From positions 240,144-304,143 of the forward strand of contig JAAFKA010000003.1 of assembly GCA_013299115.1 (NCBI GenBank): a stretch of DNA of 64,000 nucleotides, in the 5' to 3' direction. The stretch comes from Cytophagales bacterium (GTDB lineage: Bacteria; Bacteroidota; Bacteroidia; Cytophagales; Thermoflexibacteraceae). The translations under genes and the position numbers were made by a program. Shown here piece by piece: positions 1 to 64,000 of this stretch (positions are counted from its first letter, which is position 1; the number at the start of each line of letters is the position of its first letter). Below the pieces are notes generated by a model. The model ran no database searches, was not told the origin of the DNA, and saw only the letters and a list, made by a program, of their open reading frames with translations.

Positions 1-706
1 GGTATTTAAAAAACTCCAAATTCGAGTCGCCATTGATGTTATTGAAAATTACATCGGGTTTGGCTGCAATAATTTTGTCAATCATTGGTTTTACGTCTTT
101 GCTACCCAAAGGCACAAATTCATCGCCTACGACTTCTCCGCCTAATTGGGCTACCAAATCTTTGATAATGGCAGAGGCGGTGCGAGGAAATACATAATCT
201 GACCCAACAATAAAAAATCTTTTGCCTACATTGTCAAAAGCCCATTTGGTGGCGGGTTGCAGCTGTTGGTTGGGGGCTGCCCCTGTGTACACAATGTTTG
301 GAGATTGTTCCAACCCTTCGTATTGAATAGGGTAAAATAACAAATGATTATGTTTCTCAAAAATAGGCTTTACGGTCTTTCGGCTGGCAGAAGTCCAGCA
401 GCCAAAAATCACATCGACTTTTTCCTCTGTTATCAATCTTTCGGCTTCGGTAGCAAAATGTCCCCAATTAGATTTGCCATCTACTGTGATAGGTACTATT
501 TTTTTGCCCAAAAGCCCACCTTTTGCATTCAGTTCGTCTATTGCCATCAAGGTTGCATTGACTACTGCCTTTTCGCTAATAGCCATAGTCCCCGATAAGG
601 AGTGCAAAACACCTACCTTAATTTCTCCGCCTATTTGCTGCTGCGATTGGCAACCTAACCAAGAACACAAAAGTAAAAAAAATATGCACTGTTTTGTTAG
701 TTTCAT
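1..706 (-). CDS. urtA: Urea ABC transporter substrate-binding lipoprotein UrtA (5' part, runs off window)
   Basis: The complement of 1-706 reads as one open frame of 235 codons from an ATG at 706. It begins with a lipoprotein signal (MKLTKQ, hydrophobic stretch, lipobox LGC then QSQQQ). The mature part carries segments I recognise from the UrtA/AmiC-FmdD class of periplasmic binding proteins: GVLHSLSGTMAISE, VDVIFGCWTSASRK, LLFYPIQYEGLEQSPNI, YTGAAPNQQ and FVGSDYVFPRT-like residues. The family role is capture of urea or short amides for an ATP-driven importer of the branched-chain amino acid transporter type. As in most Bacteroidota the protein would be tethered by its N-terminal cysteine. 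The remaining half of the gene and any urtBCDE partners lie to the left of base 1 and cannot be checked. A related amide-binding protein is the main alternative. Confidence 0.85.
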   Translation of the reverse strand, partial: MKLTKQCIFFLLLCSWLGCQSQQQIGGEIKVGVLHSLSGTMAISEKAVVNATLMAIDELNAKGGLLGKKIVPITVDGKSNWGHFATEAERLITEEKVDVIFGCWTSASRKTVKPIFEKHNHLLFYPIQYEGLEQSPNIVYTGAAPNQQLQPATKWAFDNVGKRFFIVGSDYVFPRTASAIIKDLVAQLGGEVVGDEFVPLGSKDVKPMIDKIIAAKPDVIFNNINGDSNLEFFKY

Positions 707-725
707 ACACAACTTATAAAGTGGG

Positions 726-757
726 CAAAAATTAGTAATTTTTAGGAGATTAACAAA
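726..757 (-). promoter_or_regulatory. Promoter of urtA
   Basis: On the minus strand a TTTG (754-757) is followed after 19 bases by TAATTTTTG (726-734), the Bacteroidota -33/-7 arrangement. It sits about 20 bases upstream of the urtA ATG and is divergent from the CBS gene promoter. Confidence 0.6.
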
Positions 758-784
758 GGAAATTGTGTTTTTTATCTCCATCTC

Positions 785-814
785 TTGAATAACTACTATT
801 TTTTTGTATATTTG
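785..814 (+). promoter_or_regulatory. Promoter of the CBS-domain gene
   Basis: TTG at 785-787, 19 bases, then TATATTTG at 807-814, matching TAnnTTTG. The start codon ATG at 843 follows 28 bases later. This element overlaps a possible TTG start at 804, which argues against that longer reading frame. Confidence 0.6.
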
Positions 815-842
815 CATAGACTTACCAAAATTTTTTGTAGAC

Positions 843-1508
843 ATGATAGCCAGTGATTTGATAAACCCCATGATTCCTCCACTTAAAAGCACCGACTCTG
901 TGCAAAAAGCCTTGAATTGGATGAGTCAGTTTAGGATTCACCAGCTTCCATTGGTTGACCACTACATCTATAAAGGCTTGATTTCAGAGGAAGTTTTATA
1001 TGATATTAACCAACCAACAGCTAAGATTTCAGATATTTTACCCGACCATGCGGAGGTGTATGTTACTGAAAATCAGCACTTTTATGATGTGATTAAGGCT
1101 ACGGAAAAAAATCACCTGCCTTTGGTAGCTGTGCTGAACGAAGACAAAAAATTTTGCGGAGTCATCACAGTAAGAGATACTATTAATGCCTTTGCTCGAA
1201 CTTTTGCTACTCAAAGTTCAGGGGCTATTTTGGTAATTTCTATGCGTGAGTATGACTATTCGATGGCTGAAATTAGCCGTTTGGTAGAGGAAAACCACAT
1301 CAAAATCCTAAGCAGCTACCTCGAATCTGATGCCTACGACCCTACAATGGTCAAGCTAACCCTCAAATTGGACAAGGCAGACGTTTCGCGTGCCATAGCC
1401 ACTCTTGAAAGGTTTGAGTACAACGTCATTGCCAAATTTCAGGACACTGAAACGCCAAACTTAGACAAAGAAAGATTGGACTTGCTTTTTAAGTACCTAA
1501 ATCTCTAA
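843..1508 (+). CDS. CBS-domain protein
   Basis: A 221-residue cytoplasmic protein starting MIASDLINPMIPP. The first 120 or so residues form a CBS pair: the first half has VDHYIYKGLISEE and the second VAVLNEDKKFCGVITVRDTI, the typical strand-turn-strand followed by a helix. CBS pairs bind adenosine nucleotides and regulate or sense. The C-terminal 90 residues (AILVISMREYDYSMAEISRL and following) look like an ACT-like regulatory domain. I chose ATG 843 because a promoter -7 element occupies the sequence just upstream. Proteins of this layout are common in Bacteroidota, but I know of no assigned function. It converges on rimO with only 9 bases between the stop codons. Confidence 0.75.
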   Translation: MIASDLINPMIPPLKSTDSVQKALNWMSQFRIHQLPLVDHYIYKGLISEEVLYDINQPTAKISDILPDHAEVYVTENQHFYDVIKATEKNHLPLVAVLNEDKKFCGVITVRDTINAFARTFATQSSGAILVISMREYDYSMAEISRLVEENHIKILSSYLESDAYDPTMVKLTLKLDKADVSRAIATLERFEYNVIAKFQDTETPNLDKERLDLLFKYLNL

Positions 1509-1517
1509 ATGTTATAT

Positions 1518-2840
1518 TTATTTTACTTTCGAGCTTACCGTTGCATACAAGTCAAATTCGGTGGAATCTGTAACTTCGGCTTGCACAAAATCTCCCAAAC
1601 GGCAATACGTATTTTTTGCGTCTATCAACACTTCGTTGTCCACTTCGGGGGAGTCGTGTTCTGTTCTGCCTATCCAATAGCCACTTTCTTTGCGGTCTAT
1701 CAATACTTTGTAAGTTTTTCCAATTTTTTCTTGGTTTAGAGCAGCCGAAATGTCCTCTTGCACCGCCATAACGGTATCTACTCTTTCCTCTTTTACCTCC
1801 GCAGGCACGTCATCTGCAAAACTGTGTGAGTGCGTATTTTCCTCGTGAGAATAAGCAAAAACTCCCAACCTATCGAAACGCATGGTTTTCACAAAGGTCA
1901 GCATTTCCTCAAAGTCTGCTTCGGTTTCTTGGGGGTGACCAGCAATTAAAGTAGTTCGCAAGGCAATATTTGGCACTTTTGCCCGAATAGTAGCTATCAA
2001 ATCCTCGGTTTTTTCTCTGGTAATTCCTCTACGCATCAGTTTAAGCTGTTTGGTAGAGCCATGTTGGAGAGGCATATCGAGATACTTGCAAATATTGGGT
2101 CTTTCGGCTATCACGTCAAGCACTTCCAGAGGGAAACCCGCAGGGTAAGCATATTGCAAACGTATCCACTCTACACCCTGCACATCAGAAAGTTGTTTTA
2201 GTAAATCTGCCAAAGTTCGTTGTTTGACTGTATCTAAACCATAATAGGTAAGGTCTTGGGCTATCAAAATCAATTCTTTTGTGCCGTTTTTTACCAAGTT
2301 TTTTGCTTCTTGCAAAATTTCATCTACTGTTTTCGATACGTGCTTGCCCCGCATGAGAGGAATGGCACAAAAAGAGCAAGGTCTGTCGCAACCCTCCGAT
2401 ATTTTGAGGTAAGCATAGTGGTTGGCGGTGGTTAGGGTTCTTTCGCCTACCAATTCGTGTTTGTAATCTGCCTTAAATTTTTTGAGCAACAAAGGCAAAT
2501 CTCTGGTGCCAAAATAGGCATCTACCTGTGGAATTTCTTTTTCTAAGTCGTCTTTGTAGCGTTGCGAAAGGCAACCTGTTACATAGAGTTTTTCTATTTC
2601 GCCTTGCTCTTTTGCCTCTGCAAAACGCAAGATGGTTTCTATTGACTCCTGTTTTGCTCGGTCTATAAACCCGCAAGTATTGATGACGATAATATTGGCA
2701 TCATCTTTCTTAGATTCATGCACTGCATTCAAACCATTGCCTTTGAGTTGGGTAAGCAACACTTCGGAGTCCACCAAATTCTTGGAACAACCCAAAGTAA
2801 TGACGTTGATTTTATCTTTTTTCTGACCTTTCGTTTTCAA
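1518..2840 (-). CDS. rimO: Ribosomal protein S12 methylthiotransferase RimO
   Basis: A radical-SAM enzyme that adds a methylthio group to the conserved aspartate of ribosomal protein S12. All three domains are visible. The N-terminal UPF0004 domain has cysteines in VITLGCSKNLVDSE, INTCGFID and VTGCLSQRY. The radical-SAM core has the 4Fe-4S motif CDRPCSFC. The C-terminal TRAM domain covers about the last 65 residues. Starting at the TTG at 2840 (reading MKTKGQKKDKINV) gives 440 residues, the usual family length. A longer frame exists to 2951, but its extra 37 residues are unlike the family and overlap a near-perfect promoter. There is no obvious Shine-Dalgarno, and the leader would be only about 12 nucleotides long. 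Confidence 0.93.
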   Translation of the reverse strand: MKTKGQKKDKINVITLGCSKNLVDSEVLLTQLKGNGLNAVHESKKDDANIIVINTCGFIDRAKQESIETILRFAEAKEQGEIEKLYVTGCLSQRYKDDLEKEIPQVDAYFGTRDLPLLLKKFKADYKHELVGERTLTTANHYAYLKISEGCDRPCSFCAIPLMRGKHVSKTVDEILQEAKNLVKNGTKELILIAQDLTYYGLDTVKQRTLADLLKQLSDVQGVEWIRLQYAYPAGFPLEVLDVIAERPNICKYLDMPLQHGSTKQLKLMRRGITREKTEDLIATIRAKVPNIALRTTLIAGHPQETEADFEEMLTFVKTMRFDRLGVFAYSHEENTHSHSFADDVPAEVKEERVDTVMAVQEDISAALNQEKIGKTYKVLIDRKESGYWIGRTEHDSPEVDNEVLIDAKNTYCRLGDFVQAEVTDSTEFDLYATVSSKVK

Positions 2841-2859
2841 AGCTGTGTCTGTTTTGGTG

Positions 2860-2890
2860 CAAAGGTAGCAAAGAAAACCTTGTTTACAAA
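2860..2890 (-). promoter_or_regulatory. Promoter of rimO
   Basis: Minus strand TTTG (2887-2890), exactly 19 bases, then TACCTTTG (2860-2867). The RimO TTG start lies 19 bases downstream of the -7 element, so this site decides the start codon choice. Confidence 0.75.
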
Positions 2891-2951
2891 GAATAAGTGT
2901 AGAAAAGCTGTTGAAAGTTACAAGACGATAAACTAAACACACAGCTAACAC

Positions 2952-3080
2952 ACATTAGGCAGACTTTAATGGATAAAAGCTAAGAAATCTGTGCTTTATT
3001 TGTACAATCAGTGTCATCTGGACTAAAGTCCAATGCTATTAAGCTAAGAAATGTGTTTTTAGTGGGGCTGCCTAAGTGCA
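2952..3080. other. Intergenic spacer with small hairpin
   Basis: Between the start of rimO and the end of the M48 gene there is a short hairpin with arms TGGACT and AGTCCA near 3017-3032. I see no gene here. The words AAGCTAAGAAAT and GTGCTTTATTTG recur as common filler around other palindromes. Confidence 0.3.
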
Positions 3081-4856
3081 TTACCTATATTGAATCTTAT
3101 ACAAAGTCCAATTTTTCACTTTTTTGTCTGTTATCCTAAAAATGAGGTTCATTTTTTCGTAAAAGTAAAATTCTGCCCCATTGCAGGCAACAGTGTAGGT
3201 AGGTGTGCCGTATTTTGCTACCAAATTTTCCACTTTTTCATTGTAAACCACACCTTTTGCCGTTGTGTTTGGCGAGTTGGGCATGGTCATGAGCAAATAC
3301 AAATCTTTGTCAAAAGTTTTGATACAGATTCTTTCGCAACTTGATTCTTTGGTAAACAAGATTTTGAAAGATTTGTCATGGTCTTGTACCAATACTTCTT
3401 GCCCAAATTGCGGATAACGCAACCACTCCGCCATGTTTTGGTTGCAAACTTTTTCAGTATTCGGATTGGCATAAGTAGTGGTGTTTTTGTTGGTTTCCAC
3501 CCAATTTTGTACCCAACTTTGTAAAGAAGACCAATCAGTAGCCCAGTTGAGCAGTTTGTCCTGCCATGTTTCTTTCATTTTTCTGAACAAGTCGTAATTG
3601 TATGATGCCAAATGACCTTTCAACACAACGGCTTGCTCAAAATCTGCTTGGGCTTTTTCCATTTGTTGGTTTTGGCTGCGGGCTATGGCTCTTACCAAAT
3701 AGGCATTGCCTGTAAACGGCAAATTATTTTCTCTGCACAAAGTTTCGGCTTCGTTCATCGTGCCGACTGCCAACTCATAATTGCCTTCTAAGGCATACAC
3801 GCAAGACAAGTTGATGTAAGCCGTCAAATAAGTGGGGTCTAAAACAATAGCTTTTTTGAGGTATTGCTTGGCGGTTTTCAAAAACTCTTTTCTTTTTTGG
3901 AGGTTGCTGGTCTTTTTGTCGCCGCCGCCCGACCTTTCGTTGCCTGTGCGGAGTCGGGTCATGGCATCAAACTCAAAAGGATAGACAAAGTAGTTTTCGT
4001 CTTTCTCAAAACAGCCCATAGCTTGGGCTAATTGTATGGTTGCCAGATTGTTATAAATATCTCTACTTGGAAATCTTTGCAACAAATATTCAAAAGCTAT
4101 GCTTGCTTCGGTGTATTGTTTTTGGAGGTACAAAATTTCGCCCGCATCGAGAATCAAGGTAATATTTTGCAATTCGCTAACAGATTTTCGGGCAATGGTC
4201 ATTCTTTCGGTCTTGCTGGGGTATCCTTCTACGGCATCGGGCAGTTTATATTCTTGGTAAATCAATTCGAGCATATCGGGCAGCAGTTGGTAGGTTTTGT
4301 AACCTGCCAAAAAGCCGTAAAACAAACCGTAATAGTCGGCTTCGGTTTCGAGTTTTACCTTTTCGTGTTTGCTGATGTTTTTGCTGTTAGAAGGCGTGGT
4401 TTCTACCAAACCCAACATTCCTGTCATACCAATAGAAAATGTATGTTTTTCGAACAAGTGTGCCAACTCATGCCCTATGATACAAGCTAAGGCATCGAGG
4501 GAGTCTTTGCCAAATTTTCGGCTGAGGTCATAGAGTTTTTCGTCTATGTAAATGGTGGGAATGGGCGTGGTTTTAAACTGGGCAATGACTTGTTTGCTAT
4601 TGTCCACAGTATAAACGACCAAGTGCGGAGTCTTGATTTGCCTGCCATGTGCCTCTGTAATACGCTGGCATATTTCCTTGATAGTCAAGTATTTATAGTG
4701 CGTAGAAGGCAAAGTTTCTGCCTGAATTGAGAGTTTGCTCAATACCAAAAGCAAGACAACAAACAAGAACCTATATCTATCAGACACCTCGAAGGGGTCT
4801 GATAAATATTTTCCAATTTGTGATAGAAGGCTGTTTTTTTTGCTCAATAATTTCAT
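3081..4856 (-). CDS. M48-family metallopeptidase with TPR repeats
   Basis: A 591-residue protein. A hydrophobic segment at about residues 29-45 acts as signal or membrane anchor. The zinc site HELAH is at residues 129-133, and a downstream EADYYGLFYGF supplies the third ligand, as in M48 peptidases of the HtpX/BepA type. After the catalytic domain come TPR-like helices (ASIAFEYLLQRFPS, AKQYLKKAIVLDPTYLTAYINLSCVY, QADFEQAVVLKG), the arrangement of the envelope proteases BepA/YfgC. A role in envelope protein quality control is inferred. ATG 4856 is preferred over a TTG at 4883. The n-region of the signal contains residues (LSDPFEVSDR, about 18-26) encoded by a palindromic insert and not typical of signal peptides. 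A -7 element lies about 60 bases upstream. Confidence 0.85.
   Translation of the reverse strand: MKLLSKKNSLLSQIGKYLSDPFEVSDRYRFLFVVLLLVLSKLSIQAETLPSTHYKYLTIKEICQRITEAHGRQIKTPHLVVYTVDNSKQVIAQFKTTPIPTIYIDEKLYDLSRKFGKDSLDALACIIGHELAHLFEKHTFSIGMTGMLGLVETTPSNSKNISKHEKVKLETEADYYGLFYGFLAGYKTYQLLPDMLELIYQEYKLPDAVEGYPSKTERMTIARKSVSELQNITLILDAGEILYLQKQYTEASIAFEYLLQRFPSRDIYNNLATIQLAQAMGCFEKDENYFVYPFEFDAMTRLRTGNERSGGGDKKTSNLQKRKEFLKTAKQYLKKAIVLDPTYLTAYINLSCVYALEGNYELAVGTMNEAETLCRENNLPFTGNAYLVRAIARSQNQQMEKAQADFEQAVVLKGHLASYNYDLFRKMKETWQDKLLNWATDWSSLQSWVQNWVETNKNTTTYANPNTEKVCNQNMAEWLRYPQFGQEVLVQDHDKSFKILFTKESSCERICIKTFDKDLYLLMTMPNSPNTTAKGVVYNEKVENLVAKYGTPTYTVACNGAEFYFYEKMNLIFRITDKKVKNWTLYKIQYR
4778..4804. 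repeat. Palindromic element inside the M48 coding sequence
   Basis: A 27-base inverted repeat (TATCAGACACC, short loop, GGGGTCTGATA) lies in frame in the signal region of the M48 gene. A sister copy in an intergenic region, 30588-30616, has the same layout with GACACCT and AGGTGTC arms. Confidence 0.7.
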
Positions 4857-4917
4857 AGCTGTAAGCAAATTTTTGACAAGCAACCCAAAAAATAACTGCT
4901 TGTTTGGTGGTTTATGG

Positions 4918-4925
4918 CAAAGTTA
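4918..4925 (-). promoter_or_regulatory. -7 element for the M48 gene
   Basis: Minus strand TAACTTTG matches TAnnTTTG, about 62 bases upstream of ATG 4856. No good -33 TTTG at the proper distance is seen. Confidence 0.4.
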
Positions 4926-4967
4926 GCAAAAATTAATTGCAATAGATAACAATAGTCCGTACATTTT

Positions 4968-5123
4968 TCAGTTAATTTTGCCCAATTTGACTAGATTTTC
5001 ATAGTTTGGGTGCATTTTCATCACTTCTACATCCAAGTCTAAGTTTGTCATAATGGTTTCTAAATAGTTTTGATTGGTATATTCATTGTGATAAATCTGT
5101 TGCAAAAAGTGCAGCAATTTCAT
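4968..5123 (-). CDS. Small hypothetical protein (51 aa)
   Basis: The complement of 4968-5123 gives an ATG-started frame of 51 residues, MKLLHFLQQIYHNEY and on to KLGKIN. Its composition is protein-like: mixed hydrophobic and charged residues with alternating helix-forming blocks. I do not recognise it. It may be a small gene or the tail remnant of a larger nuclease gene, since it lies next to the Rpn duplication. There is a purine stretch (AACAAAG) before the ATG. Confidence is limited because the frame is short and has no recognised relatives. Confidence 0.35.
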   Translation of the reverse strand: MKLLHFLQQIYHNEYTNQNYLETIMTNLDLDVEVMKMHPNYENLVKLGKIN

Positions 5124-5187
5124 ATCTTTGTTTTAAGGTTAAGTCGGTTCGCCGCTGCGATGCCATTGTTTTTATTTTAGTTTTTTA

Positions 5188-5274
5188 TTTTGCAATTCAA
5201 AAATAAACATAAAATATGACATCACTTAACCTATTTTAATTTTTCCTAAATTTCGTTTCAAACTTGATTCCAAG
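5188..5274. repeat. 87-bp exact repeat, copy A
   Basis: The stretch from TTTTGCAATTC to GATTCCAAG is identical, over 87 bases and in the same orientation, to 29995-30081. Both copies lie upstream of a plus-strand gene (an Rpn nuclease here, a response regulator there). It has no open reading frame. It may be a promoter-bearing fragment or the scar of a mobile element. Confidence 0.8.
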
Positions 5275-5305
5275 TCTTTGTAACAGCAAGCTAAACAGAA
5301 ATACT

Positions 5306-6262
5306 ATGAGCAAAAAACTAATCCGTTTTGATTGGGCAATGAAAAAATTGCTCCACCACAAGGCAAATTTTGACATCTTGGAAGGACTCTTATCGGAGTT
5401 ACTTCTCTTTGATGTGATGATTGTTGATGTCTTGGAAAGTGAAAGCAATAAGCAGGACGAATACGACAAGTATAATCGGGTGGATATTTTGGTAAAAAGC
5501 CAAACAGGAGAATTAATGTTGATTGAGGTGCAAAATGATTCTGAAGTGGATTATTTTCAGCGTATGTTATACGGCGTGTCTAAATTAGTAACCGAATACA
5601 TCAAAGAAGGAGAAACTTATGGCACAATCAAAAAAATATATTCTATTAACATTGTCTATTTTGGTTTGGGACAAGGCAAAGACTATGTGTATGAGTACAG
5701 AGGAAATTTTGTCGGCTTACACGAAAATGATATTCTATTGCCCACTTTTTCGCAAAAACAGGAGTACAAGGTAGAAAAAATTTCAGATATTTTTCCAAAA
5801 TACTATCTATTGAAAGTCAATAATTTCAATAAAATTGCCGAAAACACCCTTGACGAATGGATACATTTCCTAAAAAATAGCGAAGTAAAAGACCATTTTA
5901 GGGCGAAAGGCTTAGATAAGGCAAAGAAAAAATTGCGTTACGAAAAATTGACTGATGAAGACAAAAAAATGTATAACCGTTTTCAAGAGAACAGGAGGAT
6001 AGAAATTGCTGTAGAATATACGGCAAGAATAGAAGCTAAACTGGAAGGCAAATTGGAAGGTAAGATTGAAGGCAAGATTGAAGGTAAGATTGAAGGCAAA
6101 ATTGAAGGCAAAATTGAAGGCAAAATTGAAGGCAAAATTGAAAGAAACATTGAAGTTGCAAAAAATCTTATTGCATTAGGGTTAGCCAATGATACCATAG
6201 CACAAGGTACAGGTCTAATCCTCGAACAAATTGAAAAATTACGCAACGAAATAAAGCAATAA
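5306..6262 (+). CDS. Rpn-family PD-(D/E)XK nuclease / putative transposase, copy 1
   Basis: A 318-residue protein of the PDDEXK_2 (Rpn, recombination-promoting nuclease) family. The nuclease motif is visible as NRVDILVKS then GELMLIEVQ, i.e. D followed by E-x-Q, after the usual N-terminal FDWAMKKLL helix. The C-terminal part has a run of EGKI/EGKL tetrapeptides encoded by a 12-base tandem repeat (about 6038-6146), then VAKNLIALGLANDTIAQGTGL, a C-terminal helix-turn-helix-like tail shared by the family. The start at ATG 5306 is supported by identity with the second copy from just upstream of this ATG. Family members nick DNA and raise recombination in E. coli; whether they transpose is not shown. 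The gene is nearly identical to 6441-7418. Confidence 0.85.
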   Translation: MSKKLIRFDWAMKKLLHHKANFDILEGLLSELLLFDVMIVDVLESESNKQDEYDKYNRVDILVKSQTGELMLIEVQNDSEVDYFQRMLYGVSKLVTEYIKEGETYGTIKKIYSINIVYFGLGQGKDYVYEYRGNFVGLHENDILLPTFSQKQEYKVEKISDIFPKYYLLKVNNFNKIAENTLDEWIHFLKNSEVKDHFRAKGLDKAKKKLRYEKLTDEDKKMYNRFQENRRIEIAVEYTARIEAKLEGKLEGKIEGKIEGKIEGKIEGKIEGKIEGKIERNIEVAKNLIALGLANDTIAQGTGLILEQIEKLRNEIKQ

Positions 6263-6364
6263 AATGGCGTAGTCATTCACTTGCTTCTGCAAAAAATTGT
6301 TTCGGTTGAATGATTTATTGTTGCTGTTCTTTGTTTTTTTGAGGAGTATGTGGCAACTAAATCA

Positions 6365-6407
6365 ACAAAAAAGCAAATCCTCTTTGGGTTTGCTTTTTGT
6401 TTTTTTG
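6365..6407 (+). terminator. Rho-independent terminator after Rpn copy 1
   Basis: Hairpin with arms ACAAAAAAGCAAATCC and GGGTTTGCTTTTTGT, a 5-base loop and a following run of T. It overlaps the promoter of the second copy. Confidence 0.6.
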
Positions 6408-6415
6408 TATCTTTG
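6383..6415 (+). promoter_or_regulatory. Promoter of Rpn copy 2
   Basis: TTTG at 6383-6386, 21 bases, TATCTTTG at 6408-6415. In copy 1 the matching position reads AAGTCTTTG, so the first copy lacks this clean -7 element. Confidence 0.5.
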
Positions 6416-6440
6416 CAACAGCAAGCTAAACAGAAATACT

Positions 6441-7418
6441 ATGAGCAAAAAACTAATCCGTTTTGATTGGGCAATGAAAAAATTGCTCCGCCACAAGGCA
6501 AATTTTGACATCTTGGAAGGACTCTTATCGGAGTTACTTCTCTTTGATGTGATGATTGTTGATGTCTTGGAAAGTGAAAGCAATAAGCAGGACGAATACG
6601 ACAAGTATAATCGGGTGGATATTTTGGTAAAAAGCCAAACAGGAGAATTAATGTTGATTGAGGTGCAAAATGATTCTGAAGTGGATTATTTTCAGCGTAT
6701 GTTATACGGCGTGTCTAAATTAGTAACCGAATACATCAAAGAAGGAGAAACTTATGGCACAATCAAAAAAATATATTCTATTAACATTGTCTATTTTGGT
6801 TTGGGACAAGGCAAAGACTATGTGTATGAGTACAGAGGAAATTTTGTCGGCTTACACGAAAATGATATTCTATTGCCCACTTTTTCGCAAAAACAGGAGT
6901 ACAAGGTAGAAAAAATTTCAGATATTTTTCCAAAATACTATCTATTGAAAGTCAATAATTTCAATAAAATTGCCGAAAACACCCTTGACGAATGGATACA
7001 TTTCCTAAAAAATAGCGAAGTAAAAGACCATTTTAGGGCGAAAGGCTTAGATAAGGCAAAGAAAAAATTGCGTTACGAAAAATTGACTGATGAAGACAAA
7101 AAAATGTATAACCGTTTTCAAGAGAACAGGAGGATAGAAATTGCTGTAGAATATACGGCAAGAATAGAAGCTAAACTGGAAGGCAAACTGGAAGGTAAGA
7201 TTGAAGGCAAACTGGAAGGTAAGATTGAAGGCAAAATTGAAGGTAAGATTGAAGGTAAGATTGAAGGCAAGATTGAAGGCAAGATTGAAGGCAAGCAAGA
7301 AAGCAAGGTTGAAATTGCCAAAAATCTTATTGCATTAGGATTAGCCAATGACACCATAGCACAAGGTACAGGTTTGGCTCTCGAACAAATTGAAAAATTA
7401 CGCAACGAAACAAAGTAA
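6441..7418 (+). CDS. Rpn-family PD-(D/E)XK nuclease / putative transposase, copy 2
   Basis: A 325-residue near-duplicate of the gene at 5306-6262, with the same nuclease motif (NRVDILVKS, GELMLIEVQ). The first 250 or so residues differ by only a single residue (RHKAN against HHKAN). The main differences are in the EGKI/EGKL repeat tract (about 7172-7296), which has a different number and order of units, and in the last few residues (ESKVEIAKN, LALEQIEKLRNETK). The longer frame from 6297 is rejected because it would run through the terminator and promoter. Direct tandem duplication with repeat-number drift is the simplest history. Confidence 0.85.
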   Translation: MSKKLIRFDWAMKKLLRHKANFDILEGLLSELLLFDVMIVDVLESESNKQDEYDKYNRVDILVKSQTGELMLIEVQNDSEVDYFQRMLYGVSKLVTEYIKEGETYGTIKKIYSINIVYFGLGQGKDYVYEYRGNFVGLHENDILLPTFSQKQEYKVEKISDIFPKYYLLKVNNFNKIAENTLDEWIHFLKNSEVKDHFRAKGLDKAKKKLRYEKLTDEDKKMYNRFQENRRIEIAVEYTARIEAKLEGKLEGKIEGKLEGKIEGKIEGKIEGKIEGKIEGKIEGKQESKVEIAKNLIALGLANDTIAQGTGLALEQIEKLRNETK

Positions 7419-7438
7419 CGGAGTTTATGAACAAATTT

Positions 7439-7474
7439 TTCAACCTATACGGTTTTAAAACTGTATAGGTTGAA
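7439..7474. terminator. Bidirectional hairpin between convergent genes
   Basis: Arms TTCAACCTATACGG and CTGTATAGGTTGAA around TTTTAAAA, placed between the Rpn stop (7418) and the subtilase stop (7491). It probably terminates both. Confidence 0.6.
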
Positions 7475-7490
7475 TAGCAATTTTACAGTG

Positions 7491-10400
7491 CTACTCCACT
7501 ACGACCTTCCTCACCACTTGCCTATTGCCTATCGTAAACCGAAGCAAATACAGTCCTGATGCTTGGTTTTGCAGCAAAAATTTGTAGCTAAAATCCTTGT
7601 TATATTGGCTATCTGTTTGCTCTACCAACTGCCCCACGCTGTTGTAAATATGTATCTGCACTGCATTTGCCTTCCGTAGTTCCAAATCTACCGCCACATC
7701 TCCCTTTGTTGGATTGGGGAACAAATTGAGTTTGGTAAAAGGCGAAACATTGCTGTCGTAAATTACCTGAATTTTTTTGCTACTATTCACTTCACAGTTG
7801 GCAGCATTTCGCACCTGCAAGGCAACTTCATATTGTCCATCTTTGGGCAGTACCAAACGTGCAGTGGGCTGGGTGCTTACCACTTGTCCGTTTAGCAACC
7901 ATTGGTAGCTGGCTGCAAGGTCTATTTGTTTGGCTTTTAGTTGCAAAGTATCTTGTTCGTATCTGTTTAGCGTATCCAAATTGGTTGTAAATTCTGCATT
8001 GAGTTGGCTCAACGAAATAACAACTTGCGTTGGCACACTTTCCACTAAGGAGTCCGCACAGGTAACATACAACGTAAGAGGTCTTAGCACTTGGCGAATG
8101 GTAAAAGTTTTGCCTCTTGCCAAAGGTCGACTTTGAGGAGTTGGGTATTCTGCATAAAAATTAAATTGGCTACCTCCTTGCGGACTTACCACTGCCTCAC
8201 CTTCATAGCAAGCCGTTAGCGGTTGCACCGCAGGCGAATTGGCTCTGTTTAGCACTTTGACAACTTGCGAAAGGCTATGTTCGCAACCCCAACGGTCTGT
8301 TAATTTGACTTGCAAAGTATAGTTGCCTTGTTTTTGGTAACGATACAAAGGACTTTCTTCATTGGAACTATTGCCATCGCCAAAATCCCACGCCCATTTT
8401 ACTAAATCGGGGTGCTGCACCGCCACCCGAAATGTAGGGCTTTCATATTGCTTGATTTCTTGCGGAATTTGAGGTGTAAAATCCAATTCACTCCTGCGTA
8501 CATACACAGGCGTAGGCTCACTTTCCACCAACGAATCGTTGCAAACGACATAAACAGCTTGGTTATATTGCGGAATAAAAGTGTATTGACTACCCACAGC
8601 CACCGCAGAGTCTAAGGTTGGCAGGTGATAAAACAAAAACTTTTTGCCTCCGCTGGGCTGAATGGTAATGCTTTGTCCTTTGCAAGCTACATATTCGGGG
8701 GGCAAAATAGGTTGAGGACTTTTTTTGCCCACTTTAAAGGTGCGTACCACCGAAGCACTGCAACCTGTATTGTCTGTAACTTTTAGGCTTACCTTAAAAA
8801 TACCTTGCCTGTTGTAAAGATAACTCGGATTAGGCGAATTAACTCTGGGACTGCCATCGCCAAAATCCCACTCCCATTTCACTATGGCGTTGTCTGACCT
8901 GCTGCGGTCTGCAAAATAAATTCTTTCGTACAAAATCGTATCTGCTCTTACAGAAGGGGAAAAGGTGGGGTCTAACAAAGTGCGTGTTACAAACAAACGA
9001 ACAGGCGGACTTTCTACCAAAGAATCCACATTGGTAACAAACAAGGCACTTACATTGACATCTCTCAACAAAAATTCATTGCCTGTTGCCAATAGTTTTT
9101 TGCGAGTTTCGTCTGCATAAAACCTAAATCTTGTACCGTTTTGTGGTTTGATTAATACGGCTTCTTTGGCACAAACTTTTACATCTGTTACAATCGGCAG
9201 GGGGCTTTTACTCAAACGGACTACTTTTATGGTTTTGCTTGCAGTGGAGAAACAGCCCAAACTATCTGTAATGGTCAGCGTAACGGTGTATGTGCCTGTG
9301 CGTGTATAGCGGTGAACAGGATTGCGTAAAGTAGAAAAGTTTTGGTCGCCAAAATTCCAATCACTTCGCAATAAATTGGTAGTGCCATTGAAAAACCAAA
9401 CCGCAGAGGAGTCCACCAAATTCAGCGAATCAACGGCAAAAAACAAAGCCTTTGGTTGTTGTATTTTGAAACGGTAGGTTTGCAATTCACTTTCTAAGGT
9501 CGAATCTACTTGGCTGATGTAAAAAGTTTGGGCTGTATCGGCAGTGGTTACAGCTAAGGAATTGCCTACGTGAAAAGGCACACCCAAATTGTTGGTTTTA
9601 TAAAAACGAAACAATGTGCCTGTTTTGGGTTTTATTGTCAAGTCATTGGCACACAAAACAGGGTGAGTAGTCGGTTGTTTACCTTTGGGAGTCAAAGGAT
9701 TAAGGGCTTGGCTGGCTACTTGGGCTGTTTGCACTAAATTATTGAGGGAAGTGCCAATAAGCAAAGCAAAAACTACTTTGCGAGTTTCGCCTCTTTTGAA
9801 ATTGCCAATCGTTGTGCCTACTACTTGGGCTACGTCTGTGCCTATGTTGTTGCCATTGCCAGCACGCAAATCTTGCAAACCACTTCGCAAGGTCATTATT
9901 TTTTCGGCAACCGAAAAAGAGTCTTGCAAAGCCAAATTGTTTAGGTTTTGTGAAGGATTGAGCTTGTCTATGCTAAAACAAGTCAAGCTATTGCCCCCAA
10001 AAACCTTGATTCCTGTAAATTGATTGCCCGCAAACGAATAGGCAAATTGCCCTGCTGCGTGCCAATCTGCTCGGTTTTGTTGGCTGTTGTCAATATCCCA
10101 ATCTGCAAACAAACCAACCGCCAAACTATCTATGTCTTGGTTGCTGTTATTTTGCAAAGCATATTCTACCAAAACGTATTGGTGGTGAGGTGTATTGATT
10201 CGGGCTGTGATTTGTTGGTTAATTTGCAATCCTATGCGGTGCGTACCTGCTAAGTCGTCTGTAAAATCTGCACCCACCACAAGACTTTGTAATCCTTCTC
10301 CTATTTTTCGGGCTTGGCTTCCAGCTTTAAAATGATTTGCTTTGTTGTTTGGCGTGGTTAGCACGCAATTTGGTATTTTGTTTTGGAAATTGACAAGCAA

Positions 10401-12290
10401 ACCAATTTCTTTGGCAAGAGGCGTGGTATTTGCCAATACGCCCAAACCTTTGCGGTTGGCTGCGTCTGTATTGCCCATTCTGCCGTTGGCTGCTACCGAT
10501 AATTTGACATCATTGAAAGTCAAATTGTAGGTGTCGTCTTCGGTAGTAATTGTAAAGTATTGATAATCAGTATAATTGCTACCATTGCTAAAACCCAAAC
10601 GAAACAATAATTGGGTGTTAGGTGGCGTGTTGGGTTGCACATACACCACAAAAGGATTTTGCTTGTTTTGCACAGAATCCAAACTGTTTAGTTGGGCTAC
10701 TTGCAAATTATTTTGCAAAACAGTGGCAAAAGGCGTAACACTTTGCAGCGTAATTTTTAAATTGCTTACTTTATTGAGCCAATTCACAAAAGTTCCCACC
10801 AATTTTAGCGTATCGCCATTATAGACTTGTTTACCCCAGCCGTTGGTGTAGTCGAGGTTTTGCAACCGAACAGCTACGGAGGTATTGTAGTTGGCAAAAG
10901 CCTTTGCAACATTGATACGCCCTGTGCCTAATTTTTCTACAAAAGGTTGATTGGCAGCTATTTGGTAAATATTATCTGTGTTTACACGCAACAGTTCGCC
11001 AATTTGCAAACCTGTCAATTTGGGGTAGTGGGCTTTGAGCAAGGCTGCTGCACCCGCCACAAATGGGGCTGCAAAAGAAGACCCTCGCTGCATTTCGTAG
11101 CTGTTGTTGGCGGTAACGTGTGTAGTTCGAATCTCAACGCCCGGTGCCGACAAATCTATAAATGGATTGACGATTGCTGTTTCTGACCTTTCGTCAAAAC
11201 GGTCGGTAGCTGCTACGGACAAAGCATTTTGGTAGGCGGCGGGGTAATATACCTTTTCTGCGGGGGCATTGGCTCGGTTGTTATTGCCTGCTGCAATGAC
11301 AACAAGGGCTTTTTTGACTAAGGCAGCGTAGTTGATAGCATCTTGTTGGTGCTGAAAATAAACCCCTTCATCGCCACTGTTAATGAGAGAAACATTGATA
11401 ATTTGGCAACCTCTGTTGGCTGCATACACAATGCCCTCGTAAATACTTGCATTGGCGGTGGTGGTTTGCAACGTAATATCTCTAATGACTTTGATGGGTA
11501 GCAACCTTGCCTGAAAACCTACACCTGCCACGCCCAAATTATTGTCGGTGTGGGCTGCTGCCACACCCGCCACACAAGTTCCATGCCAAAAAGCATCTTG
11601 CACATTGGCATCACGATTGCCAAAATCATAACCTAACGAATCATCTACATAGCCGTTTTGGTCGTCATCGAAATTGGGAACTCCTCGCCTTTCGGCTTCG
11701 TTGTAAAACAATTTTTGGCGTAAATCTTCGTGTGTAGGCAAAATTCCCGAATCTACTATGCCAATGATTACATCAGAACTGCCTTTGCTAATAGCCCAAG
11801 CCTCATAGACTTGTGCTTTTTCAAGTCCCCATTGGAGGGGCAATTCCCTGTCGTTGCTTACATAACGACTGGTTGCCACTTCCATTTGTGGCACAGGCTC
11901 TATATAATGTGTTAAGTTGTGTTTTTGGGCGTAGGCAATAAAAGTTGCAATTTTTTCGGGTGTAATAACTACTTTTGTAACGTGAGTTAAACCTGCTTGT
12001 TCGAAGGTAGTCTGTTCGGCAAAATTGATTTGTGAGGCAATGAAAAGAGGGTCGATGGCAGAAATTTGGAAGTGCTGTTGCAAAAAACGTGCTTGCTGTG
12101 TATAAAATTGTTGGTTTCTCCACCTGACCATAAGCACACCTGATTCGTAATGGGCTGCTTGCATACCTTTTTGTATGGCATCAGGCGAAAACCCTTGCTT
12201 TTGGCGGTGATTTTGGGCTTGCGTGGCACTAAAACAGAAAGAAAAAAAGCCAACAAGTACCCAAAAAGATAGAAAATAGCCCCTCGTCAT
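7491..12290 (-). CDS. Secreted subtilisin-like (S8) protease with PKD domains and T9SS sorting domain
   Basis: A 1599-residue exported protease. The signal peptide MTRGYFLSFWVLVGFFSF... ends at ATQAQ. The S8 triad is visible in order: Asp in IGIVDSGILPTHEDL, His in FWHGTCVAGVAAAHT, Ser in RGSSFAAPFVAGAAAL. A long beta-rich middle region follows, then three PKD-type repeats (WNFGDQNFS, WEWDFGDGSPR, WAWDFGDGNSS). The C-terminal domain FPNPTKGDVAVDLEL ... SGLYLLRFTIGNRQVVRKVVVE is a T9SS type-A sorting signal, so the protein should cross the outer membrane by T9SS and be surface-attached or released. ATG 12290 is chosen because it gives a clean signal peptide; a TTG frame reaches 12341. It is divergent from murI and has a -7 element at 12399-12406. 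The substrate is unknown. Confidence 0.92.
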   Translation of the reverse strand: MTRGYFLSFWVLVGFFSFCFSATQAQNHRQKQGFSPDAIQKGMQAAHYESGVLMVRWRNQQFYTQQARFLQQHFQISAIDPLFIASQINFAEQTTFEQAGLTHVTKVVITPEKIATFIAYAQKHNLTHYIEPVPQMEVATSRYVSNDRELPLQWGLEKAQVYEAWAISKGSSDVIIGIVDSGILPTHEDLRQKLFYNEAERRGVPNFDDDQNGYVDDSLGYDFGNRDANVQDAFWHGTCVAGVAAAHTDNNLGVAGVGFQARLLPIKVIRDITLQTTTANASIYEGIVYAANRGCQIINVSLINSGDEGVYFQHQQDAINYAALVKKALVVIAAGNNNRANAPAEKVYYPAAYQNALSVAATDRFDERSETAIVNPFIDLSAPGVEIRTTHVTANNSYEMQRGSSFAAPFVAGAAALLKAHYPKLTGLQIGELLRVNTDNIYQIAANQPFVEKLGTGRINVAKAFANYNTSVAVRLQNLDYTNGWGKQVYNGDTLKLVGTFVNWLNKVSNLKITLQSVTPFATVLQNNLQVAQLNSLDSVQNKQNPFVVYVQPNTPPNTQLLFRLGFSNGSNYTDYQYFTITTEDDTYNLTFNDVKLSVAANGRMGNTDAANRKGLGVLANTTPLAKEIGLLVNFQNKIPNCVLTTPNNKANHFKAGSQARKIGEGLQSLVVGADFTDDLAGTHRIGLQINQQITARINTPHHQYVLVEYALQNNSNQDIDSLAVGLFADWDIDNSQQNRADWHAAGQFAYSFAGNQFTGIKVFGGNSLTCFSIDKLNPSQNLNNLALQDSFSVAEKIMTLRSGLQDLRAGNGNNIGTDVAQVVGTTIGNFKRGETRKVVFALLIGTSLNNLVQTAQVASQALNPLTPKGKQPTTHPVLCANDLTIKPKTGTLFRFYKTNNLGVPFHVGNSLAVTTADTAQTFYISQVDSTLESELQTYRFKIQQPKALFFAVDSLNLVDSSAVWFFNGTTNLLRSDWNFGDQNFSTLRNPVHRYTRTGTYTVTLTITDSLGCFSTASKTIKVVRLSKSPLPIVTDVKVCAKEAVLIKPQNGTRFRFYADETRKKLLATGNEFLLRDVNVSALFVTNVDSLVESPPVRLFVTRTLLDPTFSPSVRADTILYERIYFADRSRSDNAIVKWEWDFGDGSPRVNSPNPSYLYNRQGIFKVSLKVTDNTGCSASVVRTFKVGKKSPQPILPPEYVACKGQSITIQPSGGKKFLFYHLPTLDSAVAVGSQYTFIPQYNQAVYVVCNDSLVESEPTPVYVRRSELDFTPQIPQEIKQYESPTFRVAVQHPDLVKWAWDFGDGNSSNEESPLYRYQKQGNYTLQVKLTDRWGCEHSLSQVVKVLNRANSPAVQPLTACYEGEAVVSPQGGSQFNFYAEYPTPQSRPLARGKTFTIRQVLRPLTLYVTCADSLVESVPTQVVISLSQLNAEFTTNLDTLNRYEQDTLQLKAKQIDLAASYQWLLNGQVVSTQPTARLVLPKDGQYEVALQVRNAANCEVNSSKKIQVIYDSNVSPFTKLNLFPNPTKGDVAVDLELRKANAVQIHIYNSVGQLVEQTDSQYNKDFSYKFLLQNQASGLYLLRFTIGNRQVVRKVVVE

Positions 12291-12398
12291 TGGTTGTATA
12301 GTTTGTGTATTACTGTGTAATGTTTTGCGTGAAAACTGCAAGGAAGTAGTGAAGTCTGTCTAAGGTGTTGTTTTTGCATTTTTTACAACGCACTGCCA

Positions 12399-12406
12399 CA
12401 AAATTA
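12399..12406 (-). promoter_or_regulatory. -7 element for the subtilase gene
   Basis: Minus strand TAATTTTG (TAnnTTTG), giving a leader of about 100 bases. The -33 region is A/T-rich without a clear TTTG. Confidence 0.4.
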
Positions 12407-12487
12407 GTTTTTTTATTTGGTTTTTCGATAAAAAATAGGAAAAAAATTATTAAATTTTTTGTAAAATGCTAAAAAAAGGCAACAATC

Positions 12488-12518
12488 TTGCAAGGTTGCA
12501 AGACTTCGAGTAGCTTTG
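12488..12518 (+). promoter_or_regulatory. Promoter of murI
   Basis: TTG at 12488-12490, 20 bases, TAGCTTTG at 12511-12518. The likely TTG start codon of murI follows 17 bases downstream, so the leader is very short. Confidence 0.6.
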
Positions 12519-12535
12519 CAAAAACTTTTGCAGCC

Positions 12536-13351
12536 TTGAAGACATCTCCGATTGGTATTTTCGATAGTGGCATTGGCGGCTTGACCTTAGCCCATGCCGT
12601 AAAAAACTTGTTGCCCAATGAGAGCATTGTCTATTTTGGCGATACTGCCCACCTTCCTTATGGCGAAAAATCTACAGCAGCTATTCAAGCCTATACAGTC
12701 AAAATTATAGATGTGTTGTTGCAGCACCAATGCAAAGTGATTTTGATAGCCTGCTATTCGGCTTCTACGGCGGCTTACGAGTTGGCTGCGGCTTATACAG
12801 CAAGCAAAGCAAAAGTTATCAGCATGATAGAGCCTGTAGTCAATTTTTTGGGAACAACTTACAAACAAAAATCTGTAGGTTTAATTGGCACAAGACAAAC
12901 TATCAATTCTGGTGTTTTCGACCAAAAAATAAAGGCTTTGCAACAGAGAATAGACATGAAATTTTTAGCTACGCCCTTGTTAGTCAATATGATAGAAGAA
13001 GGTTTTTTTAACAACAACATCAGCCATAGCATCATCGAGCAATACCTTTCTAATCCTGCTTTGCAAGGAATAGAGGCGTTGATTTTGGGCTGCACACATT
13101 TTCCATTGATACGCAAGGAAATAGATGCTTATTACCAACAAAGGCAACTGCAAGTGCAGACCATAGATGCTTCGCTGTTGGTGGCTACACATTTACAAAA
13201 CTACCTGCAAACCAACGACTTGCTACAACTACCCACAACTACACCTACCTATAAATTTTTGGTGTCTGATTATACTAAATCTTTTGAGGCTTCGACCACC
13301 TTGTTTTTTGGGCAACAAGTAGCCTTGGAACAGTTTAAGTTGTGGGAATAA
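12536..13351 (+). CDS. murI: Glutamate racemase MurI
   Basis: A 271-residue enzyme that converts L- to D-glutamate for peptidoglycan. The family landmarks are present: IGIFDSGIGGLTLA near the N-terminus, YFGDTAHLPYGEKS, the first catalytic cysteine in IACYSASTAA (many relatives have CNTAS), and the second in LGCTHFPLI. I place the start at TTG 12536 (MKTSPIGIF), because an upstream frame from 12488 would be translated through the promoter's -7 element. The gene stands alone, divergent from the subtilase and convergent with the CoA-binding gene. Confidence 0.92.
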   Translation: MKTSPIGIFDSGIGGLTLAHAVKNLLPNESIVYFGDTAHLPYGEKSTAAIQAYTVKIIDVLLQHQCKVILIACYSASTAAYELAAAYTASKAKVISMIEPVVNFLGTTYKQKSVGLIGTRQTINSGVFDQKIKALQQRIDMKFLATPLLVNMIEEGFFNNNISHSIIEQYLSNPALQGIEALILGCTHFPLIRKEIDAYYQQRQLQVQTIDASLLVATHLQNYLQTNDLLQLPTTTPTYKFLVSDYTKSFEASTTLFFGQQVALEQFKLWE

Positions 13352-13371
13352 GCAATAGAAATTGTAAAATC

Positions 13372-13734
13372 TTAATAATTTCCAATAGACAACATGACCA
13401 ATGTGCAGCCCTCTATGGTGGCAATCCCAGCTTTTTCGGCTAAGGTTTTGAGTTCGGGGTTTTCTGTACCAGGGTTAAAAACGATACGTTTGGGTTGAGT
13501 TTTCAGGATATAGTCGTACCATTCGGGTTGGTTTTTTGCCCCTACATACAGCGTAATGGTGTCTATGTCTGCAAACACAGGTTTGTCAGTTTGGATAGGT
13601 TGCCCTGCCACTTCGCCTGCCTTGATGCCTATATTTACAATCTGGTGTCCGTTTTCAGTCAATTTATGGGCTGCTTTGTAAGCATATCTTTCGGGGTTTT
13701 CACTTGCCCCTATGATTAAGGTTTTTTTGCTCAT
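13372..13734 (-). CDS. CoA-binding (YccU-like) protein
   Basis: A 120-residue Rossmann-fold protein starting MSKKTLIIGASENPERYAYKAAHKL. It contains the CoA-binding domain pattern GASxxPxRYAYKA and FNPGTENPELKTLAEKAGI, as in YccU/DUF-type CoA-binding proteins. Its cellular role is unknown, though members bind CoA or nucleotide. It is 13 bases downstream of the one-chain restriction-modification gene on the same strand and is probably co-transcribed with it, although nothing suggests a shared function. Confidence 0.85.
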   Translation of the reverse strand: MSKKTLIIGASENPERYAYKAAHKLTENGHQIVNIGIKAGEVAGQPIQTDKPVFADIDTITLYVGAKNQPEWYDYILKTQPKRIVFNPGTENPELKTLAEKAGIATIEGCTLVMLSIGNY

Positions 13735-13747
13735 TGGTGGTGTGGTT

Positions 13748-16057
13748 TTAGATGGAACTCGAATAAGGCAGTGATTTGATATAATTTTCCATGAACTCAA
13801 AATCTGGTTGCCCATCTTTTGAGGGTAATTTAATTTTGAAAGTTTCTAATCTTTCTTTTTTAGCAGTCATGCCATAAGAAAAACGTATTTTTTCTAATTG
13901 CATAACTGTTGATATGAATAAAGCTATTTCAGGTGTAAATGCTCTATCCTTCAAATAAATAGCATTGCAGTTGTCTGAAATCCAACTTTTATTCTTTTGA
14001 TAAAAAACTTCACCTATTGAGCCATAGCAAGCAAAAGATAAGCAATTTTCATCTGTATAACCGTTGTCAATATAGTTGTCTATACCATTATTTAAGGCAG
14101 ACGAACTAACATAGGGAATAGTACCAGCTTCTTGGTCTTCTTTGGTCAGTCGTTTTCCTTTCTTTATTTTGAATAGCTGTTGATAGTCAAAATATTGCCA
14201 AGTAGAAATATTTGGAATTATATCCACATCACTTACAATAGTTGGCTGAATGACAACAGTATTTTGCTGAAATGGCATAGTAAGTTTGAAAGCCAAATAG
14301 TCTTTTATATTTTTCTCAAAATCATACACAGACAATTTTGTATAATCTGTTTCCAAATAAGCCTCTGCACACCATTCACTTGATGCAGACACAAACCTTT
14401 TCACACTAAACCCCGCTTCTTCTTTTCCTCTCTTGTAATAGTTTGTCCATTTGCTTAATCTTTCCTTCCAATCTCCTTGCACGTTTACTCTTCCCTTGCG
14501 TTTGATAGTAAAACCATCATCTTTATAATAACCAAAATAGGTTTCCACTTTTTCATCATGAGGTTTGTGTGCTACAAAAACCATTACACAAGTTACTGCA
14601 TTGGCTTTTGAGTCATTAAAAAGTTCATTAGGCATAGACAAAACTGCTTTGAGGGTATGTTTTTGCAAGAGTTGCTTTTTAAATTCATAAGCCATACCTG
14701 TTTTAGCTAATGCTCTCTCCATTGGCACAATCGCAATACAAGTTCCACCTTCTACCAAACATTCTAAGTTATTTAGAATAAACTTTAGTTCGTCTTTTTC
14801 AGTCGTATAGGGTGGATTTAGAAAACCAATAGTCGGCTTTTTAGCTTTTACTTCTTTTATCACTTCCTCGTCAAAGCAACTGCCGTTGATAATATTCGTT
14901 TTCCCATCTTGGTGAATATACATATTAGATACTGCCAAAGCAAAAATATGTGCCTGATATTCAACGCCAATAAGTTGAGAGGTCTTAATTTCTTGTATTT
15001 TTTTGCTATCTCCCTTTGCGTCTTTCACCATTTCTTTCATTGCCGAAATCAAAAAACCACCTGTGCCTGTGCAGTTGTCATAGACAATAGAATTTTTATT
15101 AACTTGTGCCAGTTCTGCAAATAATTCGGTAATGTGTGGCGGTGTCAATACAATTCCCAAACCTTTATCACTATTTGCGTAGCGTAGAAACTCAATGTAT
15201 AATTGCCCCAAGACATCAAAATATTCGTGAGTTTTGATAAAAGAGTTGATATTTTCATCTATTTCGTCTATCAATTCTTTTAAAACTTTTTCTTTGGTAG
15301 CCAGCGAAGTATCTGTTTTAATAAATCCAAATTGCGTATTTAGATTATCAAGTTTTTTTCCAAAAATATTTGATTCCTCTAATTTTTCGGCTACTGTTTT
15401 TGTCAAGAAATCAGCTAAACTCTTTGGCGTTGTTTTTTTTGTATAAGAGGTTTTAAAAGCCTCGTCTTCTAAGGCAATTAAAATACAACTAATTAACAAA
15501 CTCCGTTGGCTTTCTAAAATTTTATAGGTATGTAGTTTTTCATTCAGCTTTTTCGTAAATTCCAATAACGTATTATAATCCTGCCTAAATTTTTCGGGAC
15601 TTTGCAAATAACCACTCAAATAGTCTGGGGCAGCCAATAAGGTACTTCCAAAAATAGGAACAGCTTTTTTCTCTTCTTTCAGGTGCAAAAAATGCGAAAT
15701 TTTTAACTCTTTTTCAGTTTCGCCACTTACTGCAATCGCCAATACATCAAAATCTTTTGCCAAATAAGACGCATACAACAAGACACCATCAACCGCAAAA
15801 TCTGCATAGTTGTCCTTGTTTGGGCTTTCGTGTTTGCTAATCGTAGCTTTGCACGCTACCACAATCAATAAATCGGCATTGGTTTTGAAAGTTATCAAAA
15901 ATTCGGGCTTGCCTTTTCCACTACCTTTTTTGGAGGCTGTTTTTAGCAATTTATCAATTTTGAGGTTGTCAGAGGCTTGTTCCTCAATAGTTACAAAGTC
16001 TTTGAACTGCTCAAAATGAGTTCTTACGATTGATTCGGTTTTTCTTTCGTTTGCCAT
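13748..16057 (-). CDS. One-chain restriction-modification protein (type IIG-like: nuclease-like domain, N6-adenine methylase, TRD)
   Basis: A 769-residue fusion. Residues 1-130 resemble the PD-(D/E)XK domain that heads type IIG enzymes (KPEFLITFKTNADLLIVVACK), but the expected catalytic Glu of the E-C-K motif is Ala68 (codon GCG at 15854-15856). Residues about 290-560 are an HsdM-type N6-adenine methylase with SAM motif DNCTGTGGFLISAM and catalytic NPPY. Residues about 610-769 are a target-recognition domain with the HsdS-like signature PYVSSSALNNGIDNYI and CLSFACYGSIGEVFY. Only one recognition domain is present. With the substitution the protein may methylate without cutting, unless the nuclease site is read differently. 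The upstream region has tandem palindromes and no clear promoter. Confidence 0.85.
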   Translation of the reverse strand: MANERKTESIVRTHFEQFKDFVTIEEQASDNLKIDKLLKTASKKGSGKGKPEFLITFKTNADLLIVVACKATISKHESPNKDNYADFAVDGVLLYASYLAKDFDVLAIAVSGETEKELKISHFLHLKEEKKAVPIFGSTLLAAPDYLSGYLQSPEKFRQDYNTLLEFTKKLNEKLHTYKILESQRSLLISCILIALEDEAFKTSYTKKTTPKSLADFLTKTVAEKLEESNIFGKKLDNLNTQFGFIKTDTSLATKEKVLKELIDEIDENINSFIKTHEYFDVLGQLYIEFLRYANSDKGLGIVLTPPHITELFAELAQVNKNSIVYDNCTGTGGFLISAMKEMVKDAKGDSKKIQEIKTSQLIGVEYQAHIFALAVSNMYIHQDGKTNIINGSCFDEEVIKEVKAKKPTIGFLNPPYTTEKDELKFILNNLECLVEGGTCIAIVPMERALAKTGMAYEFKKQLLQKHTLKAVLSMPNELFNDSKANAVTCVMVFVAHKPHDEKVETYFGYYKDDGFTIKRKGRVNVQGDWKERLSKWTNYYKRGKEEAGFSVKRFVSASSEWCAEAYLETDYTKLSVYDFEKNIKDYLAFKLTMPFQQNTVVIQPTIVSDVDIIPNISTWQYFDYQQLFKIKKGKRLTKEDQEAGTIPYVSSSALNNGIDNYIDNGYTDENCLSFACYGSIGEVFYQKNKSWISDNCNAIYLKDRAFTPEIALFISTVMQLEKIRFSYGMTAKKERLETFKIKLPSKDGQPDFEFMENYIKSLPYSSSI

Positions 16058-16088
16058 TTTTATAATGGAATAAAAGTATAAATAGGTG

Positions 16089-16227
16089 CTTTGGGATTCT
16101 CAAATCCCAAAGTATTAAGTGCTTTGGGATTCTCAAATCCCAAAGTAGTTTTTTTATACAAGTACGATTGTCAAGGTCTGGACTGCCTAAGTCATTGCCA
16201 ACGTACTTGTATATAAAAAACTACTTT
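16089..16227. repeat. Cluster of palindromic elements
   Basis: Two tandem copies of a hairpin with CTTTGGGATT and AATCCCAAAG arms (16089-16113 and about 16119-16147) are followed by a long imperfect inverted repeat (16143-16227). Its arms include AGTAGTTTTTTTATACAAG and its core reads ATTGTCAAGGTCTG and CATTGCCAACGTA. The core belongs to the same family as the large inverted repeat at 42268-42357. The last bases overlap the proline dehydrogenase 3' end. Confidence 0.7.
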
Positions 16228-17453
16228 GCCTTGCTCCTTCTTGCTCTTTCTTTTGCCACCAGAGAAAATTCTCGGCTGGTTTGTCCTGCAATGGAGGTAT
16301 TTTCGGCTGCACGTCTGAAAAGGTAGGGCATAACGGCTTTTACAGGACCATAAGGCACATATTTTGCCACATTGTAACCTGCTTTTGCCAAATTATACGA
16401 AATATTATCACTCATGCCGTAGAGTTGAGCAAAGAAAAAATCGGGGTGGTTGGCGGGGATTTGGTGCTGTTGCATCAGTTTTGCCAACAGATAACTGCTT
16501 TGCTCGTTGTGTGTGCCTGCACAAATAGCCACGCCTTTTTGGTTATTTTGGCTGCGATTTTCCACACAAAACGCAAGGGCAGCATCAAAATCTTTGTCGC
16601 AAGCCTCCTTGTTGGGTTGAATAGGGTCTTGGTAGCCCATGTCGGTTGCTCTTTTACGTTCACGTTCCATATAAGCACCCCGAACTAATTTTGCACCCAA
16701 ATAGTAGCCTGATTCTTTGGCAACCTGCACAGCTTTTTTCAATTTGCCGAGTCTATCGTGAGTGTAGAGTTGGAAAGTATTATAGACAATGGGCAGTTCT
16801 TGGTTGTATTTTGCCATCATTTCATAGCACAAAGAGTCTATGGCATCTTGAATCCACGTTTCCTCGCCGTCTATAAAAATTCTCACTTTGTTTTGGTGGG
16901 CTGCTTTGCAAATTTTGTCGACCCGTTGGCGTACTCTTTCGTAGGCTGCCCTTTCGTCTGCCGAAATTTCTACTGTTTTGCCACACAACTCGGAGGTAAT
17001 TTTTTCTAACAAAGGAGTGGAGGCAAGCCCTGTAACTTTGAATACGCTAAAAGGAATAGCTTTGCGGTTTTGGGCTGCTTTGGTTATGGTTGCAATGGTT
17101 TCTTCTGTGGTTGCATCAAACCATTTTTCGTTTTTCATGCCCTCTACGGAGTAGTCGAGGATAGTGCCAATGTTGAATTTGGCTAATTGTTGTATAGTTT
17201 TTTCACATTCCTCTATGGTTTCGCCACCGCAAAACTGCTTAAACAAGGTGTGCTTGACTATTCCCTTGATAGGCAACCCTGCATTGAAGGCTGTTTGAAT
17301 GGTCTTTGTACCCATTGCCACCAACCAGTTGGCATTCATAGAGGCAAAGAGTAGGTAGGTTTGATACAACTCAACATCATTTTTTGAGGAAAATGCAATG
17401 GCTGTATCGTCAAACGACAAAGTGGGCTGAGAAATGGTAGTTGCTGTCGACAT
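16221..17453 (-). CDS. Proline dehydrogenase
   Basis: A 410-residue FAD enzyme (PRODH), oxidising proline to pyrroline-5-carboxylate. The TIM-barrel signatures are clear: PFSVFKVTGLAS, VRIFIDGEETWIQDAID, YNTFQLYTHDRL, YYLGAKLVRGAYMERER, GVAICAGTHNEQSS and AKYVPYGPVKAVMPYLFRRAAEN, the last being the substrate-binding C-terminal motif with conserved R-R. It has the length of the stand-alone Bacteroidota type, with no PutA fusion. ATG 17453 starts MSTATTISQ. A TATCTTTG -7 element lies 30 bases upstream. It is probably monocistronic. Confidence 0.93.
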   Translation of the reverse strand: MSTATTISQPTLSFDDTAIAFSSKNDVELYQTYLLFASMNANWLVAMGTKTIQTAFNAGLPIKGIVKHTLFKQFCGGETIEECEKTIQQLAKFNIGTILDYSVEGMKNEKWFDATTEETIATITKAAQNRKAIPFSVFKVTGLASTPLLEKITSELCGKTVEISADERAAYERVRQRVDKICKAAHQNKVRIFIDGEETWIQDAIDSLCYEMMAKYNQELPIVYNTFQLYTHDRLGKLKKAVQVAKESGYYLGAKLVRGAYMERERKRATDMGYQDPIQPNKEACDKDFDAALAFCVENRSQNNQKGVAICAGTHNEQSSYLLAKLMQQHQIPANHPDFFFAQLYGMSDNISYNLAKAGYNVAKYVPYGPVKAVMPYLFRRAAENTSIAGQTSREFSLVAKERARRSKAK

Positions 17454-17483
17454 AATTTTTGTGTTTTATCTTTTTGATAGTTG

Positions 17484-17491
17484 CAAAGATA
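17484..17491 (-). promoter_or_regulatory. -7 element for proline dehydrogenase
   Basis: Minus strand TATCTTTG. No clear -33 TTTG at 19-21 bases. Confidence 0.45.
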
Positions 17492-17590
17492 ACAAAAATA
17501 AAGGACTTAATCTTTCTTCTTTATGCAAATTTCTATTTCTAAAAATCAAACTAAATGAGAACAGTAACAGAAACATACTTTTAGTTGCAA

Positions 17591-18211
17591 TTATTGCCTA
17601 TGCACAATCTTGCCGTTTGCAGCCACATCATAATTGATAAATTTATTGCGACCTACCAATTTTTCTTGACACAAAATCATTTGGCTATCTGAAACTACAC
17701 TTTCTCTTGTGATTTTATTGGTAGTTTGCCCATCTTTTACAAAATACCTGCCTTGTATAAGCACCCCCGATACAAAATCTCCTTGCGGCGTATAGTTCAT
17801 GAGGTAAGTGCTGGTGGCATCTTTTTCGAGGTCGGAGATGATAAGAGAAACAAAATTTTGACTCAACGGGATTTTGCAAACCATATAGTAGCTTTTGGTT
17901 TTGTCCAATTCAATGTCTTTTTCATCTGCTCCATTGATAAGGAGTTGGTGGTTGAGTACCAAATTTCCGTAGATAAAAGCCTGACAAGCCGCCGAGTCTA
18001 TCTTGGCGGGGCTAATTTGCCTATCTAACCATTCTTCTCCAAAGGTGGTGGGCAAAGTTTTAGTTTCATCAGGGAATAACAACGCAAAATTAGCAAATCT
18101 TTCAGCTTTTGCTTGGGAAGTTTCGCCTTCTGCTTTGTTATTTTTGGGTTGGCAACCAACTAAAGCCAAAGCCAATAGCCAGCACCATAAAAAGTAATAT
18201 TTCGATTGCAT
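17591..18211 (-). CDS. Putative lipoprotein
   Basis: A 206-residue protein with a lipoprotein signal: MQSKYYFLWCWLLALALVGC, with LVGC as lipobox. The mature protein has no domain I recognise. It contains a moderately hydrophilic stretch (SPAKIDSAACQAFIYGNLVL) and a possible beta-rich core (YYMVCKIPLSQNFVSLIISDLE, FVSGVLIQGRYFVKDG). It is expected in the periplasm or outer membrane. It sits alone; a 55-base perfect palindrome lies just upstream of its ATG, within the likely leader. Confidence 0.65.
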   Translation of the reverse strand: MQSKYYFLWCWLLALALVGCQPKNNKAEGETSQAKAERFANFALLFPDETKTLPTTFGEEWLDRQISPAKIDSAACQAFIYGNLVLNHQLLINGADEKDIELDKTKSYYMVCKIPLSQNFVSLIISDLEKDATSTYLMNYTPQGDFVSGVLIQGRYFVKDGQTTNKITRESVVSDSQMILCQEKLVGRNKFINYDVAANGKIVHRQ

Positions 18212-18230
18212 ATTGTTTGTGATTAATTAA

Positions 18231-18285
18231 GTAGTGTGGGTTTCAACCCACACATTTGTTATGTGTGGGTTGAAACCCACACTAC
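18231..18285. repeat. Perfect inverted repeat, 25-base arms
   Basis: Arms beginning GTAGTGTGGGTTTCAACCC, loop TTGTT, then the exact reverse complement. It lies between the divergent lipoprotein and DUF3078 genes. Confidence 0.85.
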
Positions 18286-18377
18286 AACGCAATTTACACA
18301 AAAAGTTGATAGTTGCCCTTTTATCGGATTTTTTTATTCATTTATCGAAATCGAAAATGAAAATGAATTTGTTGTTT

Positions 18378-18385
18378 TATCTTTG
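18378..18385 (+). promoter_or_regulatory. -7 element for the DUF3078 gene
   Basis: TATCTTTG, 29 bases upstream of the ATG at 18415. The -33 position is A/T-rich without TTTG at the usual distance. Confidence 0.45.
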
Positions 18386-18414
18386 CTTATTATTCATTTA
18401 AACCAACTTAGATT

Positions 18415-19338
18415 ATGAAAAATCATTTGTTTTACGTTTTGTTGTGTTTGTTCTGCTTTCCTTTGCAACTATTGGCACAAGAAACCCCCAAAGAAGCACC
18501 AAAAGAAGTAGTAAAAGACACTGTTGCGTGGACAAAAAACGGTGCTGCCAATTTGAGTTTTGCCAACGTAGGGTTGAGCAACTGGGCAGGTGGTGGACAA
18601 AGCTCTATTTCTGTGGGTTTACTGCTTGACGGCAAAATAACCCGAACTACTAAAAAAAGTATTTGGGAAAACTACGGCAACCTTGCTTTGGGTGGCACAA
18701 GAGTAGGCGACAGCAAAAACCTGTTCAAGAAAACAGACGACTTGCTGATTTTAGGTTCTAAATATGCCTACAAAATCAATGAGAATTGGAGTATTCCTGC
18801 CAATATTGAGTTGCGTACCCAAGTTTTAGATGGCTACACCTTCAAACGTGATGCTCAGGGACAGGAAATGACAGACCAAAAAGTTTCAGGTTTTATGGCT
18901 CCTGGTTATTTGTTTTCTGGCGTTGGTATTCAGTACCAAAACAAGCTATTTAATGCTTCGTTTTTGCCTATGGGTAATCGTACTATTTTTATTTTAGACG
19001 ACAATTTGGCAAATGCAGGGATTTTTGGAGAAAAAGGCAGACAAGTTATTCCTGATTTTGGTGCTACCTTGCGTATGAACTTAGACGCACCTGTAATGAA
19101 AAACATTAACCTCAAATCGTCTTTTATGGCTTTCTCCAAATACACAGACCTTGCCCGCATAGACGTTACATGGGACGTGCTGTTGGTAATGAAAATTAAC
19201 AAATACGTTACCACTTCTTTTGGTACAAACTTAATTTATTTCAACGATGCCAAAGTTAAACAAGATGATGGCACACTCAAACAATATGTAGTGCAGTTTA
19301 AACACGCCTTAATGGTAAATGTAGGGTTTAAGTTTTAA
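18415..19338 (+). CDS. DUF3078-family outer-membrane protein
   Basis: A 307-residue protein with signal peptide MKNHLFYVLLCLFCFPLQLLAQ. The mature part starts with a polar linker (ETPKEAPKEVVKD), then WTKNGAANLSFANVGLSNWAGGGQSSIS, the hallmark of DUF3078. Repeating amphipathic strands follow and it ends in an aromatic residue (GFKF), as beta-barrel outer-membrane proteins do. The function is unknown; it occurs widely in Bacteroidota. It has its own promoter and stands alone. Confidence 0.85.
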   Translation: MKNHLFYVLLCLFCFPLQLLAQETPKEAPKEVVKDTVAWTKNGAANLSFANVGLSNWAGGGQSSISVGLLLDGKITRTTKKSIWENYGNLALGGTRVGDSKNLFKKTDDLLILGSKYAYKINENWSIPANIELRTQVLDGYTFKRDAQGQEMTDQKVSGFMAPGYLFSGVGIQYQNKLFNASFLPMGNRTIFILDDNLANAGIFGEKGRQVIPDFGATLRMNLDAPVMKNINLKSSFMAFSKYTDLARIDVTWDVLLVMKINKYVTTSFGTNLIYFNDAKVKQDDGTLKQYVVQFKHALMVNVGFKF

Positions 19339-19551
19339 TTTATTTTAGGACTTACACAAAAAACTATGTTTCTATGTGTTTAAAACACTTTTTTTACCAC
19401 ATAGCAACATAGAAAGATGCCCCAAAAAGCCAATCAAGTCATATTTGGTAAATCTTGCGTAAGTCTTGTCATTTAACCTTTATTAAGTTTTTGTAAGTCC
19501 TTGTTAAGTTTTTGTAAGACCCAAAATTACAAAAGCTAAACAAGGCTTTTT

Positions 19552-19559
19552 TATGTTTG
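19552..19559 (+). promoter_or_regulatory. -7 element for the 19644 surface-protein gene
   Basis: TATGTTTG (TAnnTTTG). The transcript would start before the GC-rich palindrome at 19571-19630, placing that hairpin in the leader. Confidence 0.4.
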
Positions 19560-19570
19560 CAGACAAAATA

Positions 19571-19630
19571 AAAGCCCCTAACCCCCAAAGGGGGAGTTTT
19601 TAAAAATTCCCCCTTTGGGGCTGGGGGCTT
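19571..19630. repeat. GC-rich palindromic element (CCCCCAAAGGGGG family)
   Basis: Imperfect inverted repeat with AAGCCCCTAACCCCCAAAGG on one side and CCCTTTGGGGCTGGGGGCTT on the other, ending 13 bases before the ATG at 19644. Members of the same family are embedded in the coding sequence at 27006-27870. Confidence 0.75.
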
Positions 19631-19643
19631 AATAACTGAATTT

Positions 19644-22600
19644 ATGCAAACTTTCAAAAACCTAATTATCGGATTTTTTGGAATACTATTTCTAATAAGT
19701 AGTGTTTCGGTTGATGCCCAAAACGTAACCATTGCCAACTCCACAGGGGCAAATGGCAGTTACGCCACTCTCAAAGCAGCTTTTGATGCTCTCAATGCAC
19801 AAGGCACGCAGGCGGGCAACAACATCACCATTTCCATTGACGGAAACACCACCGAAACTGCCTCTGCGGTGCTTAATCAGCCTTCGGTTAGCAGTTGGGC
19901 AAGCCTGAGCATCACAGCTACAGGCAGTTTCACTGTTTCGGGTAGCTTGTCGGGCTTTCCTTTGTTAGACCTCAACGGAGTAGACAACGTAACAATCAAC
20001 GGAGGAAATACACTGACCTTTGTTAATACAGCAGCAACCAATACAGGCAACACCTCTACTATTCGTTTGCGGGCAGATGCAACAAATAATGTCATTACGA
20101 ACTGCACCATAAAAGGAGCAAGCACCATGACAGGCACAACAGGCGGCGGTACAGTCTGGTTTAGCACAGGCACAACCACAGGCAACGACAACAATACCAT
20201 TTCTAATTGCACTATTACCTCCGATGGAGGCAATTTGGTGGCAAAGGCTATTTTTAGTTCAGGAACTACAACCAATACCACTCTTTATAACAGCAATAAT
20301 ACCATTACAAATTGCAACATTGCCGACTATTTCCACGCCACAAGCATTAGCAATGGTATTTATTTGCACCAAGCCACCGCAGATTGGACTATCAACAACA
20401 ATAAATTTTATCAAACCACAGCCCGAACTCAAACCACAGGCACTGTTCATGCAGCCATTAACGTAGCCAGCAACACAGGTAACAACCACCACACCATTTC
20501 GGGCAATGTCATTGGCTATGCAAGCAGCACAGGCACAGGGGTTTATGCCTTAGACGGCGTGGCAGGCACAAGGTTTTATGGCATCTACTTTTCCTCAGCA
20601 GGCAACTTGCAAAGCAACAAAGTAGAAGGCAACACCATTACTCAAATTGCAATAACAGGCGTATTGTCTGGCACTGCAGCCAATTCGCCTTTTGTGGGAA
20701 TTATGGTTGTATCAGGTTTGGTAGAAATTGGTGGCACAGTTCCCAACGTCATTGGCAGTACCACTTCGGCATCGGTAATTAGTTTTAACAGCACCTCAAC
20801 ATCAGCCAGCGAAGTTTTTGGAATTTATACCAACCAAAATAGTAGTATCACAAACAATCAAATTGGGGGCATGACCACTGCCAATACTTCGGGTGCAGTA
20901 CTCTTGGCAGGAATGGGGGTAGCAAGTAGTACAACAATTAGAAACTGCACTATTGGCTTTGTCAATGCAAAGTTAGAAAACACTTCTACAAACACCAGCA
21001 GCCAAGTAATAGGTTTGCACAATATTTCAGGACAGGCTGTTTATATAAACAATACGATTAGTTATTTGACTACTTCGGTGGGCAATTTGGGGGTAAATGC
21101 GGCGTCTTCGGTCATTGGAATTGTGGTAAATAGCAACATTACAGGACACAATATAGAACAAAACAAGATTTTTGCATTGAGCAATACCAACAGCAGTGCA
21201 GCAGTAAACGTAGTAGGTATTTTTTATACAGGCAATACAACAGGAGGTGCGCATTTTATTCAACGAAATTTGGTACATTCTCTCTCCGTAGGTAGCAATT
21301 CGGCAGGCATCATCACAGGTATTCACTTCCAAGCAGGATTGGGGCAACTTCTAAACAATATGGTCAGACTGGGCATAGACGAAACAGGAACTGCCCAAAC
21401 CAATGCTTCGGTTATTTATGGCATAAGGCACACCACCACCACTCCCACCAACAATATCAACAACAATTCGGTGTATATTGGTGGTAGCAATGTAGGCAGT
21501 ATAGTTTCCAATACCTTTGCTTTTTTTAGTTCTGTTACAGGAGGCACAAGAAGTTTTAGAAATAATTTGTTTGTCAATGCGAGGTCAAATGCTACGGCGG
21601 GTTCGGGTGGCAAACACTACGCTGTTTCCTTAGTAAGTACTTCGGGTGCTACTATCAATGCTCGACCACACCAATACCACAGATACCAATAGACTCACTC
21701 AAAATACTATTTCCAATCTATCCAATACCTACAACAGCACTGTTTCGGCTACTGTTGTCGTGGGTTTGTCTTACAGTGGCTTTTTAGGCGTGCATAGTGT
21801 AATGAACAATTCCATTCATAGCTTGTCGGCAGGCAACGAAGGTGCTTTGCTCATTGGGTTAAATTCCTTGATAGGTGATGTTACGATTGCTAATAATTTT
21901 ATTACCCTTAGTCCTTCGGTGGCTTGCAACGTGAGAGGAATTTTAGATGCACACACCACCAGCACCAACCTCAAACTGTATTTTAACACAGTCTATTTAG
22001 GTGGAACTATCAACAGTACCGCAACCTCCGCAGCTTGGTGGAGTAATAACAATACTGCTAATAGAAATGTACGCAACAACATTTTCTACAATGCCCGCAG
22101 CAACACAGGCACAGGAAAAAATTATGCTATCTACCTGAATTACAGCACCATAGGTACTTTAACTTTGGATTATAACAACTATTTTGCCAATGGCACGAAT
22201 GGCGTGTTAGGCTTTTTCAATAGTGCTGATGTGGCAACTTTGGCAGATTGGAAAACTGCAATAGGGCAAGATGCAAACAGCCTAAACAGCAATCCAGTTT
22301 TTGCAGGCACAGGCACAGTAGCAACGGACTACAAACCCGCAGCAATTTTGATAGGAGCAACAGGAACAGGCATCACCGCAGATTTTGGCAACGCCACCCG
22401 TGCAGCCCTACCCACAATGGGTGCGTGGGAAACCACAGTATCAATTACGATGACCAACTTTACACCCACAAGTGGCGGAGTGGACACGCAAGTTACAATA
22501 ACAGGCACAGGTTTTAGCAACCTACCACTTACAGGTGCTGTAAGAATTGGCGGAGTAAATGTCCGCAGCTACACCATAGTTAGTAATACCGAAATTCGGG

Positions 22601-23201
22601 CTTTTACCAATGATGGATTTAGCACAGATTTGGTAGAAGTTGCTAATGTAACATCAGCAGCTTTGGGAACACCAAACTTTACAAGAGTAAATTGTTCTCA
22701 ATCGTTAATACACCAGATATCAACGGCTTAACAGGGTCAGGTGGGCAGCAAGTCTATGTGGCTACCAATTTGTGGAATATCACAGGTTTGACTACCAATA
22801 ACTTCTACCGTTTCAGGGTAAAATCAGTTTGTACTACAAATGCAACAGTCAATACACCTTTTGGAACATGGCTTACCTTGCAAGCAGCAAGTGCAGAGGC
22901 AGAGAAAGTTGGAGGAGAAACCTCGGCAGTGGCTGCAAGCCCTGCCGATGGTTTCCCCCCTGCCAATAGTTTCAATACTTTCAACTTGTACCCAAATCCT
23001 GCTAACGAAAAAGTGGAATTGGTAGCAAATGGCAAAGCAACAGTAGAAATTGCAGACCTTTTAGGTAGAACTGTTGTCAAAGCCACTGAATTTGAAAACC
23101 AAACTACTTTGAACCTGAAACACTTGGCTTTGGGCAGTTATGTGGTAAAAATCACAAATGAACAAGGCGAAGTGGTAAGCAGAAAGTTGGTGATTGAGTA
23201 A
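19644..23201 (+). pseudogene. T9SS surface beta-helix protein, broken by two frameshifts
   Basis: Three overlapping frames (19644-21692, 21646-22731, 22692-23201) together read as one protein of about 1185 residues. A signal (MQTFKNLIIGFFGILFLIS ... SVDAQ) is followed by Ser/Thr/Asn-rich parallel beta-helix repeats with many NNTI/NCTI words. Then come an IPT/TIG-like domain (FTPTSGGVDTQVTITGTGFS), an fn3-like end, and a T9SS type-A sorting domain (NLYPNPANEKVEL ... SYVVKITNEQGEVVSRKLVIE). Frame changes occur near 21650-21660 and 22690. At the first break the sequence looks as if more than one base is missing. Either the gene is decaying or there are assembly errors; both breaks are outside homopolymers. 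A palindromic element encodes ETSAVAASPADGFP before the sorting domain. Confidence 0.75.
22918..22954. repeat. CCTCGGCAGTGG palindromic element inside coding sequence
   Basis: AAACCTCGGCAGTGG, a short centre and CCCTGCCGATGGTTT lie in frame just before the sorting domain. The same element occurs three times at 40295-40454 in an intergenic region. Confidence 0.8.
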
Positions 23202-23230
23202 AAATTGATTATGAACTATTAGGTCTATTT

Positions 23231-25102
23231 TTACTGAATAACCAACTGCTTGCGAATAATTTGCTTGGCAGTTACCACCTGCACTACATACACCCCCTGT
23301 GCAAGGTAGGCAGGAATGGGCAAACGCAGGAGTTGAGTGTTTTCTTCTGTGTTGTCATATAGCAAAAGTAGTTGCCCTTTGGTATCAAAAACACTCACTT
23401 TTTCTATTGCACTTTGCTCTACTTGTAGCGTAAGTTGCTCCTTGCAAGGATTTGGAAACAACAACAGGTTTTCTATTTGCAATTCCTCATTGTCAATAGC
23501 CCTCAATGCTGTAAAACTTACTTTCCCATTTTGCAATTCGGTTATTTTTACTCTGTAATACGAAGTATTGGGCAGAGGATTTTTATCGTAAAAACCAACT
23601 TGTTGTAAGTCTGTTTTTGTTCCCTGCACCACCAAATTTTGTACGGCTGTAAAATCATTGCCGTTTTGCGACCTTTCGAAATCAAACTGATACTTGTCGT
23701 GGTCGGTGGTCGTAAATAGCAAAGTAGCTTGTACCTGCTGTTTGGCTATGCTAATTTCAAAACTCTTGACTTCAGTAGCCAAAATGACCATATAACGCAC
23801 TGTTATCCGAATATGGTCGACAGAGGCAATGGCATTGCGGGCATCAGCTTGCAAAGAAAGCCCAAAATTTGCAGCGTTGATTTGGGCAGGTGTCCACGTT
23901 ACGCCCCATGTATCTGTTAAACCTCCGTAGGAAATGTAAGTATCAGTATCAGGCCAGGCATTGGGGAAGGTGTTGGGTATTGCATAGTTGTTGCCTGTAG
24001 CCACGCCTCCCTGCATGAGCATCACACTATTGTCATAGACTCTGGCTGCTCTGATGGCTATACCGCAAATAACCAATCGGGTTGCCCCTGTTGCTGTGGC
24101 AGATACAGTTTCGTTGGCTGCGGGGGCTGTCAAGGTTTTGGATTGTACTTCCAAAATAGCCCCTACTGAACCACCACCGCCTATATTGTTTCGTACCAAT
24201 TCAAAATTTTCTGTGTAGGTAGCTGCTTGGGTAATAGAGCCACCTGGTCCGTTATTGGTAGTGGCGGCTACTATCACATCACCATCTCTGCTGTTGGTAA
24301 AGGCTGCGGTGGCAGTAATAGCTGCTGGACTTCCTGCAAGGGCATTGGAAGACACATCTACGGGGGCTGTTTGATTGACGTTACTATAGGTATTTAAACC
24401 AACCATTTCTACATATTCGTTGGGTGTAATGGTTTCTGCACCTGTTTCTCCCAAAAAGTTCTTGGTAACTTGCAAATTATAGGTAGTGCCTGCGGTTAAG
24501 GTGGCTAATTGGCTTTCCAAAAGATAATAAATAGCCACTCTATTGCCTGTGGGGGCACTCGCAATATAGTTAGTTGTGCCAAAAGTCATGGCAATACCGC
24601 CGTAGGTTACATTGGTAATGGTAACACCGGGGTTTTGGGTCGTAACTGTAACTTGGTCTGTATTTTCTATGCCTATCACCGCCACCAACATACGATTAGC
24701 CCCTGCGGGAGAAGGCAAGGTATAGCTATGGTTGATAGTGCCATAAGTAGTGGCTGCATTGGCAGAACCTGTGTAGTCGGTCATACTACGAGTTACCCAA
24801 CCCGTAGAAGTTACAGGATTGACAGGATTTGCTCGTCTTTCTATCTCTACTAATACACCTGTAATGGTAGAACTCACTGGAATAGCAAAACCAAAATTGC
24901 TTGCCCGCAAAAAACCACTTACGCCATTGGTAATGGTTGCATAAGCATTGTTTGTGGTTGTAATATTGCCAGGATTGACCCATGCCACTGTGCCAGAATT
25001 TGCACCTGCTCCTGCACTGTTAGGTCCTACGGTGGTTTGTGCTTGGCTTGCCAAGCAAAACAAGACCATAGACAAAAGTATATAAATGAATGATGGTTTC
25101 AT
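23231..25102 (-). CDS. T9SS-sorted surface protein
   Basis: A 623-residue exported protein. ATG 25102 gives signal peptide MKPSFIYILLSMVLFCLASQAQ. The middle (residues about 20-450) is Thr/Ala/Asn-rich with beta-strand character; phrases like MLVAVIGIENTDQVTVT, VAIYYLLESQL and GDVIVAATTNNGPGG recall secreted domains repeated in Bacteroidota adhesins. Residues about 460-545 (FEISIAKQQVQATLLFTTTDHDKYQFDFERSQ) form the conserved beta-sandwich often placed before the sorting signal. The C-terminal domain LLFPNPCKEQLTLQVEQ ... QGVYVVQVVTAKQIIRKQLVIQ is T9SS type A. Function and ligand are unknown. It converges on the broken surface gene, and its leader contains a nested palindrome. Confidence 0.85.
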   Translation of the reverse strand: MKPSFIYILLSMVLFCLASQAQTTVGPNSAGAGANSGTVAWVNPGNITTTNNAYATITNGVSGFLRASNFGFAIPVSSTITGVLVEIERRANPVNPVTSTGWVTRSMTDYTGSANAATTYGTINHSYTLPSPAGANRMLVAVIGIENTDQVTVTTQNPGVTITNVTYGGIAMTFGTTNYIASAPTGNRVAIYYLLESQLATLTAGTTYNLQVTKNFLGETGAETITPNEYVEMVGLNTYSNVNQTAPVDVSSNALAGSPAAITATAAFTNSRDGDVIVAATTNNGPGGSITQAATYTENFELVRNNIGGGGSVGAILEVQSKTLTAPAANETVSATATGATRLVICGIAIRAARVYDNSVMLMQGGVATGNNYAIPNTFPNAWPDTDTYISYGGLTDTWGVTWTPAQINAANFGLSLQADARNAIASVDHIRITVRYMVILATEVKSFEISIAKQQVQATLLFTTTDHDKYQFDFERSQNGNDFTAVQNLVVQGTKTDLQQVGFYDKNPLPNTSYYRVKITELQNGKVSFTALRAIDNEELQIENLLLFPNPCKEQLTLQVEQSAIEKVSVFDTKGQLLLLYDNTEENTQLLRLPIPAYLAQGVYVVQVVTAKQIIRKQLVIQ

Positions 25103-25132
25103 GTCTAAATTGTTGTGTAATGAAAAAATGTA

Positions 25133-25223
25133 GGTAGTGCCATACAAGTTATGCTGTAACTACCTCAGCACTAACATTTTTTTAAGAAGTGTTAGTGCTG
25201 AGCATTACATTTATGGCACTACC
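25133..25223. repeat. Nested palindromic element in the leader of the 25102 gene
   Basis: Outer arms GGTAGTGCCATA and TATGGCACTACC enclose an inner hairpin with CTCAGCACTAACA and TGTTAGTGCTGAG arms. It lies between a TACTTTTG -7 element and the ATG. Confidence 0.75.
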
Positions 25224-25244
25224 AAAATGTAGTGTTTGGTCATG

Positions 25245-25252
25245 CAAAAGTA
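25245..25252 (-). promoter_or_regulatory. -7 element for the 25102 surface-protein gene
   Basis: Minus strand TACTTTTG matches TAnnTTTG and implies a leader of about 135 bases carrying the nested hairpin. Confidence 0.4.
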
Positions 25253-25459
25253 ATATTTTTTATAAAATATTACTTCTAATGACTCATATAATTTTTTGTA
25301 ATTGTTTAGGTATTAGCTTTCATACATTGGCAATGGTTTAGGCAACGTACCTAAATAGTTACAATTTTTTAATACTATACGATAGCTTAAAAAAATAGTT
25401 GTAGATAAACAATGAAATTGACTTAGAAATAATTACATACTTGCATAATAACAAAAAAA
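25253..25459. other. A/T-rich spacer
   Basis: No gene is seen. The words CATTGGCAATGG and GGCAACGTACC at about 25325-25352 resemble a degenerate copy of the palindrome family at 42268-42357. Confidence 0.35.
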
Positions 25460-25495
25460 CAAGTGCTTTTGGGTTTGAGAACCCAAAAGCACTTG
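25460..25495. repeat. Perfect palindrome, 16-base arms
   Basis: CAAGTGCTTTTGGGTT, loop TGAG, then the reverse complement. It lies downstream of the 25527 gene. Confidence 0.75.
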
Positions 25496-25500
25496 CAAAA

Positions 25501-25522
25501 AACATAGCCCAAAGGCTATGTT
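25501..25522 (-). terminator. Hairpin after the 25527 gene
   Basis: AACATAGCC, CAAA-type loop, GGCTATGTT immediately after the stop codon, followed on the minus strand by TTTTTTGC. Confidence 0.5.
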
Positions 25523-25526
25523 ACAT

Positions 25527-28500
25527 TTACTTCACCACCACCAACTTTCCTTGATAAATCAATTTTTTTGCCCCTGCCTGCACCCACACCTTATATAGAT
25601 ACACACCCGCAGCCAAGTGCGAAACGGCAAAAGTATTTTGGTAGTTGTCTTTTTGCAAGACCAACTGCCCCAAGACGTTGTATAAAACTACGCCATTGAT
25701 AGGGTATTTTTCTATGTTTTTGATTTTCCAAAACGGATAATTCTGGTCGGTGCTGCTCACCAAAGTAGGAATGAGTAGGCAATTTTCTGTGGTGTTGATA
25801 ACCACTTTTTGCTCTTGCCATTTGCCTTTGCAACCTTGCAAATTCGTTTCTTGTACCTGAATGGTGGCATTGGCTGTTGCATTTTTCCAACCGACCTCTA
25901 TCTGGTTTGTTCCCTGCCCTGTCAAAATTTCGCCACCTTGCACTGCCCACAAAAATTTTGAGCTGCTTTCGCCACCATAGTTGTAGGTGCTACTTACCTC
26001 ATTTTCACACACTTCCGTAGCACCGCTAATGGTTTTTTGCTCTGGTGTGGGCAAAACGACAACCTCCAAAATTGGCGAAATTCCCTTGCATACGTCTGTG
26101 CGAGTGGTGCTGGTTTCCGTAACCCAAATTCGGTGCTTGCCTGTGCTGTTCCAACGGACTGCCATCGAGGATTTGCCTTGCGGACTTTGCAAAGTGCCAC
26201 CTTCGACTTGCCATTCGTAAACAGAGCCGTTGGTAAAAGAGGTGGTGTAGATTTGCAAATTGTCGGGTTGCCAACACAAAGAACTTGTGCCTTTGGGCTG
26301 GGCGGGGCGAAGTTCGGGCAGAATCTGCACCGCCAATTTAAAACTGTCCACGCAACCCGAAGCAGCCCTGACCTTTGCCACTATTTCGGCTGCGGCGTTG
26401 CTATTTCCCCAATCCACCAGCACCGAGTCTGGGCGTTGAGTGGCAACTACTTTTCCGCCCCTCACACCCCACGAGATTTGGCTGTTGGGGGCTACACTAT
26501 CCAACACATAACTCACCTTCTCCACATTAGGGCAGACAAATTGGCTACCTTTTATAGTGGCACGAGGTACTTGGGGCAACACTGTAACTTGCACTTTGTC
26601 CACCACTTGGCAACTGTCCCAGCTTGCAATCACTTGATAGTCAAATATTTGTGTGTTTTTGGTCGTATTCACAAAAGCAAAAGTAGGCGTAGCTGTTTTG
26701 GTATTTTGCAAGTTGGTTGCTGGTTTCCATTCATATTGGTAGTTTGGGTTAAAAACTGTGCTTAATTGCACCTGTACGCCACTGCAAATGGTAGTGTCTT
26801 TTTGGGCTTTTACTGCCAATTTTGGGTAGAGTTGCAAATTGACAGAGTCTTTGTATTCGCAGCCTGTGGCTTGGTTGCGGACAAAAACGTAGGCTGTGGT
26901 TTTGAGTAAGTCATTCGTTGGATTGATATTTTCGACTGAAAGCATAGCCAAATTGTTGCTACTTACCCGCAACCCTCTGGAGTCTGCAAAAGTCCATTGG
27001 TAGCTAAGCCCCCCACCCCCCGAAGGGGGAGTTCCTAAAGTAGCCACCTGCCCAAAGCATATTTTGCGGTTTTCTCCTCCAAAATCAACAGTCGGCACTG
27101 CCTGTGGGCTGATTCGGACTGCCAATGTGGTGCTGTCCACACAACCCAAAGCATTTTGCAACCACACTTTGACAAAGGCATTTTCGTTGGCTGCACCCCA
27201 ACTGACCGCAAGACTGTCAAGCCCCCCGACTCCAACAGGGGGAAGCCCCCCGCCCCCCAAAGGGGGAGTAAAAGTGCCTCCTGAAACCTGCCATTTGATA
27301 ACTTTGGGCTTTACTCCCCCTTCGGGGGCTGGGGGGCTTGTTATTTTATAAGTTAGCTTTGCAAAGGGGCAAACCTGCGTAGAGCCTGCGATGGTTACCT
27401 GAATTTTTGGCAATACCGAAACCACCACCGTATCCGAAGTGCTACAACCATTGCGAGTGGCTGTCAAGATATAGGTTAGTTTTTGGGTTTGGTTGGTCTT
27501 ATTTTCCAACTTAAACAAAGGATTAAATTTGTTAGCAGAATCTAAATTTGTGGCGGGACTCCACATATAACGTACTCCCCCTTCGGGGGTAGGGGGGCTT
27601 TTGGGGACTAAACTGATGCTTTGCGAACTACAAATAGTCGTATCTTTTCCTGCCGAAATCTTTTTGAGGGCAGGGGCAACAGAAACTTTGAGGGTCGTAG
27701 AGTCTTTGCAGCCGTTGGCAAGGTTGGTCGCAAGCAATTTATAAGTTATTTTTCTTAGCGTATCTCCTTGATTGTCAAGCTGTAACATAGGATTAGAAAT
27801 GTTAGGATTTGACAAACCTGTTGCTGGACTCCACGCATAGCGTACTCCCCCTTCGGGGGTTGGGGGGCTTTGGCTTAGTTGCTTGCTTTCATTGGCACAA
27901 AGCAACAAGCTGTCGGGCTTGGGCAAGGTGGTGGCGGGCAAAACGGTGATGGTTTTGGAAAATTCGCAACTGCCGATTTTGACTTTCACGAGATAGGTGC
28001 CTGCTTGGGTGTAGGTATGTGTGACGGGTGATACATGCGTGGTGCTTGTATAAAAATCTACGCCTAAATCTGTAAAAGTATTTTTGCCATCTCCATAATC
28101 CCACGAATATCTTTCGTACCTGTTGGGCGAAGTACCTGCAAAATTAATAGTCATTGTATTGCAGGCTTGTTTGAAAGTGAAATCCTTATTTGTTCCACCT
28201 GCAAAATTGGAGGGGAAAATGGGAAATTGTGGGTAAAAATCTCGAAAAATAGCTTCTCCCAAGCTTAGATTGGTAGTTTGGTAATTGCAAGCTATGCCTC
28301 TTTCGTTGGGCTTGTCTATTACATTTAGTTTAAAGATTTCTTGGTGCTTTACCAAAGCATAAATTTTGCCATTGCAAGCTAATTGCAAACCTCCTCGAAA
28401 AAAAAACTCACTATTGGGCAAGGGAGTAGGCAAAGCAAGGGCAGATGCTGCAATATTGATGGCTTCTAAATCATATTGAACTAAAATTGAACGTGAAACA

Positions 28501-29333
28501 CCATCTCTTACCAAATATATTTTTTTAGAATCAGGAGAAAACTCAACCTCTCCCCATGCCAAGTTATCTAAAATAATTCTCTTGTTAATTAATCTACCTA
28601 TTTGGCTATCAAAATCATAAAGCAATAAGCTAAAACCTTGTATTGTGTTATTGCCAAGCCATTCAAAAGCCAAAACTTTTGTACCATCAGGAGAAAACTT
28701 CATTAGGTCATACATCAAATTGCCTTGTTCTATTGGTGTTATTACAGGAGTTGTATTGACTCCATTAGCATCTATCTTGTAGGCTACATACCTATACGGA
28801 AAGTGGTCGCGAGCCAAAACCCAATAACTTTGACAGTCTGCTGCCAAAGTAGCAGCAAGTCCGCCACTTGTTTTGGCTATTAATGGTATATTTTTTTGTG
28901 TTACATCACCCAAACCATTATTGAGTCGCATATCCACTATGCTGTAAGACAAACCAGTTGTGTAATTATCATTCAAAAAAACATAATACAAAAAGGGATT
29001 TGTGGGGTTTGGCACTATCAAGCAAGTTCCCATAGTAAGATTACCCAAATCTCTTAGAATTAAAACGCCATTGGGCATGGGTTGTAGGTTTTTGTTATAG
29101 ACAGTTCTCCCATCGCAATAGATTAAAAGATTGCCGTTTTTATCTGCAATGCTGCCATTTTTTTCTACAATATTGCCACTCACCTGCGAATTGCTGCGTG
29201 TAGGTGCAGCAGCACCATTAAAATTGATGTGATTGGAGGTAACAAACCAATGAGAGGCTTCTTTTTGGGCAAAAGAGTAGAAAAAAGAGGACAGAAAGAG
29301 AAATAAAGCAAGGTAAATATTAGGAGTTTTCAT
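25527..29333 (-). CDS. Large T9SS surface protein with PKD domain and repeated ligand-like modules
   Basis: A 1268-residue exported protein. ATG 29333 gives signal peptide MKTPNIYLALFLFLSSFFYSFAQ. Residues about 25-390 look like a beta-propeller-type N-terminal region often seen in gliding-motility-associated proteins (HWFVTSNHINFNG, GNLLIYCDGRTVYN, KFSPDGTKVLAFEW, EFSPDSKKIYLVRDG). A PKD domain follows (YSWDYGDGKNTF). Many repeats alternate SLLLCANESKQL-type and YAWSPATGLSNPN-type strands, and the sorting domain ends PINGVVLYNVLGQLV ... GVYLYKVWVQAGAKKLIYQGKLVVVK. Five palindromic inserts encode runs such as KSPPTPEGGVRY and GGGGLPPVGVGG within loops. Probable role: a surface structural protein or adhesin. 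Confidence 0.82.
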   Translation of the reverse strand: MKTPNIYLALFLFLSSFFYSFAQKEASHWFVTSNHINFNGAAAPTRSNSQVSGNIVEKNGSIADKNGNLLIYCDGRTVYNKNLQPMPNGVLILRDLGNLTMGTCLIVPNPTNPFLYYVFLNDNYTTGLSYSIVDMRLNNGLGDVTQKNIPLIAKTSGGLAATLAADCQSYWVLARDHFPYRYVAYKIDANGVNTTPVITPIEQGNLMYDLMKFSPDGTKVLAFEWLGNNTIQGFSLLLYDFDSQIGRLINKRIILDNLAWGEVEFSPDSKKIYLVRDGVSRSILVQYDLEAINIAASALALPTPLPNSEFFFRGGLQLACNGKIYALVKHQEIFKLNVIDKPNERGIACNYQTTNLSLGEAIFRDFYPQFPIFPSNFAGGTNKDFTFKQACNTMTINFAGTSPNRYERYSWDYGDGKNTFTDLGVDFYTSTTHVSPVTHTYTQAGTYLVKVKIGSCEFSKTITVLPATTLPKPDSLLLCANESKQLSQSPPTPEGGVRYAWSPATGLSNPNISNPMLQLDNQGDTLRKITYKLLATNLANGCKDSTTLKVSVAPALKKISAGKDTTICSSQSISLVPKSPPTPEGGVRYMWSPATNLDSANKFNPLFKLENKTNQTQKLTYILTATRNGCSTSDTVVVSVLPKIQVTIAGSTQVCPFAKLTYKITSPPAPEGGVKPKVIKWQVSGGTFTPPLGGGGLPPVGVGGLDSLAVSWGAANENAFVKVWLQNALGCVDSTTLAVRISPQAVPTVDFGGENRKICFGQVATLGTPPSGGGGLSYQWTFADSRGLRVSSNNLAMLSVENINPTNDLLKTTAYVFVRNQATGCEYKDSVNLQLYPKLAVKAQKDTTICSGVQVQLSTVFNPNYQYEWKPATNLQNTKTATPTFAFVNTTKNTQIFDYQVIASWDSCQVVDKVQVTVLPQVPRATIKGSQFVCPNVEKVSYVLDSVAPNSQISWGVRGGKVVATQRPDSVLVDWGNSNAAAEIVAKVRAASGCVDSFKLAVQILPELRPAQPKGTSSLCWQPDNLQIYTTSFTNGSVYEWQVEGGTLQSPQGKSSMAVRWNSTGKHRIWVTETSTTRTDVCKGISPILEVVVLPTPEQKTISGATEVCENEVSSTYNYGGESSSKFLWAVQGGEILTGQGTNQIEVGWKNATANATIQVQETNLQGCKGKWQEQKVVINTTENCLLIPTLVSSTDQNYPFWKIKNIEKYPINGVVLYNVLGQLVLQKDNYQNTFAVSHLAAGVYLYKVWVQAGAKKLIYQGKLVVVK
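27006..27870. repeat. Five GC-rich palindromic elements embedded in the 25527-29333 coding sequence
   Basis: Copies of a CCCCCNNNGGGGG-centred element lie at about 27006-27035, 27219-27270 (double), 27311-27340, 27572-27600 and 27842-27870. Their typical forward text is GTACTCCCCCTTCGGGGG. Each keeps the reading frame and adds a Pro/Gly-rich loop. The intergenic relative is at 19571-19630. Confidence 0.85.
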
Positions 29334-29411
29334 TTTTTTTGAGGAAAAAAATAGAGAAATTGAATGATTTTGCGTATTATTTTGTAAGACAAAAATAGTT
29401 GAGCAATTGCT

Positions 29412-29461
29412 CATACCAAGCATAGCGAATAGCTAACAAATTTTCTGCTATGCTTAGTATG
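29412..29461. repeat. Imperfect palindrome between minus-strand genes
   Basis: Arms CATACCAAGCATAGC and GCTATGCTTAGTATG (14 of 15 paired). It may terminate the 29476-29982 gene. Confidence 0.6.
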
Positions 29462-29475
29462 CCTAAATTTATTAC

Positions 29476-29982
29476 TTAAAATGTAAAGCCTAAGCCAAAC
29501 TGCACAAAGGCACGTGAACCTGTGCCAAGGTTTAAACCAGAGTCATAATTAGTTTTGGAGATGCTCATGCCTACTCTAAATGAGCCAAAGAAACCACCCT
29601 TATCTCGTTGGAAACGGTAACCAAAAGTAGGTAAAAACTCATGGGTTTGCGAAATTTCGTTTGTTACAAAACGGTAGTTTAGTCCTAATTCTGCGTGGTG
29701 TGTTCTGCCAAATAGTAAACTGCCCCCAGGAGAGAAAGCCCAAGTTGGATTTTTGCCTGCTTCGCTGAAGTAAGCTGCACCTGCATTTGCCCCTATTTTC
29801 CATAGACTTTTCCGCCACAAAATACGGTCGTAGTGTAGCATATAATAAGTATCGAGATAACTGCCAAAAGAGGCATAAACGGTGTTGTTTTTAGGTGTTG
29901 GGGTTATAGGTTGTTCTTGTGCAAAAGCCGATGAGCAAATACATATAACAAAGAACAAAACGAAAAATATTTTTCCTTTCAT
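29476..29982 (-). CDS. Small outer-membrane beta-barrel protein
   Basis: A 168-residue protein with signal peptide MKGKIFFVLFFVICICSSAFAQ, then alternating aromatic/hydrophobic strands (NTVYASFGSYLDTYYMLHYDR, WKIGANAGAAYFS, HAELGLNYRFVT, EFLPTFGYRFQRD, GFFGSFRVGMSIS, AFVQFGLGFTF). It ends in Phe, as expected of eight-stranded outer-membrane barrels. No specific family is recognised. It is divergent from the response regulator, with the 87-bp repeat between them. Confidence 0.7.
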   Translation of the reverse strand: MKGKIFFVLFFVICICSSAFAQEQPITPTPKNNTVYASFGSYLDTYYMLHYDRILWRKSLWKIGANAGAAYFSEAGKNPTWAFSPGGSLLFGRTHHAELGLNYRFVTNEISQTHEFLPTFGYRFQRDKGGFFGSFRVGMSISKTNYDSGLNLGTGSRAFVQFGLGFTF

Positions 29983-29994
29983 AAAGAAAATGAG

Positions 29995-30081
29995 TTTTGC
30001 AATTCAAAAATAAACATAAAATATGACATCACTTAACCTATTTTAATTTTTCCTAAATTTCGTTTCAAACTTGATTCCAAG
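29995..30081. repeat. 87-bp exact repeat, copy B
   Basis: Identical to 5188-5274 in the same orientation, here upstream of the CheY-like gene and immediately behind the start of the divergent barrel gene. Confidence 0.8.
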
Positions 30082-30162
30082 ATTTATAAAAAAATTGTTT
30101 AAACCCTTTTGAACTCTTAGAAAGTTAAGCTAAACTTGTGAGTTAAAATGTGGAGGTTTGCT

Positions 30163-30537
30163 ATGTCTAAGAAAAAAATTTTATTAGCCGAAGATAGTTT
30201 GGTCATTCAGAATATCACTCGAAAGGTGCTGGAACTCAACAACTGCGAAGTTACTTTTGCCAAAGATGGCAGACAAACATTGGATAAGTTTGCTAAAGAA
30301 CACTTCGATCTTATTATTTTAGATATTAATATGCCTGGAATGGATGGTATCCAGTGTGCCAAGGCTATTCGAAATCTTACTAATCTTCAAAAGGCTACTA
30401 TTCCACTGCTTGCTATTACAGGAAACGCCAAAAATTATACAGAGCATGACTTTAAACAATTTGGGTTTAATGCTTTTTTGATTAAGCCCCTAAATTTTGA
30501 AAATTTACTCCAAACAGTTAATTTGTTTACTCAGTAA
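30163..30537 (+). CDS. Single-domain response regulator (CheY-like)
   Basis: A 124-residue receiver domain with no output domain. The acidic pocket lies in ILLAEDS, the phospho-acceptor Asp in LIILDINMPGMDG, the Thr switch in LAITGNA and the invariant Lys in FLIKPLN. I prefer ATG 30163 (MSKKKILLAED) over ATG 30148 because a GGAGG sequence sits 6-7 bases before 30163, a strong ribosome-binding site unusual for this window. The partner kinase is not in the window. It probably acts by protein-protein contacts. Confidence 0.88.
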   Translation: MSKKKILLAEDSLVIQNITRKVLELNNCEVTFAKDGRQTLDKFAKEHFDLIILDINMPGMDGIQCAKAIRNLTNLQKATIPLLAITGNAKNYTEHDFKQFGFNAFLIKPLNFENLLQTVNLFTQ

Positions 30538-30587
30538 ATAAGTAGTTAGAATTTAATAGTTTGTAGATAGTAAGTAATTGAACCTAA

Positions 30588-30616
30588 TTATCCGACACCT
30601 CAAAGGTGTCGGATAA
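30588..30616. repeat. Palindromic element (GACACCT family)
   Basis: TTATCCGACACCT, short loop, AGGTGTCGGATAA. It is an intergenic relative of the element inside the M48 gene (4778-4804). Confidence 0.75.
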
Positions 30617-30753
30617 GTCTGATAATCAGATATATGGAGTTCAAAATATTGTTGCTTATTTAAGTCTAACTACTTATAACAAAATTATTGTCAATTTTTA
30701 TCATAATTAGTTTATAATCAACTGATTGAGCTGCTAATTATCAATTATTAACT

Positions 30754-30975
30754 ATGCCAATAAGATACACCAAAAACTTTTTAGAAAAATTGGAAACCTT
30801 ATTTATAGCAGAAGGGTATCAAATCCGCTATGAAAAAGGAAATTTCAAGGCAGGTTATTGTCTGCTAAATGCCTCTAAAATAATCGTTATTAACAAGTAT
30901 TTTACTTTAGAGGGACGTATCAATGCTCTCGTAGAGATATTGAAGACTACGCATATAAATGGGTTTACTTTTTAA
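30754..30975 (+). CDS. Conserved small Bacteroidota protein (73 aa)
   Basis: MPIRYTKNFLEKLETLFIAEGYQ ... a 73-residue cytoplasmic protein with the conserved core IRYEKGNFKAGYC and VINKYFTLEGRINALVEIL. I recall near-identical small proteins across Bacteroidota, but none has an assigned function. It is followed after 5 bases by the DUF5686 gene on the same strand, so the two are likely co-transcribed. Confidence 0.75.
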   Translation: MPIRYTKNFLEKLETLFIAEGYQIRYEKGNFKAGYCLLNASKIIVINKYFTLEGRINALVEILKTTHINGFTF

Positions 30976-30980
30976 AAAAT

Positions 30981-33569
30981 ATGATAAAATTAAGATTAAC
31001 AAACTACTTCTTTGCAAGCAAGTTATTCTGTTTGACTTTATTTTTTGCGATAGGTTTAATGACCCCGCAAGTTTTTTCTCAAAATACCAAAAAAACAACC
31101 AACGGCACAACAGTCATCAGTGGCAAGGTTACAGATGCCAAAACTGGCGACCCTATCCCGTACTCTACCGTAGCTGTAAGAGGAACTACCTTAGGTACTA
31201 CCACCGACTTCGATGGATTTTACAAGCTAACTTTGCCCGCTAACGCCAAAGCAGACTCCATTGTTGTTACAAGCGTAGGCTATGAGCCAAGAGCAAAAAA
31301 AATAGAAAAAGGCAAAATCCAAACAGTTCATGTGCAGTTGGCAGAGGCAGCAGAGGAGTTGATAGAGGTCATTATCACACCCAAAGGCTACATCAACCCT
31401 GCGTGGATAGTCTTGGACAGCCTTAACCAATACAAATACCGCAACGACCTCCGCCGTTTGGAAGCCTACCAATACGAAGCCTATAACCGAGTGGAGTTAG
31501 ACGTGGACAATATTACCGAAAAGTTTAAGAAAAAGAAGGTTACAAGAGAAATATTGAGCCTTTTTGATAGTGCCAAAAAAATGGCAGGCGAAGATGGCAA
31601 GCCCATTATCCCGATTTTTGTTTCTGAAACTTTATCAGATTTTTATTACCGCAGCAGCCCCTCACGCACACGAGAAAATGTGAAAAAGCAAAAAATTACA
31701 GGTATAGGTATAGAAGATGGGTCGGCAGTTTCGCAGTTGGTTGGGGCAACTTTTTTGCAGTATAATTTCTACCAAAATTGGCTGAATATTGGAGGCAAAG
31801 ATTTTATTTCGCCTATTGCCGATGGTGGACGTACTTTTTACGAATATACTTTGCTCTCCAAAAAAGATTATGTGGACAGTACCAAATGTTACAAAATTTC
31901 GTTTGAGCCTAAACGTCCACAAGATTTGGCTTTTGTGGGAACTATGTGGATTACAGATTCTTTGAAACATTTTGCTCTCAAACGCATAGAAGCAAAAATT
32001 GTAGGTACTGCTAATTTGAATTTTATTGAACAAATCAAAGTCCAGCAAGAGTTGATACAACCCGACCCAGCAAAGGCGTGGCTACCTTCCAAAACCAGAG
32101 TAACCGTAGATATTGGCGACATTAACGACAACTGGGCAGGTATGTTGCTGAAATTTTATGCTTCGCACAAGCAATTTACCTTAGACAGCGTAAAACCAAT
32201 GGGTTTCTTCGAGCAAACCGTTGTGATAGACGAAACAGCCAAAGATGACGCCCCCGACTATTGGAACAAAAACCGCCACGACTCCCTCACCTTAGAGGAA
32301 AAGCACGTCTTTCACATGATAGACACCATTAAAAAATTGCCAACAGTCCGCACTTATATCGAGATTGCAGATTTGGTTTTGAATGGCTACAAAAGAGTGG
32401 GCAAAATAGAATTTGGCAACTACCTTTATACCTTTGCAGCCAATGACGTGGAGGGTTTTCGTCCTCGTTTGGGTTTTAGAACCAACCGTTTTTTTAGCAA
32501 CAAGTGGACTATTTCAGGTTTGGCTGCTTATGGCACAAAAGACAACCGTTTTAAATACGAATTGGGTATAGACTACCTCCTATACAAAAAGAAATGGACA
32601 CAAGTAGGCATTTTCCGAATGGACGACCTCGACCAAGTAGCCTTGCTCAACGAAAGTTACCTGAACACCAACAATAATATTTTCAAGGCTTTTGTCCGTT
32701 GGCGGGCTGTTTCTAAGCGGCGACCTTTTTACCACGAAATTAACCGAGCTTATATTCAAACAGATATAGTCAAGGGTTTGACGCAAAAAGTTACGTTTTC
32801 TCACCACATCATGTCCCCGATTGAGGAGGATTTTAAATTTGCCTACATAGACCCAAAAGATGGCGAACTGCACCGCAATTTGATAAGTACAGACCTTACT
32901 TTCGAAACTCGTTTGTCTTTTAACGAAAGAACTTTGGACAGAGGCAACCGCAGAAGTCGGGTAGGCAGAAATTTTAACCCTGTTTTCTTGTTCAAATATA
33001 CTTGGGGTATTCCCAATTTGTTGGGTAGCCAATTAGGATACCATAAATTTACGTTGAATATGCAGCAAACCATACGCATGGGGGCTTTGGGTAGGTCGCA
33101 ATATTCGGTTACGGCGGGCTACATTCCTTCGCGTGTGCCTTATCCCTTGCTCGAAAACCACTTGGGCAACCAATCTTTTTTCTACAATGCCCCAGCTTTT
33201 AATATGATGCAATACTTTGAGTTTACTAGTGATACTTTCCTCGACATTCGATATGAACATCACTTCGAGGGACTTTTTCTAAACAGTATTCCTCTGTTAC
33301 GCAAACTCAAATGGCGTAATTTTGCAGGGGCTAATGCCCTCTGGGGAAGTGTTCGAAATGAAAACCGCACCATTATCCCACAAGGTTACGACAGTTTTAC
33401 CACGCTGCGAACTGAGCCTTATGTAGAGGTTTTTTATGGAATAGAAAACATTTTTAAGTTTATTCGCATAGATTTTATGCACCGCATCACGTATTTGGAG
33501 GCTGCAAGCCCAACTCACGATAAACCTGCTCGTTTTGGTGTGCGGTTGTCGGCGGCTTTGTCGTTATAG
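30981..33569 (+). CDS. DUF5686 outer-membrane protein with carboxypeptidase-like domain
   Basis: An 862-residue exported protein. A signal region (LFCLTLFFAIGLMTPQVFSQ) is followed by a carboxypeptidase-regulatory-like (CarboxypepD_reg) domain, GKVTDAKTGDPIPYSTVAVRG ... TTTDFDGFYKLTLP, which also begins many TonB-dependent receptors. There is no TonB plug here. The rest matches DUF5686 (YINPAWIVLDSLNQYKYRND, RRLEAYQYEAYNRVELDVDN, TFYEYTLLSKKDYV, GTMWITDS) and ends in a long run of barrel strands (FGVRLSAALSL). Its function is unknown. It follows the small protein by 5 bases. Confidence 0.85.
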   Translation: MIKLRLTNYFFASKLFCLTLFFAIGLMTPQVFSQNTKKTTNGTTVISGKVTDAKTGDPIPYSTVAVRGTTLGTTTDFDGFYKLTLPANAKADSIVVTSVGYEPRAKKIEKGKIQTVHVQLAEAAEELIEVIITPKGYINPAWIVLDSLNQYKYRNDLRRLEAYQYEAYNRVELDVDNITEKFKKKKVTREILSLFDSAKKMAGEDGKPIIPIFVSETLSDFYYRSSPSRTRENVKKQKITGIGIEDGSAVSQLVGATFLQYNFYQNWLNIGGKDFISPIADGGRTFYEYTLLSKKDYVDSTKCYKISFEPKRPQDLAFVGTMWITDSLKHFALKRIEAKIVGTANLNFIEQIKVQQELIQPDPAKAWLPSKTRVTVDIGDINDNWAGMLLKFYASHKQFTLDSVKPMGFFEQTVVIDETAKDDAPDYWNKNRHDSLTLEEKHVFHMIDTIKKLPTVRTYIEIADLVLNGYKRVGKIEFGNYLYTFAANDVEGFRPRLGFRTNRFFSNKWTISGLAAYGTKDNRFKYELGIDYLLYKKKWTQVGIFRMDDLDQVALLNESYLNTNNNIFKAFVRWRAVSKRRPFYHEINRAYIQTDIVKGLTQKVTFSHHIMSPIEEDFKFAYIDPKDGELHRNLISTDLTFETRLSFNERTLDRGNRRSRVGRNFNPVFLFKYTWGIPNLLGSQLGYHKFTLNMQQTIRMGALGRSQYSVTAGYIPSRVPYPLLENHLGNQSFFYNAPAFNMMQYFEFTSDTFLDIRYEHHFEGLFLNSIPLLRKLKWRNFAGANALWGSVRNENRTIIPQGYDSFTTLRTEPYVEVFYGIENIFKFIRIDFMHRITYLEAASPTHDKPARFGVRLSAALSL

Positions 33570-33579
33570 AATAGAAATC

Positions 33580-35175
33580 TTACTGAATCACTTGACTAAT
33601 CAAACAGACACTAAAAATAGAGAGCAAAAACCAACCCACAAACCCTTCCAAAATGGTGAGGTAACGCACTGCCCCGTTGATGGGCAATTCGCCAAAACCT
33701 AACGTAGAAAATACGTTGAGACTCAGTGCCAACGCATCTAAAATACGCAAGAGCAAGAAAAAAATATACGCCAATCCTTTGGCTGTGCTATAAACAAGCA
33801 AAGCCAATTTTGGGTGTTGTTGCAAAATAATTTTTTCTTTAGATAATTGCAACCAATTCATTATCAAGTCTTTGCGTCTTAGACGGTGCGGACTCATGGG
33901 AGGAGGAAAAAGAAAATAGAAACTTGCAAAGAGCAAAATCACCACCACCGACAAATAAATAGATTGCAAAGGGTCTGTGCCATAAGAACAAAAATCTCGC
34001 AAAAAAATATTCATCAGCAGAATAAAGTAGATTTGGGCATTGGTTTCTTGCTCAAAACTATAACGCAAATAGTTGGTTTCTACGTTTTTCCACTCCACAT
34101 AAGCCCTGTTTGCATAAAAACGGTTGCCTTGCGACTTAAAAACCTGATAAAAAGTAGAGTAACAACCAATGAGTCGGTTATACAATTTTTCAGTGCGAAT
34201 GGTAGATTTGCCGTTGAGGAGTTGGTGTTTGGCATCGAAAACCGAAATTTTGTGTCCCTCTAAAATAGACCATTGCAACCTCGCATTTTGCGGATTGATA
34301 CTGAAAGCATCGATGATAATTTTGCCATCGAGCAAACCATCTTCAAACTGAAATTCGTTTTCTATGGTAGTGGCAGATAAGTTAATATTCGTATGAATTT
34401 GGGTGCTATCAAACCGCAAATTTTTGAAATTAGATTGCGTAATATTGACGTGATATTTGGGCAAATGTTGCGAAGTTGGGGGAACAGAAAAAGTGCAATG
34501 GCGAAAATTAAGGTCGAAAGGTTCTGTTTTGTTTAGCAACTCAAAGAGGTGATTTTCAATGTCATACCGATTGAAAACAGAATATTTTTTGCTATCTTTT
34601 ACCAATACATTGATAGAAAACTTGCAATGCTCAAAAGTTATATCTTCCGACAAGGTATTGTATTGGTACATAAAACCATTCAAAAATTTGCAACCCTCAA
34701 AACGCATAAAATTGGCTTGGGTGGCATTCATTTTAAAGCCCTTCTCGAATACACAATCCTTGAAAATCACTTTCAGATTTTTGGAAGACCCAATTTTGAG
34801 CAAACCCTGAAAGTGCATATTGCGGAGTACCAGCCAATATGTTTCGTCAAAATCTATGTTTCCCAGCATCACATCATGCGGCACAAACCAAACTTCGCCC
34901 CCATTTTTAAACCTCTTGTCCATTCCTTCTTGGTCTGCTTTGTCATATCGAACAGCTAAATTGCTGAGATATAGCCAGCCAAACTTGCCGTTTTCTATAT
35001 CAGGTTGCTTTTGTTTGAAGGTTTGGATAAGCGTAGTAAAACTGATTTGCGGTTTGTCAAATTGAACAGTATAGGCTCGATGACTATCTTGGGCAGTAGC
35101 TAAAAAATTTGCTATCAACCAACAGCAACAACTAAAAAACCAAAAAGTTAGGCTAAAAAATATGTTTTTTTTCAT
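33580..35175 (-). CDS. Potassium-channel-like protein with large beta-helical N-terminal domain
   Basis: A 531-residue protein. A signal peptide or first membrane segment (MKKNIFFSLTFWFFSCCCWLIANFL) precedes about 330 residues of pentapeptide-like or beta-helix character (LVLRNMHFQGLLKIGSSKNLKVIFKDCVFEKGF, FMRFEGCKFLNGF, ITFEHCKFS). The C-terminal 130 residues have a membrane helix (IYLSVVVILLFASFYFLF), a second (GLAYIFFLLLRILDALALSL), a pore-like loop TLGFGELP resembling the T-x-G-(Y/F)-G filter, and a final helix (FVGWFLLSIFSVCLISQVI). This matches two-helix ion-channel (Ion_trans_2) proteins. What the periplasmic helix senses is unknown. Confidence 0.7.
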   Translation of the reverse strand: MKKNIFFSLTFWFFSCCCWLIANFLATAQDSHRAYTVQFDKPQISFTTLIQTFKQKQPDIENGKFGWLYLSNLAVRYDKADQEGMDKRFKNGGEVWFVPHDVMLGNIDFDETYWLVLRNMHFQGLLKIGSSKNLKVIFKDCVFEKGFKMNATQANFMRFEGCKFLNGFMYQYNTLSEDITFEHCKFSINVLVKDSKKYSVFNRYDIENHLFELLNKTEPFDLNFRHCTFSVPPTSQHLPKYHVNITQSNFKNLRFDSTQIHTNINLSATTIENEFQFEDGLLDGKIIIDAFSINPQNARLQWSILEGHKISVFDAKHQLLNGKSTIRTEKLYNRLIGCYSTFYQVFKSQGNRFYANRAYVEWKNVETNYLRYSFEQETNAQIYFILLMNIFLRDFCSYGTDPLQSIYLSVVVILLFASFYFLFPPPMSPHRLRRKDLIMNWLQLSKEKIILQQHPKLALLVYSTAKGLAYIFFLLLRILDALALSLNVFSTLGFGELPINGAVRYLTILEGFVGWFLLSIFSVCLISQVIQ

Positions 35176-35535
35176 TAGTCGTAAACTAAAATAAGATATA
35201 CTTACTGTTTATAGGTTATCAAAACTTTTCTCCATACGTACCTGTAAACTTATCAACAAGATAGCAATTTCTCAAAAATTCTCCATAAATTTAGCTTTTT
35301 TTACAACATTCCCCTATCTTTGGTTGAAAACTACGGGGCAACAACCCGCATTTGCGATACAAGAACAGGCAAAAAAGGAGAATAGGACTATAACTGGCAG
35401 GGAGTATGTACGATTGCTATTATGAATTTTACCTTTACACAACCTCAACATAAAAACGTCAAAACGCATGGCGTAAAACCATACATTCGCCCTCATGCAA
35501 ATTAAATTAGATAAATTGCAAATCAATTTTATTTT
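35176..35535. other. Leader region of the tandem AAA/nuclease genes
   Basis: Contains a TATCTTTG -7 candidate at 35315-35322. From 35482 it has TACATTCGCC, a few bases, then AAATTAAATTAGATAAATTG, closely resembling the junctions between the tandem genes at 37074-37125 and 38664-38715. No gene is seen. Confidence 0.5.
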
Positions 35536-37095
35536 ATGAAAACACTCTCACTGGGCAGGCAAGAATTTAGCAACCTGATAAACGAAAATTCGGTTTATGT
35601 GGACAAAACCGCAGACATCTTTCGGCTCATCACCGAAGGACGTTGTTATTTTCTCTCACGTCCTCGCCGTTTTGGTAAGTCCTTGTTAGTGAACACCTTA
35701 AAAGAAATATTTTTGGGCAACAAGCACTATTTTAAAGATTTGTGGATAGAGAATAAAATTGATTGGCAGACTTATCCCATTATCAAATTGGATATGAGTG
35801 CATTGAGTTATAAAGACCAAAGTTTGCAAATAGCCTTAGAACAAGGCTTGCAACGGATTGCTAAAGAATATGGAGTAGTTTTAGAAAATAGTAACCCAAA
35901 AACTATGTTTAACGACTTGATTTTGTCACTTTTTGAGAAAACACAAAAACAAGTTGTAATTTTGGTTGATGAATACGACAAGCCTATTATTGATTATTTA
36001 GACGATATTCCCCAAGCAGAAGCAAACAGAGATACGCTAAAAAACTTGTATTCGGTGCTAAAATCAGCCGACCAGCTACTTAAATTTGTGTTTTTGACAG
36101 GGGTGGCAAAGTTTGCAAAGGTTTCTATTTTTTCGGACTTGAACCATTTGACAGATATTACGACTAATAAAAATTACGCAACTTTGTTGGGTTATACCCA
36201 AGCGGAGTTGGAACATTATTTTGAGGATAGAATTTTGATAGCTGCAAATTATTTGAAAAAAAGCAAGGAAGACACCTTAGAACAAGTCAAATTGTGGTAC
36301 AACGGCTATAGTTGGGACGGACAAAATACGGTTTATAATCCTTTTTCGGTGCAGCAATTTTTGCTGCAAGAAAGATTCGACAACTTTTGGTTTGCTACTG
36401 GCACCCCTACTTTTTTGACAAAAATATTACACACAAAATTTAAGTATGAACTTAAAGACATAGAAGTAAGTTCAATAGCTTTTGATACCAATTCTTTGCG
36501 TACTTTTGACGATACAGCTTTGTTGTTTCAAACAGGTTATTTGACTATAACAAAGGATTTAGGTTTTGGAATGTATCGTTTGAATTATCCAAATTTGGAA
36601 GTTCGCAACTCGATGATGCAATTTATGTTAGCAGATTTTTCGCAAAGACCTGTGGGCAATATCCAAACTATTATCTATGGTTTATATAAAAGTTTACTGC
36701 CCTCAGCTCCTGATTTTGAGGAGTTTTTTGAGAATCTGAAAACTTTATTTGATACTATTCCCTATCCAATTTTTATTGCCAATAGCGAAAAATATTATCA
36801 TTCTGTTGTTTTTCTTACACTGAATTTGTTAGATTATTTTACCCAAGCAGAGGTGATGCACAACAAAGGCAGGCTGGATATGGTGGTGCATTTTGCAGAC
36901 AAAATTGTAATTATGGAGTTTAAACTCAACCAAACTGCCCAAGTTGCTTTGCAACAAATTAAAGACAAAGGTTATGCAAATCCTTTTTTGAAAATAGGAA
37001 AAACTATTTATCTGGTAGGCGTAAATATGCAGGCAGAACAAAAAAATATTACGGAGTATTTGGTGGAAACTGTACATTCGCCTTCAGGCGAATAA
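35536..37095 (+). CDS. AAA-ATPase / PD-(D/E)XK nuclease (DUF1703 type), tandem copy 1
   Basis: A 519-residue protein. An N-terminal AAA-ATPase-like domain (PF09820) has Walker A in RPRRFGKSLLV and Walker B in VVILVDEYDKPIID. The C-terminal PD-(D/E)XK domain (PF08011) has GRLDMVVHF and IVIMEFKL, the D ... E-x-K signature. Such proteins are common in multiple copies in Bacteroidota and other gut or free-living bacteria; the function is unproven, with defence or mobile DNA often suspected. This copy shares its first 90 and last 100 residues with the next two but differs in the middle (DITTNKNYATLLGYTQAELEHYF). The last residues TVHSPSGE come from a palindromic junction sequence. Confidence 0.85.
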   Translation: MKTLSLGRQEFSNLINENSVYVDKTADIFRLITEGRCYFLSRPRRFGKSLLVNTLKEIFLGNKHYFKDLWIENKIDWQTYPIIKLDMSALSYKDQSLQIALEQGLQRIAKEYGVVLENSNPKTMFNDLILSLFEKTQKQVVILVDEYDKPIIDYLDDIPQAEANRDTLKNLYSVLKSADQLLKFVFLTGVAKFAKVSIFSDLNHLTDITTNKNYATLLGYTQAELEHYFEDRILIAANYLKKSKEDTLEQVKLWYNGYSWDGQNTVYNPFSVQQFLLQERFDNFWFATGTPTFLTKILHTKFKYELKDIEVSSIAFDTNSLRTFDDTALLFQTGYLTITKDLGFGMYRLNYPNLEVRNSMMQFMLADFSQRPVGNIQTIIYGLYKSLLPSAPDFEEFFENLKTLFDTIPYPIFIANSEKYYHSVVFLTLNLLDYFTQAEVMHNKGRLDMVVHFADKIVIMEFKLNQTAQVALQQIKDKGYANPFLKIGKTIYLVGVNMQAEQKNITEYLVETVHSPSGE

Positions 37096-37125
37096 ATTAA
37101 ATAAATTGCAAATCAATTTTATTTT

Positions 37126-38685
37126 ATGAAAACACTCTCACTGGGCAGGCAAGAATTTAGCAACCTGATAAACGAAAATTCGGTTTATGTGGACAAAACC
37201 GCAGACATCTTTCGGCTCATCACCGAAGGACGTTGTTATTTTCTCTCACGTCCTCGCCGTTTTGGTAAGTCCTTGTTAGTGAACACCTTAAAAGAAATAT
37301 TTTTGGGCAACAAGCACTATTTTAAAGATTTGTGGATAGAAAATAAAATTGATTGGCAGACTTATCCCATTATCAAATTGGATATGAGTGCCATAGGTTT
37401 TAAAGAAATAGGTTTAGAGCAGGCTCTAAAACTTTGTCTTAAAGAAGTAGCTGATTCTTACCAAATTACATTAGATAATGACAGCCCTAATTTACAATTA
37501 CTCGAACTAATTAGAAAATTAAGTATTTCTAAGCAAGTTGTACTTTTGGTTGATGAATACGACAAGCCTATTATTGATTATTTAGACGACATTCCACAAG
37601 CAGAAGCAAATAGAGATTTACTAAAATCTTTCTATTCGGGCATTAAAAACTCAGATAAACTCCTCAAATTTGTGTTTTTGACAGGCGTTGCAAAGTTTGC
37701 AAAGGTTTCTATTTTTTCGGACTTGAACCATTTGACAGATATTAGCATAGCTGAGAAGTATAGCAAAATGTTGGGCTATACGCAAGAAGAATTGGAATAT
37801 TATTTTGCTGATAGAATAGAAATCTTACAGACAAAACTCAATTTTACAAAAGCTGAACTTTTAGAGCAAATAAAACTCCGATACAATGGTTACAGTTGGA
37901 CAGGTAAAACAGACGACACCGTTTATAATCCATTTTCTATTTTATCTTTTTTTGAGATAGAAAAGTTCGAGAACTTTTGGTTTGCCACAGGAACTCCTAC
38001 TTTTTTGACAAAATTATTACATTCAAAGTTTAAGTTTGACATCAGAAACTTACAAGCCGATGCCCTATCTTTTGATACACATTCTTTGACAAATTTAGAC
38101 AGTACCGCCTTGTTGTTTCAGACAGGTTATTTAACTTTATGCAGAGATTTGGGATTTGGAATGTATGAATTGGATTATCCAAATTTGGAAGTTCGCAATT
38201 CGATGATGCGGTTTTTGTTAGCAGACTTTTCGCAAAATCATGTGGGGCATATTCAACCTGTTATCTATCGTTTATACAAAAGTTTGCTGCCCGTTGAGCC
38301 TGATTTTGAAGAGTTTTTTGAGAGTCTGAAAACTTTATTTGATACTATTCCCTATCCTATTTTTATTGCCAATAGCGAAAAATATTATCATTCTGTTGTT
38401 TTTCTTACACTGAATTTGTTAGATTATTTTACCCAAGCAGAGGTGATGCACAACAAAGGCAGGCTGGATATGGTGGTGCATTTTGCAGACAAAATTGTAA
38501 TTATGGAGTTTAAACTCAACCAAACTGCCCAAGTTGCTTTGCAACAAATTAAAGACAAAGGTTATGCAAATCCTTTTTTGAAAATAGGAAAAACTATTTA
38601 TCTGGTAGGCGTAAATATGCAGGCAGAACAAAAAAATATTACGGAGTATTTGGTGGAAACTGTACATTCGCCTTCAGGCGAATAA
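37126..38685 (+). CDS. AAA-ATPase / PD-(D/E)XK nuclease (DUF1703 type), tandem copy 2
   Basis: A 519-residue protein starting exactly 1590 bases after copy 1. Walker A (RPRRFGKSLLV), Walker B (VVLLVDEYDKPIID) and the nuclease motif (GRLDMVVHF, IVIMEFKL) are intact. Residues about 95-150 (IGFKEIGLEQALKLCLKEVADSYQ) are unlike copies 1 and 3. From about residue 220 to 410 it is essentially identical to copy 3. The C-terminus again ends TVHSPSGE. The 30-base spacer before it is shared with copy 3. Confidence 0.85.
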   Translation: MKTLSLGRQEFSNLINENSVYVDKTADIFRLITEGRCYFLSRPRRFGKSLLVNTLKEIFLGNKHYFKDLWIENKIDWQTYPIIKLDMSAIGFKEIGLEQALKLCLKEVADSYQITLDNDSPNLQLLELIRKLSISKQVVLLVDEYDKPIIDYLDDIPQAEANRDLLKSFYSGIKNSDKLLKFVFLTGVAKFAKVSIFSDLNHLTDISIAEKYSKMLGYTQEELEYYFADRIEILQTKLNFTKAELLEQIKLRYNGYSWTGKTDDTVYNPFSILSFFEIEKFENFWFATGTPTFLTKLLHSKFKFDIRNLQADALSFDTHSLTNLDSTALLFQTGYLTLCRDLGFGMYELDYPNLEVRNSMMRFLLADFSQNHVGHIQPVIYRLYKSLLPVEPDFEEFFESLKTLFDTIPYPIFIANSEKYYHSVVFLTLNLLDYFTQAEVMHNKGRLDMVVHFADKIVIMEFKLNQTAQVALQQIKDKGYANPFLKIGKTIYLVGVNMQAEQKNITEYLVETVHSPSGE

Positions 38686-38715
38686 ATTAAATAAATTGCA
38701 AATCAATTTTATTCT

Positions 38716-40266
38716 ATGAAAACACTCTCACTGGGCAGGCAAGAATTTAGCAACCTGATAAACGAAAATTCGGTTTATGTGGACAAAACCGCAGACATCT
38801 TTCGGCTCGTTACCGAAGGACGTTGCTATTTTCTCTCACGTCCTCGCCGTTTTGGTAAGTCCTTGTTAGTGAATACCTTAAAAGAAATATTTTTGGGCAA
38901 CAAGCACTATTTTAAAGATTTGTGGATAGAAAATAAAATTGATTGGCAGACCTATCCGATTATCAAATTGGATATGAGTGCATTGAGTTACAAAGACCAA
39001 AGCCTACAAGTAGCCTTAGAACAAGGTTTGCAGCGGTGTGCCAAAGAATATGGCGTAGCTTTGGAAAATAGCAACCCCAAAACTATGTTTGACGACTTAA
39101 TTTTGGCACTTTTTGAGAAAACACAAAAGCAAGTGGTGGTTTTGATTGATGAGTATGACAAGCCTATCATTGATTATTTGGACGATATTCCGCAAGCAGA
39201 GGCAAATCGTGATGCCTTGAAAAACTTATATTCTGTCCTAAAATCAGCAGATAAACTACTCAAATTTGTGTTTTTGACAGGGGTGGCAAAGTTTGCAAAG
39301 GTTTCTATTTTTTCGGACTTGAACCATTTGACAGATATTAGCATAGCTGAGAAGTATAGCAAAATGTTGGGCTATACGCAAGAAGAATTGGAATATTATT
39401 TTGCTGATAGAATAGAAATCTTACAGACAAAACTCAATTTTACAAAAGCTGAACTTTTAGAGCAAATAAAACTCCGATACAATGGTTACAGTTGGACAGG
39501 TAAAACAGACGACACCGTTTATAATCCATTTTCTATTTTATCTTTTTTTGAGATAGAAAAGTTCGAGAACTTTTGGTTTGCCACAGGAACTCCTACTTTT
39601 TTGACAAAATTATTACATTCAAAGTTTAAGTTTGACATCAGAAACTTACAAGCCGATGCCCTATCTTTTGATACACATTCTTTGACAAATTTAGACAGTA
39701 CCGCCTTGTTGTTTCAGACAGGTTATTTAACTTTATGCAGAGATTTGGGATTTGGAATGTATGAATTGGATTATCCAAATTTGGAAGTTCGCAATTCGAT
39801 GATGCGGTTTTTGTTAGCAGACTTTTCGCAAAATCATGTGGGGCATATTCAACCTGTTATCTATCGTTTATACAAAAGTTTGCTGCCCGTTGAGCCTGAT
39901 TTTGAAGAGTTTTTTGAGAGTCTGAAAACTTTATTTGATACTATTCCCTATCCTATTTTTATTGCCAATAGCGAAAAATATTATCATTCTGTTGTTTTTC
40001 TTACACTGAATTTGTTAGATTATTTTACCCAAGCAGAGGTGATGCACAACAAAGGCAGGCTGGATATGGTGGTGCATTTTGCAGACAAAATTGTAATTAT
40101 GGAGTTTAAACTCAACCAAACTGCCCAAGTTGCTTTGCAACAAATTAAAGACAAAGGTTATGCAAATCCTTTTTTGAAAATAGGAAAAACTATTTATCTG
40201 GTAGGCGTAAATATGCAGGCAGAACAAAAAAATATTACGGACTATTTGGTGGAGATTTTGGATTAA
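38716..40266 (+). CDS. AAA-ATPase / PD-(D/E)XK nuclease (DUF1703 type), tandem copy 3
   Basis: A 516-residue protein, again 1590 bases after the previous start. It is a mosaic: residues about 93-215 resemble copy 1 (LSYKDQSLQVALEQGLQR), while those from about 218 on match copy 2 almost exactly. Walker A, Walker B (VVVLIDEYDKPIID) and the nuclease motif are intact. It ends DYLVEILD, with no HSPSGE tail, so its C-terminus is probably the ancestral one. It is followed by a block of palindromic elements. Confidence 0.85.
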   Translation: MKTLSLGRQEFSNLINENSVYVDKTADIFRLVTEGRCYFLSRPRRFGKSLLVNTLKEIFLGNKHYFKDLWIENKIDWQTYPIIKLDMSALSYKDQSLQVALEQGLQRCAKEYGVALENSNPKTMFDDLILALFEKTQKQVVVLIDEYDKPIIDYLDDIPQAEANRDALKNLYSVLKSADKLLKFVFLTGVAKFAKVSIFSDLNHLTDISIAEKYSKMLGYTQEELEYYFADRIEILQTKLNFTKAELLEQIKLRYNGYSWTGKTDDTVYNPFSILSFFEIEKFENFWFATGTPTFLTKLLHSKFKFDIRNLQADALSFDTHSLTNLDSTALLFQTGYLTLCRDLGFGMYELDYPNLEVRNSMMRFLLADFSQNHVGHIQPVIYRLYKSLLPVEPDFEEFFESLKTLFDTIPYPIFIANSEKYYHSVVFLTLNLLDYFTQAEVMHNKGRLDMVVHFADKIVIMEFKLNQTAQVALQQIKDKGYANPFLKIGKTIYLVGVNMQAEQKNITDYLVEILD

Positions 40267-40294
40267 GTGAAACCTTGACAGTAGTCGATAGTGA

Positions 40295-40454
40295 AACCTC
40301 GGCAGTGGTCGATAGACCCTGCCGATGGTTGAACGGAAGGCAACGAAACCATCGGAGGGCAAAAATTTCAACCTCGGCAGTGGCTTTTTCAGCCCTGCCG
40401 ATGGTTTGTCGTCAAAAGAACCATCGGCAGGGTCTATCGACCACTGCCGAGGTT
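40295..40454. repeat. Three CCTCGGCAGTGG palindromic elements
   Basis: Two direct copies (40295-40330 and 40370-40406) and one inverted copy (40419-40454) of an element starting AACCTCGGCAGTGG and ending CCCTGCCGATGGTT. The first and last are exact inverted repeats. The same family is inside the surface gene at 22918-22954. Confidence 0.85.
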
Positions 40455-40462
40455 AAAAAAAC

Positions 40463-42235
40463 TCAATTTCCTTTCAACCTCTCCATCACCTCCTGATACA
40501 CCGCCTCACTCACCCCATACGGCTGCAAATATTGAAAATCCTCTTGCATACCCTCAAAAAACTTTGCTTTGTCTTCATATTTTTCCAAACTTTGCCTATA
40601 AAATTGCATAGCTTCCTCTTGCCTACCTTGCCACAACCGAATATGACCTAAGTTCATTAAACTATTAGGGAATTCAATAGATTTAAAAAAATATTCTTCT
40701 GCTGTGGTAAATTGCCCTTGAATAAAATAAAGCCAGCCTAAACTACACCATACATCCTTGTCGTTGGGTTTTATTTCTAATTCTTTTTGATAACAAACAA
40801 TGGCTTGATTATAATTTTTTAGCTTAGAATAAGTAAATCCTAAATTATGCCATGCTATGTGATAATTAGATTTTATTTCTATTGCTTTTTGGTAACAAAC
40901 AATAGATTGGTCGTAATTTTCTAAGTTACCATAAGTATTTCCTAAATTATTCCATGCTTTATAATGGTCAGGTTTTATTTCTATTGCTTTTTGATGATAA
41001 ACAATAGCTTGGTCATATTTTTTAAGTTTTCCAAAAGTATTTCCCAAATTATCCCATGCTTCGTACTTGTCAGGTTTTATTTCTATTGCTTTTTGGTAAC
41101 AAGTAATAGCTTGGTCATAACTTTCTTGTATATAATAAATAACTCCTAAATTATTCCATGTTTCATGGTAATCAGGTTTTATTTCTATTGCTTTTAGGTA
41201 ACAATAAATAGCCTGTTCATATTTTTTGTTTTCATTGAAATCATAACCTTTGTCAAACCATGTACTTGCATCTACCACACTTTCAAAATCTATTATTTTG
41301 CCTTCGTAGATAGGTTCTAAAAAATAATTGGCAATGTCCTCAAAGTTTTGATGTCCTATTTGTTTTTCTCTGTCGGCAGTAAACAGCAGGTTTTCGCCTA
41401 TGGCTATGTTCGAGTTGTACTCCAATAGCGTATTGTCGTTGTATAGTTCAAACACAAAAGGCAATATATCATCAGCTATTTCATTGTCCCATTTTTGGAT
41501 TAAAAACTTAAATTCCTCGTTAAATTCGTTTATCTTTTTTTGGGCATTGGCAGCATTTTTATCTAACCTACTCAAAATAGGCAAAATATAAGGTTTGCGG
41601 TTGCCTTTTTTCACATAGTCGTGTGCCAACACACTTTCGGCTATTTTTTTTGCCCCTTTGTAGTTTTGGCTGTTGGGTGCTACTACAAACACATTCATAT
41701 CGGGCAGCAGAATGGTGCAATAACCCGAATAATCTGAAATTCCTGTTCGGCTGTCTATAAAAACATAGTCATAATCCAATTTTTTCAACTGCTCACGCAG
41801 CATTGCCATATACATATTGCCGTCTAACAAGGTCTTAAATTCGTCCCAGTTAAATTCGTTTACTCTCTTGCTAAAATTTTCGTCATACTTGCCCGCAGGA
41901 AAAAAATCTATCTTACCCCGCCTGCCCCTGTAGGCTTTCGGCTCGTCATTCAGGCTAATGAAGTTTTGGGCTGCAATCTTCGGCAATTTATCGGGATTGG
42001 TTTCGTTTGCTCGCATCATTCGCACATAGTTTTCCAATAAGTCCAGCAGCCCTTCGCCTGTTACTATGCTGTCGTCCTTCTTAAAATAATAGTGCAACCC
42101 TGGTGCCTCCAAGTCCCACTCCACCAACAGCACTTTTCGCCCTCTGTGGTAACAAAGGTAAGCCGCCAAGTTTGCCGCCAACTGTGTGCGACCTACGCCG
42201 CCCTTGTATGAATAAAAACTAACAATCAATGACAT
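40463..42235 (-). CDS. KGGVGR-variant MinD/ParA-like ATPase with TPR repeats
   Basis: A 590-residue protein. The N-terminal 300 residues are a deviant-Walker SIMIBI ATPase: FYSYKGGVGRTQLAANLAAY has Arg in place of the usual Lys before Thr, then LLVEWDLEAPGLHYYF and FIDSRTGISDYSGYCT. About residue 325 onward there are six or more TPR units (KAIEIKPDYHETWNNLG, KAIEIKPDKYEAWDNLG, KAIEIKPDHYKAWNNLG) with strong DNA-level repetition at 40740-41230. I recall KGGVGR ATPases as components of NTP-dependent bacterial conflict systems next to effector-associated domains, which fits the upstream neighbour. The partner protein or invader signal is unknown. Confidence 0.8.
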   Translation of the reverse strand: MSLIVSFYSYKGGVGRTQLAANLAAYLCYHRGRKVLLVEWDLEAPGLHYYFKKDDSIVTGEGLLDLLENYVRMMRANETNPDKLPKIAAQNFISLNDEPKAYRGRRGKIDFFPAGKYDENFSKRVNEFNWDEFKTLLDGNMYMAMLREQLKKLDYDYVFIDSRTGISDYSGYCTILLPDMNVFVVAPNSQNYKGAKKIAESVLAHDYVKKGNRKPYILPILSRLDKNAANAQKKINEFNEEFKFLIQKWDNEIADDILPFVFELYNDNTLLEYNSNIAIGENLLFTADREKQIGHQNFEDIANYFLEPIYEGKIIDFESVVDASTWFDKGYDFNENKKYEQAIYCYLKAIEIKPDYHETWNNLGVIYYIQESYDQAITCYQKAIEIKPDKYEAWDNLGNTFGKLKKYDQAIVYHQKAIEIKPDHYKAWNNLGNTYGNLENYDQSIVCYQKAIEIKSNYHIAWHNLGFTYSKLKNYNQAIVCYQKELEIKPNDKDVWCSLGWLYFIQGQFTTAEEYFFKSIEFPNSLMNLGHIRLWQGRQEEAMQFYRQSLEKYEDKAKFFEGMQEDFQYLQPYGVSEAVYQEVMERLKGN

Positions 42236-42267
42236 GATTTGGTGGTTTTGGTTGTCTTTACTTTTTC

Positions 42268-42357
42268 ATACGTTGGCAATGGTCGCAGACCTTGACAATC
42301 GTATGAAAGCAGTCATTTTTATACGATTGTCAAGGTCTGCGACCATTGCCAACGTAT
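42268..42357. repeat. Large perfect inverted repeat, 37-base arms
   Basis: 42268-42304 (starts ATACGTTGGCAATGG, ends GACAATCGTAT) is the exact reverse complement of 42321-42357, with a 16-base spacer. It lies between the EAD-like gene and the KGGVGR ATPase. Related cores are at 16165-16206. Confidence 0.85.
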
Positions 42358-42381
42358 AAAAACCAACGTATAAAATGATTG

Positions 42382-43176
42382 CTAAAAATCTAACTTTCTT
42401 ATTCCTGTTTTGTCTTCTTTTTCAATGTTTCTTACTACACCATGCAAAACAGCCAAATTGGTAAACAACCGAAACAACCATTCTTTGTTAGGCACACCCA
42501 ACGCAATATGTGTGCAGTTGCCACCATAATTTTCAAATTCGTCTTTTCGGTTTTCAAAATAGGTAGTGGTTTGTGTTTGCCAAAAATCCTTTACTTTTTT
42601 GCTGTCTGTGTGGCAAATAGAAGTGAGCAAACCACCAATTTCGCTGTCGTTAAAATAGCTAACAAATTTCTTATTTTTTTCGCAAACAGCCAACAAATCC
42701 ACCCACAACACCATATTTTTTCGTTTTTCTTTTACCCATTCTCTTTCCTCTTGCGTATCGCAAGCATGGTGGGCAACGCATTGGTAATCAATGGCATAGC
42801 CCTTGCGAGTTTTGTATTCTGCAAACAATTCATGCACTTTGTCTTTGCTTTCAAAAGGTTGCCAATTCTCTAATTTCGTTTCGTCATAACGGTCAAGAGG
42901 CATTGGCAATTCATTTTTTTTGCCAACAGCATCTATTTGGTCTTTGGTGGCAGTCAAAACCACTACGTTTAAGGCATCTTTTTGGGGAGTTTTGAGAGTT
43001 TGAATAAACATTTTGAGCCTGCTGCAAAAATAAATGTCTTTTACACCCAGCGTAATGCACTCATTTCGTAAAGCATTGAGCATAGTCAAATTTTGCCCTT
43101 CCAATTTATCCAATTCCTCAAATACAGTGGCAAAATCTAAGTTATCCACCAAATCGTATAGTTCTTGCTTATTCAT
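42382..43176 (-). CDS. Protein with N-terminal effector-associated-like domain
   Basis: A 264-residue protein starting MNKQELYDLVDNLDFATVFEELDKL. This short helical module resembles effector-associated domains (EADs), which act as adaptors in bacterial conflict systems. The C-terminal 180 residues are not recognised; they contain AIDYQCVAHHACDTQEERE and WVDLLAVCEKNKKFVSYFN. It is upstream of and co-directional with the KGGVGR ATPase gene, separated only by the large inverted repeat. The adaptor assignment rests on residue pattern and context. Confidence 0.55.
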   Translation of the reverse strand: MNKQELYDLVDNLDFATVFEELDKLEGQNLTMLNALRNECITLGVKDIYFCSRLKMFIQTLKTPQKDALNVVVLTATKDQIDAVGKKNELPMPLDRYDETKLENWQPFESKDKVHELFAEYKTRKGYAIDYQCVAHHACDTQEEREWVKEKRKNMVLWVDLLAVCEKNKKFVSYFNDSEIGGLLTSICHTDSKKVKDFWQTQTTTYFENRKDEFENYGGNCTHIALGVPNKEWLFRLFTNLAVLHGVVRNIEKEDKTGIRKLDF

Positions 43177-43564
43177 ACAGGCAGTTTGGTTGCGGTTTGC
43201 AAAGTAATAAATTTTGCAATGAATAGCTAAAATGCTGCAAATTTAACAAATAATTCGTAAATTTGTATAAAAAAAATTGTCAGCATCACAGTTATTGTGT
43301 GCAGCCTCACATTTCTCAAAGAAATGTGAGGCTGCACAAAGTCGCAACATTGTATCTTTTTATCAATACCACCACAGACAAAATAAATTTGTTGGGCAAT
43401 AAAATTTGTTTTTCCTATTTTAAATTTGCAACTTGTCTTTTTAACTTTGGTAATTGTTCAAAAGATGTTAATAAAGATGACATCTTGCAAAAAGATGCCA
43501 TCTTTATTAATATCTTTTGAACAGCCTCTTAACTTTTGTAGTTCAATTTATTTTCAACCTCTCG
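43177..43564. other. Intergenic region holding two strong palindromes
   Basis: 43299-43337 is a hairpin with GTGCAGCCTCACATTTC and GAAATGTGAGGCTGCAC arms. 43456-43522 is a 67-base nearly perfect palindrome (GTTCAAAAGAT ... ATCTTTTGAAC). A TAACTTTTG -7-like element at 43530-43538 follows directly. No gene is seen. Confidence 0.65.
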
Positions 43565-45826
43565 ATGTCTTTAAAAACCTTTTTGTTTTTGCTCTGTTTG
43601 TGGTGGATAGCCTCTGCTGCTTTTGCCCAACGCAAGACAATAGACAGCCTAAAAACTTTGCTCAAGCAACAGCCCCAAGCAGATACGTTGCGGGTAAAAA
43701 GGTTGGCAGCCATCGGTTTTTTGGAGAGAAACAGCGACATTCATTATGCTCAACGCTGCGGTGAGGAGGCTTTAGCCTTAGCCGACAGCCTAAATTATGA
43801 GTTGGGTATGGCAGAAAGTTATGGTTTGCTGGGTTTGTTGTATTATAGACAGGGTTTGCACGAATTGGCAATTTCGCACCACCTCAACTCCTTGAGTTTA
43901 TATGAAAAATTGGGCGTAAAAAAATTCATAGCTTATCGTTACAACGACCTCGCCAATGCTTATGTGGAGCAAGAATTTTATGATAAATCTTTGGAATTTT
44001 ATTCAAAATCATTGGCAATAAAACAAGAAATCAATGACATAGACGGCGTGGGGACTACCTTGAAAAATATTGCCAATTTGTATATTAAACGAAAACAATA
44101 TGACTCTGCCCTGCATTACGCCACGCAAGCCGTACCTCTTGCCGACTCTGCAAAAAATGGGAAAACCAAAGCAGATTTGCTCAACTTTATTGGCGAAATT
44201 TATTTAGCCCAAAATAAAGCTGCACTTGCCCTCAGTTTTTTTGAAAAATCGTTAGATGCACGCCAAGCAATTAACGATAAATTTTCAATTCCTCGTCTGC
44301 TCAATAATATGGGGGCTGTTTATGCTAAAAGAAAAGACTATGCCAAAGCCCTCGACTATTTGCAACAGGCAATTAAAGCAGCCCAGCTAATTAAAGGAAG
44401 AGTAGATTTGTTAAAAAGTTATGAATACATCAGCAATTTGTATGCAGACCAAAAAAATTATGAACAAGCCTACTTTTATGAAAGGCAGGTTACACTCTTA
44501 AAAGATACCATTTTTAACGAAGGCAATCGTGAAAAAATAACCACAATGCAAACTTTTTTTGATGCCGAAAAGCACAAAACAGAATTGGATTTGGTAAAAA
44601 AAGACCAAGAAATTAAGCAAGACAAAATTCAACAACAACGCCTGTTTTTATATTTGGTGGTTTCGGCTGCTTTTTTGTTGAGCATTATCATTTTGTTGCA
44701 ATGGAAGTCTATGCAAAACCGAAAAATGACTGCCCAAAAGCTGCTGATGCAAAACAATGAAATAAACGAGCAACGCAAACTGTTGGAAATCAAGAACAAA
44801 GATGTGAAGTCCAGCATAGAATATGCCCAACGGATACAAACAGCCATTCTGCCTACGGAACAACAAATACAGGACATTTTGCCCCAATCTTTTGTACTCT
44901 ATATGCCACGCGACATTGTGAGTGGAGATTTTTATTGGTTTGCAGAAGTAAAGAGCCAAGAGATAGAAGTAAGAGAAGTGCAGCATGATTTGAGTGGCGA
45001 CAGGCTGGCTATTCGGTTTGCTCCTACGATTGACGATACGATTGAAAGCCGTTTGGCAGGTTACGAAAAACATACGAAAGCAGCCATTGACCCTTTGCTT
45101 GCCTCTAATTTTTATCACATGACGCCCAAAGCAGTGATTGCCGTAGTCGATTGCACAGGGCATGGCGTACCAGGGGCTTTTATGAGTATGATTGGCAATG
45201 ACTTGTTGAACGAAATAGTCAAAGAAAAAAATATTCATTCGCCTGATTTAATTCTCTCCGAACTCCACAAAGGCGTAAGGCACGTATTGAGGCAGGAAAC
45301 CACAGACAACAAAGATGGCATGGACGCCGTCGTTTGCATCATAGACAAACAGCACGAAGTCATAGAGTTTGCTGGGGCAATGAACCCAATTTTTGTGGTG
45401 CAGGACTACATTCTCCGCACCGAAAGTGAATTTTGGACAAGCATCACCAAATTCAAATTGAATGAACAACAAATGATTACGCACTTCGACAATAATTTGT
45501 TCGAGATAAAAGGTGATAAAAAACCAATAGGCGGCGGCGGACACACAGGCAATCATCACCGCACTTACACCAAGCACACCATAGCCTTAGCTGCCGACCA
45601 GCAGCACATACCCACAACCATTTACCTCTGTACTGACGGCTACCAAGACCAATTTGGTGGGGCAAGAAACAAGAAATTTATGAACAAACAGTTGCGGGTT
45701 TTGTTGCAAGAAATCCACACCAAACCTCTTGCCGAGCAGAAAAAAATGCTGATAGACAGGCATTTACAGTGGCGTGGCAACAACGAACAGACTGATGATA
45801 TGCTGATAATGGCGGTAAGGGTGTAG
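43565..45826 (+). CDS. TPR-linked SpoIIE/PP2C-type phosphatase
   Basis: A 753-residue protein. Signal peptide MSLKTFLFLLCLWWIASAAFAQ; about six TPR units in the periplasm (YYRQGLHELAISHHLNSLSLYEKLG, FYDKSLEFYSKSLAIKQEI, YAKALDYLQQAIKAAQ); a membrane helix (LYLVVSAAFLLSIIILL) and a coiled-coil. A SpoIIE-type PP2C phosphatase follows, with SSIEYAQRIQTAILP, DIVSGDFYWF, VVDCTGHGVPGAFMSMIG, DGMDAVVCIID and STDGYQDQFGG-like metal and active-site residues, ending TDDMLIMAVRV. Such proteins probably dephosphorylate anti-sigma or anti-anti-sigma type partners in response to periplasmic signals. ATG 43565 is chosen for the signal peptide. It is the first of three such phosphatases here. Confidence 0.88.
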   Translation: MSLKTFLFLLCLWWIASAAFAQRKTIDSLKTLLKQQPQADTLRVKRLAAIGFLERNSDIHYAQRCGEEALALADSLNYELGMAESYGLLGLLYYRQGLHELAISHHLNSLSLYEKLGVKKFIAYRYNDLANAYVEQEFYDKSLEFYSKSLAIKQEINDIDGVGTTLKNIANLYIKRKQYDSALHYATQAVPLADSAKNGKTKADLLNFIGEIYLAQNKAALALSFFEKSLDARQAINDKFSIPRLLNNMGAVYAKRKDYAKALDYLQQAIKAAQLIKGRVDLLKSYEYISNLYADQKNYEQAYFYERQVTLLKDTIFNEGNREKITTMQTFFDAEKHKTELDLVKKDQEIKQDKIQQQRLFLYLVVSAAFLLSIIILLQWKSMQNRKMTAQKLLMQNNEINEQRKLLEIKNKDVKSSIEYAQRIQTAILPTEQQIQDILPQSFVLYMPRDIVSGDFYWFAEVKSQEIEVREVQHDLSGDRLAIRFAPTIDDTIESRLAGYEKHTKAAIDPLLASNFYHMTPKAVIAVVDCTGHGVPGAFMSMIGNDLLNEIVKEKNIHSPDLILSELHKGVRHVLRQETTDNKDGMDAVVCIIDKQHEVIEFAGAMNPIFVVQDYILRTESEFWTSITKFKLNEQQMITHFDNNLFEIKGDKKPIGGGGHTGNHHRTYTKHTIALAADQQHIPTTIYLCTDGYQDQFGGARNKKFMNKQLRVLLQEIHTKPLAEQKKMLIDRHLQWRGNNEQTDDMLIMAVRV

Positions 45827-45841
45827 CATTCTTAACAATAA

Positions 45842-45872
45842 AAAAAGGCTTACCCAACAGGACAGCCTTTTT
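45842..45872 (+). terminator. Rho-independent terminator
   Basis: AAAAAGGCT, 13-base loop, AGCCTTTTT, 16 bases after the phosphatase stop codon. Confidence 0.65.
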
Positions 45873-46011
45873 CGAGAAACAACTATGATTGTAAAGCCAA
45901 ACTAAAAATTCACAATAAAAATGAAAAATGACTAAAATACTTAGCCTTTGAAACAAAGCTAATACATTTATTGATACCTTGATAAAAATTAACCTTAGAA
46001 TTGCCTTAGAA

Positions 46012-47619
46012 ATGATTAAAATTTTATTCACAAAAGTAATTTGTATGCGTTATCGTCAATATTTTTCTCTATTTAGCTTTGTATTTACAGTTCTAAACTT
46101 TTGGTTTGCTATACCTTGTTTAGGTCAGAAAATAGCTGTTGCCGACTCTTTAAAATTTATACACCAAAGAGATTCGTTGCGAAGGGTAGCTGCCGATTCG
46201 TTGAAAAATTTTTTGCAACAGATGCAGCAAGAACCAGCCATGCAGCACGCCACTTTTGGTTTTGCTGCCATGTACGGCAAGGCAGATACGGTGTTGGTGG
46301 CTCACAACGCCCAACAAAGTATGGCTACGGCTTCGGTGATGAAAACCATCACGACGGCTACGGCTCTGAATTTATTGGGCAAAGATTTTCGGTTTCTTAC
46401 GCATTTGGCTTACAGTGGCACTATCAAAGACAGCACTTTGCAGGGCAACCTCTACGTAACAGGCGGTGGCGACCCTACATTGGGCATAGACAACAAAGAC
46501 GACTTGCTTTGCGAGTGGTTTTATTCAGTGGAAAAGTTGGGAATTAAACGAATAACTGGGGCAGTGATAGCTGATGACAATATTTTTGACAGCAAAGCCA
46601 TACACAACCGTTGGGTTTGGGAAGACATTGGCAGCGGCTACGGGGCAGGAAGTTATGGGCTGAATTTTCACGAAAATCTCTATTACCTTCGCCTAAAAAG
46701 TGGGGACAAAGAAGGCGACAGCACACATTTGTTAAAAGTCTATCCGCCAATGGATAGTTTAGTGCTTTACAACCAAATTAAGGCAGGAAGTCCTAATTCG
46801 GGCGACAATACCATCATTTATGGCAGTCCGCAAAGTTACACACGCATTTTGACAGGCACTATTCCCGCCAAAAGAAACGAATTTATAGTAAAAGGTGCCA
46901 TACCAGACCCACCCTTGTTTTGCGTGCAGGAACTAACTAAGACCTTGAAAATCAACGGCATAACAGTAAACCAAACAGCCCAAGTACAACGCAACAAAGG
47001 TTATAATTTGGTTGCCAAAAATCCGAACTTGCCCGATACTTTGCAACTTCAACCCCAACTAAATTTGCAGAGGTTTCATACTACTTTGTCTGCTCCTTTG
47101 GGTGAGGTTATCAAAACGACTAACTACAAAAGTATTAACCTTTATGCAGAGTCCTTGTTGCGTATAGTCGGCTCGACTATTAAGGGCAACGGCACTACGG
47201 AGGCAGGTGTGCAGGTGGTCAATGACTATTGGCAGTGCAAGGGCGTGGGGTTGCAAGGCTTTTTTATGGAAGACGGCAGTGGCTTGTCCAGATTCAATGC
47301 CTTACAACCTTTGCAACTCTTGAAAATGATGAAATTGCAGATGAATGAGCGTAATTTTCCTGTTTTTTACCAATCCTTGCCTGTGGTGGGCGAAAGTGGA
47401 ACAGTGAAAAATTTATGCAAAAAAACCGCAGCCGAAGGCAAAATCAGGGCAAAATCAGGTTCTATGACTCGTGTGCGGTGCTATACAGGTTACGTACAAA
47501 CGCAGTCGGGTGAGCCTTTGGTTTTTGTCATTATGGCAAACAACTATGGCGGTGCAGGCAGCGAAATGGTGCAAAGAATGGAGAAAATAATGGTTCTGTT
47601 GGCGGGATTGCCGTTTTAG
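46012..47619 (+). CDS. dacB: D-alanyl-D-alanine carboxypeptidase/endopeptidase (PBP4, S13)
   Basis: A 535-residue exported peptidoglycan hydrolase of the DacB/PBP4 family. The S13 motifs are the nucleophile in ATASVMKTITTA (S-x-x-K), SIN in YKSINLYAESLL, and KSG in IRAKSGSMTRVRC. Conserved LYVTGGGDPTL and VIADDNIFD are also present. An N-terminal hydrophobic stretch (FVFTVLNFWFAIPCLG) serves as signal. Starts at 46012 (MIKILFTKVIC) and 46045 (MRYRQYFSLFS) are both plausible; 46045 gives the more classical signal peptide. It lies between two SpoIIE phosphatases and has its own upstream spacer. Confidence 0.9.
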   Translation: MIKILFTKVICMRYRQYFSLFSFVFTVLNFWFAIPCLGQKIAVADSLKFIHQRDSLRRVAADSLKNFLQQMQQEPAMQHATFGFAAMYGKADTVLVAHNAQQSMATASVMKTITTATALNLLGKDFRFLTHLAYSGTIKDSTLQGNLYVTGGGDPTLGIDNKDDLLCEWFYSVEKLGIKRITGAVIADDNIFDSKAIHNRWVWEDIGSGYGAGSYGLNFHENLYYLRLKSGDKEGDSTHLLKVYPPMDSLVLYNQIKAGSPNSGDNTIIYGSPQSYTRILTGTIPAKRNEFIVKGAIPDPPLFCVQELTKTLKINGITVNQTAQVQRNKGYNLVAKNPNLPDTLQLQPQLNLQRFHTTLSAPLGEVIKTTNYKSINLYAESLLRIVGSTIKGNGTTEAGVQVVNDYWQCKGVGLQGFFMEDGSGLSRFNALQPLQLLKMMKLQMNERNFPVFYQSLPVVGESGTVKNLCKKTAAEGKIRAKSGSMTRVRCYTGYVQTQSGEPLVFVIMANNYGGAGSEMVQRMEKIMVLLAGLPF

Positions 47620-47731
47620 AAAATATAGAACAGGCTATGGAAAATATTTTTTGGACAGGACATAGTAATGATGAAAGGCACACAGCAATTAATAAAACTT
47701 TCACAAAGGGAACAGGCAACCTTAAAATTGA

Positions 47732-47757
47732 AACATAAAGCATTTGATAAATCAAAT
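47732..47757. repeat. Small hairpin
   Basis: GCATTTGAT, short loop, ATCAAATGC, between dacB and the next gene. It may be a terminator. Confidence 0.45.
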
Positions 47758-47786
47758 GCCTACATACAGATTTAGTCCTCAAAGAG

Positions 47787-49154
47787 ATGAAAAAAGTTTG
47801 GCAAGAAATTATTTTTACAGGAATTACCGACCGTCTGGCAGCAGAGGAAGCTCAAAAAGTACGCCTATTAAACGGAATTTCGTTTGCGGGGTCTATGATT
47901 TTTGCAGCCTATTTGCCTGTGTCCCTCTTGTTGCAAGTAACAGAGGGAATTGTAGCCAATGTACTGGGTTGTTTGCTGGGCGTGGGTACATTGTTTCTGA
48001 ATAATATACACCGCTATGTGGTGGCTCGTGTATTTTTTTGCATAGCCATGACCCTGTATTTTACGTTTAGTGCCATTCTTTTTGGCAGCGAAGCTGGGGT
48101 AGAAAATATTTTGTTTGCAAGTTTTATTTTGCCCCTTATTTTCTTTCGCAAACTCAAAGTAATTTTTGTTTTTTTGTTTTTGGTAAGTTTTTCTTTCCTC
48201 TCCATTAAAATTTCGCATCAATACATTCCACCTTTGTATGTTCACGAATTATTGGAGTATGCCTATTTTTCAAACCTTGTTTTCACGTTTATTTTATTGT
48301 TTTTGATTGTTAGCGGCTTTCGGTATGAACACGAAGCCTACGAAAAACTAATCAACCATAAAAATGAAAGCATCACTGATAGTTTGCGGTATGCCCAACG
48401 GATACAAAAAGCTATTTTGGGCGGAGAAGACGAAATTTTGCAAAACTTCGACAAAGGATTTATCTTTTTTAAGCCCAAAGACATTGTGTCGGGAGATTTT
48501 TTCTGGTTTTCGCAACTTTTAATTGATACTACTCCCAAAAAAAGTTTCAGAATTTTGATAGCAGCCGACTGCACAGGGCATGGCGTGCCTGGGGCTTTTA
48601 TGACTGTGATGGGCAATGCTTTGTTAGACGAAATTATCAACGAAAAACGAATTACTGCTCCTCACCAAATTTTGCACGAATTGGACAAAAAAGTGATTCA
48701 TACCTTGCAAAAACAAGGCAATTCGCAAAATGATGGCATGGACATCGTAATTTTAGTTATAGAAGAAACTGCCAATGGCGAAAGAAAAGCACACTTTTCA
48801 GGGGCAAAAAACCCTCTTTACTACATAAGGCAAGGGGCAATACACGAAATCAAAGGTTCGAAATTTCCGATTGGAAGTAGTCAATTTAAGAAAGAAAAAA
48901 TTTTTGAAACCACTACACTGCCTTTGCAAGCTGACGATATTTTCTATTTGTTTTCTGATGGCTATCAAGACCAATTTGGCGGACAAGATAAAACAACCAA
49001 AAAATTTATGGTCAAAAAATTTAGAAACCTCTTGTTCGAGATAAGTAATTTGCCTTTTGATGAGCAAAAAACAAGACTGCACACAGCTTTTGAGGAATGG
49101 AAAGGCAAACACGAACAAACTGATGATGTGCTGGTAATGGGAGTAAAACCTTAA
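47787..49154 (+). CDS. Membrane SpoIIE/PP2C-type phosphatase
   Basis: A 455-residue protein with about six membrane helices in residues 25-185 (for example FAGSMIFAAYLPVSLLLQV, VARVFFCIAMTLYFTFSAIL, LVFTFILLFLIVSGF). A short linker follows, then a SpoIIE-type phosphatase domain: SITDSLRYAQRIQKAIL, DIVSGDFFWFSQ, AADCTGHGVPGAFMTVMG, NDGMDIVILVIE, SDGYQDQFGG and EQTDDVLVMGVKP. The membrane part replaces the TPR sensor of the previous phosphatase. The likely role is signal-controlled dephosphorylation of a cytoplasmic partner. Confidence 0.87.
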   Translation: MKKVWQEIIFTGITDRLAAEEAQKVRLLNGISFAGSMIFAAYLPVSLLLQVTEGIVANVLGCLLGVGTLFLNNIHRYVVARVFFCIAMTLYFTFSAILFGSEAGVENILFASFILPLIFFRKLKVIFVFLFLVSFSFLSIKISHQYIPPLYVHELLEYAYFSNLVFTFILLFLIVSGFRYEHEAYEKLINHKNESITDSLRYAQRIQKAILGGEDEILQNFDKGFIFFKPKDIVSGDFFWFSQLLIDTTPKKSFRILIAADCTGHGVPGAFMTVMGNALLDEIINEKRITAPHQILHELDKKVIHTLQKQGNSQNDGMDIVILVIEETANGERKAHFSGAKNPLYYIRQGAIHEIKGSKFPIGSSQFKKEKIFETTTLPLQADDIFYLFSDGYQDQFGGQDKTTKKFMVKKFRNLLFEISNLPFDEQKTRLHTAFEEWKGKHEQTDDVLVMGVKP

Positions 49155-49261
49155 ATTAATTTTTAACATTTAAGAAAATCAACCTTTTATCCATAAAATC
49201 AGTGTTATCTGTGTGCAAAAAATGTTATAGCTTTCCCAACTAAACAAGTCCATTACAAATA

Positions 49262-50902
49262 TCATTCTATCAAATACAACACCTCTCTTTTCACTTCTCT
49301 AAAAAGTTCGCCATCTTTGCAGCCTTTGTATTCCACAATGACCTGATAAGCAGAGGCTTGCATAGGTGTTCCATCATAAAATCTTCCATTCCAGCCTGTG
49401 TCTGGATTATTGGAATTGAAAACCAGCATACCCCAACGGTTGTAAATTTTCATATCAAAAAAGGTTGTATTTTCGTGCTTTACCAAAAAAATATTGTTCG
49501 ATGGCGTATTAAAAGGTGTAAAAGCCGTTGGTATTTGAACTAAAACAGGGCAGCAAGGCGTAACAGCAAAGGTTTTGCTTACCCTACAACCATCTTTTTG
49601 CACGCCGACCACTACATAACTCCCCTGTTTGGCTGCTTTGAAACCATTACCTCTTTTGAGGGTGTCGCCTGTGGAAGTAGCCCAAATAATTTCTTTGAAG
49701 TCATCGGCTTTGGCTACTGTAATTTCACTCGATGAACTGGGATTTGCCTCGCAAACAAAAAACTTGCCTTCTAAATTCAGGGCAGCAGCTTGGTTGATTT
49801 GGTAGGTCAAGCTACCAGTAGGTTGCAATACGCCCAATTTGCCTTCGGTTACGGTGTAAACTCTGTAAAAATAATTGGTGCAAGGCACAACTTCTGTGTC
49901 TGTAAAGGTTTTGGCGTTGTTCACTTGTGTAAGAAATTCATAATTTCTGCCATCTTTCGACTTGTAAATCACATAACCTACTTCATTGGTTGCGTTTTCT
50001 TCCCAAGTCAAAACAATGGCGTTAGCTGCCGAAGTGCTGCCTTTGAGGTTAAAAGCCTGCCCATCAGGTGCGGGGGACTCAAACGAAAAAATCCTCGACT
50101 GATTAGGATTAGGGCTATGCAAAGCAGGAATGATGCCTTTGGGCAAGGGAGAACTAAAATCTGTAGTGCCTATGCCTGCTACTGGGGGATTTTTGGTAAC
50201 ATCTACACCCTTGAATGTATTGCGTGTATCACTACTTCCAAAACCTATTCGGTTGCCACCTGTAATGGCATCGGTGCTGCATTGCATCATACCATACCTA
50301 AATTCTATCCTTCCGCCTTGTGTGGTGGCGGGCAAAGGAGCAGTTTCGTATAGCCAAATTTGAAAAGTTGCGTTGGGGTCGGGAGCATCATTGTTTACGT
50401 GCATATTGCGACATTCGACAATCAAAATTCTGTTGGGGCTTGTGCCTTGCCTTTGGTAATGAATTTGTCCGCCTACTTTCCAATCTGTAATACGCATGGC
50501 TGTATTGCTTGCTCCCGCAGCAAAAGGTACAATGCGAGGTGTACTCCCAATATTGTAAGCATTAGCCTCTACATTAATCCTATTTTTACCTAATTGCATG
50601 ACTCCGTTGCTATTAACCGAAAAATCTGTATATCTTACGCCCATAAACCACACATCGAAGCCCAAAGGCACTACTTGCGAAGACTCCATAAAGCTGCCAC
50701 TGCCCAACAAGACCGTAGCACCTGATAAATTGGCAAGGCTACTGTTGGTATTGGTGGCAAAAGCATAGTCGTCTGCCTCTTGAGCCACCAAAAAATTAGG
50801 CGTAACTAAACAAAATAGGCACAGCATTTGCCCTATTGTTTGGAGAGAAAAGAAAAAAAATTGTGTAATTTTTGAAAACTTTTTGCTATTTTTTGTCATC
50901 AT
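49262..50902 (-). CDS. Surface protein with type-B T9SS (gliding-motility-associated) C-terminal domain
   Basis: A 546-residue exported protein. The signal region (FFFFSLQTIGQMLCLFCLVTPNFLVAQ) is followed by a beta-sandwich region and an fn3 domain (GSTSAANAIVLTWEENATNEVGYVIYKSKDGR). The C-terminal domain PTAFTPFNTPSNNIFLVKHE ... MKIYNRWGMLVFNSNNPDTGWNGRFYDGTPMQASAYQVIVEYKG is the gliding-motility-associated type-B sorting domain, with the NRWG..VF and GWDG/GWNG landmarks. The protein should be exported by T9SS and attached to the surface. The start is at 50902 or the adjacent ATG 50899. Confidence 0.87.
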   Translation of the reverse strand: MMTKNSKKFSKITQFFFFSLQTIGQMLCLFCLVTPNFLVAQEADDYAFATNTNSSLANLSGATVLLGSGSFMESSQVVPLGFDVWFMGVRYTDFSVNSNGVMQLGKNRINVEANAYNIGSTPRIVPFAAGASNTAMRITDWKVGGQIHYQRQGTSPNRILIVECRNMHVNNDAPDPNATFQIWLYETAPLPATTQGGRIEFRYGMMQCSTDAITGGNRIGFGSSDTRNTFKGVDVTKNPPVAGIGTTDFSSPLPKGIIPALHSPNPNQSRIFSFESPAPDGQAFNLKGSTSAANAIVLTWEENATNEVGYVIYKSKDGRNYEFLTQVNNAKTFTDTEVVPCTNYFYRVYTVTEGKLGVLQPTGSLTYQINQAAALNLEGKFFVCEANPSSSSEITVAKADDFKEIIWATSTGDTLKRGNGFKAAKQGSYVVVGVQKDGCRVSKTFAVTPCCPVLVQIPTAFTPFNTPSNNIFLVKHENTTFFDMKIYNRWGMLVFNSNNPDTGWNGRFYDGTPMQASAYQVIVEYKGCKDGELFREVKREVLYLIE

Positions 50903-51199
50903 CGTAAAAATTATTACCTTTATTGCTACCAACCTTATAAGGTTTTGAAAACCTTGCAAGGTTTAGCTAAAATGTTTGCTCAAAAATACATAGTTTGATA
51001 CAAACTATTAATTATTTTGTATTTTGTCAGTCTGAGCGTAGCTGGTGCGACAACTCGCAAGTATCTGGGTCAGATTCTTCGCTATGCTCAGAATGACAAA
51101 ACGAAAGTACAAATTAAAAATGTCGTTATCAAAATACAATTCAAAATTTATAATTTTGGATTTGCACCAATTCATATTGTACCAATTCATATTGCACCA
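50903..51199. other. Intergenic region with palindromes
   Basis: A hairpin (AACCTTATAAGGTTTTG with AAAACCTTGCAAGGTTT, about 50930-50963) and the imperfect palindrome at 51020-51103. Three near copies of ACCAATTCATATTG (about 51166-51199) run up to the start codon. No gene is seen. Confidence 0.5.
51020..51103. repeat. Imperfect palindrome (TTTTGTCAGTCTGAGCGTAG type)
   Basis: TTTTGTCAGTCTGAGCGTAGC pairs imperfectly with GCTATGCTCAGAATGACAAAA. I recall this repeat type as common in Bacteroidota genomes. Confidence 0.6.
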
Positions 51200-53848
51200 A
51201 TGAAATCTACTACTTTATTTCTTGTTTGTATTTTATACTTGCTTGCGTCTTTGTTGCCTGTTGCAGCCCAAGACGTGATGGTAAACGGTGTGGTAAAAGA
51301 CCAAACCAACAAACCCTTGCAAGGTGTAAAGGTAAGTATCAATGACGACATAGAAACCTCCAGCAATGCCAAAGGCGAATTTGCGTTTATGCTCCACAAA
51401 AACGTAGCCCCTGAAAAAGTAGAGGTGCAGTATCAGGGACTTCGCAAACAACGCCACGACTACATGGCAGACAGCAAACTATTGGAAATTTATATGACCA
51501 ATGAACCTTTGTTGCTTCGCGGCAAGCTGATAGACAACAACAATAAACCGCAAGCTGCCACCAAAATTACGATTGACGGCATAGACAAACCAAGTTTCAT
51601 AATGACTGATGCCGATGGGAAATTTAGGTTGAGTTTGCCAACGGACAAAAAATTGGCAGATATTGGTTTTATTATTGGCAATAATTTAGTGCCACAAGAC
51701 CACATTGTATTCGACGAGGTAAAAAATATGCTGACCATTACCTCCACCAAACAAATGAATTTTAATAACCAAATGATTATGGTGTTGGTAGAAGACGAAT
51801 TGGGCGGTGCGGTGCCAGAAATTCAGGTAAAACTAAACGGAAAACTCTATAAAACCAATAAGAATGGTGAGTTCCAAGTCCCTCGCAACATAGTGCAGCC
51901 CCAACCAAACAAACCTTTTCCTGAAACAACCACGACAGAAGTAGTTGGTTTTCAGATTCTTAAACGAAATTTTGACGAAAACGACATCTTTTTGCTCATT
52001 AAAACAACCAAACAAGTTGCCATTACTGATTCCTTGTACCAACAAGATTTGAGCAGTGTGATTAATGAGTTGGAAATGGAAAAGCAACTGTTGGCACAAA
52101 AAAGTGGGCAAATTCAATCGGAAATAGAGAAAGTAACCGAAAAATTGCAAAAACAAGAGAGTTTTAATGAGGAGCAAAAAGCCTCGTTGTTTAAGTATCT
52201 CGAACAGTTGAAAAACACCTTAGTAGCCAATGAAATTGCCTACGAAGAAGCCCAAGAAAAAACCAAAGAGGTGATAGACAATATGCGTAAGGTCTTGATA
52301 CAGAAGGACTCTAAGTTTGAGGAAACGCAAAAAATAATAGACGAAAAAGACAAAAAAATAAAGGAGGAAGAACTTTATTTGGTGGCAGCCTCTGTTTTAG
52401 CAGCCGTTATGCTCTTTACGGCTTTGGGCTTTTTCTTGTTTGCTCGCCGTATTCGCCGACAAAAAAATAAAATTTCTAAGCAAAGAGATGAAATAGAGGA
52501 GCAAAAAAATGAGATTGACCATGCTTACCAAAATATCAAAACCATAAGCAACATAGGGCAGGAAATTACAGCACTGTTAGACATTAATATGCTGGTGCAG
52601 GTGCTGCACAAGCACGTGAGTTCACTGATGGATTCTTCGGTTTTTGGTGTGGGGATTCCCAATGAAAAAAACAACAAAATAGAGTTCAAAAACTTTATAG
52701 ACAATGACAAAACCATAGACTACCACGCCGAAAATATAGCCGACAAAAACAAGTTTTCGGTTTGGTGCCACGACCATAAAAAGCCTGTTATTATCAATGA
52801 TTTGGCAGCAGAAGCAAAAAAATATGTGCCTAATCTCAATTTTACCATAGACGACAACACGCCTAAGTCCTTGATTTACTTACCTTTGCAGTACGAAAAC
52901 CAAGTATTGGGCGTATTGACCGTACAAAGCAGAAAGTACAATGCTTATGACGAAATAGAAATCAGGATTTTGCAAGCCTTAGCGTCTTATGTAGCCGTAG
53001 CTTTGGCAAACGCCAATTCTTACAAAGTGGTCAAAGACACTTACGATATGCTCGAAGTTCGCAACCGCAACATTACCGACAGTATCCGTTATGCCCAGAC
53101 CATTCAGCAGACTATTCTGCCAAGTGAAAAAGAACTGCACGCAGCCCTAAACGACTACTTTGTGTTGTATCAGCCCAAAGATATTGTTTCAGGAGATTTT
53201 TATTGGTTGGCAAACTTAGGGGGCGAAGATATTTTTGATAGCAACAAAATTTTTACTGCCGTAGTCGACTGCACAGGACATGGCGTGCCAGGGGCTTTTA
53301 TGAGTATGGTGGGTAGCAATATTTTGAACGAAGTAGTAAAAATTCGCAGGGAATATGAGCCTGCCAAAATATTGGCTCTCTTAGATTTGGCTATTGTGGA
53401 GGCACTGAAACAAGACAACAAAGTAAACAACGACGGCATGGACGTATGCCTTGCCCTGATAGAAACGCAAGACGACAGCACCAAAGTTACTTTTGCGGGT
53501 ACACGCAGACCTCTGTACTATATCAAAAATGGCGTTTTCGAGGAGCATCGCGGCGATAGGGTAAGTATTGGCGGTGTTCACCAAAAACAAGGCAAGGGCA
53601 AAGAATTTAGCAATTTTACGCTGCACTTGCAAAATGGCGACATGATATTTCTCACCACAGACGGCTTGGCAGACCAACACAGCATAGACAAACAGAAATT
53701 TAGTACCCAAAAACTAAAAGATATTCTTACTGCCCATGCTTCCTTAGACTTGGCTACCCAAAAAACTTTGCTCCAACAGCAACTCCACGCCCATATGCAA
53801 GGTGTGGAACAACGCGACGATATTACGGTGATGGGGATAAGGATGTGA
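51200..53848 (+). CDS. GAF-linked SpoIIE/PP2C-type phosphatase with N-terminal carboxypeptidase-like domains
   Basis: An 882-residue protein. Signal peptide MKSTTLFLVCILYLLASLLPVAAQ; two or three carboxypeptidase-regulatory-like beta-sandwiches (NGVVKDQTNKPLQGVKVSIND, RGKLIDNNNKPQAATKITIDG); a coiled coil (about 280-390) and membrane helix (YLVAASVLAAVMLFTALGFFLFA). Another coiled coil precedes a GAF domain (about 445-600; FGVGIPNEKNNKIEFKNF, LIYLPLQYENQVLGVLTVQS). The SpoIIE domain has NITDSIRYAQTIQQTILP, DIVSGDFYWL, VVDCTGHGVPGAFMSMVG, NDGMDVCLALIE, FLTTDGLADQHS and QRDDITVMGIRM. ATG 51200 is chosen for its signal; the frame opens at 51017 inside a repeat. It is the third phosphatase of the cluster. 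Confidence 0.87.
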   Translation: MKSTTLFLVCILYLLASLLPVAAQDVMVNGVVKDQTNKPLQGVKVSINDDIETSSNAKGEFAFMLHKNVAPEKVEVQYQGLRKQRHDYMADSKLLEIYMTNEPLLLRGKLIDNNNKPQAATKITIDGIDKPSFIMTDADGKFRLSLPTDKKLADIGFIIGNNLVPQDHIVFDEVKNMLTITSTKQMNFNNQMIMVLVEDELGGAVPEIQVKLNGKLYKTNKNGEFQVPRNIVQPQPNKPFPETTTTEVVGFQILKRNFDENDIFLLIKTTKQVAITDSLYQQDLSSVINELEMEKQLLAQKSGQIQSEIEKVTEKLQKQESFNEEQKASLFKYLEQLKNTLVANEIAYEEAQEKTKEVIDNMRKVLIQKDSKFEETQKIIDEKDKKIKEEELYLVAASVLAAVMLFTALGFFLFARRIRRQKNKISKQRDEIEEQKNEIDHAYQNIKTISNIGQEITALLDINMLVQVLHKHVSSLMDSSVFGVGIPNEKNNKIEFKNFIDNDKTIDYHAENIADKNKFSVWCHDHKKPVIINDLAAEAKKYVPNLNFTIDDNTPKSLIYLPLQYENQVLGVLTVQSRKYNAYDEIEIRILQALASYVAVALANANSYKVVKDTYDMLEVRNRNITDSIRYAQTIQQTILPSEKELHAALNDYFVLYQPKDIVSGDFYWLANLGGEDIFDSNKIFTAVVDCTGHGVPGAFMSMVGSNILNEVVKIRREYEPAKILALLDLAIVEALKQDNKVNNDGMDVCLALIETQDDSTKVTFAGTRRPLYYIKNGVFEEHRGDRVSIGGVHQKQGKGKEFSNFTLHLQNGDMIFLTTDGLADQHSIDKQKFSTQKLKDILTAHASLDLATQKTLLQQQLHAHMQGVEQRDDITVMGIRM

Positions 53849-53917
53849 GGGAAAGTTTGGCAAAAAATATGCTTAAACTAATTGGTAAAAGTTTACCTTT
53901 TAGACAAACATAAAACA

Positions 53918-54982
53918 ATGCAGCTAAAACCAACCTACGAGCCAGCCACACACCGAGAACAAGAAGTTATTTTTATTCGTTTTTTATCTACTCCTGACTT
54001 GATGAAGTGGGTAAAAACCTTAGTGGGTGTGCGGTGGAGCCAGACCCAAAAAGCATGGTATGTGTTGGATAGTCCGCAATATCGTGAAAAATTTGGTTTA
54101 CAACCTAAGCCAATTCTAAACAAAGAAAATTTGGCAACTATTCACGCCATCAACCAGCCTGCAATGACCAAATACATAGAAACTTTGCAACTCAAAGCCT
54201 ATAGTCTAAGCACTATTACAACCTATCGCAATGAATTTGGGCAGTTGTTACAACTCCTGAAAGACAAGCCCGTTGATGACCTCGATGCCGAAAAACTGCG
54301 AAGTTATTTTTTATATTGCACCAATAAATTAAAACTTTCTGAAAATACCTTACATAGTCGGTTAAATGCAGTAAAGTTTTATTTTGAACAAGTGCTAAAA
54401 CGTGAAAAGTTTTTTATGGAAATTCCAAGACCTAAAAAACCGTCTATTTTGCCCAAAGTGATAGACACGAAAGACATTAAGAAACTGTTTGCGGTTACAG
54501 CCAATTTGAAACACAACACGATGCTCAAGCTTTGCTACGGAATGGGTTTGCGAGTGAGTGAAATTGTCAACCTAAAAATAACGGACATAGACAGTCAAAG
54601 AATGCAGGTTTTGATAGAACAAGCAAAAGGCAAAAAAGACAGGTATGTAAATTTGCCTCAAAGTATTTTGGAACAGTTGCGGGAATATTACAAACAATAT
54701 AAGCCCAAAAAATATTTGTTTGAGGGGCAAATTGGAGAAAAATATAGCATACGCAGTTGTCAAAAAGTGTTTCAGGAGGCAATGCAAAAAGCAAAAATCA
54801 ACAAAACCATAGGCATACATGGACTTCGCCATAGTTTTGCTACACATTTACTTGAAAATGGTACAGATGTAAAGTTTATTCAAGAACTGCTGGGACACAA
54901 CGACATCAAAACCACTTTGCGTTATACACACGTGAGCAAGAAAAACTTAGCAGCCATCAAAAGCCCGTTGGACAGCCTGTAA
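53918..54982 (+). CDS. Tyrosine recombinase with integron-integrase-like C-terminus
   Basis: A 354-residue site-specific recombinase. The N-terminal 70 residues are a domain of the kind seen in Bacteroidota integrases (REQEVIFIRFLSTPDLMKW). A SAM-like core-binding domain follows (YSLSTITTYRNEFGQLL, LSENTLHSRLNAVKFYF), then the catalytic domain with Arg in YGMGLRVSEIVNL, Lys in AKGKKDRYVNLP, HGLRHSFATHLLENG, LLGHNDIKTTLRYTHVSK and the tyrosine in RYTHV. The final residues SKKNLAAIKSPLDSL resemble the SPLD tail that integron integrases (IntI) carry after YTHV, which Xer proteins lack. The IntI-specific insertion before HxLRH is short or absent. It lies upstream of and co-directional with the cassette array. 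Confidence 0.85.
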   Translation: MQLKPTYEPATHREQEVIFIRFLSTPDLMKWVKTLVGVRWSQTQKAWYVLDSPQYREKFGLQPKPILNKENLATIHAINQPAMTKYIETLQLKAYSLSTITTYRNEFGQLLQLLKDKPVDDLDAEKLRSYFLYCTNKLKLSENTLHSRLNAVKFYFEQVLKREKFFMEIPRPKKPSILPKVIDTKDIKKLFAVTANLKHNTMLKLCYGMGLRVSEIVNLKITDIDSQRMQVLIEQAKGKKDRYVNLPQSILEQLREYYKQYKPKKYLFEGQIGEKYSIRSCQKVFQEAMQKAKINKTIGIHGLRHSFATHLLENGTDVKFIQELLGHNDIKTTLRYTHVSKKNLAAIKSPLDSL

Positions 54983-54989
54983 CCTGTAG

Positions 54990-55014
54990 TGCGGACTTCA
55001 GTCCGCATATTTTT
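54990..55014 (+). terminator. Terminator of the recombinase gene
   Basis: TGCGGACT, TC loop, AGTCCGCA followed by TATTTTTG, eight bases after the stop codon. Confidence 0.65.
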
Positions 55015-55084
55015 GTAGCATACTGTGCATTTTACGTGCTTGCTCACAACCGCAAACAAGAATGACCTTATAACATAAATTATG

Positions 55085-55899
55085 GGTAGTGGTAACAAAA
55101 GTATGATACTTTTTTCAACAATAATTGTAATTTTTACAATAAATACATATTTTCATAGCTGCCTCATGATTTTCCAATTTTTTCGAAAACCCACAAGTTT
55201 TTCGTACTGTTCTTCTATTTCTTGACCGAATGTAAGTATTATTTCCCTCAATATCTTTGGTGTACTTTTTTCCAATTTTATGCTTATTTTTTGGCAATAT
55301 TTTCGCAAAAGCTTTCCAATTATCAGTACAAAATTCATCTACTGCAATCTTATTTGTTGCCAGTTGAGCATACAGATTTTTAATAGTTTCCTCACTCCTG
55401 TCACCAAAAACATGACCTACTATTTCACTATTTTGCGGACAATAAGCTTAGAGAAGCCATTTTTTATTATTTTTACTGCCAACGTAAGTCCAAAATTCAT
55501 CAATTTGTAAACTTTCATAATGCTGTTTTTGTGGTTTAATATCCAGATTTTCTGCATAACTGACCAATGTATGTAAAATGTAAGGTTTACTGAGCTGGTG
55601 GCAGCCCCCTTCAAAGATATTTTCTATATCTGTTATGCCTGAATTACGGCACAATGCTTTGATGACTAATTTTTTAATGACGGGATTCGCCCCATTTTTT
55701 TTATATGCTAATTGAAATTGTTTTTTACAAGTACGGCATAAAAAATTTTGAATACCAGTTGGCTTTTTGCCGTTTTTATTTATTTTTGTGCTTTGACAAT
55801 GAGGACAAGTTAGCATAATTGTATAATTTTAGAAGGTTTTACAAAGATAACTAACTCATTGTCAATTTATTAGACTATCATACTTTTTTTACCACTACC
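55085..55899. mobile_element. IS1-family insertion sequence (815 bp) with target duplication
   Basis: The terminal inverted repeats read GGTAGTGGTAACAAAAGTAT at the left (55085) and GGTAGTGGTAAAAAAAGTAT on the complement of the right end (55899), about 24 paired bases. The flanking 8 bases AAATTATG are duplicated exactly at 55077-55084 and 55900-55907. It inserted just upstream of, or at the very start of, the restriction endonuclease gene. Its transposase has an internal stop codon, so the copy is probably immobile by itself. Confidence 0.9.
55115..55816 (-). pseudogene. IS1-family transposase with in-frame stop
   Basis: The frame from ATG 55816 encodes a zinc-ribbon (CPHCQSTKINKNGKK, CRTCKKQF) and the first DDE Asp in LQIDEFWTYVGSKNNKKWLL. 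A TAA at 55448-55450 stops it at codon 123, and the same frame continues AYCPQNSEIVGHVFGDRSEE, VDEFCTDNWKAFAK (second Asp) and on to a TGA at 55115. Relatives usually have a Tyr or similar residue at the stop position (WLIYAY-like), so a single base change explains it. Without the stop it would be a 233-residue one-frame IS1 transposase. Confidence 0.85.
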
Positions 55900-55908
55900 A
55901 AATTATGA

Positions 55909-56868
55909 GAACAAAAATACAAAACCGTTATCGACAAAAACACTTTCTACTTTTACAACCCTGTTTTTCAGGACAAATACGAAAGTTATATCAACTCTCT
56001 AACCGAAACTTTACTTGTTCTTAAAAACCAAGTGGATACGCAAGGGCTTAAAAAAGAGTTGTTCGAGAACTTATTGGCTGAAAAAGAAAATGGTTTGCGT
56101 GCTTTGTTGGCTTTGACAGGTTTTGCAAACGAAAGCCTAAAAAGGTTGATTACTGTTGTGCGAGTGGCTGAAAATCAAGAACTTGCAAAATTGTTAGTCA
56201 AAGATAAGTGGTAGGAATTAGAGAAATTGGAAGTTCTGAAAGAGTGGGGAGATAGCAAATTAGAGAATTTGGTTAAGAAAAACGAGTTTTTTAGAAAAGG
56301 GCTCGTAAACCTGTTTTTTGAAGGTGCAACCATTCCATTTTTAGCCCAAACTTTGCCACTTTTTGAACTCAAAAAATTGTCAATTTCTAAACTGAAATTT
56401 GAAACTCCTGCAATGATTGATACATTGGTACGTTATAAGGAAAAGGGAAGTTATGCAGGACAAGCAGAAAATAACCCTGAATATTTAATCAAAACATTGT
56501 TAGACGAACTCAAAATTACTCACGAAAAAGGAGATTTAACAGAGTTATTCGAAAACAAGTTTAATGAAAAACGTACAATGGATTTCATTTTGCCTAACAA
56601 AGAAAATCCTCAAATTATCATAGAAAGTTCGTTTTTGGTAACAACTTCATCAGGACAAGGCGACAAGTCAAAAACTGAAGGCAATATCAAAAAACTGATA
56701 CAAGAATATTACCCCAATGCAAAATTTGTGGGTTTTGTTGATGGAATTGGTTGGTATGCAAGGCAAGGAGATTTAATGCGAATGGTTACAGCCTTTGACG
56801 AAGTTTTTACATTTCACAAAGACGAATTAGAAAGATTTAAAGAATACCTAAAACAAAATTTGAAATGA
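55909..56868 (+). pseudogene. DpnII-like type II restriction endonuclease, disrupted
   Basis: One continuous frame reads EQKYKTVIDKNTFYFYNPVFQ ... LAKLLVKDKW, then a TAG at 56212-56214, then ELEKLEVLKEWGD ... EYLKQNLK up to the TGA at 56866. The C-terminal part resembles the DpnII/MboI endonuclease family: TMDFILP and IIIESSFLVTTSSGQGDKSK stand at the D ... E-x-N/S-F-Y-GSGSK position, followed by FVGFVDGIGWYARQ. The true start is lost: an ATG at 55905 is out of frame by one base and the IS1 element lies immediately upstream. An internal start at 56227 could give a partial protein. Its stop overlaps the methylase start by four bases (ATGA), the coupling usual in restriction-modification pairs. 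Confidence 0.6.
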
Positions 56869-57920
56869 TAGAAACCTATTTGAATAAAATACATCAAGGA
56901 GATTGTTTAGCATTATTAAAACAAATTCCTGATAATTCAGTGGATATGACTTTTGCAGACCCACCTTTTAACCTCAAAAAAGGTTACAAATCCTATAAAG
57001 ATAGTTTGGCTTTGCAAGAATATTTGGATTGGTGCGAAAGTTGGATTTTGGAAATGGTGCGAATTACAAAGCCCACAGGCTCAATTTATCTGCACAATAT
57101 TCCAAAATGGCTTACTTATTATGCAGGTTTTTTGAATAAAGTAGCAGAATTTAAACATTGGATTTCATGGGATGCTCCTACTATGCCAATGGGAAAAACG
57201 TTGCAACCTAATCACTACGGAATTTTATTTTATGCCAAAGATATTAAACAACTAAAATTTTACGAAGTACGTTATCCACACAAAAGAGATAGAAAAAGTA
57301 AATATTTATCAAAAGATTATGGCGGAAAAAAGGCAATTTTACACCCTTTTGGTTCCTTGGTTTCAGACGTTTGGACTGATATTCACCGTATTAAACACAA
57401 CAAATACAGAGATGAACACCCTTGTCAGTTGCCCATTCATTTGTTGGAAAGAATAATTTTAATGTCCACAGACGAAAATGATATTGTCCTTGACCCTTTT
57501 AATGGAACAGGCACAACAGCCATTGCAGCCAAAAGATTAGGCAGACAATACATTGGTTTTGAGTTAGATAACGAATATGTAGAGATAACAAGGAGCAAAT
57601 TAGAAGAAGTCAAACCTATTTCAAAAGTGGGTAATTCTTGGGTAAGTTATTATTTAGACAAAATAGTAACTTTGCGAGATTGTGATTGGGAAGAATTAAA
57701 AGAACATTTTTATATGCCCAAAAACCCTGAAGAAATAGACCATACACCTATAGTTTTGACTTCAAAAGTTCATATTTCTGTACCAATCAAAACCGAATAT
57801 GACCCACAAAAAATGCAAATTCAAAAACTATTCGAACCCCTCGAAAATTACGAAAGTGGCGTAAAAATAAACATCGCCCAACATAGGCTTGGCGAAAGCG
57901 GGGCAGAAGTGCTAAATTGA
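56865..57920 (+). CDS. DNA methyltransferase (beta-class, N6-adenine or N4-cytosine)
   Basis: A 351-residue methylase with catalytic motif ADPPFNL near the N-terminus and the SAM-binding motif DPFNGTGTTAIAAKRLGRQYIG near residue 210. This motif order defines the beta class. A target-recognition segment lies between them, and a C-terminal extension follows residue 245. It overlaps the endonuclease frame by 4 bases, so the pair would be a type II system; with the endonuclease broken it may now be a solitary methylase. Its last 15 codons (IAQHRLGESGAEVLN) are read from the attC-like repeat, so the cassette end supplies the stop codon. Sequence specificity cannot be told. Confidence 0.88.
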   Translation: MIETYLNKIHQGDCLALLKQIPDNSVDMTFADPPFNLKKGYKSYKDSLALQEYLDWCESWILEMVRITKPTGSIYLHNIPKWLTYYAGFLNKVAEFKHWISWDAPTMPMGKTLQPNHYGILFYAKDIKQLKFYEVRYPHKRDRKSKYLSKDYGGKKAILHPFGSLVSDVWTDIHRIKHNKYRDEHPCQLPIHLLERIILMSTDENDIVLDPFNGTGTTAIAAKRLGRQYIGFELDNEYVEITRSKLEEVKPISKVGNSWVSYYLDKIVTLRDCDWEELKEHFYMPKNPEEIDHTPIVLTSKVHISVPIKTEYDPQKMQIQKLFEPLENYESGVKINIAQHRLGESGAEVLN

Positions 57921-58191
57921 ACTTTTGAATATAAATGGGGCTAAATTACTTTATTTGGGCTTTTGTGCTGAGATTTCCCCGCCTTCGCCAAGCCTTTTCC
58001 GTTGTTCAAAATGCGAGGCTGCGCCTCGCATTTTGAACAACGACTCGTTGGGTTACACTCAAAGTTGTGCGAAGACGCTTCGGCTGCGCCTCGCACTTCG
58101 CACAACTTTGAGTTTGCGAAATTGCAAAAAAAATTTCGTTGCTACGCAACGATTTTTTTTGCAACTTCGCAAACCCAACGAGTCGTTGGGT
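57876..58191 (+). repeat. attC-like composite palindromic repeat, copy 1
   Basis: Runs from GCCCAAC to GTTGGGT. Sub-site A (57876 to about 58007) has AAC, GGCTTGGCGAAAGCGGGG, a loop, CCCCGCCTTCGCCAAGCC and GTTG at 58001. Sub-site B follows as a hairpin GTTGTTCAAAATGCGAGGC with its complement, ending in AAC at 58039-58041. A stem GACTCGTTGGGTT paired with AACCCAACGAGTC then encloses two more hairpins, and the site ends with GTT. Hairpin loops are TGC, TGC and TAC. Confidence 0.85.
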
Positions 58192-58248
58192 GTCATTCTA
58201 AAAAACTACCCAAATAAAACTCTATCAAAAATAAAAATTTGCTATTTT

Positions 58249-58280
58249 TTTGCAAAAATCAAATTTTGTATTTACCTTTG
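58249..58280 (+). promoter_or_regulatory. Cassette-borne promoter of the AAA15 gene
   Basis: TTTG at 58249-58252, 20 bases, TACCTTTG at 58273-58280, 31 bases before the ATG at 58311. Confidence 0.65.
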
Positions 58281-58310
58281 CACACGAAATCAATCTAAAC
58301 ACGATTAAAA

Positions 58311-59651
58311 ATGTTGATAGAATTTAGTGTAGAAAATTTCCTTTCTTTCAAAGACTTAGCAACTTTTTCAATGGTTGCTGCAAAGTCCTTTAAGGAGTAT
58401 AAGGACAGTCATACCATAGAAATTGATAACAACTTAACTTTACTCAAGTCCGCTATCGTTTATGGAAATAATGCAAGTGGGAAAAGTAACCTATTTGAAG
58501 CAATAAACTTTATGAAAGCAACTGTTCTCAATTCATTTAGAGATGCTTTGATGGGTAATAATGAAAGAACATTTCCATTGGAAAAATTTGCTTTAAGTTC
58601 AAAATCTGAAAAAGAAACAAGTTTTTTTGAAATTTCCTTCATTCAAAATGGCGTAAAATATCGTTATGGTTTTGAATTAGACTTTGACAAAGTTGTTGCA
58701 GAGTGGTTATTTCATACAACAAGTAAAGAAGTTTATCTCTTTAAAAGAGATTTACAAAGTATTGAAATCAATAAATCTGCTTTCAAAGAGGCTATTGGTA
58801 AGGAAGAAGATGTTAAAGAAAATGTACTATTTTTATCTTATCTTGCATACCTTCAAAAATCAGAAATTTCAAATAACCTCATCAAATGGTTTGGGAATTT
58901 TAATCTTATAAACGGTATTCACGACCGTTTGCACAAACGTTACACTATTGATAAATTAAAATCTGATAATCAATTTTTTAGTTGGGTTTTACATTTTATA
59001 AAATACTTGGAAATCTCTAATCTTTCAACGACAGAGGAAGATGTTAATGAAGTTAGTTTGGAAACACTTAGGGAAAAGGGAAAAGATGAAGAAATTATCA
59101 ACCTTTTAACAAGCATACAAAAAATACAATCCAAACAGCCTAAAAGAGACCAATTAATCACTTATCACAGAAAATATGATGAAAATAATATTTTAATTGA
59201 AACTGTTCCATTTAATTTTGACCAACAAGAGTCCGAAGGAACAAAGAAACTTCTTTATTTGCTTGGTCCTTGGTATGATACATTGCAGAAAGGGAAAGTT
59301 TTAATTGTTGATGAACTTGAATCTCGTTTACATAGTCACCTAACATTGAGGTTAATAGATTTCTTTCATAGTTTTAATAGGAGTTCCGCTCAACTGATTT
59401 GTGCTGTTCACGATGTTTCTCTTTTGAATAAAGAAATTTTTAGACGAGACCAAATTTGGTTTGTTGAAAAAAATCAATTTGGCGTGTCAGAATTGACTTC
59501 ATTGGCAGATTTCAAAACAGATACAGTCAGAAATAAATCAGCATTTGATAAAAACTACTTGGAAGGTAAATATGGTGCAATCCCTTATTTCAATATTGAT
59601 AAAAAATTAAACGAACTTTTGTATGAAAAAAGGGAAACAGAACAAATTTAA
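58311..59651 (+). CDS. AAA15-type (RloA-like) ATPase
   Basis: A 446-residue SMC/ABC-like ATPase. Walker A is in VYGNNASGKSNLFEA, the signature-like motif in ESEGTKKLLYLLG, Walker B in KVLIVDELESRLHSHLT and the switch His in CAVHDVSLL. The N-terminal MLIEFSVENFLSFKD is typical of COG1106 ATPases, many of which are found in phage-defence or abortive-infection loci, usually with a nuclease partner. Here the partner position is taken by a short, broken gene without a nuclease motif that I can recognise. The gene begins 126 bases after the cassette start and has its own promoter. Confidence 0.82.
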   Translation: MLIEFSVENFLSFKDLATFSMVAAKSFKEYKDSHTIEIDNNLTLLKSAIVYGNNASGKSNLFEAINFMKATVLNSFRDALMGNNERTFPLEKFALSSKSEKETSFFEISFIQNGVKYRYGFELDFDKVVAEWLFHTTSKEVYLFKRDLQSIEINKSAFKEAIGKEEDVKENVLFLSYLAYLQKSEISNNLIKWFGNFNLINGIHDRLHKRYTIDKLKSDNQFFSWVLHFIKYLEISNLSTTEEDVNEVSLETLREKGKDEEIINLLTSIQKIQSKQPKRDQLITYHRKYDENNILIETVPFNFDQQESEGTKKLLYLLGPWYDTLQKGKVLIVDELESRLHSHLTLRLIDFFHSFNRSSAQLICAVHDVSLLNKEIFRRDQIWFVEKNQFGVSELTSLADFKTDTVRNKSAFDKNYLEGKYGAIPYFNIDKKLNELLYEKRETEQI

Positions 59652-60069
59652 GGAAAGAGAACCTTCCGCATACAAAAGGGAGATGAAAGGTCTTGAAATT
59701 CGAGAAAGTAAAAAAGAACCTTTAATAGTATTGAGTTTTAAGGATTTTGATAGAAATCAAGGACAAAGTTTTGAAGATTGGGAAGGCGAGAAATTATTAG
59801 CCCTTGCTATAAGTAAACTTTGAGAGATTTGCCAAAAAACGGTAGTTCAAGCAATAACAGAAGGTGTTATTAAACAATATACAAAAGTTAGTTTTCCACC
59901 TGAATCGAGTTTTGAACACCCTAAACACATTTTCCCAGATGTAACTTGGTGTTCAATGCACATACAAGGAAAAGAATGTGTAATTGGATATTTTGAAGAT
60001 AACATTTTTCAAGTTGTATTCTTAGACAAAAATCACGAGTTTTGGGAAACTAAGAAGAAGAATACTTAA
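59623..60069 (+). pseudogene. Conserved hypothetical protein with in-frame TGA
   Basis: The frame from ATG 59623 (29 bases inside the ATPase gene) reads KFKEREPSAYKREMKGLEIRE ... LLALAISKL. A TGA at 59821-59823 interrupts it and the same frame goes on EICQKTVVQAITEGVIK ... HPKHIFPDVTWCSMHIQGKEC, ending WETKKKNT and TAA at 60069. Relatives I recall from Bacteroidota read on through this point with an Arg, so CGA to TGA is likely. The full protein would be about 148 residues; its function is unknown. It carries no nuclease signature that I can see. Confidence 0.65.
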
Positions 60070-60086
60070 AACTAAAAAGAACGAAC

Positions 60087-60395
60087 ACCCAACATTGGCT
60101 TGGCGAAAGCGGGGCAAAAGTGCTTTATTGAACTTTGGAATATAAATGGGGATTTGTACTTATTTTGGGCTTTTGTGCTACGGATTTCCCCGCCTTCGCC
60201 AAGCCTTTTCCGTTGTTCAAAATGCGAGGCTACGCCTCGCATTTTGAACAACGACTCGTTGGGTTACACTCAAAGTTGTGCGAAATGCTTCGGCTACGCC
60301 TTCGCACAACTTTGAGTTTGCGAAATTGCAAAAAAAATTTCGTTGCTACGCAACGATTTTTTTTGCAACTTCGCAAACCCAACGAGTCGTTAGTG
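60087..60395 (+). repeat. attC-like composite palindromic repeat, copy 2
   Basis: Runs from ACCCAAC to GTTAGTG. Sub-site A ends at GTTG 60212. The hairpin 60212-60230/60234-60252 has a 19-base perfect stem around TAC. Sub-site B, from AAC 60250 to GTT 60389, has the 13-base perfect stem GACTCGTTGGGTT/AACCCAACGAGTC enclosing two hairpins, each with a TAC loop. Confidence 0.85.
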
Positions 60396-61814
60396 GCTAT
60401 TTTAAATACTTCAAACATAAAATGAAAAAAATAAAAATTATATTCATTATATTCTTACTTTTTTTAACACAATCTGTATTCGCCCAAAAAACAAAACTAA
60501 TAATTGATAGTTTGTTTTATGGACAAAACGGAATTAAACAAAAATACCCAAACGTAGGACTTAGTATTGGTATTTTAAAAAACAATAAAACATTTTTTTA
60601 TCAATTTGGAAATAAAAATAAAGAGACAGATGAACCAATTACTAAGCATACTATTTTTGAAATAGGTTCTGCTACCAAAACCTTTACTGGTTTACTATTA
60701 AGCATAGAAATAGCAAATAACAGAATAAATAAATCAGAATTTATTGATGCTTTTTTTAATTCTAATATCCTACACAATAATATAGTAAACAAAGTAAAAA
60801 TTACTGATTTGGCAAGTCATCAATCTGGGTTACCAAACTTATCAAATGATAAGTATTTAAATGATTTGGTGCAAAAAGATGCAACTAATCCTTTTCAATT
60901 TGTGGATATAAACTATTTATTAGATATTTTAATTAAGACTGATACACTTATCAATTTTAGAAAGTATCAATATAATAACTACACATTCTCTCTTTTAGGT
61001 TATATTCTTGCAAAAAAAAACCAACTTAGTTATGATGAATTATTACAAAAAAATATCCTAACTCCAATGAGTATGAGATATACATCATTAAATAAAGCAA
61101 AAACAAGTAATGTGGCAGGACTGTATGATGAAGATGGAAATTCAAAAAAAAGCATAATTTTAGGAGATGTTAAGCCCGCAGGCGGACTTTGTTCAAATGC
61201 GGTTGATATGTTAAAATATTTAAAATTACAACTTGGGGTTTCAAAAACCAACTTACAAAGTGCAGTGCGAATTTCTCAAGAAACATACTACACAGATGAT
61301 AAACATAAAGTAAGTTTGGGCTGGGATATTAAGAATGGATATTTGCAAAAAGATGGAGATACATTCGGAAATTCTTGTCTTTTACTCTTTGACAAAAAAA
61401 ACCAAATAGGAATTGTAGTTTTATCAAATCATCAAAATGCAGATATTGTTAATTGTGTAGTAGATTATATTTATAAAAAATTAGTTGATAAAAATGAAAA
61501 CAGCCACTAACATTGGCTTGGCAAAAGCGGGGCAAAAGTGCTTTATTGAACTTTGGAATATAATTGGGGCTAAACTACTTTATTTGGGCTTTTGTGCTAA
61601 GATTTCCCCGCCTTCGCCAAGCCTTTTCCGTTGTTCAAAATGCGAGGCGTAGCCTCGCATTTTGAACAACGACTCGTTGGGTTACACTCAAAGTTGTGCG
61701 AAATGCTTCGGCTACGCCTTCGCACTTCGCACAACTTTGAGTTTGCGAAATTGCAAAAAAAATTTCGTTGCTACGCAACGATTTTTTTTGCAACTTCGCA
61801 AACCCAACGAGTCG
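60390..61814 (+). mobile_element. Gene cassette 3 (serine hydrolase)
   Basis: Its ends GTTAGTGGCTATTTT (60389 on) and AAAACAGCCACTAAC (ending 61511) are complementary at 14 of 15 positions. It holds one gene, whose stop codon TAA is part of the terminal CACTAAC. No promoter fits between the cassette start and the ATG, so expression probably depends on upstream transcription. Confidence 0.75.
60422..61510 (+). CDS. Exported beta-lactamase-like serine hydrolase
   Basis: A 362-residue protein with signal peptide MKKIKIIFIIFLLFLTQSVFAQ. It has the class-C beta-lactamase/esterase fold signatures: nucleophile in IGSATKTFTGLLL (S-x-x-K) and YQYNNYTFSLLGYIL (Y-x-N). A KPAGGLCSNAVDMLKYLKLQLG segment is typical of family members that act as peptidases or esterases. 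The third motif (HTG-like) is weak (GDTFGNS). True beta-lactam resistance cannot be inferred. ATG 60422 is used; the open frame extends upstream into the repeat only because the palindrome lacks stops. It is the sole gene of its cassette. Confidence 0.82.
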   Translation: MKKIKIIFIIFLLFLTQSVFAQKTKLIIDSLFYGQNGIKQKYPNVGLSIGILKNNKTFFYQFGNKNKETDEPITKHTIFEIGSATKTFTGLLLSIEIANNRINKSEFIDAFFNSNILHNNIVNKVKITDLASHQSGLPNLSNDKYLNDLVQKDATNPFQFVDINYLLDILIKTDTLINFRKYQYNNYTFSLLGYILAKKNQLSYDELLQKNILTPMSMRYTSLNKAKTSNVAGLYDEDGNSKKSIILGDVKPAGGLCSNAVDMLKYLKLQLGVSKTNLQSAVRISQETYYTDDKHKVSLGWDIKNGYLQKDGDTFGNSCLLLFDKKNQIGIVVLSNHQNADIVNCVVDYIYKKLVDKNENSH

Positions 61815-61820
61815 TTGGTA
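61505..61820 (+). repeat. attC-like composite palindromic repeat, copy 3
   Basis: Runs from CACTAAC to GTTGGTA. It has the same architecture as copies 1 and 2. The first hairpin's loop reads GTA (61649-61651) inside an unchanged stem, the reverse complement of the TAC loop in copy 2. Confidence 0.85.
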
Positions 61821-61825
61821 GCCAT

Positions 61826-61856
61826 TTTGGAAATACGGAAAAAATGACTAATTTTG
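61826..61856 (+). promoter_or_regulatory. Cassette-borne promoter of the cassette-4 operon
   Basis: TTTG at 61826-61829, exactly 19 bases, TAATTTTG at 61849-61856. The -33 element lies within the cassette's complementary terminus. Confidence 0.7.
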
Positions 61857-61876
61857 TGAAAATAAATTTATAACAT

Positions 61877-63112
61877 ATGTTTAAAATTTTCAGAATATCA
61901 AATTTCAGAACACATCTAAATACTGAGTTAAAATTGCAAGATTTAACTTTAGTAATAGGCTCTAATAATTCAGGCAAGAGCAATCTACTTGCAGGTTTAA
62001 GTTTTTTCTCTAAACTTGTTAGCAATGCTTTTCCTGATAGTGACAAAGATAAGACTGTTAAAAACTCTTATTATTTCGCAAATAGGCATAGCTTGAGTAA
62101 TAATAATACGCCTATCATTTTTAACTGTGAGTGGCATAAAGATGATATACAAATCACTTATCAACTTGAATTGTATTGTTTTGATAAGGAAAAGGTAGGT
62201 TGTAAAGAACGACTAACATTAAACGATAAAAAATATGAAAATGGATTTTCTGAACAAACAAATGAATTATTGCTAAGAACTATAATACGACAGCAAGAAC
62301 CAAGTAGCGAAATAGTAGAGTTAATTGACATTTTTTTTAGGTCTTTAGCCTTTTTGTACTATTATAATTTTCAACCCTCAATGCTAAAAGGAGAATCCTT
62401 TGCTACTATTTATGTAAATGGAAGTCCTAAACCTGCTTTAAAAAGGGATTTCATACGTGAGTTTAGAGATGGAAAACGTCCAAATATTGCCAGCGAAATA
62501 GGCAAAGAAGGAACAAATTTCCAAGAACTCATTAAATATGTTAAAGAAGAAGAAAGCGAAACATATAACAAATTCTTAGGTTTTCTCAAAAGATTTGAAG
62601 ACAGTTTTGTAGGTATTCACGTTGATAGAGGACAAGTAAAGTGGCAATTTGATATGGGTAACTCTAACTTTCCTTTTTTTGAACCCGATAAAATTTCAGA
62701 CGGTTTAGCCAAAGCAGCAGCGGTCGCACTATTATGTGCTATGAAACGTCCCCCATCAGTCATTATGATTGAAGAAGTTGAAAATGGAATAAACCAAAAA
62801 AACTTGGCTGAATTTCTTAAATGGTTGGTTGGAACTTCTGAAAATGGCAATAAAACACAATTCATTCTTACTTCGCATAGCCCTTCGGTTATTAGAGAGT
62901 TTGCAGATAGAATTGACCGTGTATATAATGTTCATCTTAAAAAGAAAAAAGGTTATGTAAGTGAAGTTACAAATCTCAATGAAGCAATTAAACCCCTTGT
63001 TAGATTTGGTTCTATAAAAGAAGAAGAAGTTACTGAACAAGAAGGTGTTTATCACATAAGACCTCACGCCTTAACAGAACTATTTTATAATGGTGTTTTA
63101 GCAGAATTATAA
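61877..63112 (+). CDS. AAA ATPase (AAA15/AAA21, OLD-like), cassette 4
   Basis: A 411-residue ABC/SMC-like ATPase. Walker A is in LVIGSNNSGKSNLLAGL, the signature region in ISDGLAKAAAVALLCAM, Walker B in PSVIMIEEVENGINQKN, and the switch His in ILTSHSPSVIREFAD. The N-terminal FKIFRISNFRTHLN is typical of OLD/RecF-like ATPases. It lacks a C-terminal TOPRIM domain, which is instead found as a separate protein encoded 16 bases downstream. Two-gene ATPase-plus-TOPRIM units of this sort (for example Gabija-, PARIS- and OLD-like systems) are anti-phage modules; this specific pair is not one I can name. Confidence 0.82.
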   Translation: MFKIFRISNFRTHLNTELKLQDLTLVIGSNNSGKSNLLAGLSFFSKLVSNAFPDSDKDKTVKNSYYFANRHSLSNNNTPIIFNCEWHKDDIQITYQLELYCFDKEKVGCKERLTLNDKKYENGFSEQTNELLLRTIIRQQEPSSEIVELIDIFFRSLAFLYYYNFQPSMLKGESFATIYVNGSPKPALKRDFIREFRDGKRPNIASEIGKEGTNFQELIKYVKEEESETYNKFLGFLKRFEDSFVGIHVDRGQVKWQFDMGNSNFPFFEPDKISDGLAKAAAVALLCAMKRPPSVIMIEEVENGINQKNLAEFLKWLVGTSENGNKTQFILTSHSPSVIREFADRIDRVYNVHLKKKKGYVSEVTNLNEAIKPLVRFGSIKEEEVTEQEGVYHIRPHALTELFYNGVLAEL

Positions 63113-63128
63113 CCAGCTATCGATATTT

Positions 63129-63863
63129 ATGAATCCACAAGTTGCTATCATAAGGGACGGTTATAGTGATTTTCTTGTCCTAAAGAAGTTTATTGCTTCC
63201 GTTTTTCAGCATCACCATTTTGTTGAATTAGAAGATGATAATTTTTTTCAATTTGAAAATCTAAACATTACAAATTCCCTTTCAGAATACATTTCTAAAT
63301 CACATCTTGAAAAATATTCTTTGTTTGGTGATTTTGCCCTTGATTTTAGAAGGCAAATTAGTCAAATTCTATTTACTGCTATTGGTAAATTTGCCAAAGA
63401 CAAGGAAACTGACTTGACAAACAAAGATATATTGATATTGAATGGTGATGCTGAAAGAATATTAGGCTCAAAACAAAAATATTTTGAGCAGTGGTCATAC
63501 TCAATCAACAGTGTTATATGGCTTGCGATTGAGGAGTTTTACAATAAAATGGTAGAACAAGGTTATAATTACTTGCAACTACCTCTTATTTTACCTTTAA
63601 TACTTTATCCAAGTTCTGAAATTTTAGTTGCTTCTTGTATGGACGATTTTGATAAGACAAATTACAGAGATTTTGAAGCCAAGCCAGCACTTAAGCAAAA
63701 GGTTTATGAAACAGACAGCATACCACAAGCACTTGAAAGTGGATATTTGAAAGAAGTTTTAGATGCTTTTGTCGTTCCTGATAATTTGACTAAGGTCTAT
63801 AAAGACTTACCTGAAATAAGAAAATTTATGCAAATCCTTACATTTGAAGTGCGAAAACAATAA
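63129..63863 (+). CDS. TOPRIM-like partner protein, cassette 4
   Basis: A 244-residue protein. The N-terminus VAIIRDGYSDFLVLKKFI has the shape of a TOPRIM first strand and helix, but with Asp where the usual Glu stands (xxVEGxSD). It continues with NKDILILNGDAERILG, which could supply the D-x-D position, and ASCMDDFDKTNYRDFE. It follows the ATPase after 16 bases. Putative nuclease or effector partner of the ATPase; the assignment rests on weak motif similarity and context. It is also compatible with DUF4276/DUF4435-type proteins. Confidence 0.5.
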   Translation: MNPQVAIIRDGYSDFLVLKKFIASVFQHHHFVELEDDNFFQFENLNITNSLSEYISKSHLEKYSLFGDFALDFRRQISQILFTAIGKFAKDKETDLTNKDILILNGDAERILGSKQKYFEQWSYSINSVIWLAIEEFYNKMVEQGYNYLQLPLILPLILYPSSEILVASCMDDFDKTNYRDFEAKPALKQKVYETDSIPQALESGYLKEVLDAFVVPDNLTKVYKDLPEIRKFMQILTFEVRKQ

Positions 63864-63870
63864 AAACGGC

Positions 63871-64000
63871 TACCAACATTGGCTTGGCGAAAGCGGGGCA
63901 AAAGTGCTTATTTGAACTTTAGAATATAATTGGGGTTTTGTACTTTATTTGGGCTTTTGTGCTAAGATTTCCCCGCCTTCGCCAAGCCTTTTCCGTTGTG
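63871..64000 (+). repeat. attC-like repeat, copy 4 (sub-site A, cut by window end)
   Basis: TACCAAC, ATTGGCTTGGCGAAAGC and on to CCCCGCCTTCGCCAAGCC and TTTTCCGTTGTG. Copies 1-3 continue GTTGTTC at this place; copy 4 has a G as the last visible base, so a different sequence, possibly the next gene cassette, may start here. Confidence 0.8.

What the first reader, a model, noticed from the sequence alone, without database searches (positions are those of the whole stretch)
53918..64000. Integron-like cassette array with very large attC-like sites in a Bacteroidota chromosome
Seen: a tyrosine recombinase, then four copies of a highly palindromic repeat of about 310 bp at 57876, 60087, 61505 and 63871 (last one cut). 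They separate functionally unrelated same-strand gene modules (R-M pair, AAA15 unit, serine hydrolase, AAA plus TOPRIM-like). Each repeat begins with a cassette-specific ...AAC and ends with GTT.... Known: integron cassettes are promoter-poor single genes ending in an attC site with AAC/GTT core triplets and paired L boxes. Inferred: this is an integron-like system, or a CALIN-type array if the recombinase is unrelated, with attC-like sites two to three times the usual length.
Basis: partly seen in the sequence, partly recalled or inferred. Interest (0 to 1): 0.93.

Follow-up and report, generated by a model that had tools for sequence, protein, structure and literature searches.

The report
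Integron lacking the IntI hallmark domain
This end of a bacterial contig (from the same order as Runella) holds an integron-style row of gene cassettes, in which each complete cassette's start mirrors its own end, next to a recombinase that lacks the domain used to define integron integrases and that likely moves the cassettes, which would make it a natural test of how integrons arose.

Summary
(1) Each 310-bp repeat is an ordinary-sized attC (132-bp core; a model built from 36 such cores finds sites in 167 of 291 sampled genomes of this order) plus a 177-184 nt hairpin module that starts and ends at GTT. The module also sits alone at an attI in a relative, so I read it as a gene-less mini-cassette inserted behind the attC. 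Each complete cassette's start is the reverse complement of its own end (9-10 nt, 3 of 3 here; 53 of 73 pairs in the pooled set, 2.7% when shuffled). (2) The adjacent recombinase is not IntI: the IntI-specific insert of about 42 residues is missing here and in the other 45 family members measured. Yet in 23 of 24 recombinase loci with a modelled site downstream, an attI lies just after the gene; the window, whose attI was not found, is the exception. Two near-identical genomes differ by a block of cassettes with breakpoints at, or within 6 nt of, GTT cores. In 18 of 20 selected genomes an SSB gene flanks the recombinase. I propose an I2-less integron lineage, likely acting on folded bottom-strand DNA. 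Recombination is untested.

The parts
53918..54982 (+). Tyrosine recombinase, 354 aa from ATG (short N-terminal domain, core-binding domain, catalytic domain with invariant R212, K237, H301, R304, H327, Y336); no IntI insert
55085..55899 (.). IS1-family insertion (AAATTATG at both ends); the SSB gene and attI that follow the recombinase in the genome's second locus were not found here
56032..56868 (+). Cassette 1: BanI/DpnII-like restriction-enzyme ORF, interrupted by an in-frame TAG at 56212-56214
56865..57920 (+). Cassette 1: N6/N4 DNA methyltransferase; its 3' end overlaps the attC core
57876..58007 (+). attC core, copy 1 (core GTT at 58001)
58001..58187 (+). Hairpin module behind copy 1, read as a gene-less mini-cassette: core GTT 58001 to distal GTT 58185
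58185..58193 (+). Start of cassette 2 (GTTGGGTGT), reverse complement of its end 60085-60093
58311..59651 (+). Cassette 2: AAA_21 / AbiLi-like ATPase (followed by an ORF from 59623 with an in-frame stop)
60087..60218 (+). attC core, copy 2
60212..60391 (+). Hairpin module behind copy 2 (distal GTT 60389)
60389..60398 (+). Start of cassette 3 (GTTAGTGGCT), reverse complement of its end 61502-61511
60422..61510 (+). Cassette 3: serine hydrolase of the PF00144 fold (119.7 bits against a cut-off of 415 for class C beta-lactamase, so not called one)
61505..61636 (+). attC core, copy 3
61630..61816 (+). Hairpin module behind copy 3 (distal GTT 61814)
61814..61823 (+). Start of cassette 4 (GTTGGTAGCC), reverse complement of its end 63868-63877
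61877..63112 (+). Cassette 4: AAA_21/AAA_15 ATPase
63129..63863 (+). Cassette 4: 244-aa partner protein without a Pfam or NCBIfam match at E <= 0.001
63871..64000 (+). attC core, copy 4 (cut by the contig end)

Best explanation
The window holds an integron-type cassette array whose cassettes are likely captured, excised and reshuffled at G^TT cores by the neighbouring recombinase, which lacks the IntI-specific (I2) insert. Shown by sequence: attC-type sites with covarying stems, cassettes whose two ends are complementary, attI beside related recombinases, a natural replacement of cassettes between two close genomes at GTT cores, and an SSB gene beside many of the recombinases. Inferred: the recombinase is the catalyst, the substrate is the folded bottom strand of attC, the tail-less SSB manages the single strand, and the HARP-like N-terminal domain may stand in for I2. 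The hairpin module that doubles the repeats' length is likely a gene-less mini-cassette: it begins and ends at GTT, its first 12-19 nt mirror its own ...AAC, and one copy sits at an attI without any attC core. In this genome the window platform has no SSB or attI that I could find, while a second locus (contig C33) keeps both but has a broken recombinase.
For: Own-end complementarity >= 8 nt: 44 of 66 adjacent pairs, 49 of 65 in a second, overlapping set, 53 of 73 in the pooled set against 2.7% for shuffled partners, same-site control 6 of 106. Covariation in 36 sites: 93 both-side changes against 31.8 +/- 4.5 shuffled, 0 of 500. attI: 42-791 bp after the recombinase stop in 23 of 24 chosen loci; GCGT at -14 in 16 of 22 aligned attI against 19 of 2115 GTT[AG] sites of the same loci, hits included. 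Strand bias: bottom strand more stable in 44 of 49; first mismatch is a bottom-strand G.T wobble in 38 of 49 and a top-strand one in 0. Exchange: L160 and L161, 98.96% identical over 11.3 kb with identical recombinases, part 6 nt into the GTT at attI and rejoin exactly at CGTT of an attC. No IntI over cut-off in 13 of 13 genomes of the order searched. 16 of 16 genomes with a recombinase >= 60% identical have attC-type sites. SSB beside the recombinase in 18 of 20 selected genomes; 19 of 19 complete ones lack the DDLPF tail, 3 of 3 SSBs from elsewhere have it. Module as mini-cassette.
Against: No recombination was measured. 20 of 73 pairs lack complementarity (missed sites or decay). Of four loci with weaker, distant or divergent sites left out, only one (L177) shows an attI-like match near the recombinase; L171, L175 and L124 do not. 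Sites occur without this recombinase (73 of 167 genomes) and the reverse (24 of 118). The site model also rings in 27 of 85 genomes with an IntI match, so the site type does not identify the enzyme. No SSB was found beside the recombinase in G035, G357, the window, or the held stretches of L160, L161, L163-L179, L191-L193 and L195, so the link marks a subset. HARP likeness is borderline: Pfam 24.8 against 25 in a longer homologue, none in the window's own protein, Foldseek rank 1 but E 0.57, not listed by VIA-align. The mini-cassette reading rests on one attI copy of 36. The window platform looks decayed.
Confidence: 0.85

Rival explanations
1. The array is an ordinary integron cassette cluster moved in trans by a true IntI elsewhere, and the nearby Xer-like recombinase is a bystander.
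For: No attI was found in the window; attC+ genomes without the recombinase exist; the site model also rings in 27 of 85 genomes with an IntI match. My control with other recombinases is weak: 5 XerC/D-type loci show no site, but with flanks of about 1.5 kb neither does the window's own recombinase.
Against: 0 of 13 genomes of the order searched have an IntI over cut-off, and none of the 12 own-order genomes listed matched; 23 of 24 chosen recombinase loci are followed by attI and array.
Confidence: 0.06
2. The recombinase acts on double-stranded sites like ordinary Xer enzymes; the hairpin structure serves something else, such as transcription termination.
For: It lacks I2, which published work ties to single-strand recombination (abstract and passages of PMC7790495); attI looks like a plain double-stranded site, with an ACGCA-like half-site upstream of TGCGT in 10 of 22.
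Against: Each cassette matches its own two ends over about 10 nt and then pairs on by bottom-strand wobble, which is useful only if the ends fold back on one another; an SSB gene is linked to many of the recombinases; the core stem covaries.
Confidence: 0.1
3. The hairpin module is a built-in arm of the attC (a multi-armed 310-bp site whose distal GTT is the cleaved one), not a separate unit.
For: The next cassette's complement lies at the distal GTT in the 9 extended pairs; the whole copy folds as an R stem with three arms; one site of G001 has lost the core GTT (ATT) but keeps the distal one.
Against: One copy sits at an attI with no core; the module has its own start-to-end complementarity; core-only sites stand in the same genomes.
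Confidence: 0.25
4. The whole repeats are a palindromic mobile element (MITE or REP type) inserted between genes.
For: Near-identical palindromes of one length.
Against: The left flank of a copy matches the reverse complement of the right flank of the previous copy, not its own right flank (same-site control 6 of 106); the core is found in 167 of 291 genomes and stands in cassette arrays in the loci examined.
Confidence: 0.02

Closest known systems
IntI integrons (mobile and sedentary chromosomal)
   Same: attI, mostly same-strand cassettes, attC with R and L boxes and AAC/GTT cores, own-end complementarity, bottom-strand bias, variable cargo
   Different: Recombinase lacks the IntI insert of about 42 residues, is co-directional with the array in the loci, is often flanked by a tail-less SSB gene, and has a short N-terminal domain; R boxes pair over about 10 nt and on
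XerA/XerC/D/XerH recombinases
   Different: Tied to attI and attC arrays; dif sites were not looked for
CALIN (attC clusters lacking an integrase)
   Same: Sites on contigs C3, C18 and C34 of this genome lie on contigs where no such recombinase was found
   Different: The window cluster has a recombinase 2.9 kb upstream of its first site
Gene-less or promoter cassettes, and IS1111-attC or group IIC-attC introns (all recalled)
   Same: Units that sit at integron core sites without an ordinary gene
   Different: The module here is 177-184 nt of hairpins flush with GTT, with no evident coding content
SMARCAL1 HARP domain (PF07443)
   Same: W-...-K-x-W motif; predicted beta-beta-alpha-beta-beta-alpha order; Foldseek ranks 1 and 2
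   Different: Every score is at or under significance

Membership tests
IntI integron | Integrase with the IntI-specific additional (I2) domain | tested here: not met
   G[LM]R to HxxRH spacing 133 in 10 of 10 IntI loci (the 10 best-scoring), 91-97 in 46 of 50 family proteins (window included; 4 not measurable), 91 in the window; TIGR02249 196.9 bits against 265, profile 181-240 skipped
IntI integron | Tyrosine recombinase with RKHRH/Y active site | tested here: met
   R212, K237, H301, R304, H327, Y336 invariant in 22 aligned proteins; PF00589 E 4e-41
IntI integron | attI site next to the integrase | tested here: met
   For the family: 23 of 24 chosen loci, conserved TGCGTATAT-like box. Not found for the window copy; the genome's second locus has it
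IntI integron | attC sites with R''-L''-L'-R' architecture and covarying stem | tested here: met
IntI integron | Cassette start complementary to its own end | tested here: met
   53 of 73 against 2.7%; 3 of 3 complete cassettes of the window
IntI integron | Cassette gain or loss with breakpoints at G^TT | tested here: met
   One pair of genomes, L160 and L161
IntI integron | Recombination through the single-stranded bottom strand of attC | not testable with these tools
   Only folding bias: 44 of 49
IntI integron | SOS (LexA) control of the integrase | not tested
   No promoter analysis was made
CALIN | No integrase near the attC cluster | tested here: not met
   Recombinase at 53918-54982, of a family tied to attI and arrays
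HARP domain (N-terminal domain) | Match to PF07443 over its gathering score, or the solved HARP fold | tested here: inconclusive
   24.8 against 25 bits in L071, 20.7 in L072, none for the window's N-terminal 67 residues; Foldseek E 0.57; not listed by VIA-align
MITE/REP element (whole repeat) | Flanks of one copy duplicated; dispersal independent of genes | tested here: not met
   Same-site control 6 of 106

The most novel reading that the evidence does not exclude
A second way to run an integron: a large, overlooked lineage in Bacteroidota whose integrases do without I2 and recombine folded single-stranded attC with the help, in many members, of a dedicated tail-less SSB and one or two HARP-like hairpin-gripping domains, and whose arrays breed gene-less hairpin mini-cassettes. 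It would be a living form of the pre-I2 integron, or a convergent one.
Probability: 0.48. Interest if true: 0.95.

Novelty: new variant of a known kind. Interest (0 to 1): 0.88.

Why it matters
Published work states that integron integrases gained single-strand recombination by acquiring I2 and names the lack of intermediates as an obstacle (abstract and passages of PMC7790495; passages of PMC4792948). IntegronFinder tells IntI from other recombinases by that domain (passages of PMC9668308 and PMC9024848), so systems like this would be scored as integrase-less or missed. SSB is discussed as a host factor in integrons (passages of PMC8946536); here an SSB gene is often part of the platform. attC-type sites in 87 of 115 sampled genera of one order point to a large cassette pool with many restriction and abortive-infection genes. 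It makes the origin of integrons testable with natural enzymes.

Tried and rejected
The Rfam search gave only three chance-level matches to one miRNA family on the hairpins (E 0.098).

Selection and dropped rows: one search used 112 sites over 25 bits from the loci. Model R1 was trained on 36 hand-picked sites of 130-134 bp, so hits on those are not independent. The site list was copied without L175:17515, L034, L035, L123:6378, L128:8854 and the reverse-strand echoes; one search also left out L162 (same genome as L126) and L242:5383 (same site as in L127). The 24 loci were those with a modelled site downstream on the recombinase's strand; loci without one were not counted, and L171, L175, L177 and L124 were tested only. 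The 21 genomes were picked by hand, 20 of them because they carry the recombinase. Genome scans score at most 11 candidate sites a genome, so site counts are lower bounds. Handle sets were copied by hand.
Full report
What is there. The window is the right end of contig C23. A tyrosine recombinase (53918-54982) is followed by an IS1-family insertion and four cassettes, each closed by a repeat. The repeat is an attC core of 132 bp (RYYYAAC ... L'' ... L' ... CCGTT), followed in the three complete copies by 177-184 nt of hairpins ending in a second GTT.

Why it is an integron-type array. In integrons the two halves of the R stem come from the two ends of the same cassette (recalled). Here cassette 2 starts GTTGGGTGT and ends ACACCCAAC; cassette 3 starts GTTAGTGGCT and ends AGCCACTAAC; cassette 4 starts GTTGGTAGCC and ends GGCTACCAAC. 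In the pooled set 53 of 73 adjacent site pairs show this over at least 8 nt, against 2.7% for shuffled partners and 6 of 106 for the two sides of one site. The first mismatch after that is a G.T wobble on the bottom strand in 38 of 49 pairs and on the top strand in none; the bottom strand folds better in 44 of 49. The L stem covaries strongly in 36 sites from 27 loci.

Spread. A covariance model of the core finds sites in 167 of 291 sampled genomes of the order (87 of 115 genera) and in 129 of 296 sampled genomes of the phylum.

The recombinase. It is not IntI: against IntI4 (2a3v) the alignment leaves 65 IntI residues opposite 22; the motif spacing is 133 in 10 of 10 IntI examined and 91-97 in 46 of 50 family proteins, 4 not measurable. 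IntI over cut-off occurs in 84 of 296 phylum genomes, only one of them marked as of the window's class. In 23 of 24 chosen recombinase loci the first cassette's end has its complement 42-791 bp after the recombinase stop, preceded by a TGCGTATAT-like box (GCGT at -14 in 16 of 22 aligned). That is an attI. The window is the exception; the genome's second locus (C33, recombinase broken) has the box and a cassette start. Among four loci left out at first, one more shows an attI-like match and three do not.

Natural experiment. Two MAGs (Candidatus Kapaibacterium UWPOB_KAPA1, L160; Ignavibacteria UBA2373, L161) share 98.96% of 11.3 kb up to attI and an identical recombinase. They part 6 nt after the start of the attI GTT (both first cassettes begin GTTAGC), carry different cassettes, and become identical again exactly at CGTT of an attC that closes different cassettes. 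Cassettes between these points were therefore replaced at GTT cores. This is one pair.

The hairpin module. Its first 12-19 nt, from GTT on, are the reverse complement of its own ...AAC at nt 38-47 (4 genome types; the copy at attI has a mismatch there), a second, forked hairpin follows flush or nearly so, then GTT. Architecture is kept while sequence differs between G000/G001, G002 and G013. In extended pairs the next cassette's complement lies at the distal GTT. Of 36 copies in the held loci 28 adjoin an attC core, 6 lie at a contig end, one partial copy has no core, and one in G013 (L214:9036) sits exactly at the GTT of an attI that is identical in 67 of 70 nt to that genome's other attI. 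I therefore read it as a gene-less mini-cassette that has multiplied behind attCs, rather than an arm of a giant attC. With so few core-free copies this stays a probability (about 0.7). The whole 310-bp copy does fold as an R stem with three arms, and one G001 site has lost its core GTT, so the long-attC reading is not excluded.

SSB. In 18 of 20 hand-picked recombinase-bearing genomes a single-strand-binding protein gene lies directly before or after the recombinase (family models over cut-off). All 19 complete ones seen lack the acidic DDLPF tail that three SSBs from other places have. It was not found beside the more distant recombinases of L160, L161, L163-L179, L191-L193 and L195, nor in G035, G357 or the window. 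In IntI integrons SSB is described as a host factor that melts folded attC until the integrase captures it (passages of PMC8946536). That a tail-less SSB coats the strand without recruiting host partners is inference.

N-terminal domain. The first 60 or so residues are predicted as beta-beta-alpha-beta-beta-alpha (pLDDT 89). In five longer homologues the motif occurs twice, and one touches the Pfam HARP threshold (24.8 of 25). The title of a reference seen in PMC9371921 says that the HARP domain dictates annealing-helicase activity of SMARCAL1. This is a lead for what replaces I2, no more.

Cargo. 100 of 110 cassette ORFs point with the array. Of 99 scanned proteins the most frequent Pfam hits are PDDEXK_2, AAA_21 and GmrSD_N (5 each); PADLOC finds AbiL-, restriction- and other defence-type matches. 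Window cassette 2 is AbiLi-like (E 8.6e-86).

Prior art. Nine searches on integrons of the open-access library showed no description of I2-less integrons or of integrase-linked SSB in Bacteroidota; I saw listings and the passages cited, not whole papers, and most subscription journals are not in it. IntegronFinder 2.0 names Salinibacter ruber as the complete integron found in Bacteroidetes proper (passage, PMC9024848). PMC8138268 (passage) notes that the IntI insertion is not fully conserved within its integron-like subgroup, so I2-poor relatives have been glimpsed.

Limits. No activity was measured; several counts share loci; the co-occurrence of sites and recombinase (94 both, 24 recombinase only, 73 sites only, 100 neither, of 291) is not corrected for phylogeny; no control outside the phylum was run.

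Noticed in passing
L147 (G000:C33:30000-40420): Second platform in the same genome: recombinase copy (92% identical over its last 194 residues) broken by a stop, but SSB gene and attI with a cassette start intact; complementary in its damage to the window platform.
   Followed up: partly
L214:9036-9205 (G013:C67): The hairpin module sits directly at an attI without an attC core; G013's only matching recombinase lies on another contig (C47).
   Followed up: partly
window 56212-56214 and the ORF from 59623: The restriction enzyme of cassette 1 and the second gene of cassette 2 each carry an in-frame stop (TAG, TGA).
   Followed up: partly
window 55085-55899: IS1-family element with AAATTATG at both ends; its longest transposase ORF covers only the first 116 of 199 positions of the family model.
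   Followed up: partly
L181-L190 (G459:C1:1393023-1557583): Sites of this kind are scattered over about 165 kb of one contig, with the recombinase and a dense run of sites at about 1472-1484 kb.
   Followed up: partly
L124 and L140 (G031), L113, L117, L118 (G013): Different cassettes share the same 300-700 bp just before their attC at about 95-98% identity, so attC plus an upstream segment may move as a unit.
   Followed up: no
L124:3475-4350 (G031:C48): A more distant recombinase (37% identity) lies divergently from its array; it falls beside IntI in the tree on a flagged long branch.
   Followed up: no
L032:2222-3619 (G000:C3): A long ORF that looks like a transposase by eye lies where an extended attC is cut off on contig C3.
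   Followed up: no
L033 and other arrays: PDDEXK_2 (Rpn-type) nucleases recur as cassette genes (5 of 99 scanned).
   Followed up: no
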